From positions 62,001-126,000 of the forward strand of contig JAGXFN010000002.1 in assembly GCA_024637195.1 (NCBI GenBank): a stretch of DNA of 64,000 nt. The letters run 5' to 3'. Source of the DNA: Arcobacter sp. GTDB taxonomy: Bacteria; Campylobacterota; Campylobacteria; Campylobacterales; Sulfurimonadaceae. Shown here piece by piece: positions 1 to 64,000 of this stretch. The notes under the pieces are model-generated. The model searched no databases. It was not told the DNA's origin and worked only from the letters and a program-made list of their open reading frames with translations. How positions within the stretch are numbered: position 1 is the first letter of the stretch; every line of letters begins with the position of its first letter. Made by a program: the position numbers and the translations under genes.

Positions 1-35
1 TTCTACCGAGGGTTCGAATCCCTCACTGTCCACCA
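1..35 (+). tRNA. 3' end of a tRNA gene (partial), possibly tRNA-Ser
   Basis: The window opens inside a tRNA. A T arm (stem 8-12 with 20-24, loop TTCGAAT) is followed by the 3' acceptor strand ACTGTCC (25-31), discriminator A and an encoded CCA (33-35). The anticodon lies outside the window. The bases before the T arm resemble the end of a long variable arm, which would suit tRNA-Ser, but the identity is a guess. Confidence 0.85.
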
Positions 36-160
36 TCATTAAACCTTCCGCTCTAGCACTCTTTTTTCACACTGAATAACTTAGAAAACTATAGAAGAAT
101 CACTTCTGAAATATCTTCCAATATCCCCGATAATACGCACTTTTTGAGAGCACCTTAGGA

Positions 161-166
161 TATAAT
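161..166 (+). promoter_or_regulatory. -10 box of the PAS/chemoreceptor operon
   Basis: A perfect TATAAT lies 29 bases before the PAS gene start, preceded by T-rich sequence and without a clear -35 box, as is usual for the main sigma factor in Campylobacterota. Transcription would begin near 173. Confidence 0.6.
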
Positions 167-194
167 TAGCTTCACTAAACGGCAAGGATTATGC

Positions 195-680
195 ATGGAA
201 CGCAAGATGGACAATAGCGATTTTATAGTCTCTAAAACAGACTTAAAAGGGAAGATAAGCTACTGCAACCGCATCTTTATGGAGATGGCAGAGTACAGCG
301 AGGAAGAGCTTTTGGGTGCTCCTCACAGCATCATCCGCCATCCTGAGATGCCTAAGGCCGTATTTAAACTGCTCTGGGACCGTATTCAGAAAAAAGAAGA
401 AGTCTTTGCCTATGTACTCAACCAGACCAAAAACAAAAACGAGTACTGGGTTTTCGCGAACGTTACGGCCTCTTTGGACGTGCGGGGAAATATCATCGGC
501 TACTACTCGGTCAGACGCAAGCCTAATGAAAAAGCGGTTGCGATCATCAAACCACTCTATGCGAAGATGTTAGAAGCAGAAAAGCGCGGCGGAGTAGAGA
601 CATCAACGAAAATTTTAACAGATCTATTGGCAGAGAAAGGAATGAGTTATGACGAACTTATCATCGCTATTCAAGAATAA
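195..680 (+). CDS. Aer/CetB-like PAS sensor protein
   Basis: This 161-residue soluble protein consists mostly of one PAS domain (about residues 10-115). It has the features of the Aer/CetB redox-taxis group: a '[13 protein letters not shown]' start, the 'IRHPEMP' motif, and 'ENEYW'-like and 'GYYSVRRKP' strands. Such PAS domains usually bind FAD and report redox or energy state. It has no membrane segment or signalling domain of its own. The chemoreceptor gene begins inside its last codons (32-base overlap), so the two are translationally linked and probably work as a split Aer, as CetA and CetB do in Campylobacter jejuni. The start at 195 follows AAGGA at 184-188. FAD binding is inferred from the family. 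Confidence 0.85.
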
Positions 681-2073
681 GCAGAGTTTAGTACTGTTGG
701 CAGGACTGGCTTTTGTTGTATTTTACAGCCTCTATCTAGGGGATTATGCCCTTTTGGCAGTGGCACTTCTTGCGATGGCGTTTTCTGCTTTTGTAAAAGC
801 GAATACACGAAGCGCAAACAATATGCATTTGCGAAATGAGATCAGACGCGTTCTTCTCGCAGCAGTTCAGGGTGACCTGGAACAAAGAATCACCCACATA
901 CACTCCGAGGACAAGGAGCAAATGGAACTGGCGTGGGCAGTAAACGATGTGCTCGATCAGCTGGAAGCCTTTATGCGCGATATTTCGACCTCTATTGAAA
1001 TGGCATCAGACGGAAAGACTTTCCGCCGTACCTTTCCAAGCGGTCTTCACGGGATGTTCAAAAAGACTTGTATACAGCTTAACGGTTCGATAGACGCGAT
1101 ATCTTTGGGGCACAAGACAAAAGTGCGCGGAGACGTGGCGAACAGAGTCAATAAGCTAGGTGGTGGTATAGGCGGCGGATTGAAACTGATCCAAAATGAT
1201 GTGCACAACGCCGAGGTGGAGTCAGAAACAATCGTCAAAACTGCACAGATGACAGCGGACCAAGCTTCAAAAAGCCGCGAAAGTGTCTACTCGGTCAGTA
1301 AGAAGCTCGCTGAGCTCAGCGAGCTCATCAGTGCTTCGCATGAGGGAGTCATCAGTCTTCACAGCCGCTCGCAGGAGATCTCCGAGGTGGTCGGTCTGAT
1401 CAAAGATATCGCCGACCAGACCAACCTGCTCGCGCTCAATGCTGCTATAGAAGCTGCCCGGGCCGGCGAACACGGACGCGGCTTTGCCGTGGTTGCGGAC
1501 GAGGTAAGAAAACTGGCTGAGCGTACTCAAAAAGCAACCCAGCAGATAGAGATCACGATCTCTACTTTGCAACAGGAGTCTAGTGAGATACAGAGCAACT
1601 CTGAGCATGTTACTGAACTTGCATCCAACTCCAGTGATGAGATCCAAAGCTTTGAAGAGATCTTTGCCCGCTTCTACGAGACAGCACAGACCTCGGCAAA
1701 ATCGGCTAACATTATCCAGAACCGTCTCTTTGTGACCCTGACAAAGATCGACCATATTATGCTTAAATCCTGCGGATATGCCTCTGTCCTGGATGAAAAG
1801 AAGACGCGAGAATTTGAGAACAGCGATGAGTGCCGGCTTTCTAAATGGATGCAGACAGAAAGCGCAAAGCGCTTTAGCCATACCAAAGCCATCAAACAGA
1901 TCAGTGCTCCGCATACAGTCATTCACGAAAATCTTTTAAAAAATATCGACTTTGTTGAGAAGGGCATATGTTTTGAGGGTAAAAACCCCGATATCATCAT
2001 TGAGAACTTTGCACAGATGGAAAAAGCTACACAGGAGCTGTTCGCGTTGCTAGATGCCATGGCGGTAGAGTAA
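649..2073 (+). CDS. Membrane-anchored chemoreceptor with C-terminal zinc-binding (CZB) domain
   Basis: This 474-residue methyl-accepting chemotaxis protein has two N-terminal membrane segments in a tight hairpin (about residues 10-50) and no periplasmic sensor domain. A HAMP-like linker follows. The cytoplasmic coiled-coil rod has its conserved tip at about residues 245-290 ('[20 protein letters not shown]'). After the rod comes a chemoreceptor zinc-binding domain (about 365-440) with the expected ligands: His in 'KIDHIMLK', Cys in 'DECRLSKW', and two His in 'APHTVIHE'. CZB domains sense zinc or oxidants such as HOCl in other receptors. Lacking an outer sensor, this receptor probably takes its signal from the upstream PAS protein and from the zinc site. 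SD-like GAAAGGA precedes the ATG at 649. Confidence 0.9.
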
Positions 2074-2112
2074 TACCACGCCCTGATTTACTCTGTGTTT
2101 ACGATATGATCA

Positions 2113-2118
2113 TATAAT
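2113..2118 (+). promoter_or_regulatory. -10 box of the candidate small RNA
   Basis: TATAAT lies in the 196-base gap between the chemoreceptor and the response regulator, preceded by T-rich sequence. It predicts a transcript start near 2124, well before the regulator gene and just ahead of three consecutive hairpins. Confidence 0.55.
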
Positions 2119-2123
2119 TGTGC

Positions 2124-2252
2124 ATCCGCCTTATGCATGGTTCGGTTGGATGTAAAAGCAGCAATTTTCCCTCCTAGTGCTGCTTCTGCATGATAAATCT
2201 AATTATTTTCTCATGTTAAAGTGCCCGGACTCCCCATCCGGTCTTTTTTTTT
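2124..2252 (+). ncRNA. Candidate small regulatory RNA, about 125-130 nt, with C-rich loops
   Basis: A promoter-like TATAAT (2113-2118) and an intrinsic terminator (2225-2252) bound a non-coding stretch. It can fold into three stem-loops: CATCC (2123-2127) with GGATG (2148-2152); an 8-bp perfect stem AAGCAGCA (2156-2163) with TGCTGCTT (2178-2185); and the terminator. The middle loop contains CCCTCCT (2169-2175), complementary to a Shine-Dalgarno sequence, and the terminator loop is CTCCCCA. C/U-rich single-stranded loops of this kind are how the Helicobacter sRNA RepG recognises G-rich mRNA leaders. Homology to RepG is not shown here. The alternative is a long leader of the downstream regulator gene, but the terminator between them argues against that. 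Confidence 0.5.
2225..2252 (+). terminator. Intrinsic terminator
   Basis: The stem CCGGA (2225-2229) pairs with TCCGG (2237-2241) around loop CTCCCCA and is followed by TC and a run of nine T. It would end the small RNA and any read-through from the chemoreceptor gene. Confidence 0.75.
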
Positions 2253-2269
2253 AATCATAATAAGATATT

Positions 2270-2971
2270 ATGCTAAAATATTCTCATACAAACTACTTTC
2301 ATTACAAAGGATCTCTCATCAGACGATGCGCACTTATAGAAGATGATTCCATTTTTTTAACCCTGATGCACGACAATTTTGAGAACAAAGGGTGGCTTTG
2401 CGAAGGTTTCTCTGATGCGAACGAAGTCTTGGATGCAGCCAAAAAGAAGATATATGATCTTTATATTATCGATATTAATCTTCCGCAGTCAAACGGCATA
2501 GCTCTGTTAAAAGAGCTGCGAAAAACACAGCCTCAGGTTCCTGCGATCATGGTAAGCGGCTTCAATGATATCGAGACGATCATGGACGCGTATGCGGCAG
2601 GCTGTGACGAGTATATGAAAAAACCTTTTGACCTACGCGAGCTGGAGCTTAAGGTATCAAAATTGATGAATGACAAGCTTTTAGAACTAAGCGAAAGCGT
2701 CAAATACGACCTTGCTGGGCACACCCTGCTGATAGACGAAAACGCAGTGCACCTTAGCCAAAAAGAGTCGATTCTCCTGCATACGTTTATGACCAATATC
2801 AACCGCTCCTTAAGCCATGAGTATCTTGAATCCGTTGTGTGGGGATCGGTTGAGGAGAATGGCCATGCTCTGCGTAACCTTGTCCTTCGCCTGCGAAAAC
2901 GCATCGGCAAGGGACTCATCGAGACTGTTCAGGGAAAGGGCTATATCCTGCGCCTAAATCCAGAGAACTAA
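2270..2971 (+). CDS. OmpR-family response regulator
   Basis: This 233-residue protein has a receiver domain (about residues 20-135) and a winged-helix DNA-binding domain (about 140-230). The receiver has the acidic pocket 'ALIEDDS', the phospho-acceptor Asp in 'LYIIDINLP', the Thr/Ser switch in 'IMVSGF' and the Lys in 'YMKKPF', so it should be phosphorylated normally. The C-terminal half ends in 'GHALRNLVLRLRKRIG...VQGKGYIL', typical of OmpR/PhoB proteins. No histidine kinase gene is adjacent. The start is uncertain. The ATG at 2270 has no clear ribosome site and adds about 16 residues before the receiver. A good AAAGGA (2306-2311) lies inside, where only an ATC (2318) is placed as a possible start. 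Confidence 0.85.
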   Translation: MLKYSHTNYFHYKGSLIRRCALIEDDSIFLTLMHDNFENKGWLCEGFSDANEVLDAAKKKIYDLYIIDINLPQSNGIALLKELRKTQPQVPAIMVSGFNDIETIMDAYAAGCDEYMKKPFDLRELELKVSKLMNDKLLELSESVKYDLAGHTLLIDENAVHLSQKESILLHTFMTNINRSLSHEYLESVVWGSVEENGHALRNLVLRLRKRIGKGLIETVQGKGYILRLNPEN

Positions 2972-3016
2972 AAACTCCGCGCTAAAAACTCTTCTGCTTT
3001 CAGCCTTTAGTCATCT

Positions 3017-5212
3017 CTATACGAGTGGCTCGGGCCGGCTTAGGTAGTATCCCTGGATATAGTCAACTCCGAGTCTCTTACACTCATTGTAGATCTCTTC
3101 TGAAGCGACAAATTCGGCTACCGTCTGAAGGTTCAAGCGGTGCGAAAAGTCAACGATGGTACTCACAATATTTTGCGCATCGGGATCGGTATCGATGTTT
3201 TTGATGAGGGAAGCATCGATCTTGATAAAGTCAACATTGAGTCGCATAATATGAGCAAAGTTGGAGTAGCCGATCCCAAAATCGTCGATAGCGATCTGGC
3301 AGCCATACTGTTTGACATGGCGTATAAAGGCGGAGACCTCTTCATAATTTTCTATCCCTTCGCCCTCGAGTATCTCAAAAATAAGCCGATCTCCGACATT
3401 TGAGCTTTTGAGAAGCGCATAGATCATATGCTGTGTCTCTTGATCCATAATGTCATCGATGGAGAGGTTGATCGAGTAACGGTGTGGCGTCTTTTTTAGC
3501 TGTTTGAAGATCTCTTCTATAACAAAATGGGTGATGTGCGGGTAGAGGCGTGACTTCTTGGCAATATCCAAAAACATGACAGGCGGGATGATCGAGCCGT
3601 CATCGTCGATCATCCTGACCAAGGCCTCGTACTCAAAGATATTTTGCGAAGAGGTATGGTGCACGCCTTGATAGTAGAGGACAAAGCGCTGCTCATCGAT
3701 GGCATCTTTGATTTTTTTGGTCCATGAGATATTGTTTTGATAGTCTTCTCTGACATGAAGCGCATCCTCAAACTTGACAAAAGAGATACCCCTTTTTTTG
3801 GCCGTTTTAAGCGCCATATCGGCCCGTCCGACCAGATCGCAGTTATCTTCAGAACAGATGTCGACACCCATGCTCAGCGAAACAAAAACAGTGATGCCTT
3901 CGATGTTATAGCGCATTTGATGCAGGGCCAGCAGGATACTTTTTCCCATCGCATCAAAAACATCGGTTGTGACAGTCTCTCGCAAGCCCAGAGCATACTC
4001 ATCCGAATGCATTCTGTACAAGGTAAGCGGATAAGCCGCCGTGACCTCTTTGATGGCAATTGCAACGCTTAGCAGGATTTTGTCACCGATCTCATGCCCG
4101 TAGAGGTCGTTCATCTCTTTGAAATTGTCAATGTTCAGGAGCAAAATAGCGGCATACTCTTTTTGAGGGACATCTTCTAGCAGTGCTTTTCGGTTGGGCA
4201 ACCCGGTAAGAGGATCATTATAGAGCTGGTGCTCAAGCTCTTTTACATGCGTGGCGGAGAGACTGCGGATACGATCGATAAGCGCCTTGAAGCCGAAATA
4301 TAAAACGACACTGAGCAAGATGAGAACAAGGAGACTGACAAGAAGAAGCTTTCGGATATCGCGCTGGTGTGCGATCTCATCTTTACTGATGTCGATAGCG
4401 CTGATGATCCGCACCAAGGAGCTGTTATCATAGGTGTTAAGCTCCTGTGCTGTGACAATATAGGTTCTGTGATTGTTGGTATAGCGAAGGGATTCTTCAA
4501 GCGAGAACGCTTGCGGAAGCTCTAAAAAGAGCGGGTCGTTGAAGGAGATCAGCGAGTACTCCCCGTACTCTTTGAACTGCGTATCAGGCAGAAACTTGCG
4601 GAGTGCATCGGTATCAAAGGCGAGAGCACTTTTGATTCCCCCGTAGTCATTGAGACGCTCCTTGATACGGTCGATTTTGGCAGAGATCTGCAATAGACCT
4701 AAGAAGTTTTTGTTCTTGAAAACAGGAAAGATGCTTACCAGCGAGATGTTATAAAGCGTAACATCAAAAGAGACGATCTGTTTTCGCGTCTTCAGGGCTT
4801 TGGCGATCATGGGGCGCTCTTTGGTGATGTTGTCGCCAAATTTTTTTGGGTCCATAAGGCGTAAAAAATGCTTGCCGTCTTTGTTGATAAAACCGACCAG
4901 ATCAGCCTCGCCGCGTGAAAGGGCCTCGTTCAAATAAGGCATAGCCTCTTGATACAGAGTGTCCCGCTTGTGTGCCTCAAACGCGTTCACGAGCTTTCGG
5001 TCCGTCAACATCTCAAAGGCGAGGCGATTCAGCCCTTTCTCGGTATCCAAAACTGCAAGCTTATAGGAGTGATGCAGAAGTTCGTGGTGCGTGTTTGTCT
5101 CTTTTTCGATAATGCGTTTTTTGTTCTCAAGGGTATTGAAAACAAAATAGCCTATTAGCAAAAGAACTGTGATTATAGAAAGCAATGTCGCTTTGTTACG
5201 TATCTTATCCAC
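3017..5212 (-). CDS. Membrane c-di-GMP phosphodiesterase with degenerate GGDEF and intact EAL domain
   Basis: The 731 residues comprise an N-terminal membrane helix (about 9-27), a periplasmic sensor region (about 30-285, of the double-CACHE sort), a second membrane helix (about 290-312), a GGDEF domain (about 330-480) and an EAL domain (about 495-731). The GGDEF signature reads 'HSDEY', so cyclase activity is unlikely. The EAL domain keeps the catalytic set: 'YEALVRM', Asn in 'SINLS', Glu in 'FEILEGE', 'AIDDFG', Lys in 'FIKID', Glu in 'VAEFV' and Gln in 'QGYYLSRP'. It probably degrades c-di-GMP in response to a periplasmic ligand, with the GGDEF part as a possible GTP-sensing module. It is convergent with the response regulator gene. 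Confidence 0.9.
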   Translation of the reverse strand: MDKIRNKATLLSIITVLLLIGYFVFNTLENKKRIIEKETNTHHELLHHSYKLAVLDTEKGLNRLAFEMLTDRKLVNAFEAHKRDTLYQEAMPYLNEALSRGEADLVGFINKDGKHFLRLMDPKKFGDNITKERPMIAKALKTRKQIVSFDVTLYNISLVSIFPVFKNKNFLGLLQISAKIDRIKERLNDYGGIKSALAFDTDALRKFLPDTQFKEYGEYSLISFNDPLFLELPQAFSLEESLRYTNNHRTYIVTAQELNTYDNSSLVRIISAIDISKDEIAHQRDIRKLLLVSLLVLILLSVVLYFGFKALIDRIRSLSATHVKELEHQLYNDPLTGLPNRKALLEDVPQKEYAAILLLNIDNFKEMNDLYGHEIGDKILLSVAIAIKEVTAAYPLTLYRMHSDEYALGLRETVTTDVFDAMGKSILLALHQMRYNIEGITVFVSLSMGVDICSEDNCDLVGRADMALKTAKKRGISFVKFEDALHVREDYQNNISWTKKIKDAIDEQRFVLYYQGVHHTSSQNIFEYEALVRMIDDDGSIIPPVMFLDIAKKSRLYPHITHFVIEEIFKQLKKTPHRYSINLSIDDIMDQETQHMIYALLKSSNVGDRLIFEILEGEGIENYEEVSAFIRHVKQYGCQIAIDDFGIGYSNFAHIMRLNVDFIKIDASLIKNIDTDPDAQNIVSTIVDFSHRLNLQTVAEFVASEEIYNECKRLGVDYIQGYYLSRPEPLV

Positions 5213-5256
5213 GCTCTACCTTACACCAAAAGATCATTATCTACGATTGAGTGATA

Positions 5257-5262
5257 ATTATA
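5257..5262 (-). promoter_or_regulatory. -10 box for the GGDEF/EAL gene
   Basis: Read on the minus strand, this is TATAAT 45 bases before the start codon at 5212, in an AT-rich gap. Confidence 0.45.
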
Positions 5263-5346
5263 TGTTTTTTTTATATAAGTAGCATTAAACAGCAAGAATT
5301 TCAAGGCATAAAAACAAATATGTGATAAAAAGGAGATGAATAAAGC

Positions 5347-5718
5347 TTAAGCCGGTCTTTGTTGTTTAAAAATATCTTTATCGATGTGGATGGCTTCGGG
5401 AAGGGTGATTTGGCAAGCGAGATGCTTTTGTCTGTCTTGTTGCCAGTGTATTGAAAAATCAACCTCCACACGACGGTACTCATCTGCGCTTTGCGACGTA
5501 TCGATATCGAAAAAACTGTTCGGAGTTTCTTTGTTGGCACAATGTAGATCAGAGGGCAGTAGAGTAGGAAGAAGGAACAGTGCCGCGCGGTTTTTGCCTT
5601 GATCGTAGCAAAAGAAGAGAAAATTGCCAGAACAGCTTCTTTTTTTTGCAGTAAATTTGTATAATAGGTTGTAATAAAAATAAACAATAAGAGTTGGTAA
5701 ATGATTCCTTTTAACCAC
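5347..5718 (-). CDS. Uncertain small open frame of unknown function
   Basis: The 488-base gap between the EAL gene and the methyltransferase holds one open frame whose C-terminal 60 residues look protein-like: mixed, polar, with 'DEYRRVEVDFSIHW' and 'CQITLPEAIHIDKDIF'. The N-terminal third is low-complexity. The only ATG (5718) lies within the neighbouring methyltransferase start and has no ribosome site, and I see no ATG, GTG or TTG near a good SD further in. It may be a decayed gene, or a real gene with a damaged or unusual start. No domain is recognised. Confidence 0.3.
   Translation of the reverse strand: MVKRNHLPTLIVYFYYNLLYKFTAKKRSCSGNFLFFCYDQGKNRAALFLLPTLLPSDLHCANKETPNSFFDIDTSQSADEYRRVEVDFSIHWQQDRQKHLACQITLPEAIHIDKDIFKQQRPA
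5660..5665 (+). promoter_or_regulatory. -10 box for the methyltransferase gene
   Basis: TATAAT lies 35 bases before the ATG at 5701, with T-rich sequence upstream. Transcription would start near 5672. Confidence 0.5.
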
Positions 5719-6273
5719 CTTGGGTGGCTGTTCAAGTACCTTGGACCTGTTGCGTATCCAAAGGACGCTATAGCAGCACTTTGCGAATTCTTAAAACCTG
5801 TTTCTGCGCATGCCGCGCTGCTTGATCTTGGCGCAGGAACGGGAGTACTTAGCAAATTTGCCTACGGATGCAGAAAAGATCTGAATTTTGTTGCCATCGA
5901 CCCTGCGGAAGGAATGCTGAAGCATTCTCCAGAGTTTGTCCGCACGCATACGGCCAGTGCCGAGGCCCTTCCTTTTGAGGCGGAGAGTTTTGAAACGGTC
6001 CTCATTGGCGAGGCACTCCACCATTTTCAAGCACCCGAAAAAGCGATGTGTGAGGTCGTGCGGGTGCTCAAAAGCGGAGGAAGACTCTTTATCTATGAGT
6101 TTGATCCGGATACCTTTATGGGCGGAAGCCTCTGTATGGCGGAGAAGCTTCTTGGCGAGCCGGGCCACTTTTACGCGCCAAAGGCCTTGAAAGAACTGCT
6201 CGAAAGCCACGGGTTCAGCGTGCTTGTCAACCGCTACGGATGGCGCTATAGCATCCATGCCGTACTGATTTGA
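5701..6273 (+). CDS. Class I SAM-dependent methyltransferase
   Basis: This 190-residue protein has a single Rossmann-type methyltransferase domain of the Methyltransf_11 type. Motif I 'LLDLGAGTGVLSKFA' (about residues 41-55) binds the methionine part of SAM. 'FVAIDPAEGML' supplies the acidic residue for the ribose. 'LPFEAESFETVLIGEALHHF' is the usual post-II region. 'EVVRVLKSGGRLFIYEFDP' follows. The substrate cannot be told from the sequence; relatives act on quinones, lipids and small molecules. It is followed closely by the DJ-1-like gene and may be co-transcribed with it. Confidence 0.85.
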   Translation: MIPFNHLGWLFKYLGPVAYPKDAIAALCEFLKPVSAHAALLDLGAGTGVLSKFAYGCRKDLNFVAIDPAEGMLKHSPEFVRTHTASAEALPFEAESFETVLIGEALHHFQAPEKAMCEVVRVLKSGGRLFIYEFDPDTFMGGSLCMAEKLLGEPGHFYAPKALKELLESHGFSVLVNRYGWRYSIHAVLI

Positions 6274-6304
6274 ACATCATCTAATTTACCACAGGAGCGT
6301 ACAA

Positions 6305-6820
6305 ATGCAAAGTCCTAAAAGAGTTGCGATATTGATCGACAATATGTTTGAAGATTCGGAGTTTATCTATCCCTATTACCGCCTTCTCGAAGCAGGGATG
6401 CACGTCGATATTGTGGGCGTCAAAAAGAGCCATTACAAGGGCAAGCACGGAACAACTGCAGAGGCGACACTTGCGATTGGTGCTCTCAAGAGCAGTGACT
6501 ATGATGCGGTGTTCATTCCCGGCGGCTACGCTCCGGACAGCCTGCGTACAGAGCCGGAGATAGTCTCGTTTGTCGCAGCGCTTTACAAAGAGGAAAAGCT
6601 TCTGTGTACAGTCTGCCATGGCCCCTCTCTTCTTATCTCTGCGGGCGTACTCACAGGAAAAAGGGTGACGGCCTATGGCTCGATCAAAGATGATATAAAA
6701 AATTCGGGTGCAGAGTATACTGGCGAAGCTGTGGAACAAGATGGCAATATTATCACCGCGCGTGACCCGAAATCCCTACCCGAGATGATGAAGCGGTTTC
6801 TGTCGTTGCTGGAAATTTGA
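6305..6820 (+). CDS. DJ-1/PfpI family protein (glyoxalase/deglycase or chaperone type)
   Basis: The 171 residues cover a complete class I glutamine amidotransferase-like fold. The reactive Cys sits in the nucleophile elbow 'LLCTVCHGPSLL' (about residues 99-110), followed by His. An upstream Glu occurs in 'DNMFEDSEF', and 'VFIPGGYAPD' is also typical. Family members act as glyoxalases, protein deglycases or stress proteins, and which applies here is unknown. SD 'CAGGAGC' precedes the ATG. It lies 31 bases after the methyltransferase gene on the same strand. Confidence 0.9.
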   Translation: MQSPKRVAILIDNMFEDSEFIYPYYRLLEAGMHVDIVGVKKSHYKGKHGTTAEATLAIGALKSSDYDAVFIPGGYAPDSLRTEPEIVSFVAALYKEEKLLCTVCHGPSLLISAGVLTGKRVTAYGSIKDDIKNSGAEYTGEAVEQDGNIITARDPKSLPEMMKRFLSLLEI

Positions 6821-6902
6821 CACGTCGAAAAATACTTTTTAAAGTTTGTTCTTATTTAGCGGCTTAAGAGGTGTTTGATCTGTTATGAGAGAAGTTTGTA
6901 GA

Positions 6903-6987
6903 TGGTGCGGATGAGAGGACTTGAACCTCCACACCTTGCGGCACCAGATCCTAAGTCTGGCGTGTATACCAATTTCACCACATCCGC
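6903..6987 (-). tRNA. tRNA-Leu(TAG), copy 1
   Basis: This is an 85-base class II tRNA with encoded CCA. The anticodon loop CTTAGGA sits between CCAGA and TCTGG, giving anticodon TAG. The acceptor stem is GCGGATG with CATCCGC. It is identical to copy 2 at 7035-7119 and is the last gene of the six-tRNA cluster in transcription order. Confidence 0.97.
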
Positions 6988-7001
6988 GTGTTTTAGAAAG
7001 G

Positions 7002-7153
7002 TTTTTAATATTGTTAACAGTGCTTTATCATACATGGTGCGGATGAGAGGACTTGAACCTCCACACCTTGCGGCACCAGATCCTAAGTCTGGCGTGTATA
7101 CCAATTTCACCACATCCGCATGTCGCATAAAACACTGTTAACAATATTAAAAA
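7002..7153. repeat. 27-bp inverted repeat enclosing tRNA-Leu copy 2
   Basis: The arms are 7002-7028 and 7127-7153. The first 21 positions (7002-7022 against 7133-7153) are perfectly complementary, followed by one mismatch and five more pairs. Copy 2 of tRNA-Leu lies inside. In the transcript, the arms would form a long stem bringing the 5' and 3' ends of this pre-tRNA together. Copy 1 has no such flanks. Confidence 0.9.
7035..7119 (-). tRNA. tRNA-Leu(TAG), copy 2
   Basis: The sequence is identical to copy 1 (85 bases, anticodon TAG, CCA encoded). It lies between the arms of a 27-bp inverted repeat, in the same orientation as copy 1, which suggests a local tandem duplication. Confidence 0.97.
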
Positions 7154-7155
7154 AG

Positions 7156-7232
<77 letters not shown>

Positions 7233-7237
7233 ATATT

Positions 7238-7314
7238 TGGTGCGCCCGACAGGATTCGAACCTGTAACCAACGGATTCGAAGTCCGTTACTCTATCCAGT
7301 TGAGCCACGGGCGC
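7238..7314 (-). tRNA. tRNA-Arg(TCG)
   Basis: This is a 77-base tRNA with encoded CCA. The anticodon loop CTTCGAA sits between ACGGA and TCCGT, giving TCG, with a full GCGCCCG/CGGGCGC acceptor stem. It reads CGA and, by wobble, other CGN codons. Confidence 0.96.
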
Positions 7315-7362
7315 GCACTGTTGAAAATGTATTATTTTTAAGTTTTCGTTGTTTTAATCATA

Positions 7363-7440
7363 TGGGGTGGGATGCGGGGCTCGAACCCGTGACCCCCGGC
7401 ACCACAAACCAGTGCTCTAACCAACTGAGCTAATCCCACC
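7363..7440 (-). tRNA. tRNA-His(GTG)
   Basis: The anticodon loop TTGTGGT gives GTG. The acceptor stem is GTGGGAT/ATCCCAC. The extra 5' G (complement of C7440) opposite discriminator C73 is encoded, as expected for tRNA-His. CCA is encoded. Confidence 0.96.
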
Positions 7441-7507
7441 ATGTACGCTGAAAAAAGGAGAAAAAATAAAAATAATGTATGTCATTTTTATTAAAATGAA
7501 AAAAAAG

Positions 7508-7585
7508 TGGTCGGGGCGAAAGGGTTCGAACCTTCGACCCCCTGGTCCCAAACCAGGTACTCTAACCATACTGAGCTACGCCCCG
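7508..7585 (-). tRNA. tRNA-Pro(TGG)
   Basis: The anticodon loop TTTGGGA sits between CCTGG and CCAGG, giving TGG. The acceptor stem is CGGGGCG/CGCCCCG, with discriminator A and encoded CCA. It is the first gene of the cluster in transcription order (Pro, His, Arg, Arg, Leu, Leu). Confidence 0.96.
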
Positions 7586-7618
7586 ACACAATTCACCAAT
7601 AAATATTGATGAGGCGAA

Positions 7619-7624
7619 ATTATA
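7619..7624 (-). promoter_or_regulatory. -10 box of the tRNA cluster
   Basis: This reads TATAAT on the minus strand, 34 bases before tRNA-Pro. The stretch beyond it (rc of 7631-7645) is rich in A/T. It probably drives all six tRNAs. Confidence 0.55.
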
Positions 7625-7706
7625 TACAAAAGGTTTTGAATTGTCAATACCTTTTTTGTCAAAAAGATAAATCTATACAAATGTATATTTTTTAATGAGC
7701 ATTTAG

Positions 7707-7712
7707 TATAAT
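7707..7712 (+). promoter_or_regulatory. -10 box for the SNF transporter gene
   Basis: TATAAT lies 24 bases before the ATG at 7736, giving a very short leader that contains the SD AAAGG. Confidence 0.55.
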
Positions 7713-7735
7713 CGTGTACTACTAAAAGGTAACTT

Positions 7736-9076
7736 ATGAAGATCGCTCGCTTTTCACAACTGGGTTTTATTTTGGCTGCGGCAGGCTCTGCCGTGGGTTT
7801 GGGCAACATTTGGAAGTTTCCTTATATTGCCGGTGAATATGGAGGGGGGGCCTTTGTTTTGGTCTATCTTGTCACGGTATTGGTCATTGGTTTTACTGTA
7901 ATGATCGCAGAGATGCTGATCGGATACGTGGGGCGTTTGGACGGAGTCGGCTCGTTTGAAAAGCTCTCCCCTGTAGATAAATCACGCTGGAAATATGCCG
8001 GATTTATGGGATTTACAGGCCTTCTTATTTTGACCTTTTATTCTGTTGTGATCGGCTGGATCTTTCACTATGTTGTTGTGACGCTGAGCACGCTTCCCTC
8101 TTCGGTGAGCGAGGCAGAACAGAGTTTCAATCAGCTCTTGAGCACGGGCATCGGCACCCAGCTTTTTTACCACACGCTGGCATTTTTGGCGATAACTTCG
8201 ATCGTCGTCCGGGGGATAAAAGGCGGGATAGAGAAGATAAATACGATGTTGATGCCAATCCTTATACTCATCATTACGGGGATGTTTTTGTACGCCCTGA
8301 GTCTGGATGCTTTTTCGCAGGCGTGGGAGTTTATGTTTGTTCCGGAGTGGAGCAAGATAAACTCAGAAGCCATTGTTGTGGCGGTAGGACATGCTTTTTT
8401 TACCCTCTCGCTGGGAATGGGCGCAATCTTGACCTACTCCGCATCTTTGCCCAAAGAGACGAACCTGACACGGGTCTCTTTGATCGTGATCGCACTGGAC
8501 ACGGGCATCGCTCTGCTTGCGGGACTGCTGCTTTTTACTTTCTTATTCGAGTATGGAGCTGAGCCTGCTCAGGGACCGGGACTTGTCTTCATCTCTTTGC
8601 CGGCGGTTTTTTACGAGATGGGAAGTTTGGGAACAGTGTTGGCCCTTCTGTTTTTTATAGCGCTTGCATTCGCGGGTCTGACCTCGGCCGTCTCTTTGCT
8701 CGAACCGATGGTGCAGTACCTGATCGACCGTTCTGATCTAACACGGGCTAAGGCGACTTTGTCGGCAGGCCTATTTTTCTACATCGTCGGAATACTTTCG
8801 CTCTTGGCCAACAGCAGTGAGTTTTCAGAACAGCTCACCTTCGGCGGCCGCAACTTTTTTGACTGGATGGACTTCATAACAGCATCGGTACTCCTTCCTC
8901 TAGGCGGACTTGCGATGGCTGTTTTTGTAGGCTATGTGATGCCAAGAACACAGGTCAGAGCCGCGCTAAAGAGTTCCATGTCCGACAGAGGGTTCGCTCT
9001 ATGGTATGCAGCCCTTCGCTATATTGCGCCCGCGGCACTGCTTGTCGTTATGCTAAATCTGCTTGGGATGGTGTAG
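7736..9076 (+). CDS. Sodium-dependent transporter of the SNF/NSS family
   Basis: This 446-residue membrane protein has about 11 predicted helices. The first helix carries the family hallmark 'AAAGSAVGLGNIWKFPY', whose unwound middle binds Na+ and substrate. The length fits the bacterial NSS branch (LeuT/MhsT/Tyt1-like). It should import an amino acid or related compound with Na+, but the substrate cannot be assigned. It has its own promoter and ends at a bidirectional terminator shared with thiG. Confidence 0.92.
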   Translation: MKIARFSQLGFILAAAGSAVGLGNIWKFPYIAGEYGGGAFVLVYLVTVLVIGFTVMIAEMLIGYVGRLDGVGSFEKLSPVDKSRWKYAGFMGFTGLLILTFYSVVIGWIFHYVVVTLSTLPSSVSEAEQSFNQLLSTGIGTQLFYHTLAFLAITSIVVRGIKGGIEKINTMLMPILILIITGMFLYALSLDAFSQAWEFMFVPEWSKINSEAIVVAVGHAFFTLSLGMGAILTYSASLPKETNLTRVSLIVIALDTGIALLAGLLLFTFLFEYGAEPAQGPGLVFISLPAVFYEMGSLGTVLALLFFIALAFAGLTSAVSLLEPMVQYLIDRSDLTRAKATLSAGLFFYIVGILSLLANSSEFSEQLTFGGRNFFDWMDFITASVLLPLGGLAMAVFVGYVMPRTQVRAALKSSMSDRGFALWYAALRYIAPAALLVVMLNLLGMV

Positions 9077-9091
9077 GGAAGGATAAATTGG

Positions 9092-9117
9092 CTCAAGAAG
9101 CCATTTGGCTTCTTGAG
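9092..9117. terminator. Bidirectional terminator between the SNF gene and thiG
   Basis: An 11-bp perfect stem (9092-9102 with 9107-9117) has the 4-base loop ATTT and is followed by TTT on the plus strand. It lies between the convergent stop codons of the two genes, next to the thiG stop at 9119. Confidence 0.75.
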
Positions 9118-9118
9118 T

Positions 9119-9898
9119 TTAAAACTGGATCATCCCGTCAACCGGAGATGATGCCGTTGCGTAGGGGCGTTTTGGGATACGGCCTGCGAGGTAGCTCATG
9201 CGGCCGGCTCTGACGGCATGCTTCATCGCCTCGGCCATGATCATGGGGTTTTGTGCCTGGGCGATGGCGGTGTTGGTCAAGACGCCATCCGCTCCCAGCT
9301 CCATCGCATAGGCAGTGTCGGAAGCACAGCCGATTCCCGCGTCAACAATAATAGGAAGATTGACCGCTTCGCGTACGAAGACGATGTTGTAAGGGTTTTG
9401 AACGCCAAGGCCAGAACCGATAGGTGCGGCAAGGGGCATGATGGCCGCTGCTCCCGCATCTTCGAGACGTTTTGCCATGATAGGGTCATCCGAGGTGTAA
9501 GCCATAATGGTAAAGCCCTCTTTTGAGAGCACCTTACAGGCTTCTATCGTCTCGAGCACATCGGGATAGAGTGTTTTTTCGGTGTCGCCGATGACCTCGA
9601 GCTTGATCAGGTCGATACCCGTCGCTTCGCGCGTCAGGCGAAAAAGAGTGATCGCCTCTTCCGCCGTAGTGCAGCCTGCCGAGTTCGGAAGAAACTTGAC
9701 ATTGGTTCCCTTAAAGGTGTCGCGCAGGTTTTCTTTGGTCGGGTCGGTGATGTTAAGACGGCGCACCGCGACGGTAATCAACTCGGAGCCTGAGGCCAGT
9801 GTCGCGGCCTTGGTCGTTTCAAAATCTTTGTATTTGCCGCTTCCTACGATGAGGCGGCTTCCTAATTCATATTTTCCAATTCTAAGAATGTTGTCCAT
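9119..9898 (-). CDS. thiG: Thiazole synthase ThiG
   Basis: The 259 residues span the normal full length. ThiG joins 1-deoxy-xylulose-5-phosphate, dehydroglycine and ThiS-thiocarboxylate sulfur to form the thiazole phosphate of thiamine. Family features seen are '[13 protein letters not shown]', '[10 protein letters not shown]', 'LPNSAGC', the 'LIKLEVIGD' strand (with the Lys that forms the imine in this family) and '[20 protein letters not shown]'. The other thi genes are not in this window, so the gene stands alone, with a TATAAA-type promoter upstream. Confidence 0.95.
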
Positions 9899-9939
9899 TT
9901 GTTCTCCATATTTTGGTGCATACTAAATCGTTTGCGTGG

Positions 9940-9945
9940 TTTATA
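9940..9945 (-). promoter_or_regulatory. -10 box for thiG
   Basis: This reads TATAAA on the minus strand in context GCTATAAACC, 42 bases before the thiG start. A GGAGA ribosome site follows. Confidence 0.4.
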
Positions 9946-9964
9946 GCACACTCCATCTGACAAC

Positions 9965-10537
9965 TTATTGAAGCAGATCGACTATTGTTTTCGACAAAAG
10001 CTCATATTCAAGTAAATGAATACGGTTTTTAAATGAGTCAAAACTCTCCGCTTCGATGCGGTGTAGTTCTTGCTGAGAAATGACATCTCCCCCATCAAGC
10101 TCATCGCTTACCCAATGCACTGAAATGCCCGCTGGTTTGCTTTTGTCCGCATAGCTCTGCTCGATGGCCTTGGAGCCTTTGAAATGGGGCAGGATGGAGG
10201 GATGGAGGTTGATCGCTTTGATATTTTGTGTAAAGACGGGCGTCAATATACGCATAAATCCTGCCAAAACAACAAGATCCGGCTTATAGTAGCCGATACG
10301 CTCGACCAAGGCCCGGTCAAACTCCTCGCGTGAAGAATACGCGCTGTTCTCGATGAGATGGCAGACAATGGAATAAGGACGCAGTTTCTCAATACCTTCG
10401 GCTTCTTTTTTGTTGGTGATGGCCGCAACAACCTCGATCCTGCTGCTGCCAAACTCTTTTTTGTGCAGGTTCGTGATGATATGGAGCATATTGTTCCCCT
10501 CACCGCTAAAGAGTATGAGAATCTTTTTTAAAGCCAA
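9965..10537 (-). CDS. purN: Phosphoribosylglycinamide formyltransferase PurN
   Basis: The 190 residues match the single-domain PurN, which transfers a formyl group from 10-formyl-THF to GAR in purine synthesis. Conserved parts are 'ILFSGEGNNM' (phosphate loop), 'VVLAGFMRILTP', the catalytic stretch 'AINLHPSILPHFKG' with His, and 'SVHWVSDELDGGDVI' with the catalytic Asp. The start overlaps the end of the upstream nnr gene by 10 bases, so the pair forms an operon. Confidence 0.95.
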   Translation of the reverse strand: MALKKILILFSGEGNNMLHIITNLHKKEFGSSRIEVVAAITNKKEAEGIEKLRPYSIVCHLIENSAYSSREEFDRALVERIGYYKPDLVVLAGFMRILTPVFTQNIKAINLHPSILPHFKGSKAIEQSYADKSKPAGISVHWVSDELDGGDVISQQELHRIEAESFDSFKNRIHLLEYELLSKTIVDLLQ

Positions 10538-11922
10538 GAGAGTCCTTTGATAATGTCTTCGGGCACAAGTGCATAATTGTTCTTCTTCACGGCTTTGGCG
10601 CTAAGAGTCTGCGCTAAAGAGGCCTGAATGGCGGCATCTATAGCCGAGTAGCCCTGTGCCAGCAAGGCCCCGCACAATCCGGTAAGAATGTCTCCGCTTC
10701 CGCCTTTGGCCAGAGAAGAAGTCCCGTGGGGATTGATGTAAAACTTGTTCTGATGGGCAATGATCGTGTTGGCACCTTTTAAGATCAGCACGATGTTTGG
10801 ATAGTTCTTACTGAAAAGTTCAGCATATTCAAAACGTTTCTCTTGCAGATCGTGGACACTGATGTCGGCAAGTCTGAGCGTTTTGAGGATGTGCACAAAC
10901 TCTTTTGGGTGCGGGGTGATAACGATCTCTTTGTGCAAAAGATCATAAAAGATGCCATGGTAAAAGATGTCGGCATCAAGAACCATGGGCAAATCCTGCG
11001 CCAGCACAGAAGAAAGATGTTCTCGCAGAACATTTCTGCCAAGTCCCATTCCGCAGGCAATCGCCGTTGAGCTTTTCGGAAGCGAGGTGTCCTGCATAAG
11101 CGCGTAAGGCAAGGCATCTATCTTCTTTCCTACAAGGGTTACGAGGCCTGCGCCGTAATGCAGAGCAGACAGGGCGGAGATGACCGCGGCTCCCTCTTTC
11201 TCACCGCTGACAAGACTTAGATGACCAAAGCTTCCTTTGTGGGTGTTTTGTTTGTTTCTGAAAGGAGGCTTCAGATCGTCCTCGTCCAGAAGTTTCCAAT
11301 CCGAAGCCGTTTCATAGATCTCTCTGCCGATGCCCAGCTCCAAGCAAATTACCTGCCCGACACTCTCTTTTGCCTTGTCCGAATAAAGCGCACGTTTAAG
11401 TCCGCCCATGCTCAAAGTCACATCGGCTGCGAATGCATGCCTTTGCAGGTGTCCCTCTTTGTCCAGTCCTGAGGGGATATCGCAGGCAATCTTAAGGCTC
11501 TCAAAACAATTGAGCTTCTCCAAAACAGCTGAGCTTTTCTGGTCCATTTCGCGATTGAGACCGGTGCCAAAGAGTGCATCTACGACAACATCGGCCTCAT
11601 CAAGGGTCTCGACGGGAACAATGCCAAGCGCTTTTGCCCGGGTCAGTTGAAGTTTAGCTGTTTCACCGGCGGGCTCTTTGTGCAGATAAAGCCGCACTTC
11701 GAAATGCGGGTGCAGAAGACGCGCCAGGGCGATGCCATCCGCTCCGTTGTTTCCGCTGCCGCATACGATCAAGACAGAGGAAGCGTCCTTGCAGTGTTTG
11801 TTGATGTAGAGCGCCATACCATTGGCCGCGTGTTCCATAAGCAGCTCTTCACTCAGATGAAACTGCTCATAGCAGCGCCTGTCAAGGAAGCCGACATCAA
11901 AATAAAGGTTCTGCATCTTCAT
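10528..11922 (-). CDS. nnr: Bifunctional NAD(P)H-hydrate repair enzyme (epimerase plus ADP/ATP-dependent dehydratase)
   Basis: The 464-residue fused protein repairs NADHX and NADPHX. The N-terminal epimerase domain (about 1-210) has 'VCGSGNNGADGIALARLL' and 'DALFGTGL'. The C-terminal ribokinase-like dehydratase (about 220-464) has 'GSFGHLSLVSGE' and the catalytic region 'GTSSLAKGGSGDILTG'. The ORF begins at 11922, but the second ATG (11916) is better placed after AAGG. A TATAAT lies at 11943-11948 on the minus strand. It is the first gene of the nnr-purN pair. Confidence 0.93.
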   Translation of the reverse strand: MKMQNLYFDVGFLDRRCYEQFHLSEELLMEHAANGMALYINKHCKDASSVLIVCGSGNNGADGIALARLLHPHFEVRLYLHKEPAGETAKLQLTRAKALGIVPVETLDEADVVVDALFGTGLNREMDQKSSAVLEKLNCFESLKIACDIPSGLDKEGHLQRHAFAADVTLSMGGLKRALYSDKAKESVGQVICLELGIGREIYETASDWKLLDEDDLKPPFRNKQNTHKGSFGHLSLVSGEKEGAAVISALSALHYGAGLVTLVGKKIDALPYALMQDTSLPKSSTAIACGMGLGRNVLREHLSSVLAQDLPMVLDADIFYHGIFYDLLHKEIVITPHPKEFVHILKTLRLADISVHDLQEKRFEYAELFSKNYPNIVLILKGANTIIAHQNKFYINPHGTSSLAKGGSGDILTGLCGALLAQGYSAIDAAIQASLAQTLSAKAVKKNNYALVPEDIIKGLSWL

Positions 11923-11942
11923 ACCTTTTTTGAGGATTTGGT

Positions 11943-11948
11943 ATTATA
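11943..11948 (-). promoter_or_regulatory. -10 box for nnr-purN
   Basis: TATAAT on the minus strand lies just upstream of nnr and predicts a very short leader. Confidence 0.45.
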
Positions 11949-12058
11949 GCCAAGCTTTTGTAAACTCCGCGTTGCTGCTGTAAAGGGTGCTGATCCTGAT
12001 CAGTAATATTTAATATTCAGAAAATTATAATTTATTTTACTTATATATCAAACTGTAT

Positions 12059-12064
12059 TATAAT
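12059..12064 (+). promoter_or_regulatory. -10 box for the YeiH-type transporter
   Basis: TATAAT occurs in context GTATTATAATGG, 41 bases before the ATG. Upstream lie the palindromes CTGATCAG and AATATTTAATATT (about 11994-12017), which could bind a regulator. The SD is AAAAAAGGA. Confidence 0.5.
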
Positions 12065-12104
12065 GGCAGTACAAAAAATATAACCCTTAAAAAAGGAAAA
12101 TTCA

Positions 12105-13181
12105 ATGGCTTTTTCAAAAGAAAAACGCAAGGGGACGATCAGCGGCATTATTTTTGTTGCTCTCGTCGCTGCGGCCGCGACCTATATCGCTGAGCTCGCA
12201 CCCGTAGCAAATTTAGGCATATCGCCGCTGGTCGTCGGTATCGTTATCGGTATTTTTTATGCAAATACCCTGCACAACAAGTTCCCGGCGCAATGGGAGA
12301 GCGGTATCGTTTTCTCGGGTAAGAAGATCCTGCGTTTTGCTATCGTTTTTTACGGTTTCCGTATCACCTTTCAGCAAATTGCCGAAGTAGGTATAGAGGG
12401 CTTTTTGGTCTCACTTATCATGTTGGCCACCACCTTTGTTCTGGGCACCTGGCTGGGACAAAAGATCTTTAAGATGGACAGAGACACCTCTATGCTGACG
12501 GCTTCGGGGGCGGCAGTCTGCGGAGCGGCGGCGGTACTGGCAACAGAACCTGTGCTCAAAGCAGAAGAGCACAAGGCAGCGATCGCGGTCTCTATGGTCG
12601 TTCTTTTTGGAACGATCGCGATGTTTTTGTATCCAGCACTTTACAGCGCGGGCGTCTTTGTTGGCATGGATGACAGGGCCTTCGGGATTTTTGTCGGCGG
12701 AACGATCCATGAGGTAGCCCAGGTTGTCGCAGTCGGCGGAGCCTACGGAAACGAAGCCAGCGATGCGGCGATCATTGTAAAGATGACGCGGGTGATCATG
12801 ATCGCACCGATGCTTATCCTTCTTGGGATCTACCTCTCCTACGCAGCCAAGAAGACAGGAGATCAGGCGGGTGGCGTCAAACTGGTCATCCCGTGGTTTG
12901 CGGTTTACTTTGTAGGCATGGCCGGTGTAAACTCTTTGGTCCACAACTTTACCGCTAGTGCGCCAGAAGAAACAGCTTCGATGATAAATGCGCTTATCGG
13001 CAATATAAATATCATCGACACCTTCTTGCTGACGATGGCAATGACGGCGCTTGGTATGGGAACACGCTTTGCCAAGTTCAAGGGATTGGGGATGGCACCT
13101 CTGTATACGGCGGGCGTTATGTTCTTGTGGCTTGTCATCGGTGGTTACTTTGTCACGACATGGGTGCTGGCGACTTTCTAG
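12105..13181 (+). CDS. YeiH/UPF0324 family membrane transporter
   Basis: This 358-residue protein has about 10 hydrophobic segments and the family signature stretches 'ASGAAVCGAAAVLATEPVLK' (about residues 132-152) and 'GGTIHEVAQVVAVGGAYG'. The family (putative sulfate exporters, TC 2.A.98) is poorly characterised; members have been linked to export of sulfite, sulfate or related anions. That role would fit a sulfur-oxidising relative of Sulfurimonas but is not shown by the sequence. Its stop codon overlaps the convergent comM stop by 4 bases, leaving no room for a separate terminator. Confidence 0.88.
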   Translation: MAFSKEKRKGTISGIIFVALVAAAATYIAELAPVANLGISPLVVGIVIGIFYANTLHNKFPAQWESGIVFSGKKILRFAIVFYGFRITFQQIAEVGIEGFLVSLIMLATTFVLGTWLGQKIFKMDRDTSMLTASGAAVCGAAAVLATEPVLKAEEHKAAIAVSMVVLFGTIAMFLYPALYSAGVFVGMDDRAFGIFVGGTIHEVAQVVAVGGAYGNEASDAAIIVKMTRVIMIAPMLILLGIYLSYAAKKTGDQAGGVKLVIPWFAVYFVGMAGVNSLVHNFTASAPEETASMINALIGNINIIDTFLLTMAMTALGMGTRFAKFKGLGMAPLYTAGVMFLWLVIGGYFVTTWVLATF

Positions 13182-14692
13182 CGTTTCTCGCGTCTTCTGT
13201 AGGAGAGTGCTTCTAGAAGGTGCTCTTTTTGGATCTGCTGTGAAGCAGCCAGATCGGCTATAGAACGGGCGATCTTCAGACTCTTGTTCACCGAACGAAA
13301 ACTCAAACCGAACTGTTCGACGGCGCGATGCATAAGCTCCTGCAGTTCATCATCAATTGCGCAATAATCCACTATCTCTTCGTCGCTGAGCTTTCCGTTT
13401 GGCTTGCTCTGTTGTCGCGCTTCTCTCATCTTCAAAGCCTCAAACACCTGTGTATGCATCTGAAGCGAAGTTAGCGTTGACACATCTTCGCTGCTGACAG
13501 GCTGCATCTGTATGGAGATATCGATACGGTCCAAAAAAGGCTCGGAAAGACGGTTTGTATAGCGCTTGATCTCCAGGTCGCTACAGCGGCAGTTTTGATG
13601 CTGGTGATAGAGATTTCCGCAGGGACAGGGGTTCATCGCCGCAATAAACATAATATCCGTGGGGTACTTGATCTTGCTGTTGACACGCGAAACCATGATA
13701 TGACGGTCCTCAAGTGGCCCTCTGAGGGCTTCGAGAATGTTCTTTGGGAAGTGGGGAAGTTCGTCGAAAAATAAAATCCCGCCATGTGCGAGGGCGATTT
13801 CGCCTATTTTTGACTGAGTTGAACCTCCACCGAAGATACTCGCCGGCGTCGACGTATGGTGAGGCGCCCTAAATGGACGTATGGGCAGAAAGTCAGGTTC
13901 GACTCCCTCGAGAGCGTTGAGCTTGGCATTGCCCAGTATCTCATCCATATCAAGGGGCGGAAGGATGTACTGCAAGCGTTTAGCTATCATACTTTTGCCG
14001 CAGCCAGGGCTTCCTTCAAGCAAAATATTGTGCATTCCCGTTGCACTGATCAGCGCGGCTCGCTTGGCATGTTCCTGGCCTTTTATCTCCTTAAAATCAA
14101 GAGGATACCGGTTTTGATAGAAAAGCTTCGCATCTTTCGTCTGAATAAAAGGGTGGTAGAACTCGTTGGCAGAGGCGGGAAGCAGAGCCTCATTGGAGGT
14201 AAAAAAGCTGATGCACTCTTTGAGGTTGGCTGCGCCGTAAAATTCGACATTGGGGATGCAGGAGAGTTTTTCGAGCGCAGAGGCAGGGACGATGGCCTTT
14301 GAAAGCTCTCCCGACTGCGCGAGCGAGAGGATAAGTGCAAACAACGAGCTTGTCTCTTTGATCTCTCCATCGAGTCCAAGTTCGCCAAAAATATAGTATT
14401 CCCCGAGATCAAGCTCTTCTTTTTGCAAGGCGATCAAAAGCGCACCGCAGAGGTCAAAATGTGTTCCCTCTTTTTTCAGATCGGACGGAGAGAGGTTGAT
14501 AGTAATCCTCATAGGCGGAAAAGTGTAGCCGTTGGCGTACAGAGCCGACTTGATTCTCTCTCTCGACTCCTGGATAGAAGCATTCCCGAGGCCTACGATA
14601 GAAAAAGAGGGCAGACCCTTGGTAAAGCTTGTCTCTACGGTGACGGTTTTGGCATGAATGCCCTCAAAACTTCCCGAATATACTTTTTTCAT
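13178..14692 (-). CDS. comM: ComM/YifB family AAA+ ATPase (Mg-chelatase-like)
   Basis: The 504 residues have the three-part ComM layout: an N-terminal Lon-protease-like domain (about 1-165), an AAA+ domain with Walker A 'LEGSPGCGKSMIAKRL' and Walker B 'GILFFDELPHF', and a C-terminal helical domain. The 'MNPCPCG...QNCRCS' cysteine cluster is typical. ComM is a helicase that helps branch migration of incoming single strands during natural transformation, so the organism may be competent. It stands alone. Confidence 0.93.
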   Translation of the reverse strand: MKKVYSGSFEGIHAKTVTVETSFTKGLPSFSIVGLGNASIQESRERIKSALYANGYTFPPMRITINLSPSDLKKEGTHFDLCGALLIALQKEELDLGEYYIFGELGLDGEIKETSSLFALILSLAQSGELSKAIVPASALEKLSCIPNVEFYGAANLKECISFFTSNEALLPASANEFYHPFIQTKDAKLFYQNRYPLDFKEIKGQEHAKRAALISATGMHNILLEGSPGCGKSMIAKRLQYILPPLDMDEILGNAKLNALEGVEPDFLPIRPFRAPHHTSTPASIFGGGSTQSKIGEIALAHGGILFFDELPHFPKNILEALRGPLEDRHIMVSRVNSKIKYPTDIMFIAAMNPCPCGNLYHQHQNCRCSDLEIKRYTNRLSEPFLDRIDISIQMQPVSSEDVSTLTSLQMHTQVFEALKMREARQQSKPNGKLSDEEIVDYCAIDDELQELMHRAVEQFGLSFRSVNKSLKIARSIADLAASQQIQKEHLLEALSYRRREKR

Positions 14693-14861
14693 GCTGCAGT
14701 GTAAAAGATAAATGCAAAAAAAGAAAACATATAATAAATTTAATAATAATATTTAAGTTAAAAAACACACTTTGTTTTAAAAAATGAAGCAGGCTTATAT
14801 AGCAGGAGAGGATAAGATAAAATTTAAGTAACCGTTAAGCACTAATAATAACTAAATATGT

Positions 14862-14867
14862 TAGAAT
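14862..14867 (+). promoter_or_regulatory. Extended -10 box before the small membrane protein
   Basis: TATGTTAGAATAAC resembles an extended -10 element (TAGAAT at 14862-14867), predicting a leader of about 70 bases. A second TATAAT is at 14730-14735. The rest of the AT-rich gap 14693-14945 shows nothing else I can name. Confidence 0.4.
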
Positions 14868-14945
14868 AACACTGTTTTTATCGAATGGTTTGATTGTTGG
14901 CAAGTTTATAGAGGTGTTCTATATTTAAATCACAAGGAGATTAAG

Positions 14946-15044
14946 ATGAGTGAGGTACATTTAATTGCAGGGAGCGTTATCGCTTTCATCATACTAATTG
15001 TTTCTACAGTAGATTTATATCAGGAAGTAAAGCATTCTGAGTGA
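14946..15044 (+). CDS. Small single-helix membrane protein, 32 residues
   Basis: An ATG at 14946, six bases after a strong Shine-Dalgarno AAGGAG (14934-14939), opens a 32-codon frame ending in TGA at 15042-15044. The product begins MSEVHLIAGSVIAFIILIVS, followed by a polar tail TVDLYQEVKHSE, and forms one hydrophobic helix of about 16 residues. A promoter-like element lies upstream and a hairpin with a T-rich tail downstream, so it has a full expression unit between comM and def. Single-helix proteins of this size often serve as regulators or accessory subunits of membrane complexes, but I cannot tell of which one here. Confidence 0.7.
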   Translation: MSEVHLIAGSVIAFIILIVSTVDLYQEVKHSE

Positions 15045-15084
15045 TATGAGATTTATATGGCAGGATTTGTATAAGTTCTTGCAG

Positions 15085-15110
15085 GGCTCTTTTTACAGAG
15101 CCTCTTTCTT
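15085..15110 (+). terminator. Possible terminator of the small-protein gene
   Basis: GGCTCT (15085-15090) pairs with AGAGCC (15097-15102) and is followed by TCTTTCTTTTTT. It overlaps the last codons of def on the other strand. Confidence 0.5.
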
Positions 15111-15620
15111 TTTTGCTTTGAGAAGTTTTTTGTATTCTTTGTCAAACTTTTTACGGCGTATATATGAGAGCTTCTCAATAAAAAGCTTCCCATCCAAATG
15201 ATCGATCTCATGCTGTACGGCAACCGAGAGCAGACCCTCCACTTCCATACTTTTTTCATTCCCATGGCGGTCTTGATAGGTAAGCGTCAATTTTTCATAG
15301 CGCTCGACATCTTCGTAAAAATTCGGAACGCTTAAACATCCCTCTTGGTAGACCGTCACCCCTTGCTGATTTGAGAGTTGAGGGTTGATGACTTCAAGCA
15401 GATCGTCATGTGATTGCTCGCCCTCCTCATCGGGAATACAGAGGATCAGAACACGTTTCGCGACAGCGATTTGGATAGCGGCAAGGCCTATTCCGTTGCT
15501 TTCTATCATCGTATCGTACATATTGTCAAGAAGCTCGTGCAGAACAGCATCAAAGACGGTGACCTCTTTCGATATGCTTTTAAGACGCTTATCGGGGTAA
15601 ACAATAACAGTCTGCTTCAT
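15093..15620 (-). CDS. def: Peptide deformylase
   Basis: The 175 residues have all three deformylase motifs: 'GIGLAAIQI' (I), 'EGCLSVP' with the metal-binding Cys (II) and 'QHEIDHLDG' with two metal-binding His and the catalytic Glu (III). Motif I reads 'GIGLAAIQ' where most enzymes have 'GVGLAAPQ'. It removes the formyl group from nascent N-terminal Met at the ribosome. It is the last gene of a tig-clpP-GGDEF-def operon; its start overlaps the preceding stop by one base. Confidence 0.96.
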   Translation of the reverse strand: MKQTVIVYPDKRLKSISKEVTVFDAVLHELLDNMYDTMIESNGIGLAAIQIAVAKRVLILCIPDEEGEQSHDDLLEVINPQLSNQQGVTVYQEGCLSVPNFYEDVERYEKLTLTYQDRHGNEKSMEVEGLLSVAVQHEIDHLDGKLFIEKLSYIRRKKFDKEYKKLLKAKKKEAL

Positions 15621-16687
15621 TAACCTTCACTGTCCTTTGTGCAGACGGAGTAATCCTCTGCATCATTCCCGTAAGCAAACTCCATCGCGTTGAGTGCACA
15701 GACCAGGCTCTCTTCTACCGAGCGTGTTGCATCGATGTTTGCGATGCCGATAGAGATCTTTAGCTGAATCTCTTTTTCTGCTAAAAAGAAATTGCTTGAA
15801 GAGACAAGATCGCACAGACGTTCGCTGGCGCGTTTTGCACTGGTAATATCCGTGTGCTTGAGCACCATAGCAAAGACACCGTTGCCATAATGCGCAACAA
15901 CATCGCTGCGGCGCGAGGTCTTCATCAGCAAGCGGGCGATTGTTCGCGTCATCATCATCAGTGCTTTTTTATTTTCGATGACATCTTCGATCTCTTTTGA
16001 GAGTTCGATGGTGATCAAAGAGCTGGTATGCTTGAACTCTTCTATAAGATTTTTCTCCTGCTCCAGCTTGTTGAGGAGATAGCGCTTGTTGTAGATGCCG
16101 AACTGGTTGTCATAAATGGTCTCGTTCTCGACATTTTTCAAGATGCCGGCCGTGTCCTGATAGAGGTCTTTCATATGATCGACCTGTTTTTTCAAGATGC
16201 TGTTGAGTTTTCCGACGTCCTGCTCTAATGCGGTGACGGTAGAGAGCACGGAGGAGGTGTCCGGGTTGGTCCCGAGTTCGCTTCGGCGTTTGGCGAGGAT
16301 TTTTGCCATCAGAGCCATATTCTTATAGAGGTTGGCGGTCACCTGCAAAATAGATTTAATTGAAGCAAAGCCAGATTTCAGGCTCTTCTCCAATGCAATG
16401 GTTTTTTCGTCATCGCTGTTGTCTTCAAACTCGAGCACCGCATTGATCTGCTGACGCAAGGTCTCCGACTTGTCCTCTAAAAGACGGTCAAAATAGAGCG
16501 CAAAGTTGTTTGGAGTCGGAGGAAGGTTATCATGAATAAGGCGCGAGAGGACCTCTTTGGAGTACATCTCCAAGTCACTGGTCGGTTCGCTTAGATCCGA
16601 GGCCGAATCCACTCCGCCGAAAGAAGGTACATCATGGCTTGTTTCTACAGCGGAAATATTCCGTCGTTTTCGAAGATTTCCTGCCAT
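15620..16687 (-). CDS. GGDEF-like protein with degenerate active site
   Basis: The 355 residues have no membrane segment: an N-terminal helical region (about 40-190, coiled-coil rich) and a GGDEF-type domain (about 195-350). The domain opens with 'DNQFGIYNKRYLLNKLEQE' (compare 'DxLTGLxNRR'), but the active-site loop reads 'HYGNGVFAMVL' in place of 'GGDEF', so diguanylate cyclase activity is unlikely. It lies between clpP and def with a one-base overlap. A degenerate domain could bind GTP or c-di-GMP as an effector, or act as a scaffold. What it does in a protein-maturation operon is unknown. Confidence 0.82.
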   Translation of the reverse strand: MAGNLRKRRNISAVETSHDVPSFGGVDSASDLSEPTSDLEMYSKEVLSRLIHDNLPPTPNNFALYFDRLLEDKSETLRQQINAVLEFEDNSDDEKTIALEKSLKSGFASIKSILQVTANLYKNMALMAKILAKRRSELGTNPDTSSVLSTVTALEQDVGKLNSILKKQVDHMKDLYQDTAGILKNVENETIYDNQFGIYNKRYLLNKLEQEKNLIEEFKHTSSLITIELSKEIEDVIENKKALMMMTRTIARLLMKTSRRSDVVAHYGNGVFAMVLKHTDITSAKRASERLCDLVSSSNFFLAEKEIQLKISIGIANIDATRSVEESLVCALNAMEFAYGNDAEDYSVCTKDSEG

Positions 16688-16696
16688 GACTACACC

Positions 16697-17287
16697 TTAC
16701 TTTTTAGAATTTTTTGAAATGACTTCGTCAATCATACCGTATTTTTTGGCTTCTTCTGCAGACATAAAGTTGTCTCTTTCTGTATCTAGAGCAATCTTTG
16801 CTACTTTTTGACCCGTATTCTCCGCCAAGATAACATTTAGGTCATCTTTCATGCGCTGAATCTCTTTTGCCTGGATCTGAATGTCTGTGGACTGGCCTTG
16901 AGCACCACCGGAAGGCTGGTGGATCATGATGCGGGAGTTTGGAAGCGAATAACGCTTTCCTTTTGTTCCTGCACTGAGCAAAAATGCGCCCATAGAAGCC
17001 GCCTGTCCGACACATATCGTCGAAACGTCAGGTCTTATGTAGTTCATCGTATCAAAAATGGACATTCCGGATGTAATTACACCGCCCGGAGAGTTGATAT
17101 AGAAATAGATATCTTTCTCAGGATCTTCTGCTTCAAGAAAAAGAAGCTGAGCTATGATAGTTGAAGCGACTTGGTCATTCACCTCGCCGCTTAGCATAAC
17201 AATACGGTCTTTTAAGAGACGTGAAAAGATATCATACGATCTCTCTCCGCGCCCTGATTTTTCTATTACATAAGGAATATAACTCAC
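16697..17287 (-). CDS. clpP: ATP-dependent Clp protease proteolytic subunit
   Basis: The 196 residues match ClpP length. The catalytic triad is visible: Ser in '[14 protein letters not shown]', His in '[10 protein letters not shown]' and Asp in '[13 protein letters not shown]'. N-terminal '[18 protein letters not shown]' is typical. It forms the tetradecameric chamber fed by ClpX or ClpA. It follows tig at once (1-base gap), an arrangement common in bacteria. Confidence 0.97.
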
Positions 17288-17288
17288 A

Positions 17289-18587
17289 TTAGTCCTTTAG
17301 TTTTGCGTCGATCAGTTTTGTAAGGACCTTGTCTTCTACCATCGCCATCTGGATCGCAGGAAGGTAGCCGGATTTTTTGTAGTTGTCATAAACACCTGCA
17401 GGGTCTTGACCCATCTGCATGGCTTCAAAGTAGATCGTCTGCATTACTTCATTCTCTTCGACTTTGATGTTCTCAGCCTTGGCCAAGGCATCAATAATGA
17501 AGGTCGCTTTTACCGAACGTGTTGCATCTTCGCGGAACTCTTCACGAAGTGTTTGGACTTTGTCGGCATTCTCTCTGAGTTCGCTGATCTCTTCTTCGCT
17601 CATCGTCTGCGCTTTTTTGTTTAGGGCCATATCCATTTCTTGCTCAACAACAAAGGCAGGAAGGTCGAAGTTAAATGTTTCTACGAATTTTTCAAGAAGT
17701 GCCGGCTTTAGCTCATCATTGTAAAGTTTAGAAAGTGCTTCATTTTCAAGCTGCTGCTGGATCTTTTCTTTGAGCATATCCATGCTTGCATCTTCTTCGC
17801 CAGGAAGCATCTTCTTCGCCAAAGCTGCGTCAAGACGTACTTTTTCTTTTTCCTGGATAGCGTTGACCTTTACCTTGAAATCAGCGTCTTTGCCGGCAAG
17901 TTTTTCGCCGCCGTAGTTTTCAGGGAAAGTGACTTTGACAATCTTCTCTTCGCCTTTTTTCATTCCGATGACCTGATCTTCAAATCCAGGGATGAACTGT
18001 TTGCTGCCAAGCGTCAATGAAAAGTTTTCAGCCGCTCCGCCTTCAAAGAGTTCACCGTCCACAGAACCTTCAAAATTGATAAGGGCAGCATCGCCTTCAA
18101 CAAGGGCGCGGTCCTCTTCAACATCAACAAGAGCAGACTGGGCCTGAGCGAGTTCATGGATACGGTCGGTAACAGCCTTGGCAGTAATTTTTGGTTTTTT
18201 AACATCAGAAACAAGATCAGCATAACCGTCAATCTTGATCTGGGGACGCATAGCGATTTTTATCTCAACATCGATCTTGTCATCTGATTTTTCAAACTTG
18301 ACGACCTGAGGCTCTCCGATAAGTGCGTCGCTTGCAGCGCCGAGGTCTTTTAGACCTAGGTCAAGTACTTTGCGTAGCTCTTCGGCCTCGGCATCTTGAA
18401 CAAGACGCTCACCGTACTGTTTTTTTACTGCAGAAACAGGCACTTTTCCCTTGCGGAAACCGTCGATCTTGGCATCTTTAGAGAGCTGTTTGGCAAGACG
18501 CTCCAGATTAGCATCTATATCAGCTTTTGCTAATGTAGCAGTGATTTCAGCATTTGCGCCGTCGATTCTATTGGTTTTAAGTTCCAT
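17289..18587 (-). CDS. tig: Trigger factor
   Basis: The 432 residues comprise an N-terminal ribosome-binding domain with the signature 'GFRKGKVP' (about residues 44-51), a PPIase domain (about 150-240: '[20 protein letters not shown]', '[16 protein letters not shown]') and a C-terminal chaperone domain. It binds L23 at the exit tunnel and shields nascent chains. It is the first gene of the tig-clpP-GGDEF-def operon and is divergent from folE. Confidence 0.97.
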
Positions 18588-18680
18588 TAAATCCCTTTTA
18601 TATTTTAGTAGCAGATCGCATTGGCGAATGTTACCAGTTGATTAATTTGTGCGATTTTAGCGAAATATTCCTTTTTTTTC

Positions 18681-18686
18681 TATAAT
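18681..18686 (+). promoter_or_regulatory. -10 box for folE-fliI
   Basis: TATAAT preceded by a run of eight T lies about 70 bases before the likely folE start, in the divergent tig/folE gap. Confidence 0.55.
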
Positions 18687-18755
18687 AGGATAGGTTTACC
18701 TCGAAACAAGCGAAGAAGTGATATTCTGTCAAGACTAAAAGCGAGGGTATTGATT

Positions 18756-19340
18756 GTGAGCGATCTTAGCAAAGAAGCGTTTGAAAATGCAGTGAAGACA
18801 ATGATGCGTAGTGTCGGGGAAGATCCCGAGCGCGAGGGGCTGGTGAAAACTCCCGAACGTGTCTACAAAGCGTATGAGTTTATGTATGGCGGCTATAAAG
18901 AAGATCCGAATGAGGTCCTCAATTCGGCGCTTTTTAGCAGTTCAAACGACGAGATGGTCTTGATCAAAGACATCGAACTCTACTCTACCTGTGAGCACCA
19001 TCTCTTGCCTATCATCGGGCGTGCCCATGTCGCTTATATCCCCGACGGAAAAGTCGTGGGCCTCTCTAAGATACCCCGTGTTGTCGACATCTTTTCGCGC
19101 CGTATGCAGATACAGGAGCAGCTGACAGAACAGATTGCCGACGCTATCATGAAAACGATCAAACCAAAAGGGGTTGCAGTCGTAATCCAGGCGCGCCATA
19201 TGTGTATGGAGATGCGCGGAGTCGAGAAGATCAACTCGACCACCACATCATCTGCACTGCGCGGACTCTTTAAAAAAGATGAAAAGACCAGGGCGGAGTT
19301 CTTCAGTCTGATCAATGCACCGGTGGGAAACAGGTACTAA
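18756..19340 (+). CDS. folE: GTP cyclohydrolase I
   Basis: About 194 residues. It makes dihydroneopterin triphosphate from GTP, the first step of folate synthesis. Conserved are '[15 protein letters not shown]', the zinc Cys and His in '[11 protein letters not shown]', '[18 protein letters not shown]', and the second zinc Cys in '[11 protein letters not shown]'. The frame is open from a TTG at 18750, but GTG at 18756 has the better spacing (8 bases) after GCGAGGG, so I use it. The fliI start follows the stop by one base. Confidence 0.95.
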
Positions 19341-19341
19341 G

Positions 19342-20649
19342 ATGCCATTAAACTCTCTGCGCGAACGCATCAAAGGCCAAAACTTTTCTCCGACCTTCGG
19401 AATGATCACTGAGATCAACTCCAACATTGTCTTAGCAAAAGGGCTTCGCGTGAGTATCGGGGACACGGTCTGTATGGTCTCCCGGGATACAAATGCGCAT
19501 ACGCTCGGAATGGTGACAGAGGTCCGAACGGCCTATTTTTCGATCAGTCCCTTCTCTTTTGTCGAAGGCTACTGCGTTGGGGATGAAGTCTTTTTGGATC
19601 AAAACGGGATGAAGATCAGTGTCGGCCCGGAGCTTTTGGGACGGGTTGTCGATCCTTTTATGAAACCGATCGACGGCAAAGGGGACATCTCTTGCGCGCT
19701 AAAAGCCTCGATGATCAAAAAACCTATTGCTGCGATGTCGAGGGGAATGATAGACGAAAAGTTCTCGGTGGGCGTGAAGACCATTGACACGCTTCTTAGC
19801 TGCGGAAAAGGCCAAAAACTGGGTATATTTGCCGGCAGCGGTGTGGGCAAATCAACCCTGATGGGGATGATAGTGCGCGGTTCGCAGGCACCGGTAAAAG
19901 TCGTCGCTCTTATCGGTGAGCGCGGGCGCGAGGTGCCTGAGTTTATCGAAAAAAACCTGGGCGGCGACCTTACCAACACCGTTATCGTCGTTGCCACCAG
20001 CGATGACTCTCCTCTGATGCGAAAATACGGCGCCTTTTCTGCAATGAGCGTGGCCGAGTATTTCAAAGAACAGGGACAGGATGTGCTCTTTATGATGGAC
20101 TCGGTCACCCGTTTTGCTATGGCACAACGCGAGATCGGTCTGGCACTAGGCGAGCCGCCCACCTCAAAAGGGTACCCACCTTCGGCCTTGACGCTTCTTC
20201 CTCAGCTGATGGAGAGAGCGGGAAAAGAGGAAGGAAAGGGCTCGATCACCGCCTTCTTTACTGTTTTGGTCGAAGGCGACGATATGAACGATCCCATCGC
20301 CGATCAGTCGCGTTCTATTCTTGACGGCCACATCGTTCTTTCGCGCGAACTCACCGATTTTGGCATCTATCCGCCTATCCATATACTCAACTCCGCTTCA
20401 CGGGTGATGAACGACATCATCTCTCCCGAGCACTTTGAAGCTGCGCGCAAATTCAGACGCCTTTATACATTATTAAAAGAGAATGAGGTGTTGATCCGTA
20501 TCGGGGCTTACACGGCAGGGCACGACGCAGAACTTGATGAGGCGATTTCTAAAAAAGAGAAGATGGAAAAATTCGTTTCACAAGGCGCAGGATATATTTC
20601 GAATTATGAAGAGAGTGTTGAGCAGCTTATTTCACTGATGAAAGCCTAA
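19342..20649 (+). CDS. fliI: Flagellar export ATPase FliI
   Basis: 435 residues from the ATG at 19342, one base after the folE stop. The longer frame from 19315 would overlap folE and adds no conserved sequence. It is the hexameric ATPase at the base of the flagellar type III export apparatus. Walker A 'GIFAGSGVGKSTLMGMI' and 'ALIGERGREVPEFIE' are present, as are 'VLFMMDSVTRFAMAQREIGLALGEPP' in overlapping blocks and the C-terminal domain. The folE-fliI pairing beside tig-clpP-def is shared with Campylobacter. No other flagellar genes are in the window. Confidence 0.95.
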   Translation: MPLNSLRERIKGQNFSPTFGMITEINSNIVLAKGLRVSIGDTVCMVSRDTNAHTLGMVTEVRTAYFSISPFSFVEGYCVGDEVFLDQNGMKISVGPELLGRVVDPFMKPIDGKGDISCALKASMIKKPIAAMSRGMIDEKFSVGVKTIDTLLSCGKGQKLGIFAGSGVGKSTLMGMIVRGSQAPVKVVALIGERGREVPEFIEKNLGGDLTNTVIVVATSDDSPLMRKYGAFSAMSVAEYFKEQGQDVLFMMDSVTRFAMAQREIGLALGEPPTSKGYPPSALTLLPQLMERAGKEEGKGSITAFFTVLVEGDDMNDPIADQSRSILDGHIVLSRELTDFGIYPPIHILNSASRVMNDIISPEHFEAARKFRRLYTLLKENEVLIRIGAYTAGHDAELDEAISKKEKMEKFVSQGAGYISNYEESVEQLISLMKA

Positions 20650-20740
20650 AATATTTTTTAAATAGTAAATTTTACAAATTAATCTTAAGCATAAACTTAA
20701 CAAATATCTATTATCATCACAACATAAAAGAGGACAAAAA

Positions 20741-22014
<1,274 letters not shown>

Positions 22015-22023
22015 AAATAGAAA

Positions 22024-22096
22024 GCGCCAAAAGGCGCAAACGCATCATGCGAGTGAAACTCAGCGTGAGCGTAGAGTCAAGTGAAGGTCAGCCTTC
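22024..22096 (+). promoter_or_regulatory. Cluster of small hairpins between nifS and nifU
   Basis: The 112-base gap holds successive stems: GCGCC/GGCGC (22024-22028 with 22033-22037), CGCAT/ATGCG (22041-22045 with 22047-22051) and GAAGG/CCTTC (22083-22087 with 22092-22096), the last followed by ATTTTATAAAAT. They could set the relative stability or read-through of the two parts of the mRNA, or act as a weak terminator. Confidence 0.4.
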
Positions 22097-22126
22097 ATTT
22101 TATAAAATAAAATCAAGGAGCACAAA

Positions 22127-23101
22127 ATGGCAAAGAATGATATTTTAGGCGAATCTTTATGGGACGCCTACTCAAATAAAGTAACAACGTTGATGAACAA
22201 TCCGCAGCACCAAGGCGAGATCACCGAAGAAGAGGCAGAAGCTCACGGAAACAAGCTTATTGTTGCCGATTTCGGCGCGGAGAGCTGTGGAGATGCGGTT
22301 CGTCTGTACTGGGAGATTGATCCTAAAAGCGACAAGATCGTCAACTCTAAATTCAAAAGTTTCGGCTGTGGTACGGCAATCGCCAGTTCTGATGTTATGA
22401 CAGAGCTTTGTATCGGTAAAACAGTACAAGAAGCGGTAAAGATCACCAACATCGATGTTGAGTTAGCCCTTCGTGACAATCCTGAGACCCCGGCTGTTCC
22501 GCCTCAGAAGATGCACTGTTCGGTCATGGCGTACGATGTTATCAAAAAAGCAGCCGGACTGTACCTGGGTGTTGATGAGGCAAGCTTTGAAGAAGAGATC
22601 ATCGTCTGCGAATGTGCGCGGGTCTCTTTGAACACACTCAAAGATGTTATTCGTATCAACGACCTGACAACGGTTGAGCAGATCACGGACTACACCAAGG
22701 CCGGCGGCTTCTGTAAGTCATGTATCAAGCCGGGCGGACACGAAGACCGTGAGTACTATCTTGTCGATATCCTTGCCGACACGCGCAAAGAGATCGATCA
22801 GGAAAAAATGGCCAAGGCTGCAGATGCCGGTCTTTCAGGTGACTTCGGCGCAATGACCTTGGTCCAAAAGATCAAAGCGATTGACGCAGTAGTCGATGAG
22901 AATATCCGCCAGTTCCTTGTTATGGACGGCGGTGATATGGAAGTTATCGATGTGAAGACATCGGATGAGAACATCGATGTTTACATTCGTTATTTGGGTG
23001 CATGTAATGGTTGTGCAAGTTCTTCAACAGGAACTCTGTATGCAATCGAAGCGGCACTAAAAGAGAAACTTTCCAACAAGATCCGCGTACTTCCTATCTA
23101 A
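22127..23101 (+). CDS. nifU: Full-length Fe-S scaffold NifU
   Basis: The 324 residues have all three NifU parts: an N-terminal IscU-like scaffold (about 1-135; cysteines in 'KSFGCGTAIA', 'MTELCIGK' and 'KMHCSVMAYD'), a central [2Fe-2S] BFD-like domain (about 155-205; 'VCECARVS' and 'FCKSCIKPGGHE') and a C-terminal Nfu domain ('YLGACNGCASSSTGTLYAIE'). It assembles clusters with sulfur from NifS. The SD is AAGGAG. Confidence 0.96.
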   Translation: MAKNDILGESLWDAYSNKVTTLMNNPQHQGEITEEEAEAHGNKLIVADFGAESCGDAVRLYWEIDPKSDKIVNSKFKSFGCGTAIASSDVMTELCIGKTVQEAVKITNIDVELALRDNPETPAVPPQKMHCSVMAYDVIKKAAGLYLGVDEASFEEEIIVCECARVSLNTLKDVIRINDLTTVEQITDYTKAGGFCKSCIKPGGHEDREYYLVDILADTRKEIDQEKMAKAADAGLSGDFGAMTLVQKIKAIDAVVDENIRQFLVMDGGDMEVIDVKTSDENIDVYIRYLGACNGCASSSTGTLYAIEAALKEKLSNKIRVLPI

Positions 23102-23110
23102 GCTACATAC

Positions 23111-23131
23111 GCGAAAGAGTTTCTCTTTCGC
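23111..23131 (+). terminator. Hairpin after nifU
   Basis: A perfect 9-bp stem GCGAAAGAG/CTCTTTCGC with loop TTT lies ten bases after the nifU stop. No T run follows directly, so termination would be partial. It may instead protect the mRNA 3' end. Confidence 0.45.
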
Positions 23132-23249
23132 CGTGTTCTGAGCGCAAAAATTGCATTGCCTGCACTTACCGTATCCCTTCTTTTTCCTTAAGTATAGATC
23201 TACCAAATTTTATTGTCTTATTGTTGTTAATTTATGCAATTATTAGTGC

Positions 23250-23255
23250 TATAAT
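23250..23255 (+). promoter_or_regulatory. -10 box for the OmpA-type lipoprotein gene
   Basis: TATAAT lies 34 bases before the ATG at 23289, in a T-rich stretch. The SD is AAGGA. Confidence 0.5.
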
Positions 23256-23288
23256 AATTTTATCTTTTAGAAAATATAAGGAAATCGT

Positions 23289-24113
23289 ATGAAATCAATA
23301 CTTATTTCGGCCTTGACGGCATTGGCGCTGTTGAGTACAGGATGTGTGTCCAAACAAACGCATGAGGCTACCTTAGCGGAGCTTGGAAAAACGCGTGATT
23401 CGTTAAGCGGTGCGCAAAGGTTGATTTCGGATCAGCAAGATCAGATTGACACGCAAACGCTTCAAATTGCAAAAAATACTGCTGAGATTGAACAAAGCAA
23501 TATGGATCTGCAGGCACTTGAAAATAAGAAAAGTGCGCTTCAAGAAGAGTTTGAGAATGTACAAGCACGTTTAAACGAATCGCAGTCTCAGCTTGAAACA
23601 ATGCGTCAGATCGAAGCAGAGACCAAAAAACGAAATGAGATTTATGCCCGTTTTGTAAATGAGCTCCAGAAGATGATCGACGGCGGGCAGCTTACGGTGA
23701 GCATAGAACAAGGACGAATTGTTATCAATCTTCCTGAAAATGTTCTCTTTGCCAGCGGACAGGCAGCCGTCAATACGGAAGGCAAAGAGGCGCTAAAGCA
23801 GATCGCAGGGGTGCTGAAAGAGTTTTCTGAGCGTCGTTTCCAGATCGAAGGGCATACGGACAATGTGCCGATCAAGAGTGCACGCTACCCAAGCAACTGG
23901 GAACTTTCTACCGCACGGGCACTAAGCGTTGTTCACCTGATGATTGATGAGGGCGTGCAGGCGCAAAATGTTTCGGCAGCCGGATTTGGTGAATTTTATC
24001 CTCGCGCAGAGAATGAGACTGCGCAAGGACGGGCACTAAACCGTCGTATTGAGATCATCATGTTGCCTAATCTTGACATTCTTTCGAATGAACTGCCTAA
24101 AGTAACAAAATAA
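23289..24113 (+). CDS. OmpA-like peptidoglycan-binding lipoprotein with coiled coil
   Basis: The 274 residues begin with a lipoprotein signal ('ALALLSTGC', Cys at about residue 19), then a long coiled coil (about 25-125, rich in Gln, Glu and Leu), and an OmpA/MotB C-terminal domain (about 135-265) with 'FQIEGHTDNVPI', 'NWELSTARA' and 'ALNRRIEIIM', which grips peptidoglycan. The layout resembles YiaD/Pal-type or MotB-like envelope linkers, here with a stalk. It probably anchors the outer membrane to the cell wall. It stands alone between its own promoter and a strong terminator. Confidence 0.88.
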   Translation: MKSILISALTALALLSTGCVSKQTHEATLAELGKTRDSLSGAQRLISDQQDQIDTQTLQIAKNTAEIEQSNMDLQALENKKSALQEEFENVQARLNESQSQLETMRQIEAETKKRNEIYARFVNELQKMIDGGQLTVSIEQGRIVINLPENVLFASGQAAVNTEGKEALKQIAGVLKEFSERRFQIEGHTDNVPIKSARYPSNWELSTARALSVVHLMIDEGVQAQNVSAAGFGEFYPRAENETAQGRALNRRIEIIMLPNLDILSNELPKVTK

Positions 24114-24121
24114 TCCTCTCT

Positions 24122-24149
24122 CAATAAAGGAGAACTTTCTCCTTTATTG
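24122..24149. terminator. Bidirectional terminator
   Basis: A perfect 12-bp stem (24122-24133 with 24138-24149) has loop ACTT and lies between the convergent lipoprotein and PhoH genes. The A/T-rich outer end of the stem helps it act in both directions. Confidence 0.75.
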
Positions 24150-24233
24150 CAGTAATATCCTCGCACTTCAACATTCCAGAGCCAAAATCTTTTAAGCAAT
24201 TCTAGAGTTAAGTTTTTGGTTACTTTTTGACAA

Positions 24234-25715
24234 TTAAAAATTCTTATCGAACCAGGTTGCGATCTGGCTGCGTATCGTATGTCTGAGCTGTATACCTGCG
24301 ATATAGTCGGCAGTTTTTGCTTTTTTGAGCAGGTCAACAAGGGCATTTCTTCGTTTGGAGAGAAAAGGGTGATCAATCTGGTTGATGTCGCCCATCACGA
24401 CCATACGGGTATCTTCTCCCATACGCGTACCGACGAGCTTCATCGTCGCTGAGGTCATGTTCTGGGCCTCATCAATAATGATAAACTTTTTTGCGATCGT
24501 CGTTCCGCGAAGGTGGGCGATATCCATCACCTCGATGTTGTGGTTGACCATAAAGATCTCGGTCGCTGTTTCTTGTTTCATCGAGTTGATGTTGCCGGCA
24601 TATTCGACCTGAGAGTTGATGGAGCGTTTTTTCATCTGCTCGATCGTAAAGTTTATCGCCGAATAGAGCGGATACATGAAGTAGCCGAGCTTCTGCCCCT
24701 CATCGCCTTTGCGAAACCCCAGTTCAGCCTGCGGATCGTTTGCCGTCACCGTGTTACGCGCGTAAACGATGCCTTCTACGATCCCCTCTTTGTAGAGTTC
24801 AAGGCCTGCTTGCAAAGCGATAAGGGTCTTTCCTGAACCGGTGGAGCCGGCAACAACAGTGACAAAGTTTTGCGGATGGGTGAGCATGGAGTAGTAGAAC
24901 TTCTGCTCGAGGTTGATGGGGCGCACAAGCGTTTCATCAAAGTTTTCGCCGAAACGACGGTCAAAATCACACCAGTCAAGATTTTGGTTGAGAGAGAGCG
25001 CATGTTTTTGAATACCTGTCTCATAGATCTGCGAGTTTTTGTCGCCCGCTTCTTGAACAAAGGTGATCTGCTCAAAGTTCATGTGCCCCTCGGGATTTTC
25101 AAGCTGAGGGTCATCCCCTGTGTAGGGATAGGTGTAAGCGAAGTCTATCTCATCTGGCCGGTCAACGCGCGAGTTTCGGATGCTTTGCGTCTCTACTCCC
25201 TGGACTTCGGAGGAGATCTTAAAAGAGATGTCGTTGGTCAGTAGAACCAGTTTGTATTCCTGCGCAATCTCGGCAATCTTTGCATCGTTAAGCCCGCGTG
25301 AATGTGAGAAGTGCTGCTCAACATGGTAGACTTCTCGGTAAATGATGAAGACGGGGATGTCCTCTCCGAGCTGATTCTCTTGCAAAAGAGAGTGTTCGAA
25401 ATTGACACTCAGGCGGTAGTATTTGTCTTCATTGTTTTTCGGATCTTTGCTGTAGCCGGATTGTATACATTCTGGAAGTTCGGAAAACTCAACGGTTCTT
25501 CCCTGTTCGTTGTCACTACAGCGGAAAAATTCACGTGCACGAAAGCCCGCTTCTCCTCTCATGTCATCTTTTTTATTGTTCAGTTCGGCCAAGACTATAT
25601 TGGTGATCAAGACGGCATTTTGGCCGTTATCATAGAGTCTGAGGATGTGGGCAGGGTCATCAAGTATAACGGAGGTATCAAGGAGGTAACAGTTCTGTTT
25701 CAAGTTCTCTGTCAT
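24234..25715 (-). CDS. PIN-PhoH fusion protein (PhoH2/YlaK type)
   Basis: The 493 residues carry an N-terminal PIN ribonuclease domain (about 8-170; acidic residues in 'YLLDTSVILDDP', 'VLAELN', 'LNDAKIAEIAQ' and 'LLTNDIS') joined to a PhoH ATPase domain (about 255-485; Walker A 'VVAGSTGSGKTLIALQA', Walker B 'KKFIIIDEAQNMT', 'VVMGDINQIDHP'). Mycobacterial PhoH2 with this layout unwinds and cuts RNA. A role in RNA turnover under stress is the best guess. A possible ribosome site AAGGTG precedes the ATG. Confidence 0.92.
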   Translation of the reverse strand: MTENLKQNCYLLDTSVILDDPAHILRLYDNGQNAVLITNIVLAELNNKKDDMRGEAGFRAREFFRCSDNEQGRTVEFSELPECIQSGYSKDPKNNEDKYYRLSVNFEHSLLQENQLGEDIPVFIIYREVYHVEQHFSHSRGLNDAKIAEIAQEYKLVLLTNDISFKISSEVQGVETQSIRNSRVDRPDEIDFAYTYPYTGDDPQLENPEGHMNFEQITFVQEAGDKNSQIYETGIQKHALSLNQNLDWCDFDRRFGENFDETLVRPINLEQKFYYSMLTHPQNFVTVVAGSTGSGKTLIALQAGLELYKEGIVEGIVYARNTVTANDPQAELGFRKGDEGQKLGYFMYPLYSAINFTIEQMKKRSINSQVEYAGNINSMKQETATEIFMVNHNIEVMDIAHLRGTTIAKKFIIIDEAQNMTSATMKLVGTRMGEDTRMVVMGDINQIDHPFLSKRRNALVDLLKKAKTADYIAGIQLRHTIRSQIATWFDKNF

Positions 25716-25824
25716 GTATGCACCTTATTAAAGATAGAATGAGTCATTAAACCATACTAAACAAAAAACAAATCTTAAGAAGAGGAAACGGAGCAGATAA
25801 TTAACTCAGATGAAGAAAGTAAGT

Positions 25825-26052
25825 CTAGATCACACGCAGTTGCAAAAGCGCCTCGTCGTCGATCTCGGCCTGGCTCATCTGCGTCTTGTTCTGATAGATA
25901 TAGGCCACAGGCAGCACATCCCAAAACTTGTCGCCGGGATGCGAGACCCCCGCAAAGTCCAAGAGGCGCTTCTGAATATCCGAAGAGAGCTCGCCAAACA
26001 TGATGGTGTCATCGGCAACACTCGCGCCCAGCTTCGGATTTGTCAGCATCAT
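25825..26052 (-). CDS. Small protein of unknown function, 75 residues
   Basis: An ATG after AGAGGGG opens a 75-codon frame with balanced composition ('TNPKLGASVADDTIMFGELSSDIQ', with 'RLLDFAGVSHPGDKFWDVLPVAY' later) and an acidic C-terminal helix. It has no signal peptide, membrane helix or Cys. The composition and ribosome site suggest a real gene. I do not recognise the family. It lies upstream of phoH on the same strand with a gap of about 110 bases. Confidence 0.65.
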   Translation of the reverse strand: MMLTNPKLGASVADDTIMFGELSSDIQKRLLDFAGVSHPGDKFWDVLPVAYIYQNKTQMSQAEIDDEALLQLRVI

Positions 26053-26260
26053 AACCCCTCTTGTTTTATGAACAATTATATATCAAAGACAATGGTAATA
26101 AAGTTAATTTTGCGAATTGTAAGAATATTTTTGAAAATCAGCAGTTTCGTAAGAGAGGAGAAGTTTTAAAAGAGAATACTTTGAAAAATATAGCTTTTTT
26201 TGCACAATTTAAAGAAATACTAAAATAAATTTGGCTATCCTTGCACTCTTCATTACAAAT

Positions 26261-26336
26261 GGTCCGTTAGCTCAGTTGGTAGAGCGCTACCTCGACAAGG
26301 TAGATGTCACTGGTTCGAGTCCAGTACGGACCACCA
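26261..26336 (+). tRNA. tRNA-Val(GAC)
   Basis: This is a 76-base tRNA with encoded CCA. The anticodon loop TCGACAA sits between CTACC and GGTAG, giving GAC. The acceptor stem is GGTCCGT/ACGGACC. It stands alone and is followed by a region with a decayed gene fragment. Confidence 0.97.
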
Positions 26337-26443
26337 TTCAAAAATTCTTTTTTTATTTGACCCCAACTAATGATTTATCACATTTGTAATCCTTCCCTTA
26401 ATTATATTGAAATTCTATCGTTTCTATGTCCTAATAAGTGTAG

Positions 26444-26596
26444 CCAGGTCACAATCTGGCGGATCTTCTGTGTCGTACCGGCAGATCAGAAGAGGCGCTG
26501 AAGCTTCTTGGGCAGGCTGTGAGCGATGATGCACAAACACAGGCTCTCATTAAAACCACGCGCGAAGAGATTGGCAGAGGCTGCTCACCCCTATAA
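26444..26596 (+). pseudogene. Remnant of a TPR-repeat protein gene
   Basis: Between tRNA-Val and the next operon a stop-bounded frame of 50 codons reads '...HNLADLLCRTGRSEEALKLLGQAV', then about 22 more residues and a TAA (26594-26596). The spacing of Leu, Ala, Gly and Glu is that of a tetratricopeptide repeat. There is no start codon or ribosome site, and a TAG (26441-26443) stands right in front. It looks like the C-terminal end of a lost gene. The rest of the gap (26337-26440 and 26597-26685) is AT-rich and holds nothing else I can identify. Confidence 0.5.
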
Positions 26597-26685
26597 AGCA
26601 ACAATTCAGCTACTGCATGAAAGTTTATAACAAATATTGATATTTTCTGTCTTGAAACATTCAGACCATTGTAACTTTCTTGGAG

Positions 26686-26691
26686 TATAAT
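26686..26691 (+). promoter_or_regulatory. -10 box for the protease/transglutaminase/ATP-grasp operon
   Basis: TATAAT lies 38 bases before the TTG start at 26729, predicting transcription from about 26698. Confidence 0.5.
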
Positions 26692-26728
26692 TCTGGAAAT
26701 TTGTTTACAATAAAAACAGGATGTCGCC

Positions 26729-27532
26729 TTGCATATAAAAATAGCCGCTTTTTTTCTCATCTCAGTCGTCACGCTTTTTTTTGCTGGCTGTAGCAATGCT
26801 CAGATCTACAGCTCGAAAGCAGATATAGAAAACCTGGAGCTGCAGATCCAAAATGCCCACACCTCTTTACAGCGCACCCTCGCAGAGACAGAGGAACAAC
26901 ATAAAAAAGAGCTTGAAACGATGGCGCATGAACACAATGCGCTTATAGAGTTCATGACAACTCAGTTTGAAGAGTTGAGACAAGAAAACAACAGCACGAT
27001 ACAATTTTTAAAAGAGTTCAAGTGCAAAGTACAAGAAGCAAAGCGGATTATCGTAAGAAAAAACAATAAAGTTCCGAAGTATCTGCATGAAAAGATCCTC
27101 TTGGGTGCGGTAGAAAATGTAAGGATAACTCCTCCTGATCTTGTTTCCATCGCTAGAATAGACTCCGGAGCAGAAACATCTTCTATCGATGCAAGAGATA
27201 TTGAAGCGTTTGAAAGAGATGGAGAAAACTGGGTCAAGTTCAACTTTGTAGACAGAAGCAACAACAGTGTCCATCCGATAGAAGCGAAGGTATTGAAACA
27301 CGTAAAGATCAAACAGTCCTCACAGGACGAAACCTCTGAGAGAAGAATTGTTATCCAACTGAAGATAAACATTGGTGATATTTCGGAACTGAGTGAATTT
27401 ACCCTCACCAACAGAGAGCATCTGAAGTTCCCCCTCTTAATCGGCAGAAATATTTTAAAAGATATCGCCGTTGTAGATGTAAGTGCTGATAACTTGGCGC
27501 CTCTCAAAAGTAAAACGGTGAAAAAACAGTGA
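26729..27532 (+). CDS. Retropepsin-like (RimK-associated, 'ATP-dependent zinc protease' family) lipoprotein
   Basis: 267 residues from a TTG start preceded by AAACAGG; no ATG is suitably placed. A lipoprotein signal ends in 'VVTLFFAGC' (Cys at about residue 21). A coiled-coil stalk (about 30-95, many Gln and Glu) leads to a PF05618-type domain (about 110-260). Its active-site loop reads 'ARIDSGAETSSIDA', the D-[ST]-G-A of retropepsin-like aspartic proteases, followed later by 'FPLLIGRNILKDIAVVDV'. The family was first named a zinc protease, but the motif is that of an aspartic protease. The predicted location is anchored in the periplasm. The next gene overlaps by 4 bases. The substrate is unknown. 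Confidence 0.85.
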   Translation: MHIKIAAFFLISVVTLFFAGCSNAQIYSSKADIENLELQIQNAHTSLQRTLAETEEQHKKELETMAHEHNALIEFMTTQFEELRQENNSTIQFLKEFKCKVQEAKRIIVRKNNKVPKYLHEKILLGAVENVRITPPDLVSIARIDSGAETSSIDARDIEAFERDGENWVKFNFVDRSNNSVHPIEAKVLKHVKIKQSSQDETSERRIVIQLKINIGDISELSEFTLTNREHLKFPLLIGRNILKDIAVVDVSADNLAPLKSKTVKKQ

Positions 27533-29037
27533 TAAAATATACCTTTAACTTCATCATTGTCTCACTGATTGCACTGGGTCTTTTTATCGCCTGGCAAAGA
27601 CATCAGCACACGCAGATCCCTTTTGTCAGTGATGAAAAAAAATCTATTTGGCTTATCGAAGCAAAGCTTGAGTTTGAAGCAGACAAGAACAAGCCGGTAC
27701 TAGCCTCTTTGAGCATACCTGATCGCATCCCCGGATACAAGCGGTTTTTTGAACAGAGTGCTTCTGCCGGATACGGTTTTAATATCGTAGATGTAGACGC
27801 GCAACGAAGAGCGCAGTGGAGCATACGAAAAGCCGAGGGCAAGCAAACCCTCTACTACAAAGTTCAAGCTACAGAAGACAAAAGCTCCGTAGACACGCAA
27901 GATGCAGAGGTTCCCTCGCCGGGTAAAGACATCATTTGGACGAAGGTTGAAGAGCTGGCACTTCAAGAACTTTTAGACAAGGCGCTCAGCCGTTCAAGCG
28001 ACGATGTGACCTTGACAAGAGAGCTTATAAAACTCTTGTCAAGCGAGTCTATGAAAGAGAGTGCCTCCTTGCTCTTGTCAAACAAAAAAAAAGTAAATGT
28101 AATAAACTCTATACTGCATGAAGCCGGGGTCAAAAGCCGAATCGCCATGGGACTAAAACTCGAAGATGCCAGAAGAAACCAGACCCTCTCAGCGATGATC
28201 GAAGTCTATTCCGGCAAGAAATGGGTACTCTTCAATCCGGTCACTGCAAAAGAAAATACAAAAGAGGAACTTTTTTTATGGCACAGAGGCGGTGCTTTGA
28301 TAGAGATAAACGGCGGCTCTAATGCCAATGTGACCTTTTCTATGGTGAAGCAAAATATTCCCGCGCTCGAACTGGCCAAAACCAACTATGACGACTCTAC
28401 TTTCGGACTCTTCAGTGTCAGCTCTTTGCCCATAGAAGAGCAGAGCATATTTAAAATACTGCTGCTTTTGCCTATAGGAGCATTGATCACGGTATTTATG
28501 CGTCTTGTGGTCGGGATAAAGACCTCTGGAACCTTTATGCCGGTACTCATCGCCATGGCATTTTTACAAACCACACTTTTGCCGGGACTTATCACCTTTG
28601 TGATGATAGTAGCGGTGGGACTGCTGATACGAAGCTACCTGTCCCATCTTAATCTTTTGTTGGTCTCACGAATAGCCACTACTATAATCATCGTTATTTT
28701 TATCATACTGATAGCAAGTATCGTAGGGCACAGTCTGGGCTTTAACACGGGAATGACTGTCGCAATCTTCCCTATCATAATCCTTGCCTGGACGATTGAA
28801 AGGATGTCGATACTATGGGAAGAAGATGGGGCGCAGGAGGTACTGAAGCAGGGCGGCGGAAGCTTGTTCGTAGCGAGTATCGCCTATCTTGCGATGCAAA
28901 GTTCTATTGTCGGACATCTGAGTTTCAACTTTCCCGAGATCAACCTCATTGTCTTGGCTTTTATGATGCTCATGGGCAGATACACCGGCTATAGGCTCTC
29001 GGAGTTTTATAGATTCAGAGATTTTAAGGCCTTTTAA
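27529..29037 (+). CDS. Inactive transglutaminase domain protein with seven membrane helices
   Basis: 502 residues from GTG (GTGA overlap with the upstream gene). An N-terminal membrane anchor (about 5-22) leads to a periplasmic region (about 25-305) holding a transglutaminase-like core at about 180-245. The catalytic Cys is absent ('NVINSILHEAGVKSRIAMGL') and the His position reads 'SAMIEVYSGKKWVLFNP', so it should be catalytically dead. Six or seven helices follow (about 308-485), with 'GIKTSGTFMPVLIAMAFLQT' and 'ERMSILWEEDG', matching the 7TM_transglut family. Such proteins are found with a RimK-like ligase and a retropepsin-like protease. It may bind a peptide and pass it or a signal across the membrane. 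The function is undetermined. Confidence 0.85.
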   Translation: MIKYTFNFIIVSLIALGLFIAWQRHQHTQIPFVSDEKKSIWLIEAKLEFEADKNKPVLASLSIPDRIPGYKRFFEQSASAGYGFNIVDVDAQRRAQWSIRKAEGKQTLYYKVQATEDKSSVDTQDAEVPSPGKDIIWTKVEELALQELLDKALSRSSDDVTLTRELIKLLSSESMKESASLLLSNKKKVNVINSILHEAGVKSRIAMGLKLEDARRNQTLSAMIEVYSGKKWVLFNPVTAKENTKEELFLWHRGGALIEINGGSNANVTFSMVKQNIPALELAKTNYDDSTFGLFSVSSLPIEEQSIFKILLLLPIGALITVFMRLVVGIKTSGTFMPVLIAMAFLQTTLLPGLITFVMIVAVGLLIRSYLSHLNLLLVSRIATTIIIVIFIILIASIVGHSLGFNTGMTVAIFPIIILAWTIERMSILWEEDGAQEVLKQGGGSLFVASIAYLAMQSSIVGHLSFNFPEINLIVLAFMMLMGRYTGYRLSEFYRFRDFKAF

Positions 29038-29984
29038 TGTTCTCTTTTATTTCGCTAAAGAGCCTGAAAGAAAACGGCATTTTAGGTATGAATGCCAGAA
29101 ATGTCGAGTTTATAGGAAAGTACAATGATAGAAAACTCTATCCTCTTGTTGACAACAAACTCAAAACAAAACGCTTGGCTCTAAAAGCCGGTATAAACAT
29201 GCCAAGTCTTTTTTTTACTCTCTCCAAACAGCATGATGTGGCGATTTTGCAAGAGAAGATACAGGGGTTGGATGCCTTTGTCATCAAACCGTCACGAGGC
29301 TCGGGCGGAAAAGGGATACTGGTCATAAAGTCTAGAATAGACGACAAGTTTGTAAAAGCAAATGATGAGCTGATCTCTCTGGACGTGCTCAAAAGACATG
29401 TCACCAATATCCTAGCCGGCCTCTACTCTCTTGGGGGAAATCAGGATGTCGCTATCTTTGAAGACCTTATTATCGCAGACACGCTTTTGAAAAACTACTC
29501 CTATCAGGGGGTTCCGGATATCAGAATAATCATCTTCAGAGGCTACCCTGTCATGGCAATGCTCAGGCTCTCTACACAATCATCTGACGGCAAGGCAAAC
29601 CTTCACCAAGGCGCAGTCGGCGTCGGTATAAACCTGAAAACCGCCAAGGCATCCTACGCTGTTTTGAAGCAGTCAAGAGTCCTCATCCACCCGGATACAA
29701 AAAACGTCCTGGATAAGATAGAGATCGCAAACTGGGGCGAACTGCTCATCCTCGCCGCCAAATGTTATGACATGACAAAACTGGGCTATTTGGGCGTAGA
29801 CATTGTTATTGATGAGAAAAAAGGGCCGATGCTCCTGGAGCTCAATGCAAGACCCGGACTCTCCATCCAAGTAGCCAATTCAAAAGGTCTGCTGCCTCGT
29901 CTAAGAGAGATAGAAAAGATAAAAGAGATAGACCCTATTGCAAAAAACCGCGTAGATTTTGTACTGAAACAAGACTGGTTCTAA
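29037..29984 (+). CDS. ATP-grasp ligase related to RimK (alpha-L-glutamate ligase-like)
   Basis: The 315 residues have an ATP-grasp fold: the ATP-binding strand and loop 'FVIKPSRGSGGKGILVI' (about residues 82-98), 'IFEDLIIADTLLKNYSYQGV', and the Mg-binding 'GPMLLELNARPGLSIQ' (about 262-277) with Glu and Asn in place, so it should be active. Family members join an amino acid, often Glu, to a carboxylate. It has no signal or membrane segment and so is cytoplasmic. It starts within the TAATG overlap of the transglutaminase gene, so the three genes are translationally coupled. The acceptor is unknown. Confidence 0.87.
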   Translation: MFSFISLKSLKENGILGMNARNVEFIGKYNDRKLYPLVDNKLKTKRLALKAGINMPSLFFTLSKQHDVAILQEKIQGLDAFVIKPSRGSGGKGILVIKSRIDDKFVKANDELISLDVLKRHVTNILAGLYSLGGNQDVAIFEDLIIADTLLKNYSYQGVPDIRIIIFRGYPVMAMLRLSTQSSDGKANLHQGAVGVGINLKTAKASYAVLKQSRVLIHPDTKNVLDKIEIANWGELLILAAKCYDMTKLGYLGVDIVIDEKKGPMLLELNARPGLSIQVANSKGLLPRLREIEKIKEIDPIAKNRVDFVLKQDWF

Positions 29985-30067
29985 AAAGAGCAGTCTCCCC
30001 CTCTCCGGCTTCTCTGAGACAAAGAGCAGAAGCGATATAAGCACCAAAAAGATTAAGAAAGAAAGAA

Positions 30068-30098
30068 GGTTACCTACGCAACAATTGCATAAGTAACC
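30068..30098 (+). promoter_or_regulatory. 31-bp palindromic operator of the MarR-RND operon
   Basis: Two 14-base arms (30068-30081 and 30085-30098) around a 3-base centre match at 12 of 14 positions; the left arm is GGTTACCTACGCAA and the right arm, read in reverse, is GGTTACTTATGCAA. It ends 12 bases before the marR ATG, next to the SD AAGGA. The size and position fit a MarR dimer site for autoregulation. It could also form an mRNA hairpin near the ribosome site. Confidence 0.75.
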
Positions 30099-30110
30099 AA
30101 GGATATACAC

Positions 30111-30572
30111 ATGGAATATAAACTCAAAAACTCCATCGGATTTTGTATCAACCAAACAGCTAACAAAGTACATGCGATGTTTTCTCGTGAAATAGAGTCT
30201 TACGGCATTGCCCCGGAGCAGTTTGCGGCGATGATGATCATCGGTGAGGACAGTGAAACGAAGCAGTCGACGATCGCACAGATTTTGGGCAAAGGCCAGC
30301 CGACGGTTAGCCGTACTCTAGATGCTCTTGAAAAGAAGGGACTGGTTGCCCGCGACGCGCTTGAAACAGACCGTCGGGCAAAACGCATCTGCCTGACAGC
30401 CGAGGGAGAAGCGGTGCTGGACGCGGTGATCCCTTACGCAAAAGCCTTCAACGATACGATAAGAGATCGGCTTGAAGCCCAGGAGATAGAGATCTTTTTT
30501 AAAGTGCTCGAGACAATCCTCGAAACAGCAGATCAGTATGAGACAAAAGGAGAAAAAGAAAATGAGAAATAA
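30111..30572 (+). CDS. MarR-family transcriptional regulator
   Basis: The 153 residues have the MarR winged helix: a helix-turn-helix at about residues 55-80 ('TIAQILGKGQPTVSRTLDALEKKGLVAR', the recognition helix in its middle), the wing 'ALETDRRAKRICLTAEGEAV', and terminal helices for dimerisation. It is the first gene of an operon with a full RND pump, so it probably represses the pump and itself through the palindrome just upstream. Release by a small aromatic or amphipathic ligand is inferred from the family. Its end overlaps the start of the fusion-protein gene by 11 bases. Confidence 0.9.
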   Translation: MEYKLKNSIGFCINQTANKVHAMFSREIESYGIAPEQFAAMMIIGEDSETKQSTIAQILGKGQPTVSRTLDALEKKGLVARDALETDRRAKRICLTAEGEAVLDAVIPYAKAFNDTIRDRLEAQEIEIFFKVLETILETADQYETKGEKENEK

Positions 30573-31695
30573 AACAAGTGCGGTACTGCTGCTTTCAGCT
30601 GTGATGCTTTTTGGCGCCTCTTCCTTGCAGGCAGAAGAGTCCAAACCTATGGCTGCGCAGGCAGCACCGATGGTAGATGTATACACGGTCAGCCGGGCAG
30701 CACAGATGCCGATCAGTCTGGAATACCCGGCACGTCTGAAAAGCATCCGCAGCGCAATGGTGGTTGCGCGTGTCAGCGGAGTGCTGATGAAAAAAATGTA
30801 TGAAGAGGGAAGCTTTGTCAAAAAAGGAAGCCTTTTATATACGATCGAGTCTGACATTTATGCCGCACTGGTGCATGAGCGCGAAGCCGATATGGCCCTT
30901 CAAGAAGCGCTCTTAAAAAAGGCGCAGCGTGACTGGGAGCGCGCGGAAGCACTCTATCGCGATCAGGCATTAAGCATGCAGGAGTATGACAGTGCGCTTT
31001 CAGCTTTTGAAACAGCAAAAGCAGGACTAAACGCGGCAAAAGCCAAGCTGGCTTCGGCAAATGTCGATCTGGGATATACACAGGTAATAGCGCCGATCAG
31101 CGGAATAGCCGGCATCAAAGAGACGGATCTTGGCAATGTTGTCTCTTCAGGAACAGCGCTTGTGAACATCACGCAGAGTGATCCGATCCTTGCCGAATTT
31201 TCCATTCCCGACGTTGACCGTCTCAAAGCGCTTTATGCTTTGCAAGAAGGACGCTGGTCAGATGCGGGCAAAGACGGCCTGAAAGCGAAGCTTAATGTCG
31301 GCGGCGTTGTCAAAGAGGGTACAATCGACTACATCGATCCGGTGATAGACGCCAAGACCGGCAGTGTCAAGGCACGCGCGGTTTTCAAGAATGACGATGC
31401 ATTTTTGATGCAGGGCGCTTTCGGACGGATCACCGTGACGGGGTTTGTGCGCAACGATGTGGTGATGGTGCCGCAAAAAGCGGTGCTGCAAAACCCGATG
31501 GGCACGATTGTTTTTGTTATTGACGAGGGAAAAGCCGCTGTCCGTCCTGTAAAACTGGGCGATACGGCAGGCGACAAGTTCATCGTTGAAGAGGGGCTGA
31601 ACGAGGGGGATGTGGTGATCGTTAATAACTTCTTCCGCGTTAAACCGGGCATGGATGTTACGATAGACAAGACACTCAGCGGCGAAGGGAAGTAG
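30562..31695 (+). CDS. RND efflux pump periplasmic adaptor (membrane fusion protein)
   Basis: 377 residues from the ATG at 30562, which follows AAGGAG; an earlier ATG (30538) lacks a ribosome site. It has a signal peptide ending at about 'SSLQAEE', a lipoyl-like part ('VARVSGVLMKKMYEEGSFVKKG' region), an alpha-hairpin (about 100-160), the returning half ('LGYTQVIAPISGIAG'), a beta-barrel and a membrane-proximal domain. This is the AcrA/MexA layout. It links the inner-membrane pump with the outer-membrane channel, both encoded downstream. Confidence 0.93.
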   Translation: MRNKTSAVLLLSAVMLFGASSLQAEESKPMAAQAAPMVDVYTVSRAAQMPISLEYPARLKSIRSAMVVARVSGVLMKKMYEEGSFVKKGSLLYTIESDIYAALVHEREADMALQEALLKKAQRDWERAEALYRDQALSMQEYDSALSAFETAKAGLNAAKAKLASANVDLGYTQVIAPISGIAGIKETDLGNVVSSGTALVNITQSDPILAEFSIPDVDRLKALYALQEGRWSDAGKDGLKAKLNVGGVVKEGTIDYIDPVIDAKTGSVKARAVFKNDDAFLMQGAFGRITVTGFVRNDVVMVPQKAVLQNPMGTIVFVIDEGKAAVRPVKLGDTAGDKFIVEEGLNEGDVVIVNNFFRVKPGMDVTIDKTLSGEGK

Positions 31696-31697
31696 GC

Positions 31698-34600
31698 ATG
31701 TTTTCGAGATTTTTTATCGACAGGCCGATCTTTGCCTCGGTCATTTCGATCATCCTTGTCCTCGGCGGACTGATCTCCATCAAAGAGCTGCCGGTGCAGG
31801 AGTACCCAAGCATCATACCGCCGCAGATCAGCGTGCAGGCCGTCTATCCGGGTGCCGATGCGCAGACCCTGGCTAAAACCGTTGCCGCCCCGCTTGAAGA
31901 TGCGATCAACGGCGCAAAAAACATGATCTATATGACCTCGACTGCCTCTCCGAGCGGCATCTTGAACCTGAGCGTCACCTTTGCTACAGGCACCAATCCC
32001 GCTTCGGCTAACGTCGATGTCAACAACCGTGTGCAGGTCGCGCTGAACAAACTTCCCGAAGAGGTCCGCCGTCAGGGAGTGAGTGTCCGCGAGCGCTCGC
32101 CGGATATGCTCCGTGTTATCGCCTTTACTTCCGAAGAGGGGGTGCATGATGCGCTGTGGCTGAACAACTACGCTCTGATCAACGTCATGGACGATATCAA
32201 ACGCATCAAAGGCATCGGCGACGCCTTTTTGTTTGGAAGCAAGGAGTATGCTCTGCGTGTCTGGATCAAACCGGACAAGCTCGCAGCCTATGGCCTGACT
32301 GTCAACGATATTCTTGCCGTTATCCGCAGCCAGAACTCGCAGATAGCAGCCGGACAGATCGGGGATGAACCGATGACGTCCAAACAGGTCTATACCTATA
32401 CGGTGACGACTAAAGGACGGCTCAAAACAGCCGAAGAGTTCGGCAATATCCTTGTCCGCTCCAACCCCGACGGCTCGGCTTTGCGCTTGAGCGATGTTGC
32501 GGGCGTGGAGCTTGGTGCTGAGCGCTATATGCTAAAAGGCACCTACAACAAGAAAGACATGGCCGTCGCCGGTATCTTCCTGGCCCCGGGAGCGAATGCG
32601 CTTGCCGTGGCAGACGAACTGGACAAGGTCCTCGCAGAGACAGCGAAAAAGTTTCCAAAAGACGTACGCTATCACACGCTTTACGACACGACGACCTTTG
32701 TCAACGAGTCCATCAAAGAGGTGCTTTACACCCTTGCCGAGGCGCTGGTCATGGTTGTACTGATCATCTATCTCTTTTTGGGCAATGCCCGTGCGACGAT
32801 CATTCCTGTTTTGGCGATCCCGGTCTCCATCATCGGCACCTTTGCGGGGCTCTATGCGGCGGGCTACTCCATCAACCTGCTTACCCTCTTTGCCCTGATC
32901 CTGGCGATCGGGCTTGTGGTGGATGATGCGATCGTTGTTATTGAAAACGTTGAGCGGATCCTGCGCAAGCACAAGGGGATCAGTGTGCGTGAGGCGACGA
33001 TCGAGGCGATGCGCGAGATCACCGGTCCTGTTATAGCGATCGTTCTTGTCCTTTCGGCTGTCTTTATTCCCGCCGCGCTTGTCGGCGGGTTTAGCGGGAT
33101 GATGTACCAGCAGTTCTCGATCACCATCGTCATCTCTGTTGTGATCTCAGGCATCGTCGCCTTGACGCTCACACCGGCGCTGTGCGTCGTATTTTTGCGC
33201 GAGAAAGAGTCTGAACCCTTCTGGATCATCCAAAAGTTCAACCGCTTTTTTACGCGTCTGACGAATGGCTTTACGGCAGGGGTGCGCAAGATCATCCGCT
33301 ACGCCGTGCTTAATGTCGCACTCTTTGCGGTCTTGATCGCTGCGGCTGTTTTTCTAATGCAGAAACTTCCTACGGGGCTTGTTCCCAATGAGGATAAGGG
33401 TGCACTGATGATCCTTTCGTTTCTGATGCCGGCGGCGTCGTTGGAGCGTACGACCGAGGTGCAGGCGGCCGTAGCCGACACAGTATTGGCCAATCCAAAT
33501 ATCTCCAGCATTGGGGCAATGAGCGGGCTTGACCTGACCACCTTTGCCTTCAAGTCGGATGCGGGGATCGCCTTTGCCCACCTGAAAAACTGGTCTGAGC
33601 GAACGGCTCCGGAGCAGAGTGCGGAAGCGATCGCAGGCAGACTGATGGGGCAGCTCTCTTTGAACAAGGAGGCGATGGTCATCGCGGTCAATCCGCCGCC
33701 GATCAGAGGAATGAGTGCGACGGGCGGTTTTGAGATGTATGTGCAGGACCGTACGGGCGGAGAAATACAAGAACTCGACGGCTACATCAAGCAGATCGTC
33801 GAGAAGGCCAATGCACGTCCGGAACTCACCCGCGTAAGAACGACGCTGCAGACGGGCGTTCCCCAGTATCACATCACGGTTGACAGGGAAAAAGCAAAGG
33901 CGCTGGGCGTTGCGATCTCGGATATTTATACCACACTTGGAATGACCTTTGGCACAGGCTACGTCAATGACTTCAACCTTTACGGACGGACCTACCATGT
34001 CAACACGCAGGTGGAAGCCTCCGCCCGCGACAGCATAGAAGACTACCGCAATATTTTTGTGCGTGCGCAAAGCGGAGCTTTGGTTCCCATCAACACGCTC
34101 ATCCACGCCGAGCGGGTCGTCGGACCGAGTGTCATACAGCGTTTCAATATGTTCACCGCCGGCCAGATCTCCGGCCAGCCAAATCCGGGTTATAGCTCGG
34201 GAGATGCGATGCGCATCATCGAAGAGATAGCGGATGAGGTCTTGCCGGAAGGCTATTCAACTGCCTGGGCAGGCACGGCCTATCAGGAGCAAAAACTGGC
34301 CAAGGAGGGAAACCGCACCTTTATCTATGCGATCCTCTTTGTCTTCTTGATCCTGGCGGCGCTGTATGAGAGCTGGAGCATCCCTTTTGCTGTTTTGATG
34401 ACGGTGCCTTTTGCGCTTCTTGGAGCAGGACTCGGAGTCTTTTTACGCGGTCTGGAAAACGATATCTACTTCCAGGTAGGGCTGATCACTCTGGTGGGGC
34501 TGGCGGCAAAGAACGCGATCTTGATCGTGGAGTTTGCCCAGCAGAAGCTGCGGGAAGGTCTCTCGCTTTATGAGGCGACGATACAGGGCGCGCAGATCCG

Positions 34601-34826
34601 TTTCCGTCCGATCATCATGACCTCTCTGGCCTTTATCGGCGGGACGCTTCCTCTGGCGATTAGTTCGGGTGCGGGGGCAAACAGCCGCCATATCATCGGT
34701 ACTACCGTTGTCAGCGGGATGATCATGCTGACGGTCGTGGCGGTCTTTTTCATACCGCTTTTTTACTACCTGATCATGCGCGCAAAAGCGAAATTTTATA
34801 CAAAAGGAGTCCAAGATGAGAAGTAG
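31698..34826 (+). CDS. RND efflux pump inner-membrane transporter (HAE1 type)
   Basis: The 1042 residues match AcrB/MexB length and layout: twelve membrane helices and two large periplasmic loops. The N-terminal 'FFIDRPIFASVISIILVL' is typical. The proton-relay Asp pair is in 'LVVDDAIVVIENV' of helix 4, and 'GLAAKNAILIVEFA' contains the relay Lys of helix 10. It exports amphipathic compounds using proton motive force. It follows the adaptor gene by 2 bases and overlaps the channel gene by 11 bases. The substrate range cannot be read from the sequence. Confidence 0.95.
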   Translation: MFSRFFIDRPIFASVISIILVLGGLISIKELPVQEYPSIIPPQISVQAVYPGADAQTLAKTVAAPLEDAINGAKNMIYMTSTASPSGILNLSVTFATGTNPASANVDVNNRVQVALNKLPEEVRRQGVSVRERSPDMLRVIAFTSEEGVHDALWLNNYALINVMDDIKRIKGIGDAFLFGSKEYALRVWIKPDKLAAYGLTVNDILAVIRSQNSQIAAGQIGDEPMTSKQVYTYTVTTKGRLKTAEEFGNILVRSNPDGSALRLSDVAGVELGAERYMLKGTYNKKDMAVAGIFLAPGANALAVADELDKVLAETAKKFPKDVRYHTLYDTTTFVNESIKEVLYTLAEALVMVVLIIYLFLGNARATIIPVLAIPVSIIGTFAGLYAAGYSINLLTLFALILAIGLVVDDAIVVIENVERILRKHKGISVREATIEAMREITGPVIAIVLVLSAVFIPAALVGGFSGMMYQQFSITIVISVVISGIVALTLTPALCVVFLREKESEPFWIIQKFNRFFTRLTNGFTAGVRKIIRYAVLNVALFAVLIAAAVFLMQKLPTGLVPNEDKGALMILSFLMPAASLERTTEVQAAVADTVLANPNISSIGAMSGLDLTTFAFKSDAGIAFAHLKNWSERTAPEQSAEAIAGRLMGQLSLNKEAMVIAVNPPPIRGMSATGGFEMYVQDRTGGEIQELDGYIKQIVEKANARPELTRVRTTLQTGVPQYHITVDREKAKALGVAISDIYTTLGMTFGTGYVNDFNLYGRTYHVNTQVEASARDSIEDYRNIFVRAQSGALVPINTLIHAERVVGPSVIQRFNMFTAGQISGQPNPGYSSGDAMRIIEEIADEVLPEGYSTAWAGTAYQEQKLAKEGNRTFIYAILFVFLILAALYESWSIPFAVLMTVPFALLGAGLGVFLRGLENDIYFQVGLITLVGLAAKNAILIVEFAQQKLREGLSLYEATIQGAQIRFRPIIMTSLAFIGGTLPLAISSGAGANSRHIIGTTVVSGMIMLTVVAVFFIPLFYYLIMRAKAKFYTKGVQDEK

Positions 34827-36213
34827 TCTTTATCTGATGCTTACTGTGCTCATTCTTGCCAGCGGCTGCTCTATGGCTCCGAAGCTAGATATGCAGACGC
34901 TGGCCCTTCCTGCAAGTATCGCAGACACCAATGCCTCGCTGGCAATAGATGACAAATGGTGGGAGGCCTTTGGCGATGCCCATCTCAACAGCCTTGTTGA
35001 AGAAGCCCTTTTAAACAACGATGACCTTAAGCTCGCCTTGAGCAGTGTGGCGCAGGCACGGGCAACCTTAGGTCTGCGCGAAGCAGAGCGCTATCCTGAT
35101 ATCAACGCCGGCGCATCCGGGTTACGCCAGAAAACAAGCGGTGAAAGTCTCTCACCTTTTGCGGGTGTACAGTATGACACCTTCAGCCTTTCTGCTTCGG
35201 CGGCTTATGAGTTCGACTTCTGGGGACGGTACAAGAACAGCGAAGAGGCTGCCTTATCAGAACTTTTGGCGAGCGAGGCCGACAAGGAGACGATCCGCAT
35301 TTCCCTAGTCAGCAGCGTGGCAGAGCTTTATTTTAATCTTGTCGCTTTGCAGCGCCAGGTCAACGTGACCGAAGAGACCATTCACGCCTATAAAGAGAGC
35401 TATACGTACCGTTTGAACCAGTATAAACACGGGGTCATCGATGCCTTGACGCTTGAGCAGGCGCATGCCCTCTATGCCAATGCCAAACTAACACTGGCAT
35501 CGTTGCAGGAAAGGAAGATATTAAGCGGCAGTGCGCTTGCTGTTTTACTTGGAAAAAGCCCAAAAGAGATCTTTGAAGAAAGGATCAGACTGAAGACGGC
35601 TGTTCTGCCTCAGCCTTTGACGATACCCTCGGGCCTAGACTCAAATCTGCTTGAACAGCGCCCTGATATCCGTGCTTCTCAAGAGAGACTGGCGGCGGCC
35701 AATGCCCTTATCGGCGTGGCGAAGGCAGACTACTTTCCGTCGATCTCTTTGACAGGTTCGGCCGGTTTGCAAAGCACCGAACTTGGCAATCTGATGCGTT
35801 CCTCTGCGGGCATGTGGAGTTTTGGCCCCTCGATAAGCATTCCGCTCTTTGATTTTGGCCGCACAGAGAACCGGGTCAAGAGTGCAGAAGAACAGAAGAC
35901 GAGCGCCATGATCAGCTACGCAAAAACAGTGAAAAATGCTTTCAAAGAGGTCTATGACAGCTTGAAAAAGATAGAAATGTCCCATGAGAAAATAAGAGCA
36001 CAGAACGAAGCGACACAGGCGCTGCAAAAAGTCTTTACGATCTCTCAAAAACGTTTTGACAGCGGCTATGGCACCTATCTTGAAGTCGTGGATGCGAAAC
36101 GGGGGCTGCTCAGCTCTTTGATCAACACCATCTCTCTCGACGCGGAACTTGTCATTAACCAGATTACGCTTTACAAGGCCCTTGGCGGCGGATGGAAAGC
36201 AACAAAAGGTTAA
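34816..36213 (+). CDS. Outer-membrane channel lipoprotein of the RND pump (NodT/OprM family)
   Basis: The 465 residues begin with a lipoprotein signal ('LILASGCSMAP'). The two repeated outer-membrane-efflux halves follow (about 45-240 and 265-455), with 'WWEAFGDAHLNSLVEEAL' and 'LEQRPDIRASQERLAAANA' as marks of the NodT/CusC/OprM group. It forms the trimeric exit duct. SD AAAGGAG lies within the transporter gene. It is the last gene of the marR operon. The gap after it (36214-36346) shows no clear terminator. Confidence 0.94.
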   Translation: MRSSLYLMLTVLILASGCSMAPKLDMQTLALPASIADTNASLAIDDKWWEAFGDAHLNSLVEEALLNNDDLKLALSSVAQARATLGLREAERYPDINAGASGLRQKTSGESLSPFAGVQYDTFSLSASAAYEFDFWGRYKNSEEAALSELLASEADKETIRISLVSSVAELYFNLVALQRQVNVTEETIHAYKESYTYRLNQYKHGVIDALTLEQAHALYANAKLTLASLQERKILSGSALAVLLGKSPKEIFEERIRLKTAVLPQPLTIPSGLDSNLLEQRPDIRASQERLAAANALIGVAKADYFPSISLTGSAGLQSTELGNLMRSSAGMWSFGPSISIPLFDFGRTENRVKSAEEQKTSAMISYAKTVKNAFKEVYDSLKKIEMSHEKIRAQNEATQALQKVFTISQKRFDSGYGTYLEVVDAKRGLLSSLINTISLDAELVINQITLYKALGGGWKATKG

Positions 36214-36346
36214 TAACCCGCTCTTTTTTGCTCTTTCGGTAGGGGGCATCATGTCCTTTATCACGATCGCATCCAGGTCAACGCTCTTATTTGAGAACCA
36301 AATAGTAACATTATGTGTTATATTAAAACCTATTTTAATAAATATA

Positions 36347-36366
36347 CTGTAGAATACAGCTATAAT
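36347..36366 (+). promoter_or_regulatory. Promoter with small palindrome before the CBM48 gene
   Basis: TATAAT at 36361-36366 lies 21 bases before the ATG at 36388. Directly upstream is the inverted repeat CTGTA-GAA-TACAG (36347-36359), placed where a repressor or activator could touch the promoter. Confidence 0.45.
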
Positions 36367-36387
36367 TTTTAGAATGAAGGATAACGC

Positions 36388-36669
36388 ATGATCACAGTAA
36401 AAAAGAGCGGCGAAAAAGTCTGGGTCACCTTTTCTTATACTCCGGTGCAGCAGACAGAAGATGTCTCTGTAGTAGGGGAATGGAATGAATGGAAAGAAGA
36501 GCCGATGAAACTAAAAAAAAGTGGCGTTTACTCCATTACTAAAATACTAAAACCTGAGAAAAGTTTTCAGTTTGGCTACAAAGTCAACGGAGACGAGTGG
36601 ATTACAGAAGATGAATGTCCAAGTATTAACTCTCCTTTTGCCAGTCAAAACTCCTTGCTTGAACTCTAA
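36388..36669 (+). CDS. Stand-alone CBM48-like glycogen-binding protein, 93 residues
   Basis: The protein is a single early-set beta-sandwich: 'VWVTFSYTP', 'DVSVVGEWNEWKEEPMKL', 'GVYSITKILKP', 'FQFGYKVNGDEWITEDE'. This is the pattern of CBM48 and AMPK-beta glycogen-binding modules, where the Trp residues of 'GEWNEW' pack around the sugar. No catalytic domain is attached. Placed just before the glycogen operon, it may target or report on glycogen granules. The SD is GAAGGA. The end (36669) is followed by nested hairpins. Confidence 0.82.
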   Translation: MITVKKSGEKVWVTFSYTPVQQTEDVSVVGEWNEWKEEPMKLKKSGVYSITKILKPEKSFQFGYKVNGDEWITEDECPSINSPFASQNSLLEL

Positions 36670-36677
36670 CGTTTTAC

Positions 36678-36753
36678 GCTAGAATAATAGACTTCTTCCA
36701 TGCCCCTTTGCCAACTCAGAGGACTACAAAGAAGTCTAATGTTAGACTCTAGC
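36678..36753 (+). promoter_or_regulatory. Nested, partly exclusive hairpins upstream of the glycogen operon
   Basis: In the gap between the CBM48 gene and the operon, TAGACTTCTT (36688-36697) is perfectly complementary to AAGAAGTCTA (36729-36738). An outer GCTAGA (36678-36683) pairs with TCTAGC (36748-36753). Part of the right arm can instead form AGTCTAA-TG-TTAGACT (36733-36748). The two folds compete for the same bases, as in attenuators and riboswitches. There is no clear T run after either hairpin. Confidence 0.45.
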
Positions 36754-36797
36754 TTCTCAAGATCAATTGCCTTAGAGCGCACACCCAAGGAGGTCGA

Positions 36798-39305
36798 ATG
36801 AAAGCTGTTGTTATGGCAGGTGGATTCGGAACCAGAATACAGCCACTTACAAACTCTCGACCCAAGCCGATGCTGCCAGTTGCTAACAAGCCGATGATGG
36901 AACATACGATGATGATGCTCAAAGATCTGGGGATCACGGAGTTTATTGTCCTTCTTTATTTCAAGCCTGAGATCATCAAAGACTACTTCAAAGACGGTAG
37001 CGATTTCGGAATCAAGATCAGCTATGTGCTTCCAGATGATGATTATGGTACCGCAGGTGCCGTCAAGCTGGCGCAGAAGCTTATAGGAGATGAAAATTTC
37101 ATCATCATCAGCGGTGACCTGGTGACGGATTTTGATTTTCAGAAGATTTTTGACTATCACAAGGCCAAAAAGTCTAAGCTCACCATCACGCTGACCTCTG
37201 TAGAAAATCCTCTGGAGTTTGGCGTTGTAATCGCCAATGAAAATGGAAAGATTGAGCAGTTTCTTGAAAAGCCGAGCTGGGGAGAGGTCTTCAGCGATAC
37301 GATAAATACAGGCATCTACGTGATCGAGCCGGAGATACTTGAGTACATCCCAAAGAATGAAAACTTCGACTTTGCAAAAGACCTCTTTCCTCTTTTGATG
37401 CGCAAGGGAATCGACCTGATGGCAGGATATGCCCAAGGCTATTGGCGTGACGTGGGAAACCCGGAGAGCTATCGCGATGTGCATGATGACATTCTTGCGG
37501 GCAAGGTGAACATAAAGATCGGCGGAGTGAGAAGCCCTTTTCCTGACGGAGTGCTCTACAGTGATGAGAAGTACACCTTTGATAAAAGCATTGAAATCAT
37601 CGGTACCGTTGTCTTGGGTAAAAATGTTGTCATCAAAAACGGGACCAAGCTTAACAACGTCGTCATCGGCGATAATGTGACGATCGGCAAGGACAGCAAG
37701 ATCCGCAACAGCGTCATATGGGAGAATGTTAAAATCGAGCATCATGTCTTGCTTGACGGCTGTGTGATCTGCAACAAGAATGAGATCGGTAAGAATGTCA
37801 CGGCAAAAGCGGGAATGATCCTTGCCGAAGGGTGCGAGATCGGCCAGCTTGTGAATGTCGAAAAAGATGTGACGATCTGGCCTGACAAGGTCATAGAAGA
37901 GGCCTCTATCATCAGTCACAACCTGATCCTCGGCAGCCGCTACAAGAACTCCATCTTTGAAAACGGGATGGTCTTCGGGCAGTCTAATGTCGAGCTCTCC
38001 TGTGAGATGGCCACCAAACTCGCCGAAGCCTTCGGGGCACAGCTGCCGGTGGGATCAACAGTGCTTGTCTCGCGCGATTATCATAAAAGTTCGCGCATGC
38101 TCAAACGTGCTTTTTTAGGCGGTCTGCTCTCGGCCGGGATAGATGTCATCGACTACAGCGGCATCCCATCGGCCATATTGCGCTGCAACCTCTCTTCACA
38201 TGATGAGTTTATTGCCGGTGTGCATTTCCGCCAGAAGATCGATGACCCGACCAGTACGGTAATCACCTTTTATAATTGTGAAGCCCTGCGTATCAACAGC
38301 GAGGTAGCCAAAAAAGTGGAGAAAGCCTTTTTTAAAGAGAGCTTCCGCCGCGTGGATTACTCCCGTATCGGTCAGATCCATGAGTCAGACCATGATCAGG
38401 AGTACACTGCCTACAAACAGAGGATTGAAAACCTGCTGAAGTCAAATATGTTCACCTCTGTGGGTTGCCGGGTTGCGGTGGATATGATGCATGGTATGGC
38501 AGCAGATGTTTTTCCGGACATCCTGAATGACATCGGGCTGGAAAACATCATGTTCAATGCCTACCCGAACGAGCAGCGTCTGGCAAATATCTCTAGCTTG
38601 ACAAAGCAGTCGAACGAAGACATGAGTTCTGTCATCAAAGCACTTCACCTTGATGCGGGATTTATGATCTACCCTTATGGTCAGCGCCTGGACATCTTAT
38701 GCGACAAGGGACGGCTGCTTGGCAAGCAGACCTCTTTGCATGTGGTCCTTTCGCTTTTAAATATGGAGGCCAAACAAGAAGGACATAAAAAACGTGTCTT
38801 TCTGCCGACCTGGGCTGCGGATATCGTCTATTTTGAACATCTGCAGATCGAGCGCGGAAAGTATGTGAACTTTAAAGCCGAAGATATGAGAAAGTATGAT
38901 CTTTTGGCTACGGGCGAGGGGAACTTTGCCTTTACAGAGTTTGCAACGCATCGTGACTCCATGTATGCAAGTTTGAAAATTCTTGAGATGATGCTAAAGC
39001 ACAAGGTGAAGCTGTCAGATCTGATCGAGGCGCTTCCGAACTTTTATTATCATACGTCTCGGGCAAAGTGTCCGCAGGCTCTCAAGGGGAAGATGATGCG
39101 CATGTTCCTTGAAGATGCCAAAGACAAAGAGTCATCAACACTTGACGGTGTGAAGATCTGGCTGGATAAAAACGAGTGGATATTGATGATCCCGGACCAG
39201 TATAATGAACATCTTAACCTTTATATACAGGCTGAAAATGAAGAGATCGGTCAAAAGATCCTGGCGGAGTACGCCTCCAAAATAGAGAAGTGGTCACAGC
39301 TGTAA
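36798..39305 (+). CDS. Nucleotidyltransferase - left-handed beta-helix - degenerate phosphohexomutase fusion
   Basis: The 835 residues have three parts. An NTP-transferase (about 1-235) has 'GGFGTRIQPLTNSRPKPM' and 'IISGDLVTDFDF'. A hexapeptide-repeat helix (about 250-370) follows. A phosphohexomutase-type region (about 385-830) begins 'ELSCEMATKLAEAFGAQLPV'. In the mutase part the catalytic 'T-x-S-H-N-P' site reads 'GVHFRQKIDDPTSTV', and the metal loop 'D-x-D-x-D-R' reads 'IYPYGQRLDIL', so it cannot be an active mutase. Similar fusions are annotated as mannose-1-phosphate guanylyltransferase. Here, as the first gene of a glycogen operon without glgC, it could make ADP- or GDP-glucose. That is inference. 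Confidence 0.82.
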   Translation: MKAVVMAGGFGTRIQPLTNSRPKPMLPVANKPMMEHTMMMLKDLGITEFIVLLYFKPEIIKDYFKDGSDFGIKISYVLPDDDYGTAGAVKLAQKLIGDENFIIISGDLVTDFDFQKIFDYHKAKKSKLTITLTSVENPLEFGVVIANENGKIEQFLEKPSWGEVFSDTINTGIYVIEPEILEYIPKNENFDFAKDLFPLLMRKGIDLMAGYAQGYWRDVGNPESYRDVHDDILAGKVNIKIGGVRSPFPDGVLYSDEKYTFDKSIEIIGTVVLGKNVVIKNGTKLNNVVIGDNVTIGKDSKIRNSVIWENVKIEHHVLLDGCVICNKNEIGKNVTAKAGMILAEGCEIGQLVNVEKDVTIWPDKVIEEASIISHNLILGSRYKNSIFENGMVFGQSNVELSCEMATKLAEAFGAQLPVGSTVLVSRDYHKSSRMLKRAFLGGLLSAGIDVIDYSGIPSAILRCNLSSHDEFIAGVHFRQKIDDPTSTVITFYNCEALRINSEVAKKVEKAFFKESFRRVDYSRIGQIHESDHDQEYTAYKQRIENLLKSNMFTSVGCRVAVDMMHGMAADVFPDILNDIGLENIMFNAYPNEQRLANISSLTKQSNEDMSSVIKALHLDAGFMIYPYGQRLDILCDKGRLLGKQTSLHVVLSLLNMEAKQEGHKKRVFLPTWAADIVYFEHLQIERGKYVNFKAEDMRKYDLLATGEGNFAFTEFATHRDSMYASLKILEMMLKHKVKLSDLIEALPNFYYHTSRAKCPQALKGKMMRMFLEDAKDKESSTLDGVKIWLDKNEWILMIPDQYNEHLNLYIQAENEEIGQKILAEYASKIEKWSQL

Positions 39306-41338
39306 TGCCTACATCATCCCTGAACCTCTGTTTTTTCTGGCATATGCACCAGCCCGACTATCGAGATGCCAAGGGAGTGATGACAATGCCTTGGGTCTTT
39401 TTACATGCGATCAAAGACTATTATGAGATGCCCTGGCTGCTAAGCCGCTATCCGGGCCTCAAAGCCACGTTTAATATCACTTCAACGCTGATCGAGCAGA
39501 TCAATCTCTACGACGATCCCTTGAAAAATGATTACTTTCTTTCCTTATGGGAGCGTCATCCCTCGCATCTGACGGCACAAGAGAGGGCATGGCTGATCAA
39601 GATCTGCAAGTCAACGCAGTACGAGACAATGATCAGGCCGATGCCAAATCTGGAGAAGCTTTATAATAAAGAAGAGCTCAGTGATGATGAACTTATCGAC
39701 TTTGAGCTGCTTTTTATGCTGGCCTGGTGCGGAAATGCCCTTCGACACGAAAACAACCTGGTAAAGACGTTGATGAAAAAAGAAGAGGGTTTTGTGCAGA
39801 GCGATAAGAGCAACCTGCTCACAATGCTCTGCGACTTCGTGGGGACGATCCTTCCTTTTTACGCACGGCTGCACAAAGAGGGAGTGATCTCGCTTTCGAC
39901 GACTCCTTACAACCATCCTATTCTTCCTTTGCTGCTTGACGTAGAAAATGCCAGGCACGCCAACACCCATGCAACCCTCCCGGACAACCCGATCTCTCTT
40001 CAAGAAGATGCTCTCGAGCAGGTGAGGCGTGCTATAGCGCTCTATGAGAAGACATTTTCAAGCCGTCCAAGCGGTTTTTGGCCGGCAGAGGGAGCAGTGG
40101 ATGAGCAGAGCGTGGCCCTGTACAAAGAACAGGGGATCCGCTGGATAGCAACAGATGAAGCAATCTTGTTCCGCTCGCTTGAGGACAACACCCGGTTGCA
40201 TCTCTATAAGCCCTACCGCTATAAGGGGATGACCATCGGTTTTCGCGATCATAACCTGAGCGATCTGATCGGTTTTACCTACCGTTTCAAGTCCGGACAT
40301 GAGGCAATGGAGCATTTTATGCACAGCCTGGAGAGTATCGCCAAGACACAGAAGGAATCGACACTTTTTGTTATCCTTGACGGAGAGAATGCCTGGGAGT
40401 TCTTTGAAAACAATGCCTTTGATTTTTTCACGGCAATCTATCAGCGCCTTTCAAAAACACCCTGGTGCACAACAGTGAGTATGGATGAGGTCTCTGAGAT
40501 GAAGAACCAGGGAAGGCTCGAAACACTTGCTCCGGGAAGCTGGATAAACGGCGATTTTTCTACCTGGTCCGGGCATCCGGAGAAAAACCGTGCCTGGGAG
40601 TTTATCTATCAGACACGGCGCGACGTTGACAACTACTCAGGAACTATTTCGTCTGAAGCAGAAGAAAAGATAAGGTCGCATTTTTTGGCCGCAGAGTGCA
40701 GTGACTGGTTCTGGTGGTACGGCGATGATCATGTCACGGAGTTTGCCTTTGAATTTGATACTCTTTTCCGTGAACATCTGCTCTCTATCTACTGGCTGCT
40801 TGAGATGCAGCCCCCCTCAGATCTGTTTGAGCCGATCATCAGCCACAAGAGCAGTGCCTCGTTTCTGCTCAAACCGCAGACCTCGATTTCTCCTCATATC
40901 GACGGAAATATAAGCTCTTTTTTCAAGTGGCTCGGTAGCGGCTATGTTGACGAAGAGCAGCTCTACTCGACGATGGATCGCGAACGCGGCCCCATCAAAA
41001 AGATCTATTACGGGCATGATGACAAAAAAGTCTATCTGGCGTTTGAAGGAGAAGTCGCTTCGCTTGAGCGCTCAAACCTGGAACTAAAGGTCATCTTTGA
41101 AGAAACAGGCGCACAGCTTAGTTTTTCGCTTGAGCGACCCTTTATGGACAAAGACGCACAGCTGGCCATCGGCGAACAGGTGGAACTTGCCCTGTCACGT
41201 TCACATTTTAAAGCGTATAATACTGTCCATCTTCGTTTTGAGATAGTACAAGAAGAACGCATTATACAAACGATGCCCGGCTATGGTTCTCTTTTTATCG
41301 ATCTCGATGAGACTTACGAGAAAAACTGGTTTGTATAA
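39305..41338 (+). CDS. GH57 glycoside hydrolase (amylopullulanase/alpha-amylase-like)
   Basis: 677 residues from the ATG at 39305, which overlaps the previous TAA by one base. GH57 conserved regions are all visible: I 'FFWHMHQPDY' (residues about 9-18), II 'STTPYNHPILPLL', III 'GFWPAEGAVDEQ' with the nucleophile Glu, IV 'VILDGENAWEFF' with the acid/base Asp, and the helical end of the catalytic domain. A beta-rich C-terminal region (about 510-670) follows. It should cut or transfer alpha-1,4 or alpha-1,6 glucan bonds. No signal peptide means cytoplasmic action on glycogen. Confidence 0.87.
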   Translation: MPTSSLNLCFFWHMHQPDYRDAKGVMTMPWVFLHAIKDYYEMPWLLSRYPGLKATFNITSTLIEQINLYDDPLKNDYFLSLWERHPSHLTAQERAWLIKICKSTQYETMIRPMPNLEKLYNKEELSDDELIDFELLFMLAWCGNALRHENNLVKTLMKKEEGFVQSDKSNLLTMLCDFVGTILPFYARLHKEGVISLSTTPYNHPILPLLLDVENARHANTHATLPDNPISLQEDALEQVRRAIALYEKTFSSRPSGFWPAEGAVDEQSVALYKEQGIRWIATDEAILFRSLEDNTRLHLYKPYRYKGMTIGFRDHNLSDLIGFTYRFKSGHEAMEHFMHSLESIAKTQKESTLFVILDGENAWEFFENNAFDFFTAIYQRLSKTPWCTTVSMDEVSEMKNQGRLETLAPGSWINGDFSTWSGHPEKNRAWEFIYQTRRDVDNYSGTISSEAEEKIRSHFLAAECSDWFWWYGDDHVTEFAFEFDTLFREHLLSIYWLLEMQPPSDLFEPIISHKSSASFLLKPQTSISPHIDGNISSFFKWLGSGYVDEEQLYSTMDRERGPIKKIYYGHDDKKVYLAFEGEVASLERSNLELKVIFEETGAQLSFSLERPFMDKDAQLAIGEQVELALSRSHFKAYNTVHLRFEIVQEERIIQTMPGYGSLFIDLDETYEKNWFV

Positions 41339-41349
41339 AAGGAAATAAG

Positions 41350-43389
41350 ATGGCTAAGACAACACTCTTGTTCGGGATACATATGCATCAGCCCGTGGAC
41401 AATTTTCAGTGGGTTATCGAGCATGCAGTTGAAGTCTGCTACGGTCCATTTTTCGAGGTGATGAGCCGCTATCCCCAGTTTCGTTTCGCCCTGCACTGCA
41501 GCGGCTGGCTGATGGAGCAGATCGAAAATGACCACCCCAAACTCCATGAGCAGATCATGGCGCTGGCCAGGCAGGGAAGCATAGAGTTCTTCAGTGCGGG
41601 CTACTATGAACCGATACTCAGTGTTATCCCCTCGGATGACCGGGTGAAGCAGATTGACATGCTCAGCAGTTCTATCGAGAAGACATTTGGACAGACGCCT
41701 AAGGGGCTCTGGCTGAGTGAACGGGTCTGGGAGTCATCGTTGATCCCCGATCTTAAGCGCGCAGGCATAGCATATACCGTGATGGATGACTACCATTTTC
41801 AGTGTGCCGGGTTTGATGCATCTGTTTTGGATGGTTACTACATGAGCGAAGAGGGCGGCAAAAAGCTTGCACTCTTTCCTATCAGTAAAAAGCTACGCTA
41901 TGCGATCCCTTTTTTAACAGTAGAAAGTGCGATCAAGGCGATCAAATCGTTCAACCGAAAGAAAGATTCGGCAGCCATCATCTTTGACGATGCAGAGAAA
42001 TTTGGGATGTGGCCGGGAACGCATGAGTGGGTCTATGCAAAGGGATGGCTGGAGAAGTTTGTTCAGGGTGTTCTTGATGATCCCGCTATCGAGACAATGC
42101 ATTTCGGAGACTACTACAAAGACCAGTGCACGCGCGGCATCGCCTACCTTCCAAATACCTCGTATTACGAGATGGGAGAGTGGAGCCTGCGCGCGGACGA
42201 TGCGACGGCGATGGAGCGTTTTAAGCAGGAGATGGGAAGCCGGCGTTACGAAGAGGAGGGGGTGAAGTTTTTAAAAGGGGGCATCTGGAAAAACTTCTTT
42301 GTCAAATATGAGGAGAGCAACCGTCTTCACAAACGAATGCTTGAACTCTGCGAAGCAGAGATAAGGCAGGAAAGTCCCGACTTTAACACAAACCTATACA
42401 AGCTGCAGACAAACGATGCGCTTTGGCACGGTGTTTTTGGCGGTTTGTACCTGCCAAATCTCAGAGACAATGCCTACCGTTATCTTATCACCTGTGAAAA
42501 CCTCCGCTATAAAGAGGAACTTCTGCTGGTAAGCGATCAAAATGAGCTTGACGGACATGACAAGGTAAAAGCCGTCAATGCGCACTATATCTTCCGTTTT
42601 GACGCAGCACAGGGAGGACAGTTGGTGGAGTTTGACAGCCGAGAAGCCTGTTTTAACTGGCAAAACACACTCACAAGACGCAAAGAGGCCTACCATCAGC
42701 GTCTTTTTGAAAACAAATCCCCATCCCAGATGCCTCCTGCAGAAGAGGGCATCGATACGATCCACAATGCGGCGATAGAGATCGACGATACCCTTCGCGA
42801 TGCTATTATCTACGACTGGTATCTGAAAAACTCATTCATCGACCATATCAGTGACGAACATTTTAATGCAGACAACTTTCGCCACTGCAATTTTCGAGAA
42901 TATGGGGATTTTGCCAATCAGCCATTTGAGGTGAAACACGATCAAAAAGGTATTCATTTTTCTCGAAAAGGGGGTCTTCATTTCCCACAGAAAGTAGAAG
43001 CCTATCTTGAAAAAAACTACTCCATTACACACCGCGGATTTGATTTTGAGATAATGCTCTCAACAGAGGCCGAAGGTGCTTTAAACTATGTTCTTGAACA
43101 CAATTTCCATTTTGCAGACTATAATAGGGTCGTAATTAACGGTGAGCTTTTGGCTGAGAACGGCAGATGCGATCAGACGGACAGATTGGAGATTTACGAT
43201 ATGTTTATGAAAAAAAAGATCATCATCACGCTTGATCGGAGCTGCGACATCTATTATTTTTCTCTAAAAACCCTCTCTCAAAGCGAAAAAGGCTTTGATC
43301 TGAGCATACAGGGCGTAAGTTTTGCTATGGTTGTTCCTTTTGAACAGCAGCTCTTTCTCAAGGGCTCTTTAGAGGTTGAAGATGTCTGA
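41350..43389 (+). CDS. GH57 4-alpha-glucanotransferase-like enzyme
   Basis: The 679 residues resemble the Thermococcus litoralis 4-alpha-glucanotransferase. The catalytic barrel (about 1-300) has 'FGIHMHQPVDNF', 'FFSAGYYEPILSVIP', the nucleophile Glu in 'GLWLSERVWESS', and the acid/base Asp in 'AIIFDDAEKFGMWPG'. The C-terminal beta domains (DUF1925/DUF1926 type, about 310-675) are present. It would move maltodextrin segments between chains, the role MalQ plays elsewhere. It follows the first GH57 gene by 11 bases; the next gene overlaps its end. Confidence 0.9.
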   Translation: MAKTTLLFGIHMHQPVDNFQWVIEHAVEVCYGPFFEVMSRYPQFRFALHCSGWLMEQIENDHPKLHEQIMALARQGSIEFFSAGYYEPILSVIPSDDRVKQIDMLSSSIEKTFGQTPKGLWLSERVWESSLIPDLKRAGIAYTVMDDYHFQCAGFDASVLDGYYMSEEGGKKLALFPISKKLRYAIPFLTVESAIKAIKSFNRKKDSAAIIFDDAEKFGMWPGTHEWVYAKGWLEKFVQGVLDDPAIETMHFGDYYKDQCTRGIAYLPNTSYYEMGEWSLRADDATAMERFKQEMGSRRYEEEGVKFLKGGIWKNFFVKYEESNRLHKRMLELCEAEIRQESPDFNTNLYKLQTNDALWHGVFGGLYLPNLRDNAYRYLITCENLRYKEELLLVSDQNELDGHDKVKAVNAHYIFRFDAAQGGQLVEFDSREACFNWQNTLTRRKEAYHQRLFENKSPSQMPPAEEGIDTIHNAAIEIDDTLRDAIIYDWYLKNSFIDHISDEHFNADNFRHCNFREYGDFANQPFEVKHDQKGIHFSRKGGLHFPQKVEAYLEKNYSITHRGFDFEIMLSTEAEGALNYVLEHNFHFADYNRVVINGELLAENGRCDQTDRLEIYDMFMKKKIIITLDRSCDIYYFSLKTLSQSEKGFDLSIQGVSFAMVVPFEQQLFLKGSLEVEDV

Positions 43390-44407
43390 ATTACGCTATG
43401 ACAAAATGCAGGACATCCATGTCCTTATCTCACCGGAGCGTCTGCACCGACCTGATTGTAAAGCACAAACGAGCATCGAAAGCAGTGAAACGAAATGTCC
43501 CTTTTGTGAAGGGCATGAGTCGATGACACCGCCGGAGATCTTTGCCTTGCGCAAGGAGGGTAGTTTTTCCAACGAACCCGGCTGGAAGACGCGTGTTGTG
43601 CCCAACCTCTTCAAGGCCGTACAGATAGAAACACCATATGCCCACCATTACGGACTCTTTGAGTACTGGGATGGATTTGGCGCGCACGAGGTACTTATCG
43701 ATACGCCAGAACATCACACTTCGATGACGCAGTGGAGCGAAGAGGCGGTTGTTCAGTGGCTGATGACGCTTCGCGCACGTGTTGCCGACCTGCGCCATGA
43801 TGACCGCATCGCCTATATATCTCTTTTTAAAAACGAGGGAGTTATGGCCGGTTCCACACAAGAACATTCTCATACGCAGATCATCGGATTGCCGATCATT
43901 CCAAAAATCGAGAAGGAACGATACCAGCGAAACCATGCCCACTACAAGAGCACCGGTCAGGCCATGCTGGAGTCGATGCTTTTGAATGAGGAGGAGGATG
44001 GCCGGCGCATCATTGCCGATAATGGAAATTTTACCGCCTTCTGTCCCTACGCAAGCGAATATCCCTTTGAGGTGATGATAGGCTCGAAAAAAGCTTTGGG
44101 GCAGATCGACACGCTCAGTGACAGTGCCATTGCCGAGTTTGCCCCCTTGCTGCTGGAAACGCTTAAAAAACTGAAACTCCAGCTGGGCTGTTTCAATTTC
44201 AATCTTTGGCTCTCGACACCGCCTTTGCAAAAAGAGACACTGGACAAGGAACTGCTCTCCGGCGTCAATGAAGCTTTGCGTTTTAGCGTGCGTATCATGC
44301 CCCGCCTCTATCGCCATGGCGGCTTTGAAGCAAGTACGAATATGAAGATCAATCCCGTCTTGCCGGAGTTGGCAGCCAAGCTGCTGCGGGAGAGTACAGA
44401 TGTATAA
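43382..44407 (+). CDS. GalT-like nucleotidyl-sugar phosphorylase/uridylyltransferase
   Basis: 341 residues from the ATG at 43382, after AGAGG; the frame is open from 43376. It has the HIT-fold GalT layout: Cys pair 'CPFCEGHE', 'RVVPNLFKAV', 'FGAHEVLIDTPEHH', and the active site 'GSTQEHSHTQIIGLP', whose second His is the nucleophile; the usual His-Pro-His is His-Ser-His here. No Leloir genes are near. In plants a GalT-like protein acts as ADP-glucose phosphorylase. In this operon, between two GH57 genes and glycogen synthase, a role in making or breaking ADP-glucose is plausible but unproven. Confidence 0.85.
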   Translation: MSELRYDKMQDIHVLISPERLHRPDCKAQTSIESSETKCPFCEGHESMTPPEIFALRKEGSFSNEPGWKTRVVPNLFKAVQIETPYAHHYGLFEYWDGFGAHEVLIDTPEHHTSMTQWSEEAVVQWLMTLRARVADLRHDDRIAYISLFKNEGVMAGSTQEHSHTQIIGLPIIPKIEKERYQRNHAHYKSTGQAMLESMLLNEEEDGRRIIADNGNFTAFCPYASEYPFEVMIGSKKALGQIDTLSDSAIAEFAPLLLETLKKLKLQLGCFNFNLWLSTPPLQKETLDKELLSGVNEALRFSVRIMPRLYRHGGFEASTNMKINPVLPELAAKLLRESTDV

Positions 44408-45824
44408 ACCTTCGTTGCTTTTTGCCGCAAGCGAGGTCTATCCCTTTGCCAAGAGCGGCGGACTTGCCGATGTGGCACACAGCCTGCCTCGGGCACTGGC
44501 CTGCGAGTATGAGGTGAGTGTCGTAATGCCGCTTTACCGTTTTGTCGACCGAGAGAAATATGCGATAGCAGCACTCGGAGAGGCCTTTGAGATAGAGATG
44601 GGCGGAGTCGAATATCCGGTTGAACTTTTTGGATGCGAGTATGAGGGGTTGAGGCATATTTTCATCTATTCGCCGCTGTTGAGCGAAAAAGATTTTCTTT
44701 ACGGCACGCCCGAAAAGGGCTACGAAGATAACGCGATTCGGTTCGGCATCTTCAACTATGCGATCGTTTCTTTGCTAAAAAGGCGCCAATACGCCATTGC
44801 CCATCTGAACGACTGGCAGAGTGCGCTTGTGCCGCTGCTTCTCAAGGACGAGGAGACAATCAGCACAAAAATACTCTATACCATCCACAATCTTGCCTAT
44901 CAGGGCACCTTTGAAAAAAGTGCCCTCGCAGAGCTTGGCCTCGACGAGGGGTGTTTTACGATGGAGGAGATAGAGTTTTACGCGATGCTGAGCTTTATGA
45001 AGGCAGGCATCGCTTATGCGGACATGATCACGACAGTAAGCCCGACCTACGCCAAGGAGATACTGACCTTGGAGTTTGGATGCGGGCTGGATGGGTTTTT
45101 AAGACATCACCGCAACAAACTCACGGGCATCATCAACGGGATCAATGCAGAACATTTTTCGCCCGAACACGACAGCGCCCTTGTTACACCTTATAGCGAT
45201 CTCAGCGGAAAAGCGCTCAATAAAAAAGCCTATCTCAGAGAAGTCGGTCTCACGGGGGCGAAGAAGCCGCTCTTTGTCTTTGTGGGACGCTTTACCTCTC
45301 AGAAGGGACTGGATATTCTGATAGAGAGCTTGCCGAAGATGGCCTCGACAGAGTGCAATATCGCGCTCTTGGGAGAGGGCGAAGAGAAGTATCATGCGGC
45401 ACTCAAAGAGATTGTGAGCAAGTATCCTAATGTTTATCTGGAATTTGGCTACGATGAGAGGCATTCGCACCGGATGTATGCGGCGGCGGACTTCTTGCTG
45501 ATGCCCTCATTATTTGAGCCCTGCGGTTTGAACCAGATGATCGCCATGGCCTACGGGGCGATGCCGGTTGTGCATCGCGTCGGCGGTTTGGCAGATACGG
45601 TTTTTGAGTATACAGACTTTGAGCCGCTGGCAAACAGAGGCTACGGAGTAGTTTTTACCAAAGCAAGCGCGCACTCATTTACCAAGGCCTTTGAGCAGGC
45701 ACAGACACTTTATAAGAACAAGCGTCACTACAACAGGATCATAAAACACAATATGCGATGCGATTTTTCCTGGCAGGAGAGCGCCAAGGCCTATCTTTCA
45801 CTCTACGCACAGCTCTTGAAATGA
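44400..45824 (+). CDS. glgA: Glycogen synthase, paralogue 1 (GT5)
   Basis: The 474 residues have the GT5 two-domain layout. N-terminal 'FAASEVYPFAKSGGLADVAH' has the Lys-x-Gly-Gly loop that binds ADP-glucose. 'AHLNDWQSALVPLLL' and 'YTIHNLAYQG' follow. The C-terminal domain has 'VFVGRFTSQKGLDILIES' and 'LLMPSLFEPCGLNQMIAMAYG'. It extends alpha-1,4-glucan chains. It overlaps the GalT-like gene by 8 bases and the glucokinase gene by 4. A second, divergent glgA lies one gene downstream. Confidence 0.93.
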   Translation: MYKPSLLFAASEVYPFAKSGGLADVAHSLPRALACEYEVSVVMPLYRFVDREKYAIAALGEAFEIEMGGVEYPVELFGCEYEGLRHIFIYSPLLSEKDFLYGTPEKGYEDNAIRFGIFNYAIVSLLKRRQYAIAHLNDWQSALVPLLLKDEETISTKILYTIHNLAYQGTFEKSALAELGLDEGCFTMEEIEFYAMLSFMKAGIAYADMITTVSPTYAKEILTLEFGCGLDGFLRHHRNKLTGIINGINAEHFSPEHDSALVTPYSDLSGKALNKKAYLREVGLTGAKKPLFVFVGRFTSQKGLDILIESLPKMASTECNIALLGEGEEKYHAALKEIVSKYPNVYLEFGYDERHSHRMYAAADFLLMPSLFEPCGLNQMIAMAYGAMPVVHRVGGLADTVFEYTDFEPLANRGYGVVFTKASAHSFTKAFEQAQTLYKNKRHYNRIIKHNMRCDFSWQESAKAYLSLYAQLLK

Positions 45825-46666
45825 AAAAGCTCTACATCGATATCGGCGGCACCCATCTTCGCAGCGAGCTCCAAAGTCTGCAGGAGTCTGTTCCTCAGGC
45901 CATAAGTTCCAAAGAAAAGGGCCTCTTTGCTTATATAAGCGAAAAAATGCAAGAGCATCCTGAGATAACTTTTATCGGAATTTCCTATGCAGGGCAGGTT
46001 TACGAAGGAAGAATACTCTCTGCTCCCAACATTATCGTAGATGAAGAAATGATCAAATACAGAGTTGAGTCAGAGTACGGAGTACACCTTGAGATCGATA
46101 ACGATCTCAACTGCGCTGTTATGGCCGAGGCGGAGTACTATGGCGCACAGAGTATTGCCGCATTGTATGTGGGAACCGGTCTGGGAGCCGCCTTTATCGA
46201 CAGCGGAAGGCTGATGCGCGGAGGAAGAAACCTGGCCTTTGAGATCGGGCATATTCCCTACCAAAATGCCCCCTTTTCCTGCGGATGCGGACGAGAAAAC
46301 TGTGTAGAACTTTTTGCATCGGGATCAGCAATATCGAAGTGGCTGCGCTATTTTTGCAGCGACAGCTCTTCTGATCTAGAGAAGCTTAAAGCATCGGATT
46401 TGGACTTTGAGCGCGCTATAGCGGAGCAGTTTGAAGTGGCTCTTTTGCATGCCGCGGGGACAGTGGTAGGTGTGGCAAATCCGCTGCTTCTCATTCTTGG
46501 AGGCGGGGTCATAGAAAAAAATCCTTACCTTTTCGAACGTTTGAAAACAGACCTTAAATCATTCGCCCTGAAACCTTCGCTTGAAACTCTGCGCATCGAG
46601 ACGAGTGTACTGGGAAATGCTCCGATGGAAGGGGCCAAACTACTTGAAAAGAGAAAATATGGATAA
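45821..46666 (+). CDS. ROK-family sugar kinase (probable glucokinase)
   Basis: 281 residues from the ATG at 45821, in an ATGA overlap with glgA; the longer frame runs into glgA. ATP-binding 'LYIDIGGTHLRSE', catalytic 'LEIDNDLNCAVMAEAEYYG', 'VGTGLGAAFIDSG', 'FEIGHIPY' with a metal-binding His, and the ROK zinc site 'SCGCGRENCVELFASGSA' are all present. It should phosphorylate glucose released from glycogen or maltodextrin. The assignment to glucose rests on the neighbours. Confidence 0.88.
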   Translation: MKKLYIDIGGTHLRSELQSLQESVPQAISSKEKGLFAYISEKMQEHPEITFIGISYAGQVYEGRILSAPNIIVDEEMIKYRVESEYGVHLEIDNDLNCAVMAEAEYYGAQSIAALYVGTGLGAAFIDSGRLMRGGRNLAFEIGHIPYQNAPFSCGCGRENCVELFASGSAISKWLRYFCSDSSSDLEKLKASDLDFERAIAEQFEVALLHAAGTVVGVANPLLLILGGGVIEKNPYLFERLKTDLKSFALKPSLETLRIETSVLGNAPMEGAKLLEKRKYG

Positions 46667-48146
46667 GCTGAATATCTTGATCGTCGCTTCAGAAGTCGTC
46701 CCTTTCGCAAAAAGCGGGGGTCTGGCCGATGTGGCGGGCGCTTTGCCAAAAGCCTTGCGCGCACTGGGACACGATGTCCGGGTGGTGATGCCGCGCTACT
46801 ATATCGTCGACAAACAGAAGTACGGTTTGAAACCTGTCGAAGGCTCTTTGGGCGTGCCGATGGGAAGTAGCGAAGTGTGGGGCGCTGTTCTTGAGACAGT
46901 TCTTCCCGGAAGCGATGTTCCTGTTTATTTTATCGAGCATGAAGGTTTTTTCGGCCGAAAGGGGCTTTATGATGAGGAAGGAAAAGGCTATGAGGACAAC
47001 GACAAGCGCTTTATATTTTTTTCCAAAGCAGTTATGCAGCTGGCAAAAAAACTCCATTTTAGACCCGATGTGATCCACGTCAACGACTGGCATACAGCGG
47101 CAATACCGGTGCTGCTTAACACCACCTACGCTTTTGATCGCAATTTTGCGCATACGGGTTCACTGCTTAGCATACACAATCTGGAGCATCAAGGCAGGTT
47201 TCCTAAGAGCGCTATGGACACACTGGCCATCGGCTGGGAGCATTTTAATGCTGGTGAGCTAGAAGAGTATGGTGACGTCAACCTGCTCAAGGGCGGCATC
47301 GTCCATGCCGATGCTATCAATGCCGTGAGCAAGAAGTACGCGCAGGAGATACGTACCAAAGAGTTCGGCTGGGGGTTTGAGGAGCTGATCGCGCAAAGAG
47401 CCTACAAGCTTCACGGCATCCTCAACGGCGTCGATTATGAAGAGTGGAGTCCGGCGGTGGACAGGCTGATCGCACGGAAGTTTGACGCGAATGATCTTTC
47501 GGGCAAGGCCGTTTGCAAAACACAACTGCAACAAAAATTCAATCTTCCGGCACGTAGCGATGTTCCCGTGATAGGGCTGGTGAGCCGTCTTGCCGAACAA
47601 AAGGGGATACGCCTGCTCGCAGAGGCGATCTGGGAGATCTTGGAGATGGATGTCCAGATCGTTCTGCTGGGCGCAGGAGAGAAATGGGCAGAGCATTTTT
47701 TCAGCGATGTCGCCTCGAAGTATCCTGAAAAGTTTGGTGTTTATATCGGTTATCAGAACGAGCTTGCCCACCAGATAGAAGCGGGAAGCGATCTCTTCTT
47801 GATGCCCTCGCTTTTCGAGCCCTGCGGCTTGAATCAGATCTACAGTCTGCGTTACGGCACCCTTCCTATAGTAAGGGCCACGGGGGGACTGGACGATACG
47901 ATAGAGAATTACTGTGCAAAGGATAAGAGCGGTACGGGATTCAAGTTTTATGACGCCACCGCTCAGGCACTCACAACAACGGTAAAATGGGCGGTGCATA
48001 CCTGGTACGAGGAGAGAGAAGACTTCGATCAGCTGCGCAACAATGCGATGAGACAGCGTTTTGACTGGAAGGTGGCGGCGAGTGAGTATGTATCGCTTTA
48101 CCGCAGCATCATCCGCGGACGCCGCAAAAAAGAGGAACAGATATGA
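46659..48146 (+). CDS. glgA: Glycogen synthase, paralogue 2 (GT5)
   Basis: 495 residues from the ATG at 46659 (8-base overlap with the kinase gene). GT5 marks are 'IVASEVVPFAKSGGLADVAG', 'VIHVNDWHTAAIPVLL', 'IHNLEHQGRFP', 'IGLVSRLAEQKGIRLL' and 'FLMPSLFEPCGLNQIYSLRYG'. It is clearly homologous to paralogue 1 but differs along most of its length. Where bacteria carry two synthases, one may start chains and the other elongate, or they may prefer different primers. Either idea is inference. The branching enzyme gene overlaps by 4 bases. Confidence 0.94.
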   Translation: MDKLNILIVASEVVPFAKSGGLADVAGALPKALRALGHDVRVVMPRYYIVDKQKYGLKPVEGSLGVPMGSSEVWGAVLETVLPGSDVPVYFIEHEGFFGRKGLYDEEGKGYEDNDKRFIFFSKAVMQLAKKLHFRPDVIHVNDWHTAAIPVLLNTTYAFDRNFAHTGSLLSIHNLEHQGRFPKSAMDTLAIGWEHFNAGELEEYGDVNLLKGGIVHADAINAVSKKYAQEIRTKEFGWGFEELIAQRAYKLHGILNGVDYEEWSPAVDRLIARKFDANDLSGKAVCKTQLQQKFNLPARSDVPVIGLVSRLAEQKGIRLLAEAIWEILEMDVQIVLLGAGEKWAEHFFSDVASKYPEKFGVYIGYQNELAHQIEAGSDLFLMPSLFEPCGLNQIYSLRYGTLPIVRATGGLDDTIENYCAKDKSGTGFKFYDATAQALTTTVKWAVHTWYEEREDFDQLRNNAMRQRFDWKVAASEYVSLYRSIIRGRRKKEEQI

Positions 48147-50061
48147 AACACCCTATCCACTACGACTTTTCCGTGCTCAGCGAGCTCGATATTTACCTCT
48201 TTAAAGAGGGAAAACATACGAAACTCTATGAGAAGCTCGGCGCACACACTTTGCGTCACAAAGACAAAGAGGGGATCTGTTTTGCCGTCTGGGCGCCTAA
48301 TGCCCAGAGCGTGAGTGTGCGCGGCGATTTTAATGACTATAGTGTGGATGCGCATCCGCTGCAGCTGCGAGGTGACAGTTCGGGCATCTGGGAGGGTTTC
48401 ATCGAGAGTGTGGATCAGGGGATGACGTACAAGTATCATATCGTCTCGAAGTTCAACGATATCGTCCATGACAAGAGCGATCCCTTCGCTTTTTACAGCG
48501 AGAAGCCCTCGAAGTCCGCATCGCGAATCTGGAGTCTGGAGGGCTACGGATGGAAAGATGACACATGGATGCAAGAACGCCATGCCCATAACGCCTATGA
48601 TGCTCCGGTCAGCATTTATGAGATGCATCTTGGCTCCTGGATGCGAAAAGTAGAAGAGCAGAACCGCTACCTTAGCTACATGGAGCTTTCCGTCGAGCTG
48701 GTAAAGTATCTCAAATTTATGAACTATACCCATGTCGAGTTTATGCCCTTGAGCGAGTATCCCTTTTTCGGCTCCTGGGGATATCAGGTGGTTGGCTACT
48801 TTTCCGCGACGGCGCGTTTTGGCGAACCGCAGGAGCTGATGCACCTGATCGACACCCTGCACCAAAACGGTATCGGAGTGATCATGGACTGGGTTCCCTC
48901 ACATTTTGCCGTCGATATGCATGGCCTGATCAACTTTGACGGAACCGCGCTGTATGAGCATGAGGACCCGAAACAGGGGTTTCATCCTGAGTGGGGAAGC
49001 CTCATCTTCAACTACGGCCGCAATGAGGTGAAGTCTTTTCTGATCAGTTCGGCGATGTTCTGGCTGGATAAATATCACATCGACGGCATCCGCGTCGATG
49101 CGGTCGCCTCGATGCTATACCTCGACTATGCCCGCAACGACGGGGAGTGGATACCCAATGCCGAGGGGGGAAATGAGAATTTAGAAGCGGTAGAGTTTTT
49201 GCGCTCGCTCAACGAGAGTGTTTATGCCGAGTTCTCAGACATTATGATGATTGCCGAAGAGTCTACAGCTTGGCCTATGGTGACACGTCCGACCAGTGTG
49301 GGCGGACTTGGTTTCGGCTTCAAATGGAACATGGGCTGGATGCATGATACACTCAAATATATGAGCTATGACCCGATCGCACGACAGCATCATCATCGCC
49401 AGATCACCTTTAGTATGTGGTACGCCTTTGACGAGCACTTTATGCTGCCGCTGAGCCATGACGAGGTCGTGCATCTGAAGGGTTCACTGATCAACAAGAT
49501 GCCCGGTGACACTAACCAGAAATTCGCCAACCTGCGAGCGATGTATACCTATATGATGGCGCATCCGGGCAAGAAGCTGCTCTTTATGGGCGGAGAGATC
49601 GCTCAATTTAGCGAATGGAACCATGAACAGAGTCTCGACTGGCACCTGCTGGAAAATCCGCTGCATACCAAGCTGCAAAAGATGCTGAGCGACCTGAATG
49701 ACTTATACCGCAATGAGCGCGCCCTCTATCAGTATGACGAGAAGCGCAAAGGGTTTGAGTGGATTGAGCAGAACGACCACCGCAACAACTGCGTCAGTTT
49801 CATGCGCAAAAGCGACAAGGCGGATGAGACGGTCTATGTCGCATGCAACTTTGCGGATGAGACCCAGACAGAGTACAGAATAGGCGTGCCCTATGCGGGG
49901 AATTACAAAGAGATATTTAACTCCCAGTCAGCCTTGTACGAAGGGTGGGATATCGGCAATGCCGAAGCCGTGGAAGCCGTGAAAGAACCGATGCACGGAC
50001 GCGACTATTCACTTGCGTTGACCCTCCCGCCTCTGGGCGTGGTCTATCTTAAACGAATACC

Positions 50062-50065
<4 letters not shown>
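48143..50065 (+). CDS. glgB: 1,4-alpha-glucan branching enzyme
   Basis: The 640 residues have an N-terminal CBM48 (about 35-130, '[18 protein letters not shown]'), a GH13 barrel and a C-terminal beta domain. '[18 protein letters not shown]' is the branching-enzyme signature. The catalytic residues are Asp in '[12 protein letters not shown]' (nucleophile), Glu in '[11 protein letters not shown]' and Asp in '[15 protein letters not shown]'. It forms alpha-1,6 branches. It is the last gene of the 36.8-50.1 kb operon, and its stop overlaps the convergent pgm stop by 4 bases. Confidence 0.97.
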
Positions 50066-51696
<1,631 letters not shown>

Positions 51697-51813
51697 TGGT
51701 TCCCTTTCTTAATAAAAAATAAATTGTGTCATTTTAGCATTTTATAATGTTGTTTTTTAGTTAAATTGATTAAAATTTAACAAATTTCTGTCAGCTTTTA
51801 CGTAGTATTGTAT

Positions 51814-51819
51814 TATAAT
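51814..51819 (+). promoter_or_regulatory. -10 box for the phosphorylase homologue
   Basis: TATAAT in context GTATTATAATGG, nearly the same as before the YeiH-type gene, lies about 100 bases before the ATG. The leader contains a TGCCA/TGGCA stem (about 51870-51900) close to the ribosome site AAAGGA. Confidence 0.5.
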
Positions 51820-51919
51820 GGACAAAAGAAAAATATCTCTTGATGCCAGAGTATGATTTAGCGCGAAGCCCCTGCCACTGAGATAATGTTTTTGGCAATA
51901 AAACAACTAAAGGATCTAA

Positions 51920-53560
51920 ATGGTACTGCATGATTATGAGTTTGATTCAAAATACACGACAAGTGTTGCTTACTTCTGTATGGAGTTCGCTATTCATCAG
52001 GCATTAAAGATCTATTCGGGGGGTTTGGGTTTTCTGGCCGGCTCACATATGCGCAGTGCCTATGATCTGCGTCAAAACCTTGTCGGGGTTGGGATCTTGT
52101 GGAGCTACGGCTATTATGATCAGACCCGTTACGAAGACGGGAGCCTTAAAGCAGAGTTTATCCGCAAGCACTACTATTTTCTTGAAGATCTTGGGGTCCA
52201 GGCTACAGTGAACATTCACGATCAAGACGTGCATATCAAAGCCTTTTACCTAGCACCGGATATTTTCAGCTCTGCGCCTTTGATCCTTCTGACGACAGAT
52301 ATTCCAGAAAATGACTTTCTTGCACGTACGATCACCCATAAACTTTATGATGCCAACGAAGAGACCCGCATCTCTCAAGAGGTCGTTTTGGGTGTGGGCG
52401 GAGTGAAGGTGCTAGAGGCCTTGAAGCAGAAGATCGACATCTACCATATGAATGAAGGGCATGCCCTGCCTTTGGCATATGAGCTTTATGACAGGTTTGG
52501 TGATATGGAGACGGTGAAAAAGCATGTGGTCTTTACGACGCATACTCCCGAAGATGCAGGAAATGAACAGCACAATATCCATTTGCTGCACAAGTTCGGT
52601 TTTTTCAACGGTCTAGATCTGGAAACGGTACGCAGCATAACAAACGTATATGGGGACAGTTTCAATCTGACCGTCGGCGCATTGCGTGCTGTAAAGATTA
52701 CGAATGCTGTCTCGAAATTTCACGGCGAAGTGGCGAACCGTATGTGGAAGGACTGCGAAGGGCGTTCGGAGATCATCTATATCACCAATGCTCAAAACAG
52801 ACGTTTTTGGATGGACAAGGGGATGCTCTCCGCACTTGATGAGCATGAGGATTACGCCCTGATTTCTCGTAAAAAACATCTAAAACGGCTTCTGTTCGCC
52901 ATAGTGGCTGACCAGACAGGCAAGATGTTTGATCCCGATGTCTTGACTATCGTCTGGGCACGCCGTTTTGCAGAATATAAGCGCCCGGGACTGATCAAAA
53001 AGGATCTTGCGCGCTTTAAAAAACTTCTTGAAAATACACAAAGACCTGTCCAGGTAATCTGGGCCGGCAAGCCTTATCCCTTTGACACCAATGCGGTCAA
53101 TGCCTTTAATGAACTCATCCATATCAGCCGGAGCCTCAAAAATATGGCGGTGCTTATCGGGTATGAGCTCGAACTTTCACGCGTACTGAAAAAAGGAAGT
53201 GACGTCTGGCTCAATACCCCGCGTGTTTCAAGAGAAGCGAGCGGTACAAGCGGAATGACGGCAAGCATGAACGGCTCTATCCACTTCTCGACAGATGACG
53301 GCTGGCATCCGGAGTTCGCCAAAAAAGGATGCAACTCTTTTACTATTCCGCCGATTGACCACAACAAGCCTGTGGAAGAGCAGGATTATGAAGACAATAA
53401 AAACCTGATGGATATCCTTGAAAATGCGATCATTCCGATGTATTACGATAAACCCGAGCACTGGACGCAGATGATGAAAACGGCGATGTTTGACGTGATC
53501 CCTTACTTTGATTCGGGGCGCATGGTGAATGAATATTACACTAAGATGTACGACAGCTGA
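51920..53560 (+). CDS. Alpha-glucan phosphorylase homologue (GT35) lacking the PLP lysine
   Basis: The 546 residues are of the short bacterial phosphorylase type. Family parts are 'VAYFCMEFAIHQALKIYSGG', 'FLAGSHMRSAYDLRQNLVGV', 'HMNEGHALPLAYELYD', 'FTTHTPEDAGNEQH', 'ARRFAEYKRPGL' and 'AGKPYPFD'. Near the end, the segment that normally reads G-T-S-x-M-K reads 'EASGTSGMTASMNGS': Thr stands where the Schiff-base Lys for pyridoxal phosphate belongs. Ordinary phosphorolysis is therefore doubtful. It could be a PLP-free transferase, a regulator, or part of a subfamily sharing this change. It has its own promoter next to pgm. Confidence 0.85.
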   Translation: MVLHDYEFDSKYTTSVAYFCMEFAIHQALKIYSGGLGFLAGSHMRSAYDLRQNLVGVGILWSYGYYDQTRYEDGSLKAEFIRKHYYFLEDLGVQATVNIHDQDVHIKAFYLAPDIFSSAPLILLTTDIPENDFLARTITHKLYDANEETRISQEVVLGVGGVKVLEALKQKIDIYHMNEGHALPLAYELYDRFGDMETVKKHVVFTTHTPEDAGNEQHNIHLLHKFGFFNGLDLETVRSITNVYGDSFNLTVGALRAVKITNAVSKFHGEVANRMWKDCEGRSEIIYITNAQNRRFWMDKGMLSALDEHEDYALISRKKHLKRLLFAIVADQTGKMFDPDVLTIVWARRFAEYKRPGLIKKDLARFKKLLENTQRPVQVIWAGKPYPFDTNAVNAFNELIHISRSLKNMAVLIGYELELSRVLKKGSDVWLNTPRVSREASGTSGMTASMNGSIHFSTDDGWHPEFAKKGCNSFTIPPIDHNKPVEEQDYEDNKNLMDILENAIIPMYYDKPEHWTQMMKTAMFDVIPYFDSGRMVNEYYTKMYDS

Positions 53561-53708
53561 AAGACTTGGCGCTCAGGCTGGAAAGCTGTTGTATCGGCTC
53601 TTTAAAGCATAATTGCAAGACTTCATCACCTATAAAGTAAAATTTAGATAAAATCACGAAATTTTATAGAATAATTTTTCTAGAACAAACAAAATGCAGG
53701 ACAGTTTT

Positions 53709-55517
53709 ATGGACCCAATTGCGATTAAGCATAATAATGAGATCGTAGATATACAGACAGCTCAGGCCTTGGGGATCGAGGGAGAGCCGATACTTTTGGA
53801 CAACTCTGCCGAAGCCTTGGAGGTGCTCCGCCACTCCACTGCGCACCTGATGGCACAGGCGATCAAGTCGCTCTATCCAGAGGCGAAGTTTTTTGTCGGA
53901 CCGGTCGTCAAAGAGGGCTTCTACTACGACTTCAAGGTAGATTCTGAGATCGGTGAGGGTGATCTTAAGCGCATCGAAAAAGAGATGCTGAACCTTGCCA
54001 AAAAGAAAGTTGTGATCGAAAAGTATGAGATCACGATGGAAGAAGCAAAAGTAAAATTTGCCAGCGATCATTTGAAACTGACCGTTATGGAGCGTATTCC
54101 GAGTAAAACGGTGTCGATCTACAAGCAAGGAGAGTTTGAAGACCTCTGTCGCGGACCGCATCTGCCTAATACAAAGTTCATTCGCTTTTTCAAGCTGACC
54201 AAACTTGCCGGTGCCTACCTGGGCGGAGATTCAAAAAACGAGATGCTCACTCGCATCTACGGGATCGCCTTTGCCGACAAAGAGTCTTTGGTGCTGCATC
54301 TTGAGCAGATCGCCGAGGCGGAAAAACGCGACCACCGCAAAATTGGTAACGAGATGAAGCTCTTTACCTTCCGCGAAGAAGTGGGCGGCGGCCTTCCTAT
54401 CTGGCTTCCTGCGGGTGCACGTATGCGTTCACGTCTGGAGGGGCTTTTATTTAAGGCCCACCGCAAACGCGGCTATGAGCCGGTACGCGGACCGGAGATC
54501 TTGAAGTCCTCGCTTTGGGCGACTTCGGGGCATTACCAGAACTATGGCGAAAACATGTACTTTACGACGATCGACGAGCAAGAGTATGGGGTAAAGCCGA
54601 TGAACTGTGTCGGCCATATCAAGGTCTATGAAGATGATCTTCACTCCTACCGTGACCTGCCTCTGAAGTATTTTGAGTATGGTGTTGTCCACCGTCATGA
54701 GCTCAGCGGCGCGCTTCACGGGCTTTTCCGTGTTCGTGAGTTTACGCAGGATGATGCGCATATCTTCTGTACGGCAGAGCAGATCGAAGAGCAGATCATC
54801 GAGGTAGTTGACTTTGTCGACAAGATCATGAGTACCTTCGAGTTTAACTACAAGATGATGCTCTCGACCAAGCCTGAAAAAGCGGTCGGCGATGACAAGG
54901 TATGGGAAATCTCTACAGCGGCACTGAAGTCGGCAATGGACAAAAATAACCTGGCCTACGAGATCGATGAGGGCGGCGGCGCTTTTTATGGTCCAAAGAT
55001 CGATATCAAGATCACTGACGCGATCGGACGTGAATGGCAGTGTGGGACTATCCAGCTTGACTTCAACCTTCCGGCGCGTTTCGAGCTTGAATATACAGGT
55101 GAAGGCAACGATAAAATCCAGCCAGTGATGATCCACCGAGCAATTTTAGGTTCCTTTGAGCGTTTTATTGGTATATTGACGGAACATTACGCGGGAGAGT
55201 TCCCAATGTTTATCGCACCTACGCAGGTTGCCATTGTTCCAATCGCGGAAACACACAATGCATATGCGAAAGAACTGGCGGATAAACTGATTGATCTGGG
55301 TGCGGATTTTGAGATCTTCTCTAAAAACGAGAGTCTTAACAAACGCATCCGTACAGCGGAAAAAGGGCGTGTTCCGATGATCATTGTTCTGGGTGACGAT
55401 GAAGTTGCCAACAGAACAGTCGCCATACGGGACAGAAGAACACGAGAGCAGTCGACTATGAATGAGACTGACTTTTTAAATTTCATACAAACCAAAATTA
55501 ATGAGGTACATTTTTGA
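53709..55517 (+). CDS. thrS: Threonyl-tRNA synthetase
   Basis: 602 residues from the ATG at 53709, after AGGA; the frame is open from 53694 without a ribosome site. The N-terminal TGS domain is shortened. The editing domain has '[13 protein letters not shown]', and the class II core has motif 2 ('[29 protein letters not shown]' in pieces), the zinc residues (Cys in 'KPMNCVGH') and motif 3 ('[19 protein letters not shown]'). The anticodon-binding domain is at about 505-600. It leads the conserved thrS-infC-rpmI-rplT group. Confidence 0.96.
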
Positions 55518-56041
55518 ATCAAAAAAACCAAACCATAATGAACGATGACATACGCGTTCCAGAAGTACGCTGTGTAGTAGACGGTGGTGAAGCATTAGGT
55601 GTCGTTCCTACGAGTGTCGCGAAGGAAAAAGCAAATGAGCTGGGTCTGGATCTGGTCCTGATCTCCCCGTCGGCAAAACCGCCTGTTGCAAAAATTATGG
55701 ATTACGGTAAGTTCAAGTACCAAGAAGAGAAAAAGAAAAAAGAGCAGAAAAAGAATCAGACTAAGATTGAGCTCAAAGAGATCAAGCTATCGGTAAAAAT
55801 TGCTGATAATGATATCTCTTACAAGGTAAAACATGCTCGTGAGTTCCTCGAAGAGGGCAAGCATGTCAAGTTCCGCGTTTTCCTTCGCGGCCGCGAGATG
55901 GCACACCCGGAAGCGGCAAGAGCCGTTCTTATGAAGGTGTGGCCTATGGTCGAAGACCTGGGAACGATGGACAAGTCTCCACGTTTGGAAGGACGCTATT
56001 TCAATATGCTGGTCCTTCCACACAAGAAAGAGGGCAAATAG
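55514..56041 (+). CDS. infC: Translation initiation factor IF-3
   Basis: The 175 residues have N-terminal and C-terminal IF-3 domains joined by a Lys-rich linker ('[16 protein letters not shown]'). '[23 protein letters not shown]' is the family signature, in part. The best start is TTG at 55514, overlapping the thrS stop and preceded by GAGG; the ATG at 55538 has no ribosome site. A non-ATG start is the known basis of infC autoregulation in E. coli (AUU there), so TTG may be meaningful. Confidence 0.95.
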
Positions 56042-56048
56042 TCCTTAC

Positions 56049-56080
56049 CGCCTCAAGTCGATCCTGAGGCGCCTCTTTTA
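56049..56080 (+). terminator. Terminator-like hairpin after infC
   Basis: CGCCTCA (56049-56055) pairs with TGAGGCG (56065-56071), followed by CCTCTTTTA. The short T run suggests partial termination before the separate rpmI promoter. Confidence 0.5.
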
Positions 56081-56120
56081 GACAATCCCCCAAACATTTC
56101 CAAATTCAGCAAAATCTCGG

Positions 56121-56126
56121 TATAAT
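56121..56126 (+). promoter_or_regulatory. -10 box for rpmI-rplT
   Basis: TATAAT lies 56 bases before the rpmI ATG, giving the ribosomal-protein pair its own promoter. Confidence 0.55.
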
Positions 56127-56181
56127 TTCGGACTCATTTTGCGCTGTTGCGTAGAGTAATTATTAATGAAAGGTCAAATCG

Positions 56182-56373
56182 ATGCCAAAAATGAAATCTG
56201 TAAAAGGCGCTGTAAAGCGTTTTAAGGTTAAGAAAAATGGACAGATCAAACGCGGAACAGCGTTTAGAAGCCACATTCTAACCAAACAAGATGCTGGAAC
56301 ACGTCGTGAACAAAACAGCCCAAAAGTTGTTGCAAAAGTTGACGTAAAAAACATCAAAGCGATGATTTGCTAG
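56182..56373 (+). CDS. rpmI: 50S ribosomal protein L35
   Basis: The 63 residues are highly basic, with '[20 protein letters not shown]' and 'RSHILTK' typical of bL35. SD AAAGG precedes the ATG. rplT follows after 110 bases. Confidence 0.96.
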
Positions 56374-56483
56374 AACGTAAAGTTCTCTAAATCTGAATAA
56401 ATTCTCCGCAAAAAGCGGGCAAGTCCGAGAAAATCGGCACCCCATTTGTTGAAATATACACACGGGTAAAGAAAAGGAAAAAA
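56374..56483 (+). promoter_or_regulatory. Structured rpmI-rplT spacer
   Basis: The 110-base spacer holds two GC stems, CCGC-AAAAA-GCGG and CCGA-GAAAA-TCGG (about 56408-56438). Elsewhere L20 controls its own operon by binding mRNA structures that mimic its rRNA site. Whether these stems serve that purpose is not shown. Confidence 0.35.
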
Positions 56484-56837
56484 ATGCCAAGAGTAAAAAC
56501 AGGTGTCGTAAGACGCAGAAGACACAAAAAGATACTAAAACTTGCAAAAGGTTTTTTCAGTGGTCGTCGTAAGCACTTCCGTAAAGCGAAAGAGCAGATC
56601 GAACACAGTATGTACTATGCATACCGTGACCGTAAACAAAACAAGCGTGAGTTCCGCAAACTATGGATTATCCGTATTAATGCGGCGTGTCGTCTAAATG
56701 ATCTTTCATATTCTGTATTCATCAATGGATTGAAAAAAGCTGGTATCGAGCTTGACCGTAAAATCCTTGCTGATATGGCAATGAACGATGCTGCAGCATT
56801 TACTGCAGTAGCTACAGCCGCGAAAGCAGCTCTGTAA
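56484..56837 (+). CDS. rplT: 50S ribosomal protein L20
   Basis: The 117 residues start '[20 protein letters not shown]', with '[18 protein letters not shown]', 'RINAACR' and '[19 protein letters not shown]', as in bL20. It is essential for early 50S assembly. SD AAAAGGA. A strong hairpin follows the gene. Confidence 0.97.
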
Positions 56838-56846
56838 CACTTCTTT

Positions 56847-56863
56847 GGGGGTCTTAGACCCCC
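56847..56863 (+). terminator. Hairpin terminator after rplT
   Basis: GGGGGTC-TTA-GACCCCC is a perfect 7-bp GC-rich stem (8 bp with the outer T-A pair), nine bases after the rplT stop. No T run follows directly. Confidence 0.6.
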
Positions 56864-56911
56864 ATCTCCAGTAAAACTCACCCCCTTTACGCTATATTAA
56901 TTCTTTTAGAA

Positions 56912-56917
56912 TATAAT
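56912..56917 (+). promoter_or_regulatory. -10 box of the surface-polysaccharide cluster
   Basis: TATAAT, preceded by a TTCTTTTAGAA stretch, lies 33 bases before the first gene of the cluster. Confidence 0.5.
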
Positions 56918-56949
56918 AAACATCAACAAATTAATATATTCGGACTTTT

Positions 56950-58206
56950 ATGAAAATAGCCATTATTGGGTTAGGTTATGTCGGGTTGCCCTTAGCTGTA
57001 GCTTTTGCAGAAAAATATGAAACTATTGGGTTTGATATTAATAAGCAGCGTATAGAAGAGCTCAAAAACAGTTTTGATCGCACAATGGAAATAGATACGG
57101 CAGCTCTAACAAACAGCACGCTTGGTTACACTTGCCAACTTGATGACTTAAAAGAGTGTAATATTTACATTGTGACGGTACCGACTCCAATCGACAAAAG
57201 CAATAGACCCGATCTGTTTCCAATAGAAAGTTCAACAAAAATGATTGCGGAGCTTCTTAAAAAAGATGATATTGTGATTTATGAGTCAACCGTATATCCG
57301 GGTGTAACTGAGGATATTTGTGTCCCTATTTTGGAGAAAAACTCTGGACTTATATTTAATAAAGACTTTTACTGCGGCTACTCTCCTGAACGCATTAACC
57401 CGGGCGATAAAAATCATACTGTAACAAAGATCTTAAAGGTAACCTCGGGATCGACTCCTGCAATAGCAAAAAAAATAGATGATTTATATAAGAGTATTAT
57501 CATAGCTGGAACATTTATGGCCTCGAGTATAAAAGTAGCCGAAGCTTCCAAAGTAATTGAAAATACACAAAGAGACGTTAATATTGCTTTGATTAATGAA
57601 TTGGCCCTCATCTTTGATACTATGGGAATTGACACAAATGAAGTCATTGAAGCCGCTTCTACTAAATGGAACTTTATCAAACTGCATCCTGGTCTTGTGG
57701 GTGGACATTGTATTGGGGTTGACCCTTATTATCTGACACATAAGGCCGAAGAGATGGGGTATACGCCAAATCTTATTCTCGCCTCTCGAATCATCAACAA
57801 TTCAATGGGGATGTACATTTCTCAAAAATGCATCAAGCTTTTAATTGATAATGATAAAAAAGTTAAACACTCTAAAGTTTTGATCTTGGGCTTGACCTTT
57901 AAAGAAGATTGTCCAGATATACGGAACACAAAGGTGATTGATATTATTGAGGATCTGAAAGAGTTTGGCTGCATAGTGGACGTATATGACCCTTGGGTAG
58001 ATATGGCTGAAGAAAAGAAGCATTACAAACATGGACTTATCAGCAATCCTTTTAAAAATACGATGAAGTATGATGCCGTTATTGTTGCAGTAGGCCACAG
58101 ACAGTTCAAGACCTTGAATATGAGTGATTATGAGAGCATTTCCAATGGCCAGTCTGTAGTATTAGATATCAAAGGTATTGTAGAAAAACCAAGTTGGAGA
58201 CTGTAG
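56950..58206 (+). CDS. UDP-N-acetylhexosamine 6-dehydrogenase (TviB/WbpO-like)
   Basis: The 418 residues have the UDP-glucose/GDP-mannose dehydrogenase layout: N-terminal NAD domain 'IAIIGLGYVGLPLAVAFAE', 'TVPTPIDKSNRPD', 'YESTVYPGVTED', and the catalytic Cys in 'PGLVGGHCIGVDPYYLTHKA'. That last form is the TviB/WbpO version, which oxidises UDP-GlcNAc or UDP-GalNAc to the uronic acid. With the oxidoreductase, acetyltransferase and aminotransferase genes that follow directly, it probably begins a pathway to a 2,3-diacetamido-uronic acid for O-antigen or capsule. Confidence 0.9.
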   Translation: MKIAIIGLGYVGLPLAVAFAEKYETIGFDINKQRIEELKNSFDRTMEIDTAALTNSTLGYTCQLDDLKECNIYIVTVPTPIDKSNRPDLFPIESSTKMIAELLKKDDIVIYESTVYPGVTEDICVPILEKNSGLIFNKDFYCGYSPERINPGDKNHTVTKILKVTSGSTPAIAKKIDDLYKSIIIAGTFMASSIKVAEASKVIENTQRDVNIALINELALIFDTMGIDTNEVIEAASTKWNFIKLHPGLVGGHCIGVDPYYLTHKAEEMGYTPNLILASRIINNSMGMYISQKCIKLLIDNDKKVKHSKVLILGLTFKEDCPDIRNTKVIDIIEDLKEFGCIVDVYDPWVDMAEEKKHYKHGLISNPFKNTMKYDAVIVAVGHRQFKTLNMSDYESISNGQSVVLDIKGIVEKPSWRL

Positions 58207-59171
<965 letters not shown>

Positions 59172-59172
<1 letters not shown>

Positions 59173-59753
59173 TGTTGTCACAATCTTTTGTTCATGAATC
59201 ATCTTATGTCGATAATAATGTCATTGTAGGAGATAATACAAAAGTATGGCATTTCTCTCATTTGCTCAGTGGTTCAATTATTGGAAAGAATTGTTCTTTT
59301 GGACAAAACTGTGTTGTTGGTCCAAATGTCACTATCGGCAACGGCGTTAAAGTACAGAATAATGTCTCGGTATATGAAGGTGTTGAGGTTGAAGATGATG
59401 TTTTCCTTGGCCCGTCTATGGTCTTCACGAATGTGGTAAACCCACGTGCTTTTATTGTGCGAAAAGAGGAGTTCAAAAGAACTCTCTTAAAAAAAGGCTG
59501 CTCTATCGGTGCAAATGCAACGATAGTATGTGGCGTAACAATAGGTCAATATGCACTTATAGGCAGCGGTGCAGTGGTCAACAAAGATGTGAGACCATAC
59601 GCGCTAATAGTGGGCGTTCCTGCTCGTCAGATCGGCTGGGTCAGTCGTGCAGGTAATTCTCTCAAGTTTGATGTAGATGGTATAGCGACAGACAGTTATG
59701 ACAATAGCAAATACAAAATAGAAAACAATAACCTTGTAGTAGTAGAGGGATAG
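59172..59753 (+). CDS. wbpD: UDP-2-acetamido-3-amino-glucuronate N-acetyltransferase (WbpD/WlbB-like)
   Basis: 193 residues from the ATG at 59172 in a TGATG overlap; the frame is open from 59151. It is made mostly of hexapeptide repeats forming a left-handed beta-helix ('[18 protein letters not shown]', '[20 protein letters not shown]', '[20 protein letters not shown]'). Trimeric enzymes of this type acetylate the 3-amino group. '[17 protein letters not shown]'-like insertion sequence (at about 85-105) matches WbpD/WlbB. A second, related gene lies at 60832. Confidence 0.83.
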
Positions 59754-60839
59754 ATGAAGATAAATTTTATAGATCTACAATCACAGTATCAAAAGTACAA
59801 AGAAGAAATTGATACTCAAATACATGATGTACTGAATACATCTTCTTACATTATGGGATCTAAAGTATCTGAGTTAGAAGAGGCTCTTTCTAAATTTGTT
59901 GGTGTTAAGCACTCTATCGCATGTAGCAGTGGAACTGATGCTCTTCTTATGGCTCTTATGGCTCTTAATATAAAAGCAGGTGATGAAGTAATTACATCTC
60001 CGTTTACATTTATTGCAACAGCTGAGATGATAGCATTTGTAGGTGCGAAGCCGGTATTTGTTGATATTGATGAAAAAACTTACAATATTGATCCATCTAA
60101 AATAGAAGCAGCAATCACAGAAAAAACAAAAGCTATCATGCCCGTATCAATATTCGGGCAAACACCAAATATGAATGCAATTAATGCTATAGCAAAAAAG
60201 CATGATTTAAAAGTTATTGAAGATGCAGCGCAAAGCTTTGGTGCTGAATACAATGGTATAAAGTCATGCAATCTTTCCGATGTAGCCTGTACTTCCTTTT
60301 TTCCTGCGAAGCCGTTGGGTTGCTACGGAGATGGTGGGGCTATCTTTACAAACGATGATGAATTGGCTGAAAAAATAAGAGTTATATTAAATCATGGACA
60401 ATCATCGAAATATTTTCATAGTCATGTAGGGATCAATGGGAGAATAGACACTATTCAAGCTGGTGTGCTTAATGTAAAACTTAAATATTTTCAAGATGAG
60501 ATTGAAAAAAGACAGGCTATCGCACAAAAATACAATGAAAATCTAAAAAATATTGTTATTCCATCTGTTGCTGATGGTTGTACCAGTGCATGGGCACAAT
60601 ACTGTATAAGAGTGCCAAACAGAGATGAAATGATGAAAAAATGTTCAGAAAAAGGCGTGCCAACTGCGATTTATTATCCATTGCCATTGCATTTGCAAGA
60701 AGTTTTTGCCTCATTGGGTTATCAAAAAGGAGACTTTCCTGTCACTGAAAAAGTGTCTGATGATATTATGGCCTTACCTATGTCTGCATTTTTAAAGGAT
60801 GAAGAACAAGACTATATTATTGAGGTAGTCAATGGCTGA
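59754..60839 (+). CDS. wbpE: UDP-2-acetamido-3-oxo-glucuronate aminotransferase (WbpE/WlbC-like)
   Basis: The 361 residues form a DegT/DnrJ/EryC1/StrS-type PLP aminotransferase: 'FIDLQSQYQKYKEEID', 'ACSSGTDALLMALMAL', 'VIEDAAQSFGAEYNG', and the PLP Lys in 'TSFFPAKPLGCYGDGGA'. It converts the 3-keto sugar to the 3-amino sugar with glutamate. The ATG follows the previous stop directly, and the next gene overlaps its end by 8 bases. Base composition becomes visibly richer in A+T from here on. Confidence 0.87.
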   Translation: MKINFIDLQSQYQKYKEEIDTQIHDVLNTSSYIMGSKVSELEEALSKFVGVKHSIACSSGTDALLMALMALNIKAGDEVITSPFTFIATAEMIAFVGAKPVFVDIDEKTYNIDPSKIEAAITEKTKAIMPVSIFGQTPNMNAINAIAKKHDLKVIEDAAQSFGAEYNGIKSCNLSDVACTSFFPAKPLGCYGDGGAIFTNDDELAEKIRVILNHGQSSKYFHSHVGINGRIDTIQAGVLNVKLKYFQDEIEKRQAIAQKYNENLKNIVIPSVADGCTSAWAQYCIRVPNRDEMMKKCSEKGVPTAIYYPLPLHLQEVFASLGYQKGDFPVTEKVSDDIMALPMSAFLKDEEQDYIIEVVNG

Positions 60840-61332
60840 TATCTATATTCATCCATCGGCAAATGTATCCAGTGATGCGAAAATAGGCGATGGTACAAAA
60901 ATTTGGATTAACTCACAAATTAGAGAAAAAAGTGAGATAGGTGAAAATTGTATCATCTCAAAAGATACATATATTGATAGCAATGTAAAAATAGGCAATA
61001 ACTGTAAAATTCAAAATAGTGTCTCAGTATACCAAGGCGTCACAATTGAAGATGATGTGTTTATAGGCCCAAATGCATGCTTTACAAACGATAAAGTTCC
61101 AAGGGCATTTGACCCAGAATGGAAAATAACGCCAACTTTAGTCAAAAAAGGTGTAAGCGTTGGTGCGAATGCTACTATAATTTGCGGTATTACGATTGGT
61201 GAGTATGCAATGATTGCAGCCGGCAGCGTAGTTACAAAAGATGTAGAACCTTATAGCTTGGTGATGGGAAATCCTGCAAAACACTATAGTTACGTAGATA
61301 AAATGGGAAACAAGATAAAAGGAAAAATATAA
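60832..61332 (+). CDS. Second hexapeptide-repeat N-acetyltransferase
   Basis: The 166 residues are almost entirely left-handed beta-helix repeats ('AKIGDGTKIWINSQIREKSE', 'IGNNCKIQNSVSVYQGVTIE', 'VSVGANATIICGITIGEYAM'). It resembles the WbpD-like enzyme two genes upstream but is shorter and lacks its C-terminal tail. It probably acetylates an amino sugar made by the genes that follow. It ends in a TAATG overlap with the next gene. Confidence 0.82.
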   Translation: MADIYIHPSANVSSDAKIGDGTKIWINSQIREKSEIGENCIISKDTYIDSNVKIGNNCKIQNSVSVYQGVTIEDDVFIGPNACFTNDKVPRAFDPEWKITPTLVKKGVSVGANATIICGITIGEYAMIAAGSVVTKDVEPYSLVMGNPAKHYSYVDKMGNKIKGKI

Positions 61333-62321
61333 TGATTGATATTGCTCTCATTGGTTTTGGCTATTGGGGACCAAATGTAGCAAGAAATATTCATGCCAAT
61401 CCAAATCTAAATCTCCATACGATATGTGATATCAAGCAAGCCAGGTTAGAAAAAGCGAAATCTATATATATAGCCCAGACTTGTTATGAAACTGACTACA
61501 AAAAATTATTTGAAAATGATGAAATACAAGCCATAGCGATAGCAGTAGAGACAAACGGTCACTATCATCTTGTAAAAGAAGCTTTATTGGCTGGAAAGCA
61601 TGTCTATGTGGAAAAACCATTTACCTCAACCGTAAAAGAAGCCAAAGAACTGGAGACATTGGCAAAAGAGTTAAATTTAATTATTCATGTAGATCATATT
61701 ATGATCTTTCATCCAATTATACAAAAAATAAAATATTTGATGGATAATGGAGAGTTAGGAGATATTCTTTTTATAGATGCTATGCGAATGAATTTAGGGC
61801 AAATAAAAAAAGATGTGAGTGCCATGTGGGATTTAGCGGTTCATGATTTGTCTATTATTGATTTTTTAATGGATGGAAAAGAGCCATTTTACATCAATTC
61901 TGTCGGTGAAAAATACTATAACCCTAAAGAGAGCTTGTGTTTTTTGACTATGAGATATGAGGGCTTTATTTCTCACATACAATCAAGCTGGATTTCACCC
62001 TTGAAAGAACGAAAACTTATTGTCGCAGGTGCAAAAAAAATGGTCGTATTTGATGATATGAAAATCTCTGAAAAACTGATGGTATATGACAAAGGAGTAA
62101 ATGTTATATCAGGCGATAACATTGAATATGCTGATTATGTTGTAAAAACAAGAGATGGTGATGTATGGATGCCATATGTCCCTCAACAAGATGCCTTGTA
62201 CAACAGTATTAATCATTTTAGAGAGTGTATTGAATCAAATAAACAATCAATTTCAAACCCAAGGCAAGCTATACGACTTCTAAAGATTTTAGAAACAGCC
62301 GATAAAAATATGAATAAGTAG
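61332..62321 (+). CDS. Gfo/Idh/MocA-family sugar oxidoreductase
   Basis: The 329 residues have an N-terminal NAD(P) domain ('IDIALIGFGYWGPNVARNIH'), the family Lys in 'GKHVYVEKPFTST', 'IHVDHIMIFHPIIQKIKYL' and 'MWDLAVHDLSIIDFLMDG' in the C-terminal beta-sheet domain. Members oxidise or isomerise sugar nucleotides at C3 or C4. It differs clearly from the WbpB-like gene. Its position suggests it serves the second amino-sugar set. Confidence 0.85.
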   Translation: MIDIALIGFGYWGPNVARNIHANPNLNLHTICDIKQARLEKAKSIYIAQTCYETDYKKLFENDEIQAIAIAVETNGHYHLVKEALLAGKHVYVEKPFTSTVKEAKELETLAKELNLIIHVDHIMIFHPIIQKIKYLMDNGELGDILFIDAMRMNLGQIKKDVSAMWDLAVHDLSIIDFLMDGKEPFYINSVGEKYYNPKESLCFLTMRYEGFISHIQSSWISPLKERKLIVAGAKKMVVFDDMKISEKLMVYDKGVNVISGDNIEYADYVVKTRDGDVWMPYVPQQDALYNSINHFRECIESNKQSISNPRQAIRLLKILETADKNMNK

Positions 62322-62327
62322 GGCACT

Positions 62328-63293
62328 ATGCAAAATAGACCAGAGATAAAAAATAGCACGATATTGGTAGCAGGTGGAGCAGGATTTATCGGAAGCCATT
62401 TAGTGGACAAACTGCTTGACGAAGGCGCAAAAGAGGTTGTTGTCATAGATAGTCTTTTTCTAGGGAGTGAAGAAAATCTTAAAGATGCTATTTCTAAAGG
62501 TGTGATACTTTACAAAGATGACATTGAAATAACTTCCTCACTTGATTATATTTTTGAAAAACATAATATCGATATAGTTTTTAACTGTGCCACCAAAGCT
62601 CTCAACTACTCTTTTGTAAACCCTAGAAATGCGTTTGACACCAATGTAAATGGGGTGTTGAATATTTTGGAACATCAACGAAAAGGACACTTTAAAACCT
62701 TAGTTCATTTTTCCACATCAGAAGTGTACGGAAGTGCAGTTTATGAGCCTATGGATGAGAAACACCCTATCAATCCTACAACAACTTATGCCGCAGGAAA
62801 AGCAGCTGCAGATATAGCTATAAATAGTTGGATCAATATGTTTGACTTGGATGCTTTTATAGTAAGACCTTTCAACAACTATGGACCACGACAAAATTAT
62901 AAAGGTTATTTAGCTGGTATTATCCCTATAACTGCCTACAGAATATTAAATGACATAAACCCTGAAATCCACGGTACAGGGCTTCAAAGCAGAGATTTCA
63001 TTTATGTGCTCGATACAGTAGATGCCATAATAAAACTTTATCCACTTATGGCAAAAGCAGACAGTATAAATATCTCTACTGACGGACAGATGTCCATGCA
63101 AGAGGTGATCTCAAAGATTGTTAAACTTATGGATTACAAGGGTGAAGTCTTAAACAGGCCTGCTCGCGGGGCAGATGTAGAATGCCATAATGCTAGTAAT
63201 GCAAAAGTTAAGTCAATGATAGATTATCAGCTCACCTCTTTTGAAGATGGTTTGGAAAAAACCATACAATGGTATCAGGAAAATATCAAATGA
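62328..63293 (+). CDS. NAD-dependent sugar-nucleotide epimerase/dehydratase (extended SDR)
   Basis: The 321 residues have the glycine-rich 'ILVAGGAGFIGSHLVDKLL', catalytic Ser region 'LVHFSTSEVYGSAVYEP', the Tyr-x-x-x-Lys in 'TTYAAGKAAADIAINSW', and 'VRPFNNYGPRQN'. It belongs with UDP-glucose 4-epimerases and dTDP- or UDP-sugar 4,6-dehydratases; which one I cannot decide. It lies six bases after the oxidoreductase gene and overlaps the next start by 4 bases. Confidence 0.87.
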   Translation: MQNRPEIKNSTILVAGGAGFIGSHLVDKLLDEGAKEVVVIDSLFLGSEENLKDAISKGVILYKDDIEITSSLDYIFEKHNIDIVFNCATKALNYSFVNPRNAFDTNVNGVLNILEHQRKGHFKTLVHFSTSEVYGSAVYEPMDEKHPINPTTTYAAGKAAADIAINSWINMFDLDAFIVRPFNNYGPRQNYKGYLAGIIPITAYRILNDINPEIHGTGLQSRDFIYVLDTVDAIIKLYPLMAKADSINISTDGQMSMQEVISKIVKLMDYKGEVLNRPARGADVECHNASNAKVKSMIDYQLTSFEDGLEKTIQWYQENIK

Positions 63294-64000
63294 TAAAACT
63301 CATCAAACCCTACATCAGTTTTGAAGAAGTTCAGGATGAATTCAAAGAGATATTTGAGAGTGGTTGGTTTACCAAAGGTAAATTTGTAGAAGAGTTTCGA
63401 GAAGAAATTGAAGTTTATACGGGTGCGAAGCATGCTTATTTGGCTACATCTGCTACGACAGCTCTTACGATGGCTTTAAAAGCTTTGGATATAAAAGCAG
63501 GTGACGAGGTGATAGTTTCAGACTTTTCGTTTCCTGCTACAGCAAATGTGGTAGAAGATTTAGGTGCTATTCCTATTTTTGCAGATGTGAGTTTAGAAAC
63601 ATTTAATATGTTGGCGGATGATTTAGAAAGAAAAATCACGTCTAAAACAAAAGCTGTAATATTTGTAGATGCCCTTGGCAGTCCAATAGGGATACATGAG
63701 ATAAAGAAGATTTGTGAGAAACACCATCTTCCGTTGATAGAAGATGGTGCATGCGCCCTTGGCAGCAGTGAGTTTGGCATAAGATGCGGTAACATCGCAG
63801 ATATTACATGCTTTAGCTTTCACCCTAGAAAACTTCTTACTACGGGCGAAGGTGGGGCAATAACATTTAATGATGCTAAATTTGTTCCATTTTTTGATGT
63901 GAAGCTTAACCATGGTGCAGTGGTCAATGAGGGTAAATTTGATTTTGTGGACTATGGGTACAATTATAGAGTTCCAGAACTTCAATGTGTGATGGGCATC
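63290..64000 (+). CDS. DegT/DnrJ/EryC1/StrS-family sugar aminotransferase (partial, cut by window end)
   Basis: The frame opens with ATG at 63290 (ATGA overlap) and stays open for 237 codons to the window edge. It begins 'MIKLIKPYISFEEVQDEFKE' and has 'AYLATSATTALTMALKAL', 'PLIEDGACALGSS' and the PLP Lys in 'CFSFHPRKLLTTGEGGA'. It should aminate a keto-sugar nucleotide, probably the product of the epimerase/dehydratase next to it. The C-terminal third is missing. Confidence 0.88.
   Translation, partial: MIKLIKPYISFEEVQDEFKEIFESGWFTKGKFVEEFREEIEVYTGAKHAYLATSATTALTMALKALDIKAGDEVIVSDFSFPATANVVEDLGAIPIFADVSLETFNMLADDLERKITSKTKAVIFVDALGSPIGIHEIKKICEKHHLPLIEDGACALGSSEFGIRCGNIADITCFSFHPRKLLTTGEGGAITFNDAKFVPFFDVKLNHGAVVNEGKFDFVDYGYNYRVPELQCVMGI

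Follow-up and report, generated by a model that had tools for sequence, protein, structure and literature searches.

The rlo operon of Arcobacter

The window, the whole stretch of 64,000 nucleotides that was analysed, comes from Arcobacter sp. (Campylobacterota) and contains a three-gene operon of the stress-tolerance type termed rlo and known from Pseudomonas. The genes rloA, rloB and rloC are adjacent in that order on one strand. Checks of families and residues confirmed the three products named in the initial annotation of this DNA: a lipoprotein retropepsin, an inactive transglutaminase carrying a 7TM domain, and an ATP-grasp ligase with intact motifs. The features are:

26686..26691, + strand: putative -10 box TATAAT of the operon, an exact hexamer in GTATAATTCT
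26729..27532, + strand: rloA, stalked lipoprotein retropepsin, 267 aa, TTG start (PF05618, E 1e-36; structurally similar to 2pma and to the RloA crystals 9g58/9g59)
26729..26791, + strand: predicted lipoprotein signal peptide and lipobox of RloA, TLFFAG-Cys21, +2 residue Ser and not Asp, as judged from sequence (77 stalked relatives likewise lack Asp there)
26816..27052, + strand: predicted helical stalk, RloA residues 30-108, 79 residues, ~12 nm if fully helical (single helix in AlphaFold2)
27089..27496, + strand: retropepsin domain, RloA residues 121-256; Asp145 codon 27161-27163; polyglutamate-binding R143, K190, R206 and R229
27529..29037, + strand: rloB, N-terminal membrane helix, periplasmic inactive transglutaminase and 7TM domain, 502 aa, GTG start (PF14400 and PF14402)
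28432..29028, + strand: 7TM domain of RloB, residues 302-500 (PF14402; helices in the model)
29037..29984, + strand: rloC, cytoplasmic ATP-grasp ligase, 315 aa, ATG start (TIGR02291 and PF14397; invariant catalytic motifs)

The genes are coupled through overlapping start and stop codons, as had been annotated with the right coordinates: the rloB start overlaps the rloA stop by 4 bp, and within TAATG the stop of rloB and the start of rloC share 1 bp. The TTG start of rloA is preceded by AGGA, and rloA of the sibling genome L039, whose locus is ~86% identical over 5 kb, likewise begins with TTG. Of the single promoter first proposed, a conserved -10 box is what remains. The TATAAT at 26686 lies within a segment conserved with two related genomes, since GTATAATTCT is kept in L039 and ATATAATGCT, which also contains the hexamer, stands at the matching place in L034. 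A search for a sigma-70 two-hexamer promoter upstream of rloA gave no match and no clear -35 box, and a promoter of that kind was rejected.

The upstream neighbour of the operon is a tRNA-Val gene (26261-26336) and the downstream neighbour is a marR-like gene at 30111. The latter belongs to a region (30111-36213) in which a marR-type regulator is followed by a complete RND-type efflux operon comprising membrane-fusion protein, pump and outer-membrane factor. Right after the tRNA-Val gene, a stretch of 285 bp (26344-26628) occupies the place of 31 bp in L039; a 55-bp part of it has one further copy in the genome (84%), and the stretch looks like the remnant of a tRNA-adjacent insertion.

Relation to known systems

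The operon is almost certainly of the type already described in P. aeruginosa, where rlo was named in a 2025 mBio paper that also gives crystal structures (PMC12239564). In vitro, RloA cuts polyglutamate in stretches of eight or more glutamates and cleaves RpsF bearing eight glutamates, and in the P. aeruginosa proteome the authors found a single candidate for a genome-encoded acidic substrate, which RloA left uncut (PMC12239564). Cells devoid of all three RloA paralogues do not grow in low salt and have shape, biofilm and antibiotic defects. When rloB or rloC is deleted in this triple protease mutant, growth in low salt recovers completely and the other defects recover in part, and single rloB or rloC mutants have mild defects of their own (PMC12239564). 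In Pseudomonas, rlo controls osmotic and antibiotic tolerance as well as cell shape and biofilm formation, and the statement in the initial annotation that no product or phenotype was established is contradicted by these phenotypes, the crystal structures and the in-vitro activity. No follow-up to this paper was found in PMC. In a transposon screen of Shewanella vesiculosa, loss of a 7TM inactive-transglutaminase gene raised membrane-vesicle production (PMC12096838), which is again an envelope phenotype.

The Arcobacter operon shares with those of P. aeruginosa and P. fluorescens the gene order, all domain families, the retropepsin fold, the basic polyglutamate-binding residues and the inactive transglutaminase. 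It differs in that Pseudomonas RloA is short and secreted by a simple signal peptide, whereas Arcobacter RloA is a stalked lipoprotein with a lipobox, and in that this genome has one RloA-type gene where P. aeruginosa has three. The RimB-RimK system, which serves RpsF polyglutamylation, also combines a PF05618-family retropepsin with an ATP-grasp glutamate ligase, but it is cytoplasmic and has no membrane partner, in contrast to Arcobacter RloA with its lipobox and its partner rloB. A RimB/RimK-like pair is present in the same genome (G000, contig C12, near 57300-58550; L023), so that both retropepsin-ligase systems coexist there.

RloA, an anchored and stalked retropepsin

RloA carries the D-S/T-G-A motif of its family (PF05618, E=1e-36 by profile search) in the catalytic loop IDSGAETSS, with Asp145 as catalytic residue. 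By E-value, the closest fold to its protease domain is Legionella Lpg0085 (2pma; E 8e-12, TM-score 0.81 on target), a solved DUF785 retropepsin of the same fold whose structure comprises the protease domain only. P. fluorescens RloA (9g58; TM-score 0.75 on target, 37% identity) and P. aeruginosa RloA2 (9g59) are also among the best structural matches. Residues were mapped through 9g58 with a 20-residue offset, and this numbering is trustworthy because all nine residues specified in PMC12239564 come out with the right identity. The four pseudosymmetric polyglutamate contacts of P. aeruginosa (K46, R92, R114 and R137) correspond to R143, K190, R206 and R229 here, each position being Arg or Lys in 33-34 of 34 aligned RloA sequences. 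A disulfide is reported to be conserved in periplasmic orthologues, whereas the Arcobacter catalytic domain does without it, since residues 121-267 contain no cysteine and the only two in the protein are Cys21 and Cys99; the disulfide-forming pair was regarded as a secondary feature and not as operon-defining. RloA falls below the NCBIfam RloA1 'exception' cut-off (83.5 bits against 280) and below that of the RimB model NF052261 (66.8 bits against 200).

The lipobox cysteine is followed by Ser (FFAG-Cys-Ser), and Asp at +2 occurs in 0 of 77 relatives; RloA is probably held at the outer membrane. In the AlphaFold2 model, residues 30-108 form one uninterrupted helix, with pLDDT mostly >90 up to residue 80. 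The stalk may plausibly be a coiled coil, as originally proposed; a shuffle test of the heptad pattern gave p=0.065 for this stalk and p<0.05 for 49% of 77 stalks.

RloB and RloC

RloB matches PF14400 (8e-46) and PF14402 (5e-104), and its score of 349 bits with NF052267 is below the NCBIfam RloB 'exception' cut-off of 900. The RloA1 and RloB cut-offs look like narrow naming thresholds, since soluble-type Gammaproteobacterial operons miss them too. The AF2 model of RloB (mean pLDDT 82) consists of an N-terminal helix, a beta-rich transglutaminase-like region and the 7TM domain. The transglutaminase part matches 3isr (E 2e-8) in a fold search, which found no reliable match in the PDB for the 7TM part and no transporter relative. 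Cys211, His246 and Asp261 of relatives with the triad align with Asn185, Ser221 and Asn236 of RloB; absence of Cys and His had been noticed before, and the triad Asp proves to be lost as well. With all three residues gone, the transglutaminase of RloB is, to judge from the alignment, catalytically dead.

RloC belongs to PF14397 (7e-91) and TIGR02291 (2e-123), the score for the latter (411.6 bits) exceeding the cut-off of 314.2. ATP-grasp positions, e.g. K84, D255, E268 and N270, do not vary across 26 sequences, which upholds the earlier description of a ligase with intact ATP and Mg sites, and this invariance extends to distant loci with an active transglutaminase and to the genome's own RimK-like protein. 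RloC is ~26% identical to the latter and its best PDB match has an E-value of 4e-4; because it resembles RimK weakly in sequence, the amino acid that it uses is uncertain.

Constancy of the unit

Among 80 loci from 80 named genomes, 79 have all three genes side by side, and the remaining one (L081) is cut by a contig end. When genomes were sampled evenly, 57 of 274 Gammaproteobacteria carried PF14402, as did 22 of 297 Thermodesulfobacteriota and 9 of 298 Campylobacterota. The protease adjoins rloB in 29 of 30 Gammaproteobacterial and 20 of 21 Thermodesulfobacteriota loci with a dead transglutaminase and enough flank, the ligase is found in all of these loci whose contig extends far enough, and among Campylobacterota the unit is found in several different neighbourhoods. 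The association of the genes is more than chance. Scattered homologues or unconserved ligase motifs had been named beforehand as what would speak against a system; the genes are contiguous and the ligase residues are invariant, an outcome in favour of the system.

RloB-RloC is the constant core, which also occurs with an intact transglutaminase and without RloA, as at L163 (L194) and L226, where rloB-rloC have no adjacent rloA. In L028, from a member of the same genus, rloC is followed immediately by another PF05618 protease gene (L028:5710-6267), so that two proteases flank rloB-rloC.

Sister loci with an intact transglutaminase

Seven loci from seven genomes (L031, L032 and L177-L181), belonging to Campylobacterota and Gammaproteobacteria, encode a 7TM protein with an intact Cys-His-Asp triad and a RloC-family ligase, and have no retropepsin. 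They share the 7TM family and the ligase family with rlo and differ from it in the live triad and the missing protease. They also encode a TPR membrane protein and, in most cases, an exported protein of ~400 aa; proteins in L031 and L179 have weak matches to outer-membrane barrels. In the literature searched, no name for or study of loci combining an intact-transglutaminase 7TM protein, an ATP-grasp ligase and a TPR protein was found. At L181:4476-6992, a single protein of 838 aa unites the active transglutaminase (intact triad), the 7TM domain and the ATP-grasp ligase, and with this fusion the 7TM domain has its C terminus in the cytoplasm, where ATP is. A second RloB-RloC fusion, suggested at L227 by frame length, was rejected as the matches turned out to be in separate frames. 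A third type of 7TM-transglutaminase protein (~540 aa) has no ligase gene beside it (L182, L183 and L184); in L182, His and Asp of the triad appear to be kept and Cys does not.

A stalked clade acquired horizontally

RloA proteins encoded in rlo operons are of three kinds: some are short and secreted, and the others are lipoproteins with either a lysine-rich linker or a helical stalk. In an 87-row RloB tree, built like the others with a quick method, the stalked form makes up exactly one clade (one change against a shuffled mean of 27.5; SH-aLRT 99), a result that rests partly on manual labels, 18 of 120 loci having been relabelled by eye from sequence; pattern-only classing had miscalled several lipoproteins as soluble. 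This clade is separate from the short soluble Pseudomonas-type form, and its linkers measure 60-113 residues (median 87). The lipid anchor and stalk, which the initial annotation singled out as notable, are both present, but the stalk is a clade-wide trait, and the idea of a peculiarity of Arcobacter rloA was rejected. The words 'lipoprotein' and 'coiled' do not occur in the main text of PMC12239564; the tethered-protease form of rlo has been little noticed, and the clade-wide occurrence of the stalk is new here. Scores of a Pseudomonas-derived RloB model are 456-494 bits for six soluble-type operons and 324-352 bits for stalked or linker types, which places Pseudomonas with the soluble group. 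Arcobacter RloB, at 349 bits with NF052267 against the 456-494 of soluble-type relatives, lies in another clade than the Pseudomonas protein.

Arcobacter RloB is 93% identical to that of the sibling L039, 74% to L034 and 58% to L033. It is 46-54% identical to sampled Gammaproteobacterial and desulfo-type proteins and ~36-43% to other Campylobacterota RloB, and in the tree it falls inside a Gammaproteobacteria/Desulfuromonadales clade. A single, vertically inherited Campylobacterota clade was rejected (AU p=0.003, quick tree), and a member of the same genus carries the other rlo lineage (G002, L028). By these sequence comparisons, the operon belongs to a horizontally acquired lineage.

Possible function of the operon

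We give about an even chance to a full chain of synthesis, export and trimming through which rlo here would handle an acidic peptide in the cell envelope. Cytoplasmic RloC would build an oligomer of glutamate or some other acidic amino acid, either free or attached to a carrier, as its family and the substrate of the protease suggest. RloB, its C terminus facing RloC, would move the product out, with the dead transglutaminase serving as a periplasmic binding domain; synthesis and export of the acidic peptide would thus fall to RloB-RloC. At the outer membrane, dimeric RloA would hold its protease domain on the 12-nm helix into the periplasm and cut the peptide there, an activity taken from the Pseudomonas homologue only and combined with an anchor and stalk predicted from sequence and model. 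In cells that lack RloA, this product would accumulate in the periplasm and dilute media would no longer be tolerated, and such an accumulation would account for the cure of the protease-less P. aeruginosa mutant by removal of RloB or RloC. The mild defects of rloB and rloC single mutants argue that the product is not merely toxic. These defects count against the chain, as do the missing structural relative of the 7TM domain, the faint resemblance of RloC to RimK and the weakness of the outer-membrane-barrel matches. The model first proposed, a ligase adding amino acids, a 7TM protein binding or moving the product and an outer protease trimming it, fits this evidence; trimming of a receptor, its other variant, has found no support.

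The epistasis predicted by synthesis, export and trimming would equally arise if RloC added polyglutamate to one particular protein or envelope precursor, in the way that RimK acts on RpsF, with RloB handling or recognizing the modified substrate and RloA removing the tail, a reversible modification with no free polymer. The RimB/RimK precedent, cleavage of RpsF with eight glutamates in vitro and the cell-shape and cell-wall-antibiotic phenotypes speak for this reading. We nevertheless hold it to be rather unlikely, since RloC is cytoplasmic and RloA outside, so that a modified protein would need export, and since the one candidate acidic substrate in the P. aeruginosa proteome was uncut. The intact-transglutaminase relatives also point to a polymer: in place of a protease, their 7TM protein and ligase have TPR and putative outer-membrane proteins as partners, which is why we favour synthesis, export and trimming, and the TPR and weak barrel proteins fit what an export route would have. 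These same relatives weigh on the quite improbable proposal that RloB is a sensor or receptor, whose dead transglutaminase binds a periplasmic peptide and controls RloC, RloA destroying the signal. A catalytically dead periplasmic domain on a 7TM protein and the existence of a RloB-RloC fusion (L181) would suit such a role, but that fusion has an active transglutaminase and adjoins a TPR protein, which a role in biosynthesis and export fits better; moreover, the ligase motifs are invariant and loss of rloC alone suppresses the protease mutant.

Export of an acidic peptide by RloB is made directly testable by the fusion and the intact-transglutaminase sister loci. More speculatively, and with doubts outweighing support, a periplasmic acidic-peptide cycle may operate in several phyla: RloC would build an oligoglutamate-like polymer, RloB would be a new kind of 7TM exporter, and the tethered retropepsin would set the amount, tuning periplasmic osmotic pressure, while the live transglutaminase of the sister system would attach or cross-link the same polymer outside.

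A further question, compatible with this mechanism and touching only the importance of the stalk, is whether the latter is a mere tethering spacer and the operon acts exactly like that of Pseudomonas. We consider this possible, at somewhat less than even chance: soluble, lysine-rich-linker and stalked RloA all occupy the same operon position, but a stalk kept at its length throughout the clade and helical in the model speaks against it. The stalked form is a second, separately evolving version of rlo, and as the Arcobacter host and two sampled relatives each have just one RloA-type protease, deletion of one gene should be enough to reveal the phenotype. Halioglobus pacificus and Desulfatitalea alkaliphila are stalk-clade bacteria with one PF05618 gene. 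Between lipobox and protease, the RloA proteins of L024, L025, L026, L035, L037 and L038 have linkers very rich in lysine, which might hold an acidic substrate electrostatically or might simply be disordered.

Follow-up and report, generated by a model that had tools for sequence, protein, structure and literature searches.

Glycogen phosphorylase homologues without the pyridoxal phosphate lysine form a distinct clade in several bacterial phyla

Introduction

The window, i.e. the whole stretch of 64,000 nucleotides of an Arcobacter sp. contig analysed here, carries a gene for a phosphorylase-like protein in which the lysine that binds pyridoxal 5'-phosphate (PLP) is replaced by threonine. On balance, the protein is probably a functional alpha-1,4-glucan (glycogen/maltodextrin) phosphorylase homologue which belongs to a widespread and distinct clade and works without PLP bonded at the canonical lysine. 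The lysine is lost throughout the clade, while the other catalytic residues and the fold are kept, the gene is under purifying selection within a glycogen cluster and the protein replaces other GT35 proteins one for one. From these observations we infer its catalytic activity, its product and the absence of PLP.

In textbooks, glycogen phosphorylase is the enzyme whose catalysis relies on the phosphate of PLP, and to our knowledge its PLP-lysine bond has been taken as universal. The preliminary description of this DNA likewise ascribed the lysine to all studied phosphorylases; this was too broad, as the glycogen phosphorylase of Methanococcus maripaludis is reported by a citing article to be PLP-independent (Gonzalez-Ordenes et al. 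2024, cited in PMC12267944). The concept of a PLP-independent glycogen phosphorylase is therefore not new, being known, according to that article, from one archaeon. What appears to be undescribed in the literature searched is a single Lys-less clade that extends over several bacterial phyla, is usually the only GT35 protein of its carriers and has signature residues of its own; no description of a Lys-less bacterial clade was found in the open-licence papers searched.

The bacteria that carry this clade probably break down glycogen without a PLP-lysine bond, and the ordinary enzyme appears to have been replaced in relatives of Akkermansia, in Chryseobacterium, Pedobacter and Hymenobacter, in Gastranaerophilales and in sulfur-oxidising Campylobacterota. 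With such a natural clade the role of PLP could be tested directly by comparison of natural enzymes, and the loss of the cofactor would be tied to the ancestry that has been proposed for phosphorylases among nucleotide-sugar enzymes. Moreover, many genes annotated as 'alpha-glucan family phosphorylase' (at least 118 loci) may not encode ordinary PLP enzymes, which would affect models of vitamin B6 and carbon storage.

Results

The window gene and the residue at the PLP-lysine position

The gene and the codon concerned are located as follows:
51920..53560, forward strand: Lys-less GT35/TIGR02094 protein of 546 aa, annotated in relatives as glgP, 'alpha-glucan family phosphorylase'
53258-53260, forward strand: codon ACG for Thr447, at the site of the PLP Schiff-base lysine (E. 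coli MalP Lys646), by alignment

The open reading frame starts with ATG and contains no internal stop codon. In profile searches the protein was assigned to TIGR02094 with 453.3 bits (cut-off 191.7, E 1.5e-135), and it scored 54.6 bits against PF00343 (cut-off 27), being the only PF00343 match in the 2.18-Mb genome, which is 89% complete. The PLP segment reads EASGTSGMTASMNGS. The replacement of the lysine, which had been noted from the letters alone, was thus confirmed by the alignment with MalP; the EASGT motif is followed by Thr447 at the place of the Schiff-base lysine of PLP-dependent glycogen phosphorylase (EC 2.4.1.1).

A dN/dS of 0.029 was obtained for the gene against a relative of the same genus (G004), which indicates strong purifying selection. 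By this value and the clade-wide conservation, a sequencing error or a pseudogene is ruled out, and together with the intact reading frame they bear out the earlier view that decay is unlikely. The gene had also been credited with its own promoter. As it is divergent from pgm, it does need one, but a consensus scan lends no support, as 5 sites were found versus 4.0 +/- 2.3 expected by shuffling.

Extent and phylogeny of the Lys-less clade

In the main alignment the PLP-lysine site is occupied by Thr in 98, Ser in 40 and Ala in one of 139 short relatives, and by Lys in all 22 TIGR02094 proteins that retain the lysine (Lys-forms). After further sequences had been added, Thr (55) or Ser (19) was found in 74 Lys-less proteins versus Lys in 63 of 63 Lys-forms, the latter including two classical E. 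coli enzymes. A whole-protein search of Campylobacterota gave Thr, Ser or Ala in all 76 locus rows of the short form, a number in which overlapping loci are counted too, and Lys in 13 of 13 long forms. By the same kind of search, about half of 100 order-level relatives possess the short form, with Ala at the site in one genome, and 14 possess a separate form of 700-740 aa, with Lys in all 13 loci read.

The GTDB species were scanned with a pattern in which the codon after EASGTSGM has any base but A in the second position. At least 118 loci were obtained from Bacteroidota, Verrucomicrobiota (Akkermansia), Gastranaerophilales, Halopseudomonas, Beijerinckiaceae and Campylobacterota, and all the loci listed belong to the same family of about 550 aa. 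In order to check this motif-selected scan, 148 evenly drawn Bacteroidota genomes were searched for the family without the motif, and Thr or Ser was found in 18 of 18 short forms retrieved and Lys in 30 of 30 long forms. The Lys-less gene is also present on two Bacteroidota plasmids. The clade was found in Campylobacterota, Bacteroidota, Verrucomicrobiota, Gastranaerophilales and a few Pseudomonadota; an oddity limited to Campylobacterota is rejected by the GTDB scan and the plasmid matches. The pattern scan of viral contigs gave no match, and matches in a phage collection did not exceed 31% identity. On a Runella plasmid (L052, NZ_CP030856 27210-27650) a gene of the pyridoxamine 5'-phosphate oxidase family lies 30 bases after the Lys-less gene, possibly by coincidence.

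In a tree of 89 proteins, calculated after removal of the motif columns, 56 Lys-less and 33 Lys proteins are split by one branch with an SH-aLRT of 98, and Sulfuricurvum genomes hold the closest named kin of the window protein; the tree has long branches next to the root, so that the exact sister group of the clade is unsure. Scattered convergent losses of the lysine are not supported, as the Lys-less proteins form one side of a branch. The suggestion that an alignment of GT35 members might reveal a subfamily defined by this site was thus justified, in that Thr, Ser or Ala occurs in all 139 sequences and these form one clade.

Co-occurrence with glgA and other GT35 genes

Among the relatives, 45 of 47 carriers of the Lys-less form have a GlgA over the cut-off (Fisher p 7e-17), and in the 148 Bacteroidota another GT35 protein occurs in none of 19 carriers versus 108 of 129 non-carriers (p 3e-13); both p-values ignore shared ancestry and are therefore too small. 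The 54 genomes with GlgA comprise 35 with the Lys-less form only, 10 with both, 3 with the long form only and 6 with neither. No other GT35 protein was present in 26 of 28 carriers picked across phyla. In several phyla, the distribution is as expected of a protein that substitutes for other GT35 proteins one for one, and the ten Campylobacterota genomes with GlgA that keep both forms may indicate that the two are not fully redundant.

For some Bacteroidota carriers, the searches for a full-length GlgA and for a GlgB above the cut-off both gave no match, a point against the phosphorylase reading. A half glycogen synthase with the N-terminal GT5 domain (PF08323) only was observed in the sampled Bacteroidota and alphaproteobacterial carriers (G100-G111, G114, G115, G126, G127), some of which are without full-length GlgA; these proteins have about 265-308 aa, with a frame of 382 aa in one case. 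Furthermore, a short Lys-bearing glgP (544-621 aa) recurs on plasmids of cyanobacteria, alphaproteobacteria, Methylophaga and Chlamydiota (L173-L175, L179, L181, L272-L274), next to metal-resistance, CBS-domain, type II GAPDH or phosphoglucomutase genes.

The glycogen cluster

The preliminary description placed the gene in a full glycogen locus, and indeed two glgA genes, glgB, pgm, two GH57 genes and a glucokinase gene are present in the window:
36798..39305, forward strand: fusion of nucleotidyltransferase and phosphoglucomutase/phosphomannomutase (nucPMM), by Pfam; conserved neighbour
39290..41338, forward strand: GH57 glycoside hydrolase (GH57a), PF03065
41350..43389, forward strand: GH57 of the alpha-amylase/4-alpha-glucanotransferase type (GH57b), PF03065, PF09094, PF09095
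43376..44407, forward strand: GalT-like uridylyltransferase, PF01087
44400..45824, forward strand: glycogen synthase GlgA, first copy, TIGR02095 8e-147
45758..46666, forward strand: ROK-family glucokinase-like gene, PF00480; two relatives have its homologue as part of a fusion with the Lys-less protein
46653..48146, forward strand: glycogen synthase GlgA, second copy, TIGR02095 3.6e-167
48143..50065, forward strand: glycogen branching enzyme GlgB, NF008967 2.5e-284
50062..51696, reverse strand: phosphoglucomutase (glucose-1-phosphate to glucose-6-phosphate), divergent from the Lys-less gene, TIGR01132 2e-259

In Campylobacterota the cluster is conserved with varying order and contains nucPMM, two GH57 genes, galT, glgA, glk, glgA, glgB, pgm, pgi, the Lys-less gene and pgk/pfk/pyk/gap. 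The nucPMM fusion (835 aa), in which the nucleotidyltransferase is of the sugar type, is a constant member and possibly forms ADP-glucose, and the pair of differing glgA genes on either side of the glucokinase gene is conserved in many of these clusters. The commonest direct neighbour of the Lys-less gene is pgi, and pgm is frequent. A ROK glucokinase gene adjoins it in four loci (L106, L123, L149, L222), and two genomes of a single genus have a ROK glucokinase domain joined in frame at the N-terminal end of the Lys-less protein (L041:7606-10170, reverse strand, 854 aa; L043:2375-4753, forward strand). In three loci (L049, L050, L051) the Lys-bearing long form occupies the same slot by pgi, pgm, nucPMM and GH57 genes and the Lys-less gene is absent; both forms occur together in several clusters (L032-L034). 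A GH77 MalQ was not found in the genome of the window, in which a GH57 enzyme of the 4-alpha-glucanotransferase type is present. Elsewhere in the window, an inactive transglutaminase/7TM protein (PF14400, PF14402) is followed by a sugar-transfer ATP-grasp protein (PF14397) at 27529-29984.

Predicted fold and comparison with known systems

An AlphaFold2 model of the window protein, for which 51 clade members served as input, reached a pLDDT of 93.7 and a pTM of 0.92 and has the glycogen-phosphorylase GT-B fold of the TIGR02094 family. The best match among solved folds was the glycogen phosphorylase of Segatella copri (9l6i, Z 35.4, rmsd 2.2, 533 residues aligned, 33% identity), followed by MalP (1qm5, Z 32.4) and by GT5 synthases with ADP (6gne, Z 32.0; 2qzs, Z 31.8; Z about 32 over 440-452 residues). 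A profile search of the PDB gave no match closer than the Lys-bearing 9l6i/20yr pair, and a Lys-less structure was not found.

The TIGR02094 Lys-forms, such as S. copri GlgP and the short plasmid forms of cyanobacteria, alphaproteobacteria and Chlamydiota, share with the clade the fold, the profile, the EASGTSGM motif, the Arg/Lys phosphate pair, the catalytic Glu, His and Asn and the glycogen context. They differ in having Lys in 63 of 63 instead of Thr, Ser or Ala, and in lacking Trp346 and a stripe formed by Glu416, Ser420 and Lys424; many of them have 700-870 aa with an N-terminal extension, whereas a segment that follows the TNG/TNA motif is missing from the Lys-less clade. Classical GlgP/MalP (TIGR02093; E. 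coli, rabbit muscle) have the same GT-B fold and the same catalytic residues, but carry the Schiff base (Lys646 in MalP), have about 800 aa and are about 20% identical to the window protein, which scored 51 bits against TIGR02093 (cut-off 553). GT5 GlgA resembles the Lys-less protein in the fold, the Arg/Lys phosphate pair and the Gly-Tyr and Ser of the nucleotide site, yet it has EPCGL instead of EASGT, and the window protein remained far below the GT5 synthase cut-off (TIGR02095, 31.1 bits versus 328.45).

Kept and clade-specific residues of the active site

The active-site segments in the window gene are:
52955..52981, forward strand: clade-specific Trp346 and the phosphate-binding pair Arg349/Lys354 (RRFAEYK), by alignment
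53165..53191, forward strand: clade-invariant stripe of Glu416 (53165-53167), Ser420 (53177-53179) and Lys424 (53189-53191), by alignment and model
53234..53248, forward strand: Glu439 to Thr443 (EASGT), catalytic Glu and phosphate-loop Thr, invariant in both groups

Glu439, Arg349, Lys354 and Thr443 are kept in all 74 Lys-less proteins, as in the Lys-forms, with Arg349 and Lys354 invariant across both groups, and Tyr415 is kept in 73 of the 74. The NEGH, HTP and TN motifs are retained, as are the catalytic His and Asn positions. By contrast, Glu416, Ser420 and Lys424 occur in 74 of 74 clade members versus 0, 2 and 0 of the 63 Lys-forms, respectively, which have V, I, T, L or Y at the position of Lys424. 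Trp346 is found in 138 of 139 clade sequences versus F/Y in the TIGR02094 Lys-forms. Trp61, Asn215, Lys318, Glu416, Ser420 and Lys424 each reach at least 99.5% (printed as 1.0) in the 139 sequences, and Trp346 and Gly414 are further clade-specific residues.

In the AlphaFold2 model, Glu416, Ser420 and Lys424 are spaced i, i+4 and i+8 along helix 417-426, directly after Tyr415 of the PLP site. From GT-B topology this predicted helix is taken to adjoin the helix that bears the PLP lysine. It thus seems that the phosphate subsite is intact and that the pocket of the PLP ring has been re-lined, a picture that fits three readings: that phosphate alone suffices, that PLP is carried on Lys424 or that a nucleotide is bound.

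Discussion

Probable phosphorolysis without PLP on the canonical lysine

The Lys-less protein is the sole GT35 protein in most carriers, tracks glgA and shares its slot with a Lys-bearing form, and is therefore probably a phosphorylase substitute. It had been proposed that glycogen breakdown depends on the GH57 enzymes and glucokinase, with this protein in another role. This is not favoured given the shared slot and the status as only GT35 protein; most likely the protein fills the phosphorylase slot, the basis for phosphorolysis being the genomic replacement. Nor need the GH57 4-alpha-glucanotransferase and glucokinase mark an alternative route, since the same set, as in the MalP-MalQ-Glk-Pgm scheme of E. 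coli, comprises the normal partners of a maltodextrin/glycogen phosphorylase.

In the proposed mechanism, the glucan end and inorganic phosphate would bind in the usual GT-B cleft, where phosphate would be held by Arg349 and Lys354 together with the glycine loop (Gly34-Gly35) and the N-terminal end of the EASGT helix, and the glucosyl ring by Glu439. Glucose-1-phosphate would be released with retention. A group held non-covalently in the retained phosphate subsite, in the simplest case free phosphate as in PLP-free GT-B phosphorylases, would take over the proton relay of the PLP 5'-phosphate, and the vacated ring pocket would be re-lined by Glu416, Ser420, Lys424, Trp346 and Thr/Ser447. GH57b as 4-alpha-glucanotransferase, glucokinase for freed glucose and phosphoglucomutase for glucose-1-phosphate would act as partners. 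Pyridoxal-reconstituted phosphorylase has reportedly been studied with phosphate analogues (by Parrish in 1977).

PLP-free phosphorolysis is made credible by two precedents. The M. maripaludis enzyme, according to the citing article, is active without PLP, as is proposed here; it is archaeal and is likened to the clade by its described behaviour. The GT-B trehalose phosphorylase works with an R-x4-K motif (PMC12018205); the Schizophyllum commune enzyme also releases glucose-1-phosphate, but it differs in family and substrate and is a mechanistic precedent only.

Possible exchange of the cofactor

Tentatively, and with less confidence than is placed in phosphorolysis without PLP on the canonical lysine, it may be considered that the PLP cofactor was exchanged in the clade, either by a move of the lysine to Lys424 or by a pocket that holds a loose nucleotide or phosphate and so couples glycogen breakdown to the energy state. 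If true, a textbook cofactor was re-engineered once and spread over several phyla, replacing the ordinary phosphorylase.

The first variant, a PLP-dependent phosphorylase whose Schiff base has left the EASGT helix and now sits on Lys424 of the adjoining helix, with Thr/Ser447 making room, is unlikely. Lys424 is plausibly a serious candidate for a neighbouring lysine that takes over PLP, as every clade member but none of the Lys-forms has it (74 of 74 versus 0 of 63) and it is predicted to lie two turns below Glu416 on helix 417-426, next to the Tyr415 conserved in all phosphorylases. However, by reasoning from Rossmann geometry it should lie about one turn deeper than Thr447, which makes its reach uncertain; five other invariant clade-specific sites, including Lys318, do not single it out; and the M. 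maripaludis enzyme is PLP-independent as far as the citing article reports.

A nucleotide in the old ring pocket, through which the protein would, in the manner of GT5, make or use ADP/UDP-glucose or employ AMP as a loose cofactor, is quite unlikely. Ser420 lies at Tyr+5, the position of Ser395 of GT5 starch synthase, which contacts adenine N3 and ribose by way of water (PMC6086201); the residue preceding the Tyr is Gly as in GlgA; the GT5-ADP structures score nearly as high on the model as the phosphorylases; and PLP has been proposed as an evolutionary replacement of a nucleoside monophosphate (PMC11046441). Against this, similarity to the GlgA profile amounts to about 20-41 bits in Lys-less and Lys-bearing relatives alike (cut-off 328), so that a global GT5-like convergence is not supported, two real glgA genes are already present in the locus, and the Ile/Val that sandwiches adenine is replaced by Ala347 in the window protein.

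Less likely readings: release of glucose or loss of catalysis

An enzyme that without PLP transfers glucosyl units to water or to another glucan, the freed glucose being captured by glucokinase, is improbable. The glucokinase adjoining or fused in six Campylobacterota loci also fits glucose release and to that extent counts against phosphorolysis without the canonical lysine, but adjacency to pgi is much commoner and pgm is frequent, the GH57 4-alpha-glucanotransferase of the cluster would free glucose anyway, and the phosphate-binding residues are invariant. Finally, a catalytically dead or regulatory glycogen-binding protein, as might be expected from the loss of a residue that textbook phosphorylases are held to need, is very improbable for a protein that is usually the sole GT35, is under strong purifying selection and has all other catalytic residues invariant across phyla.
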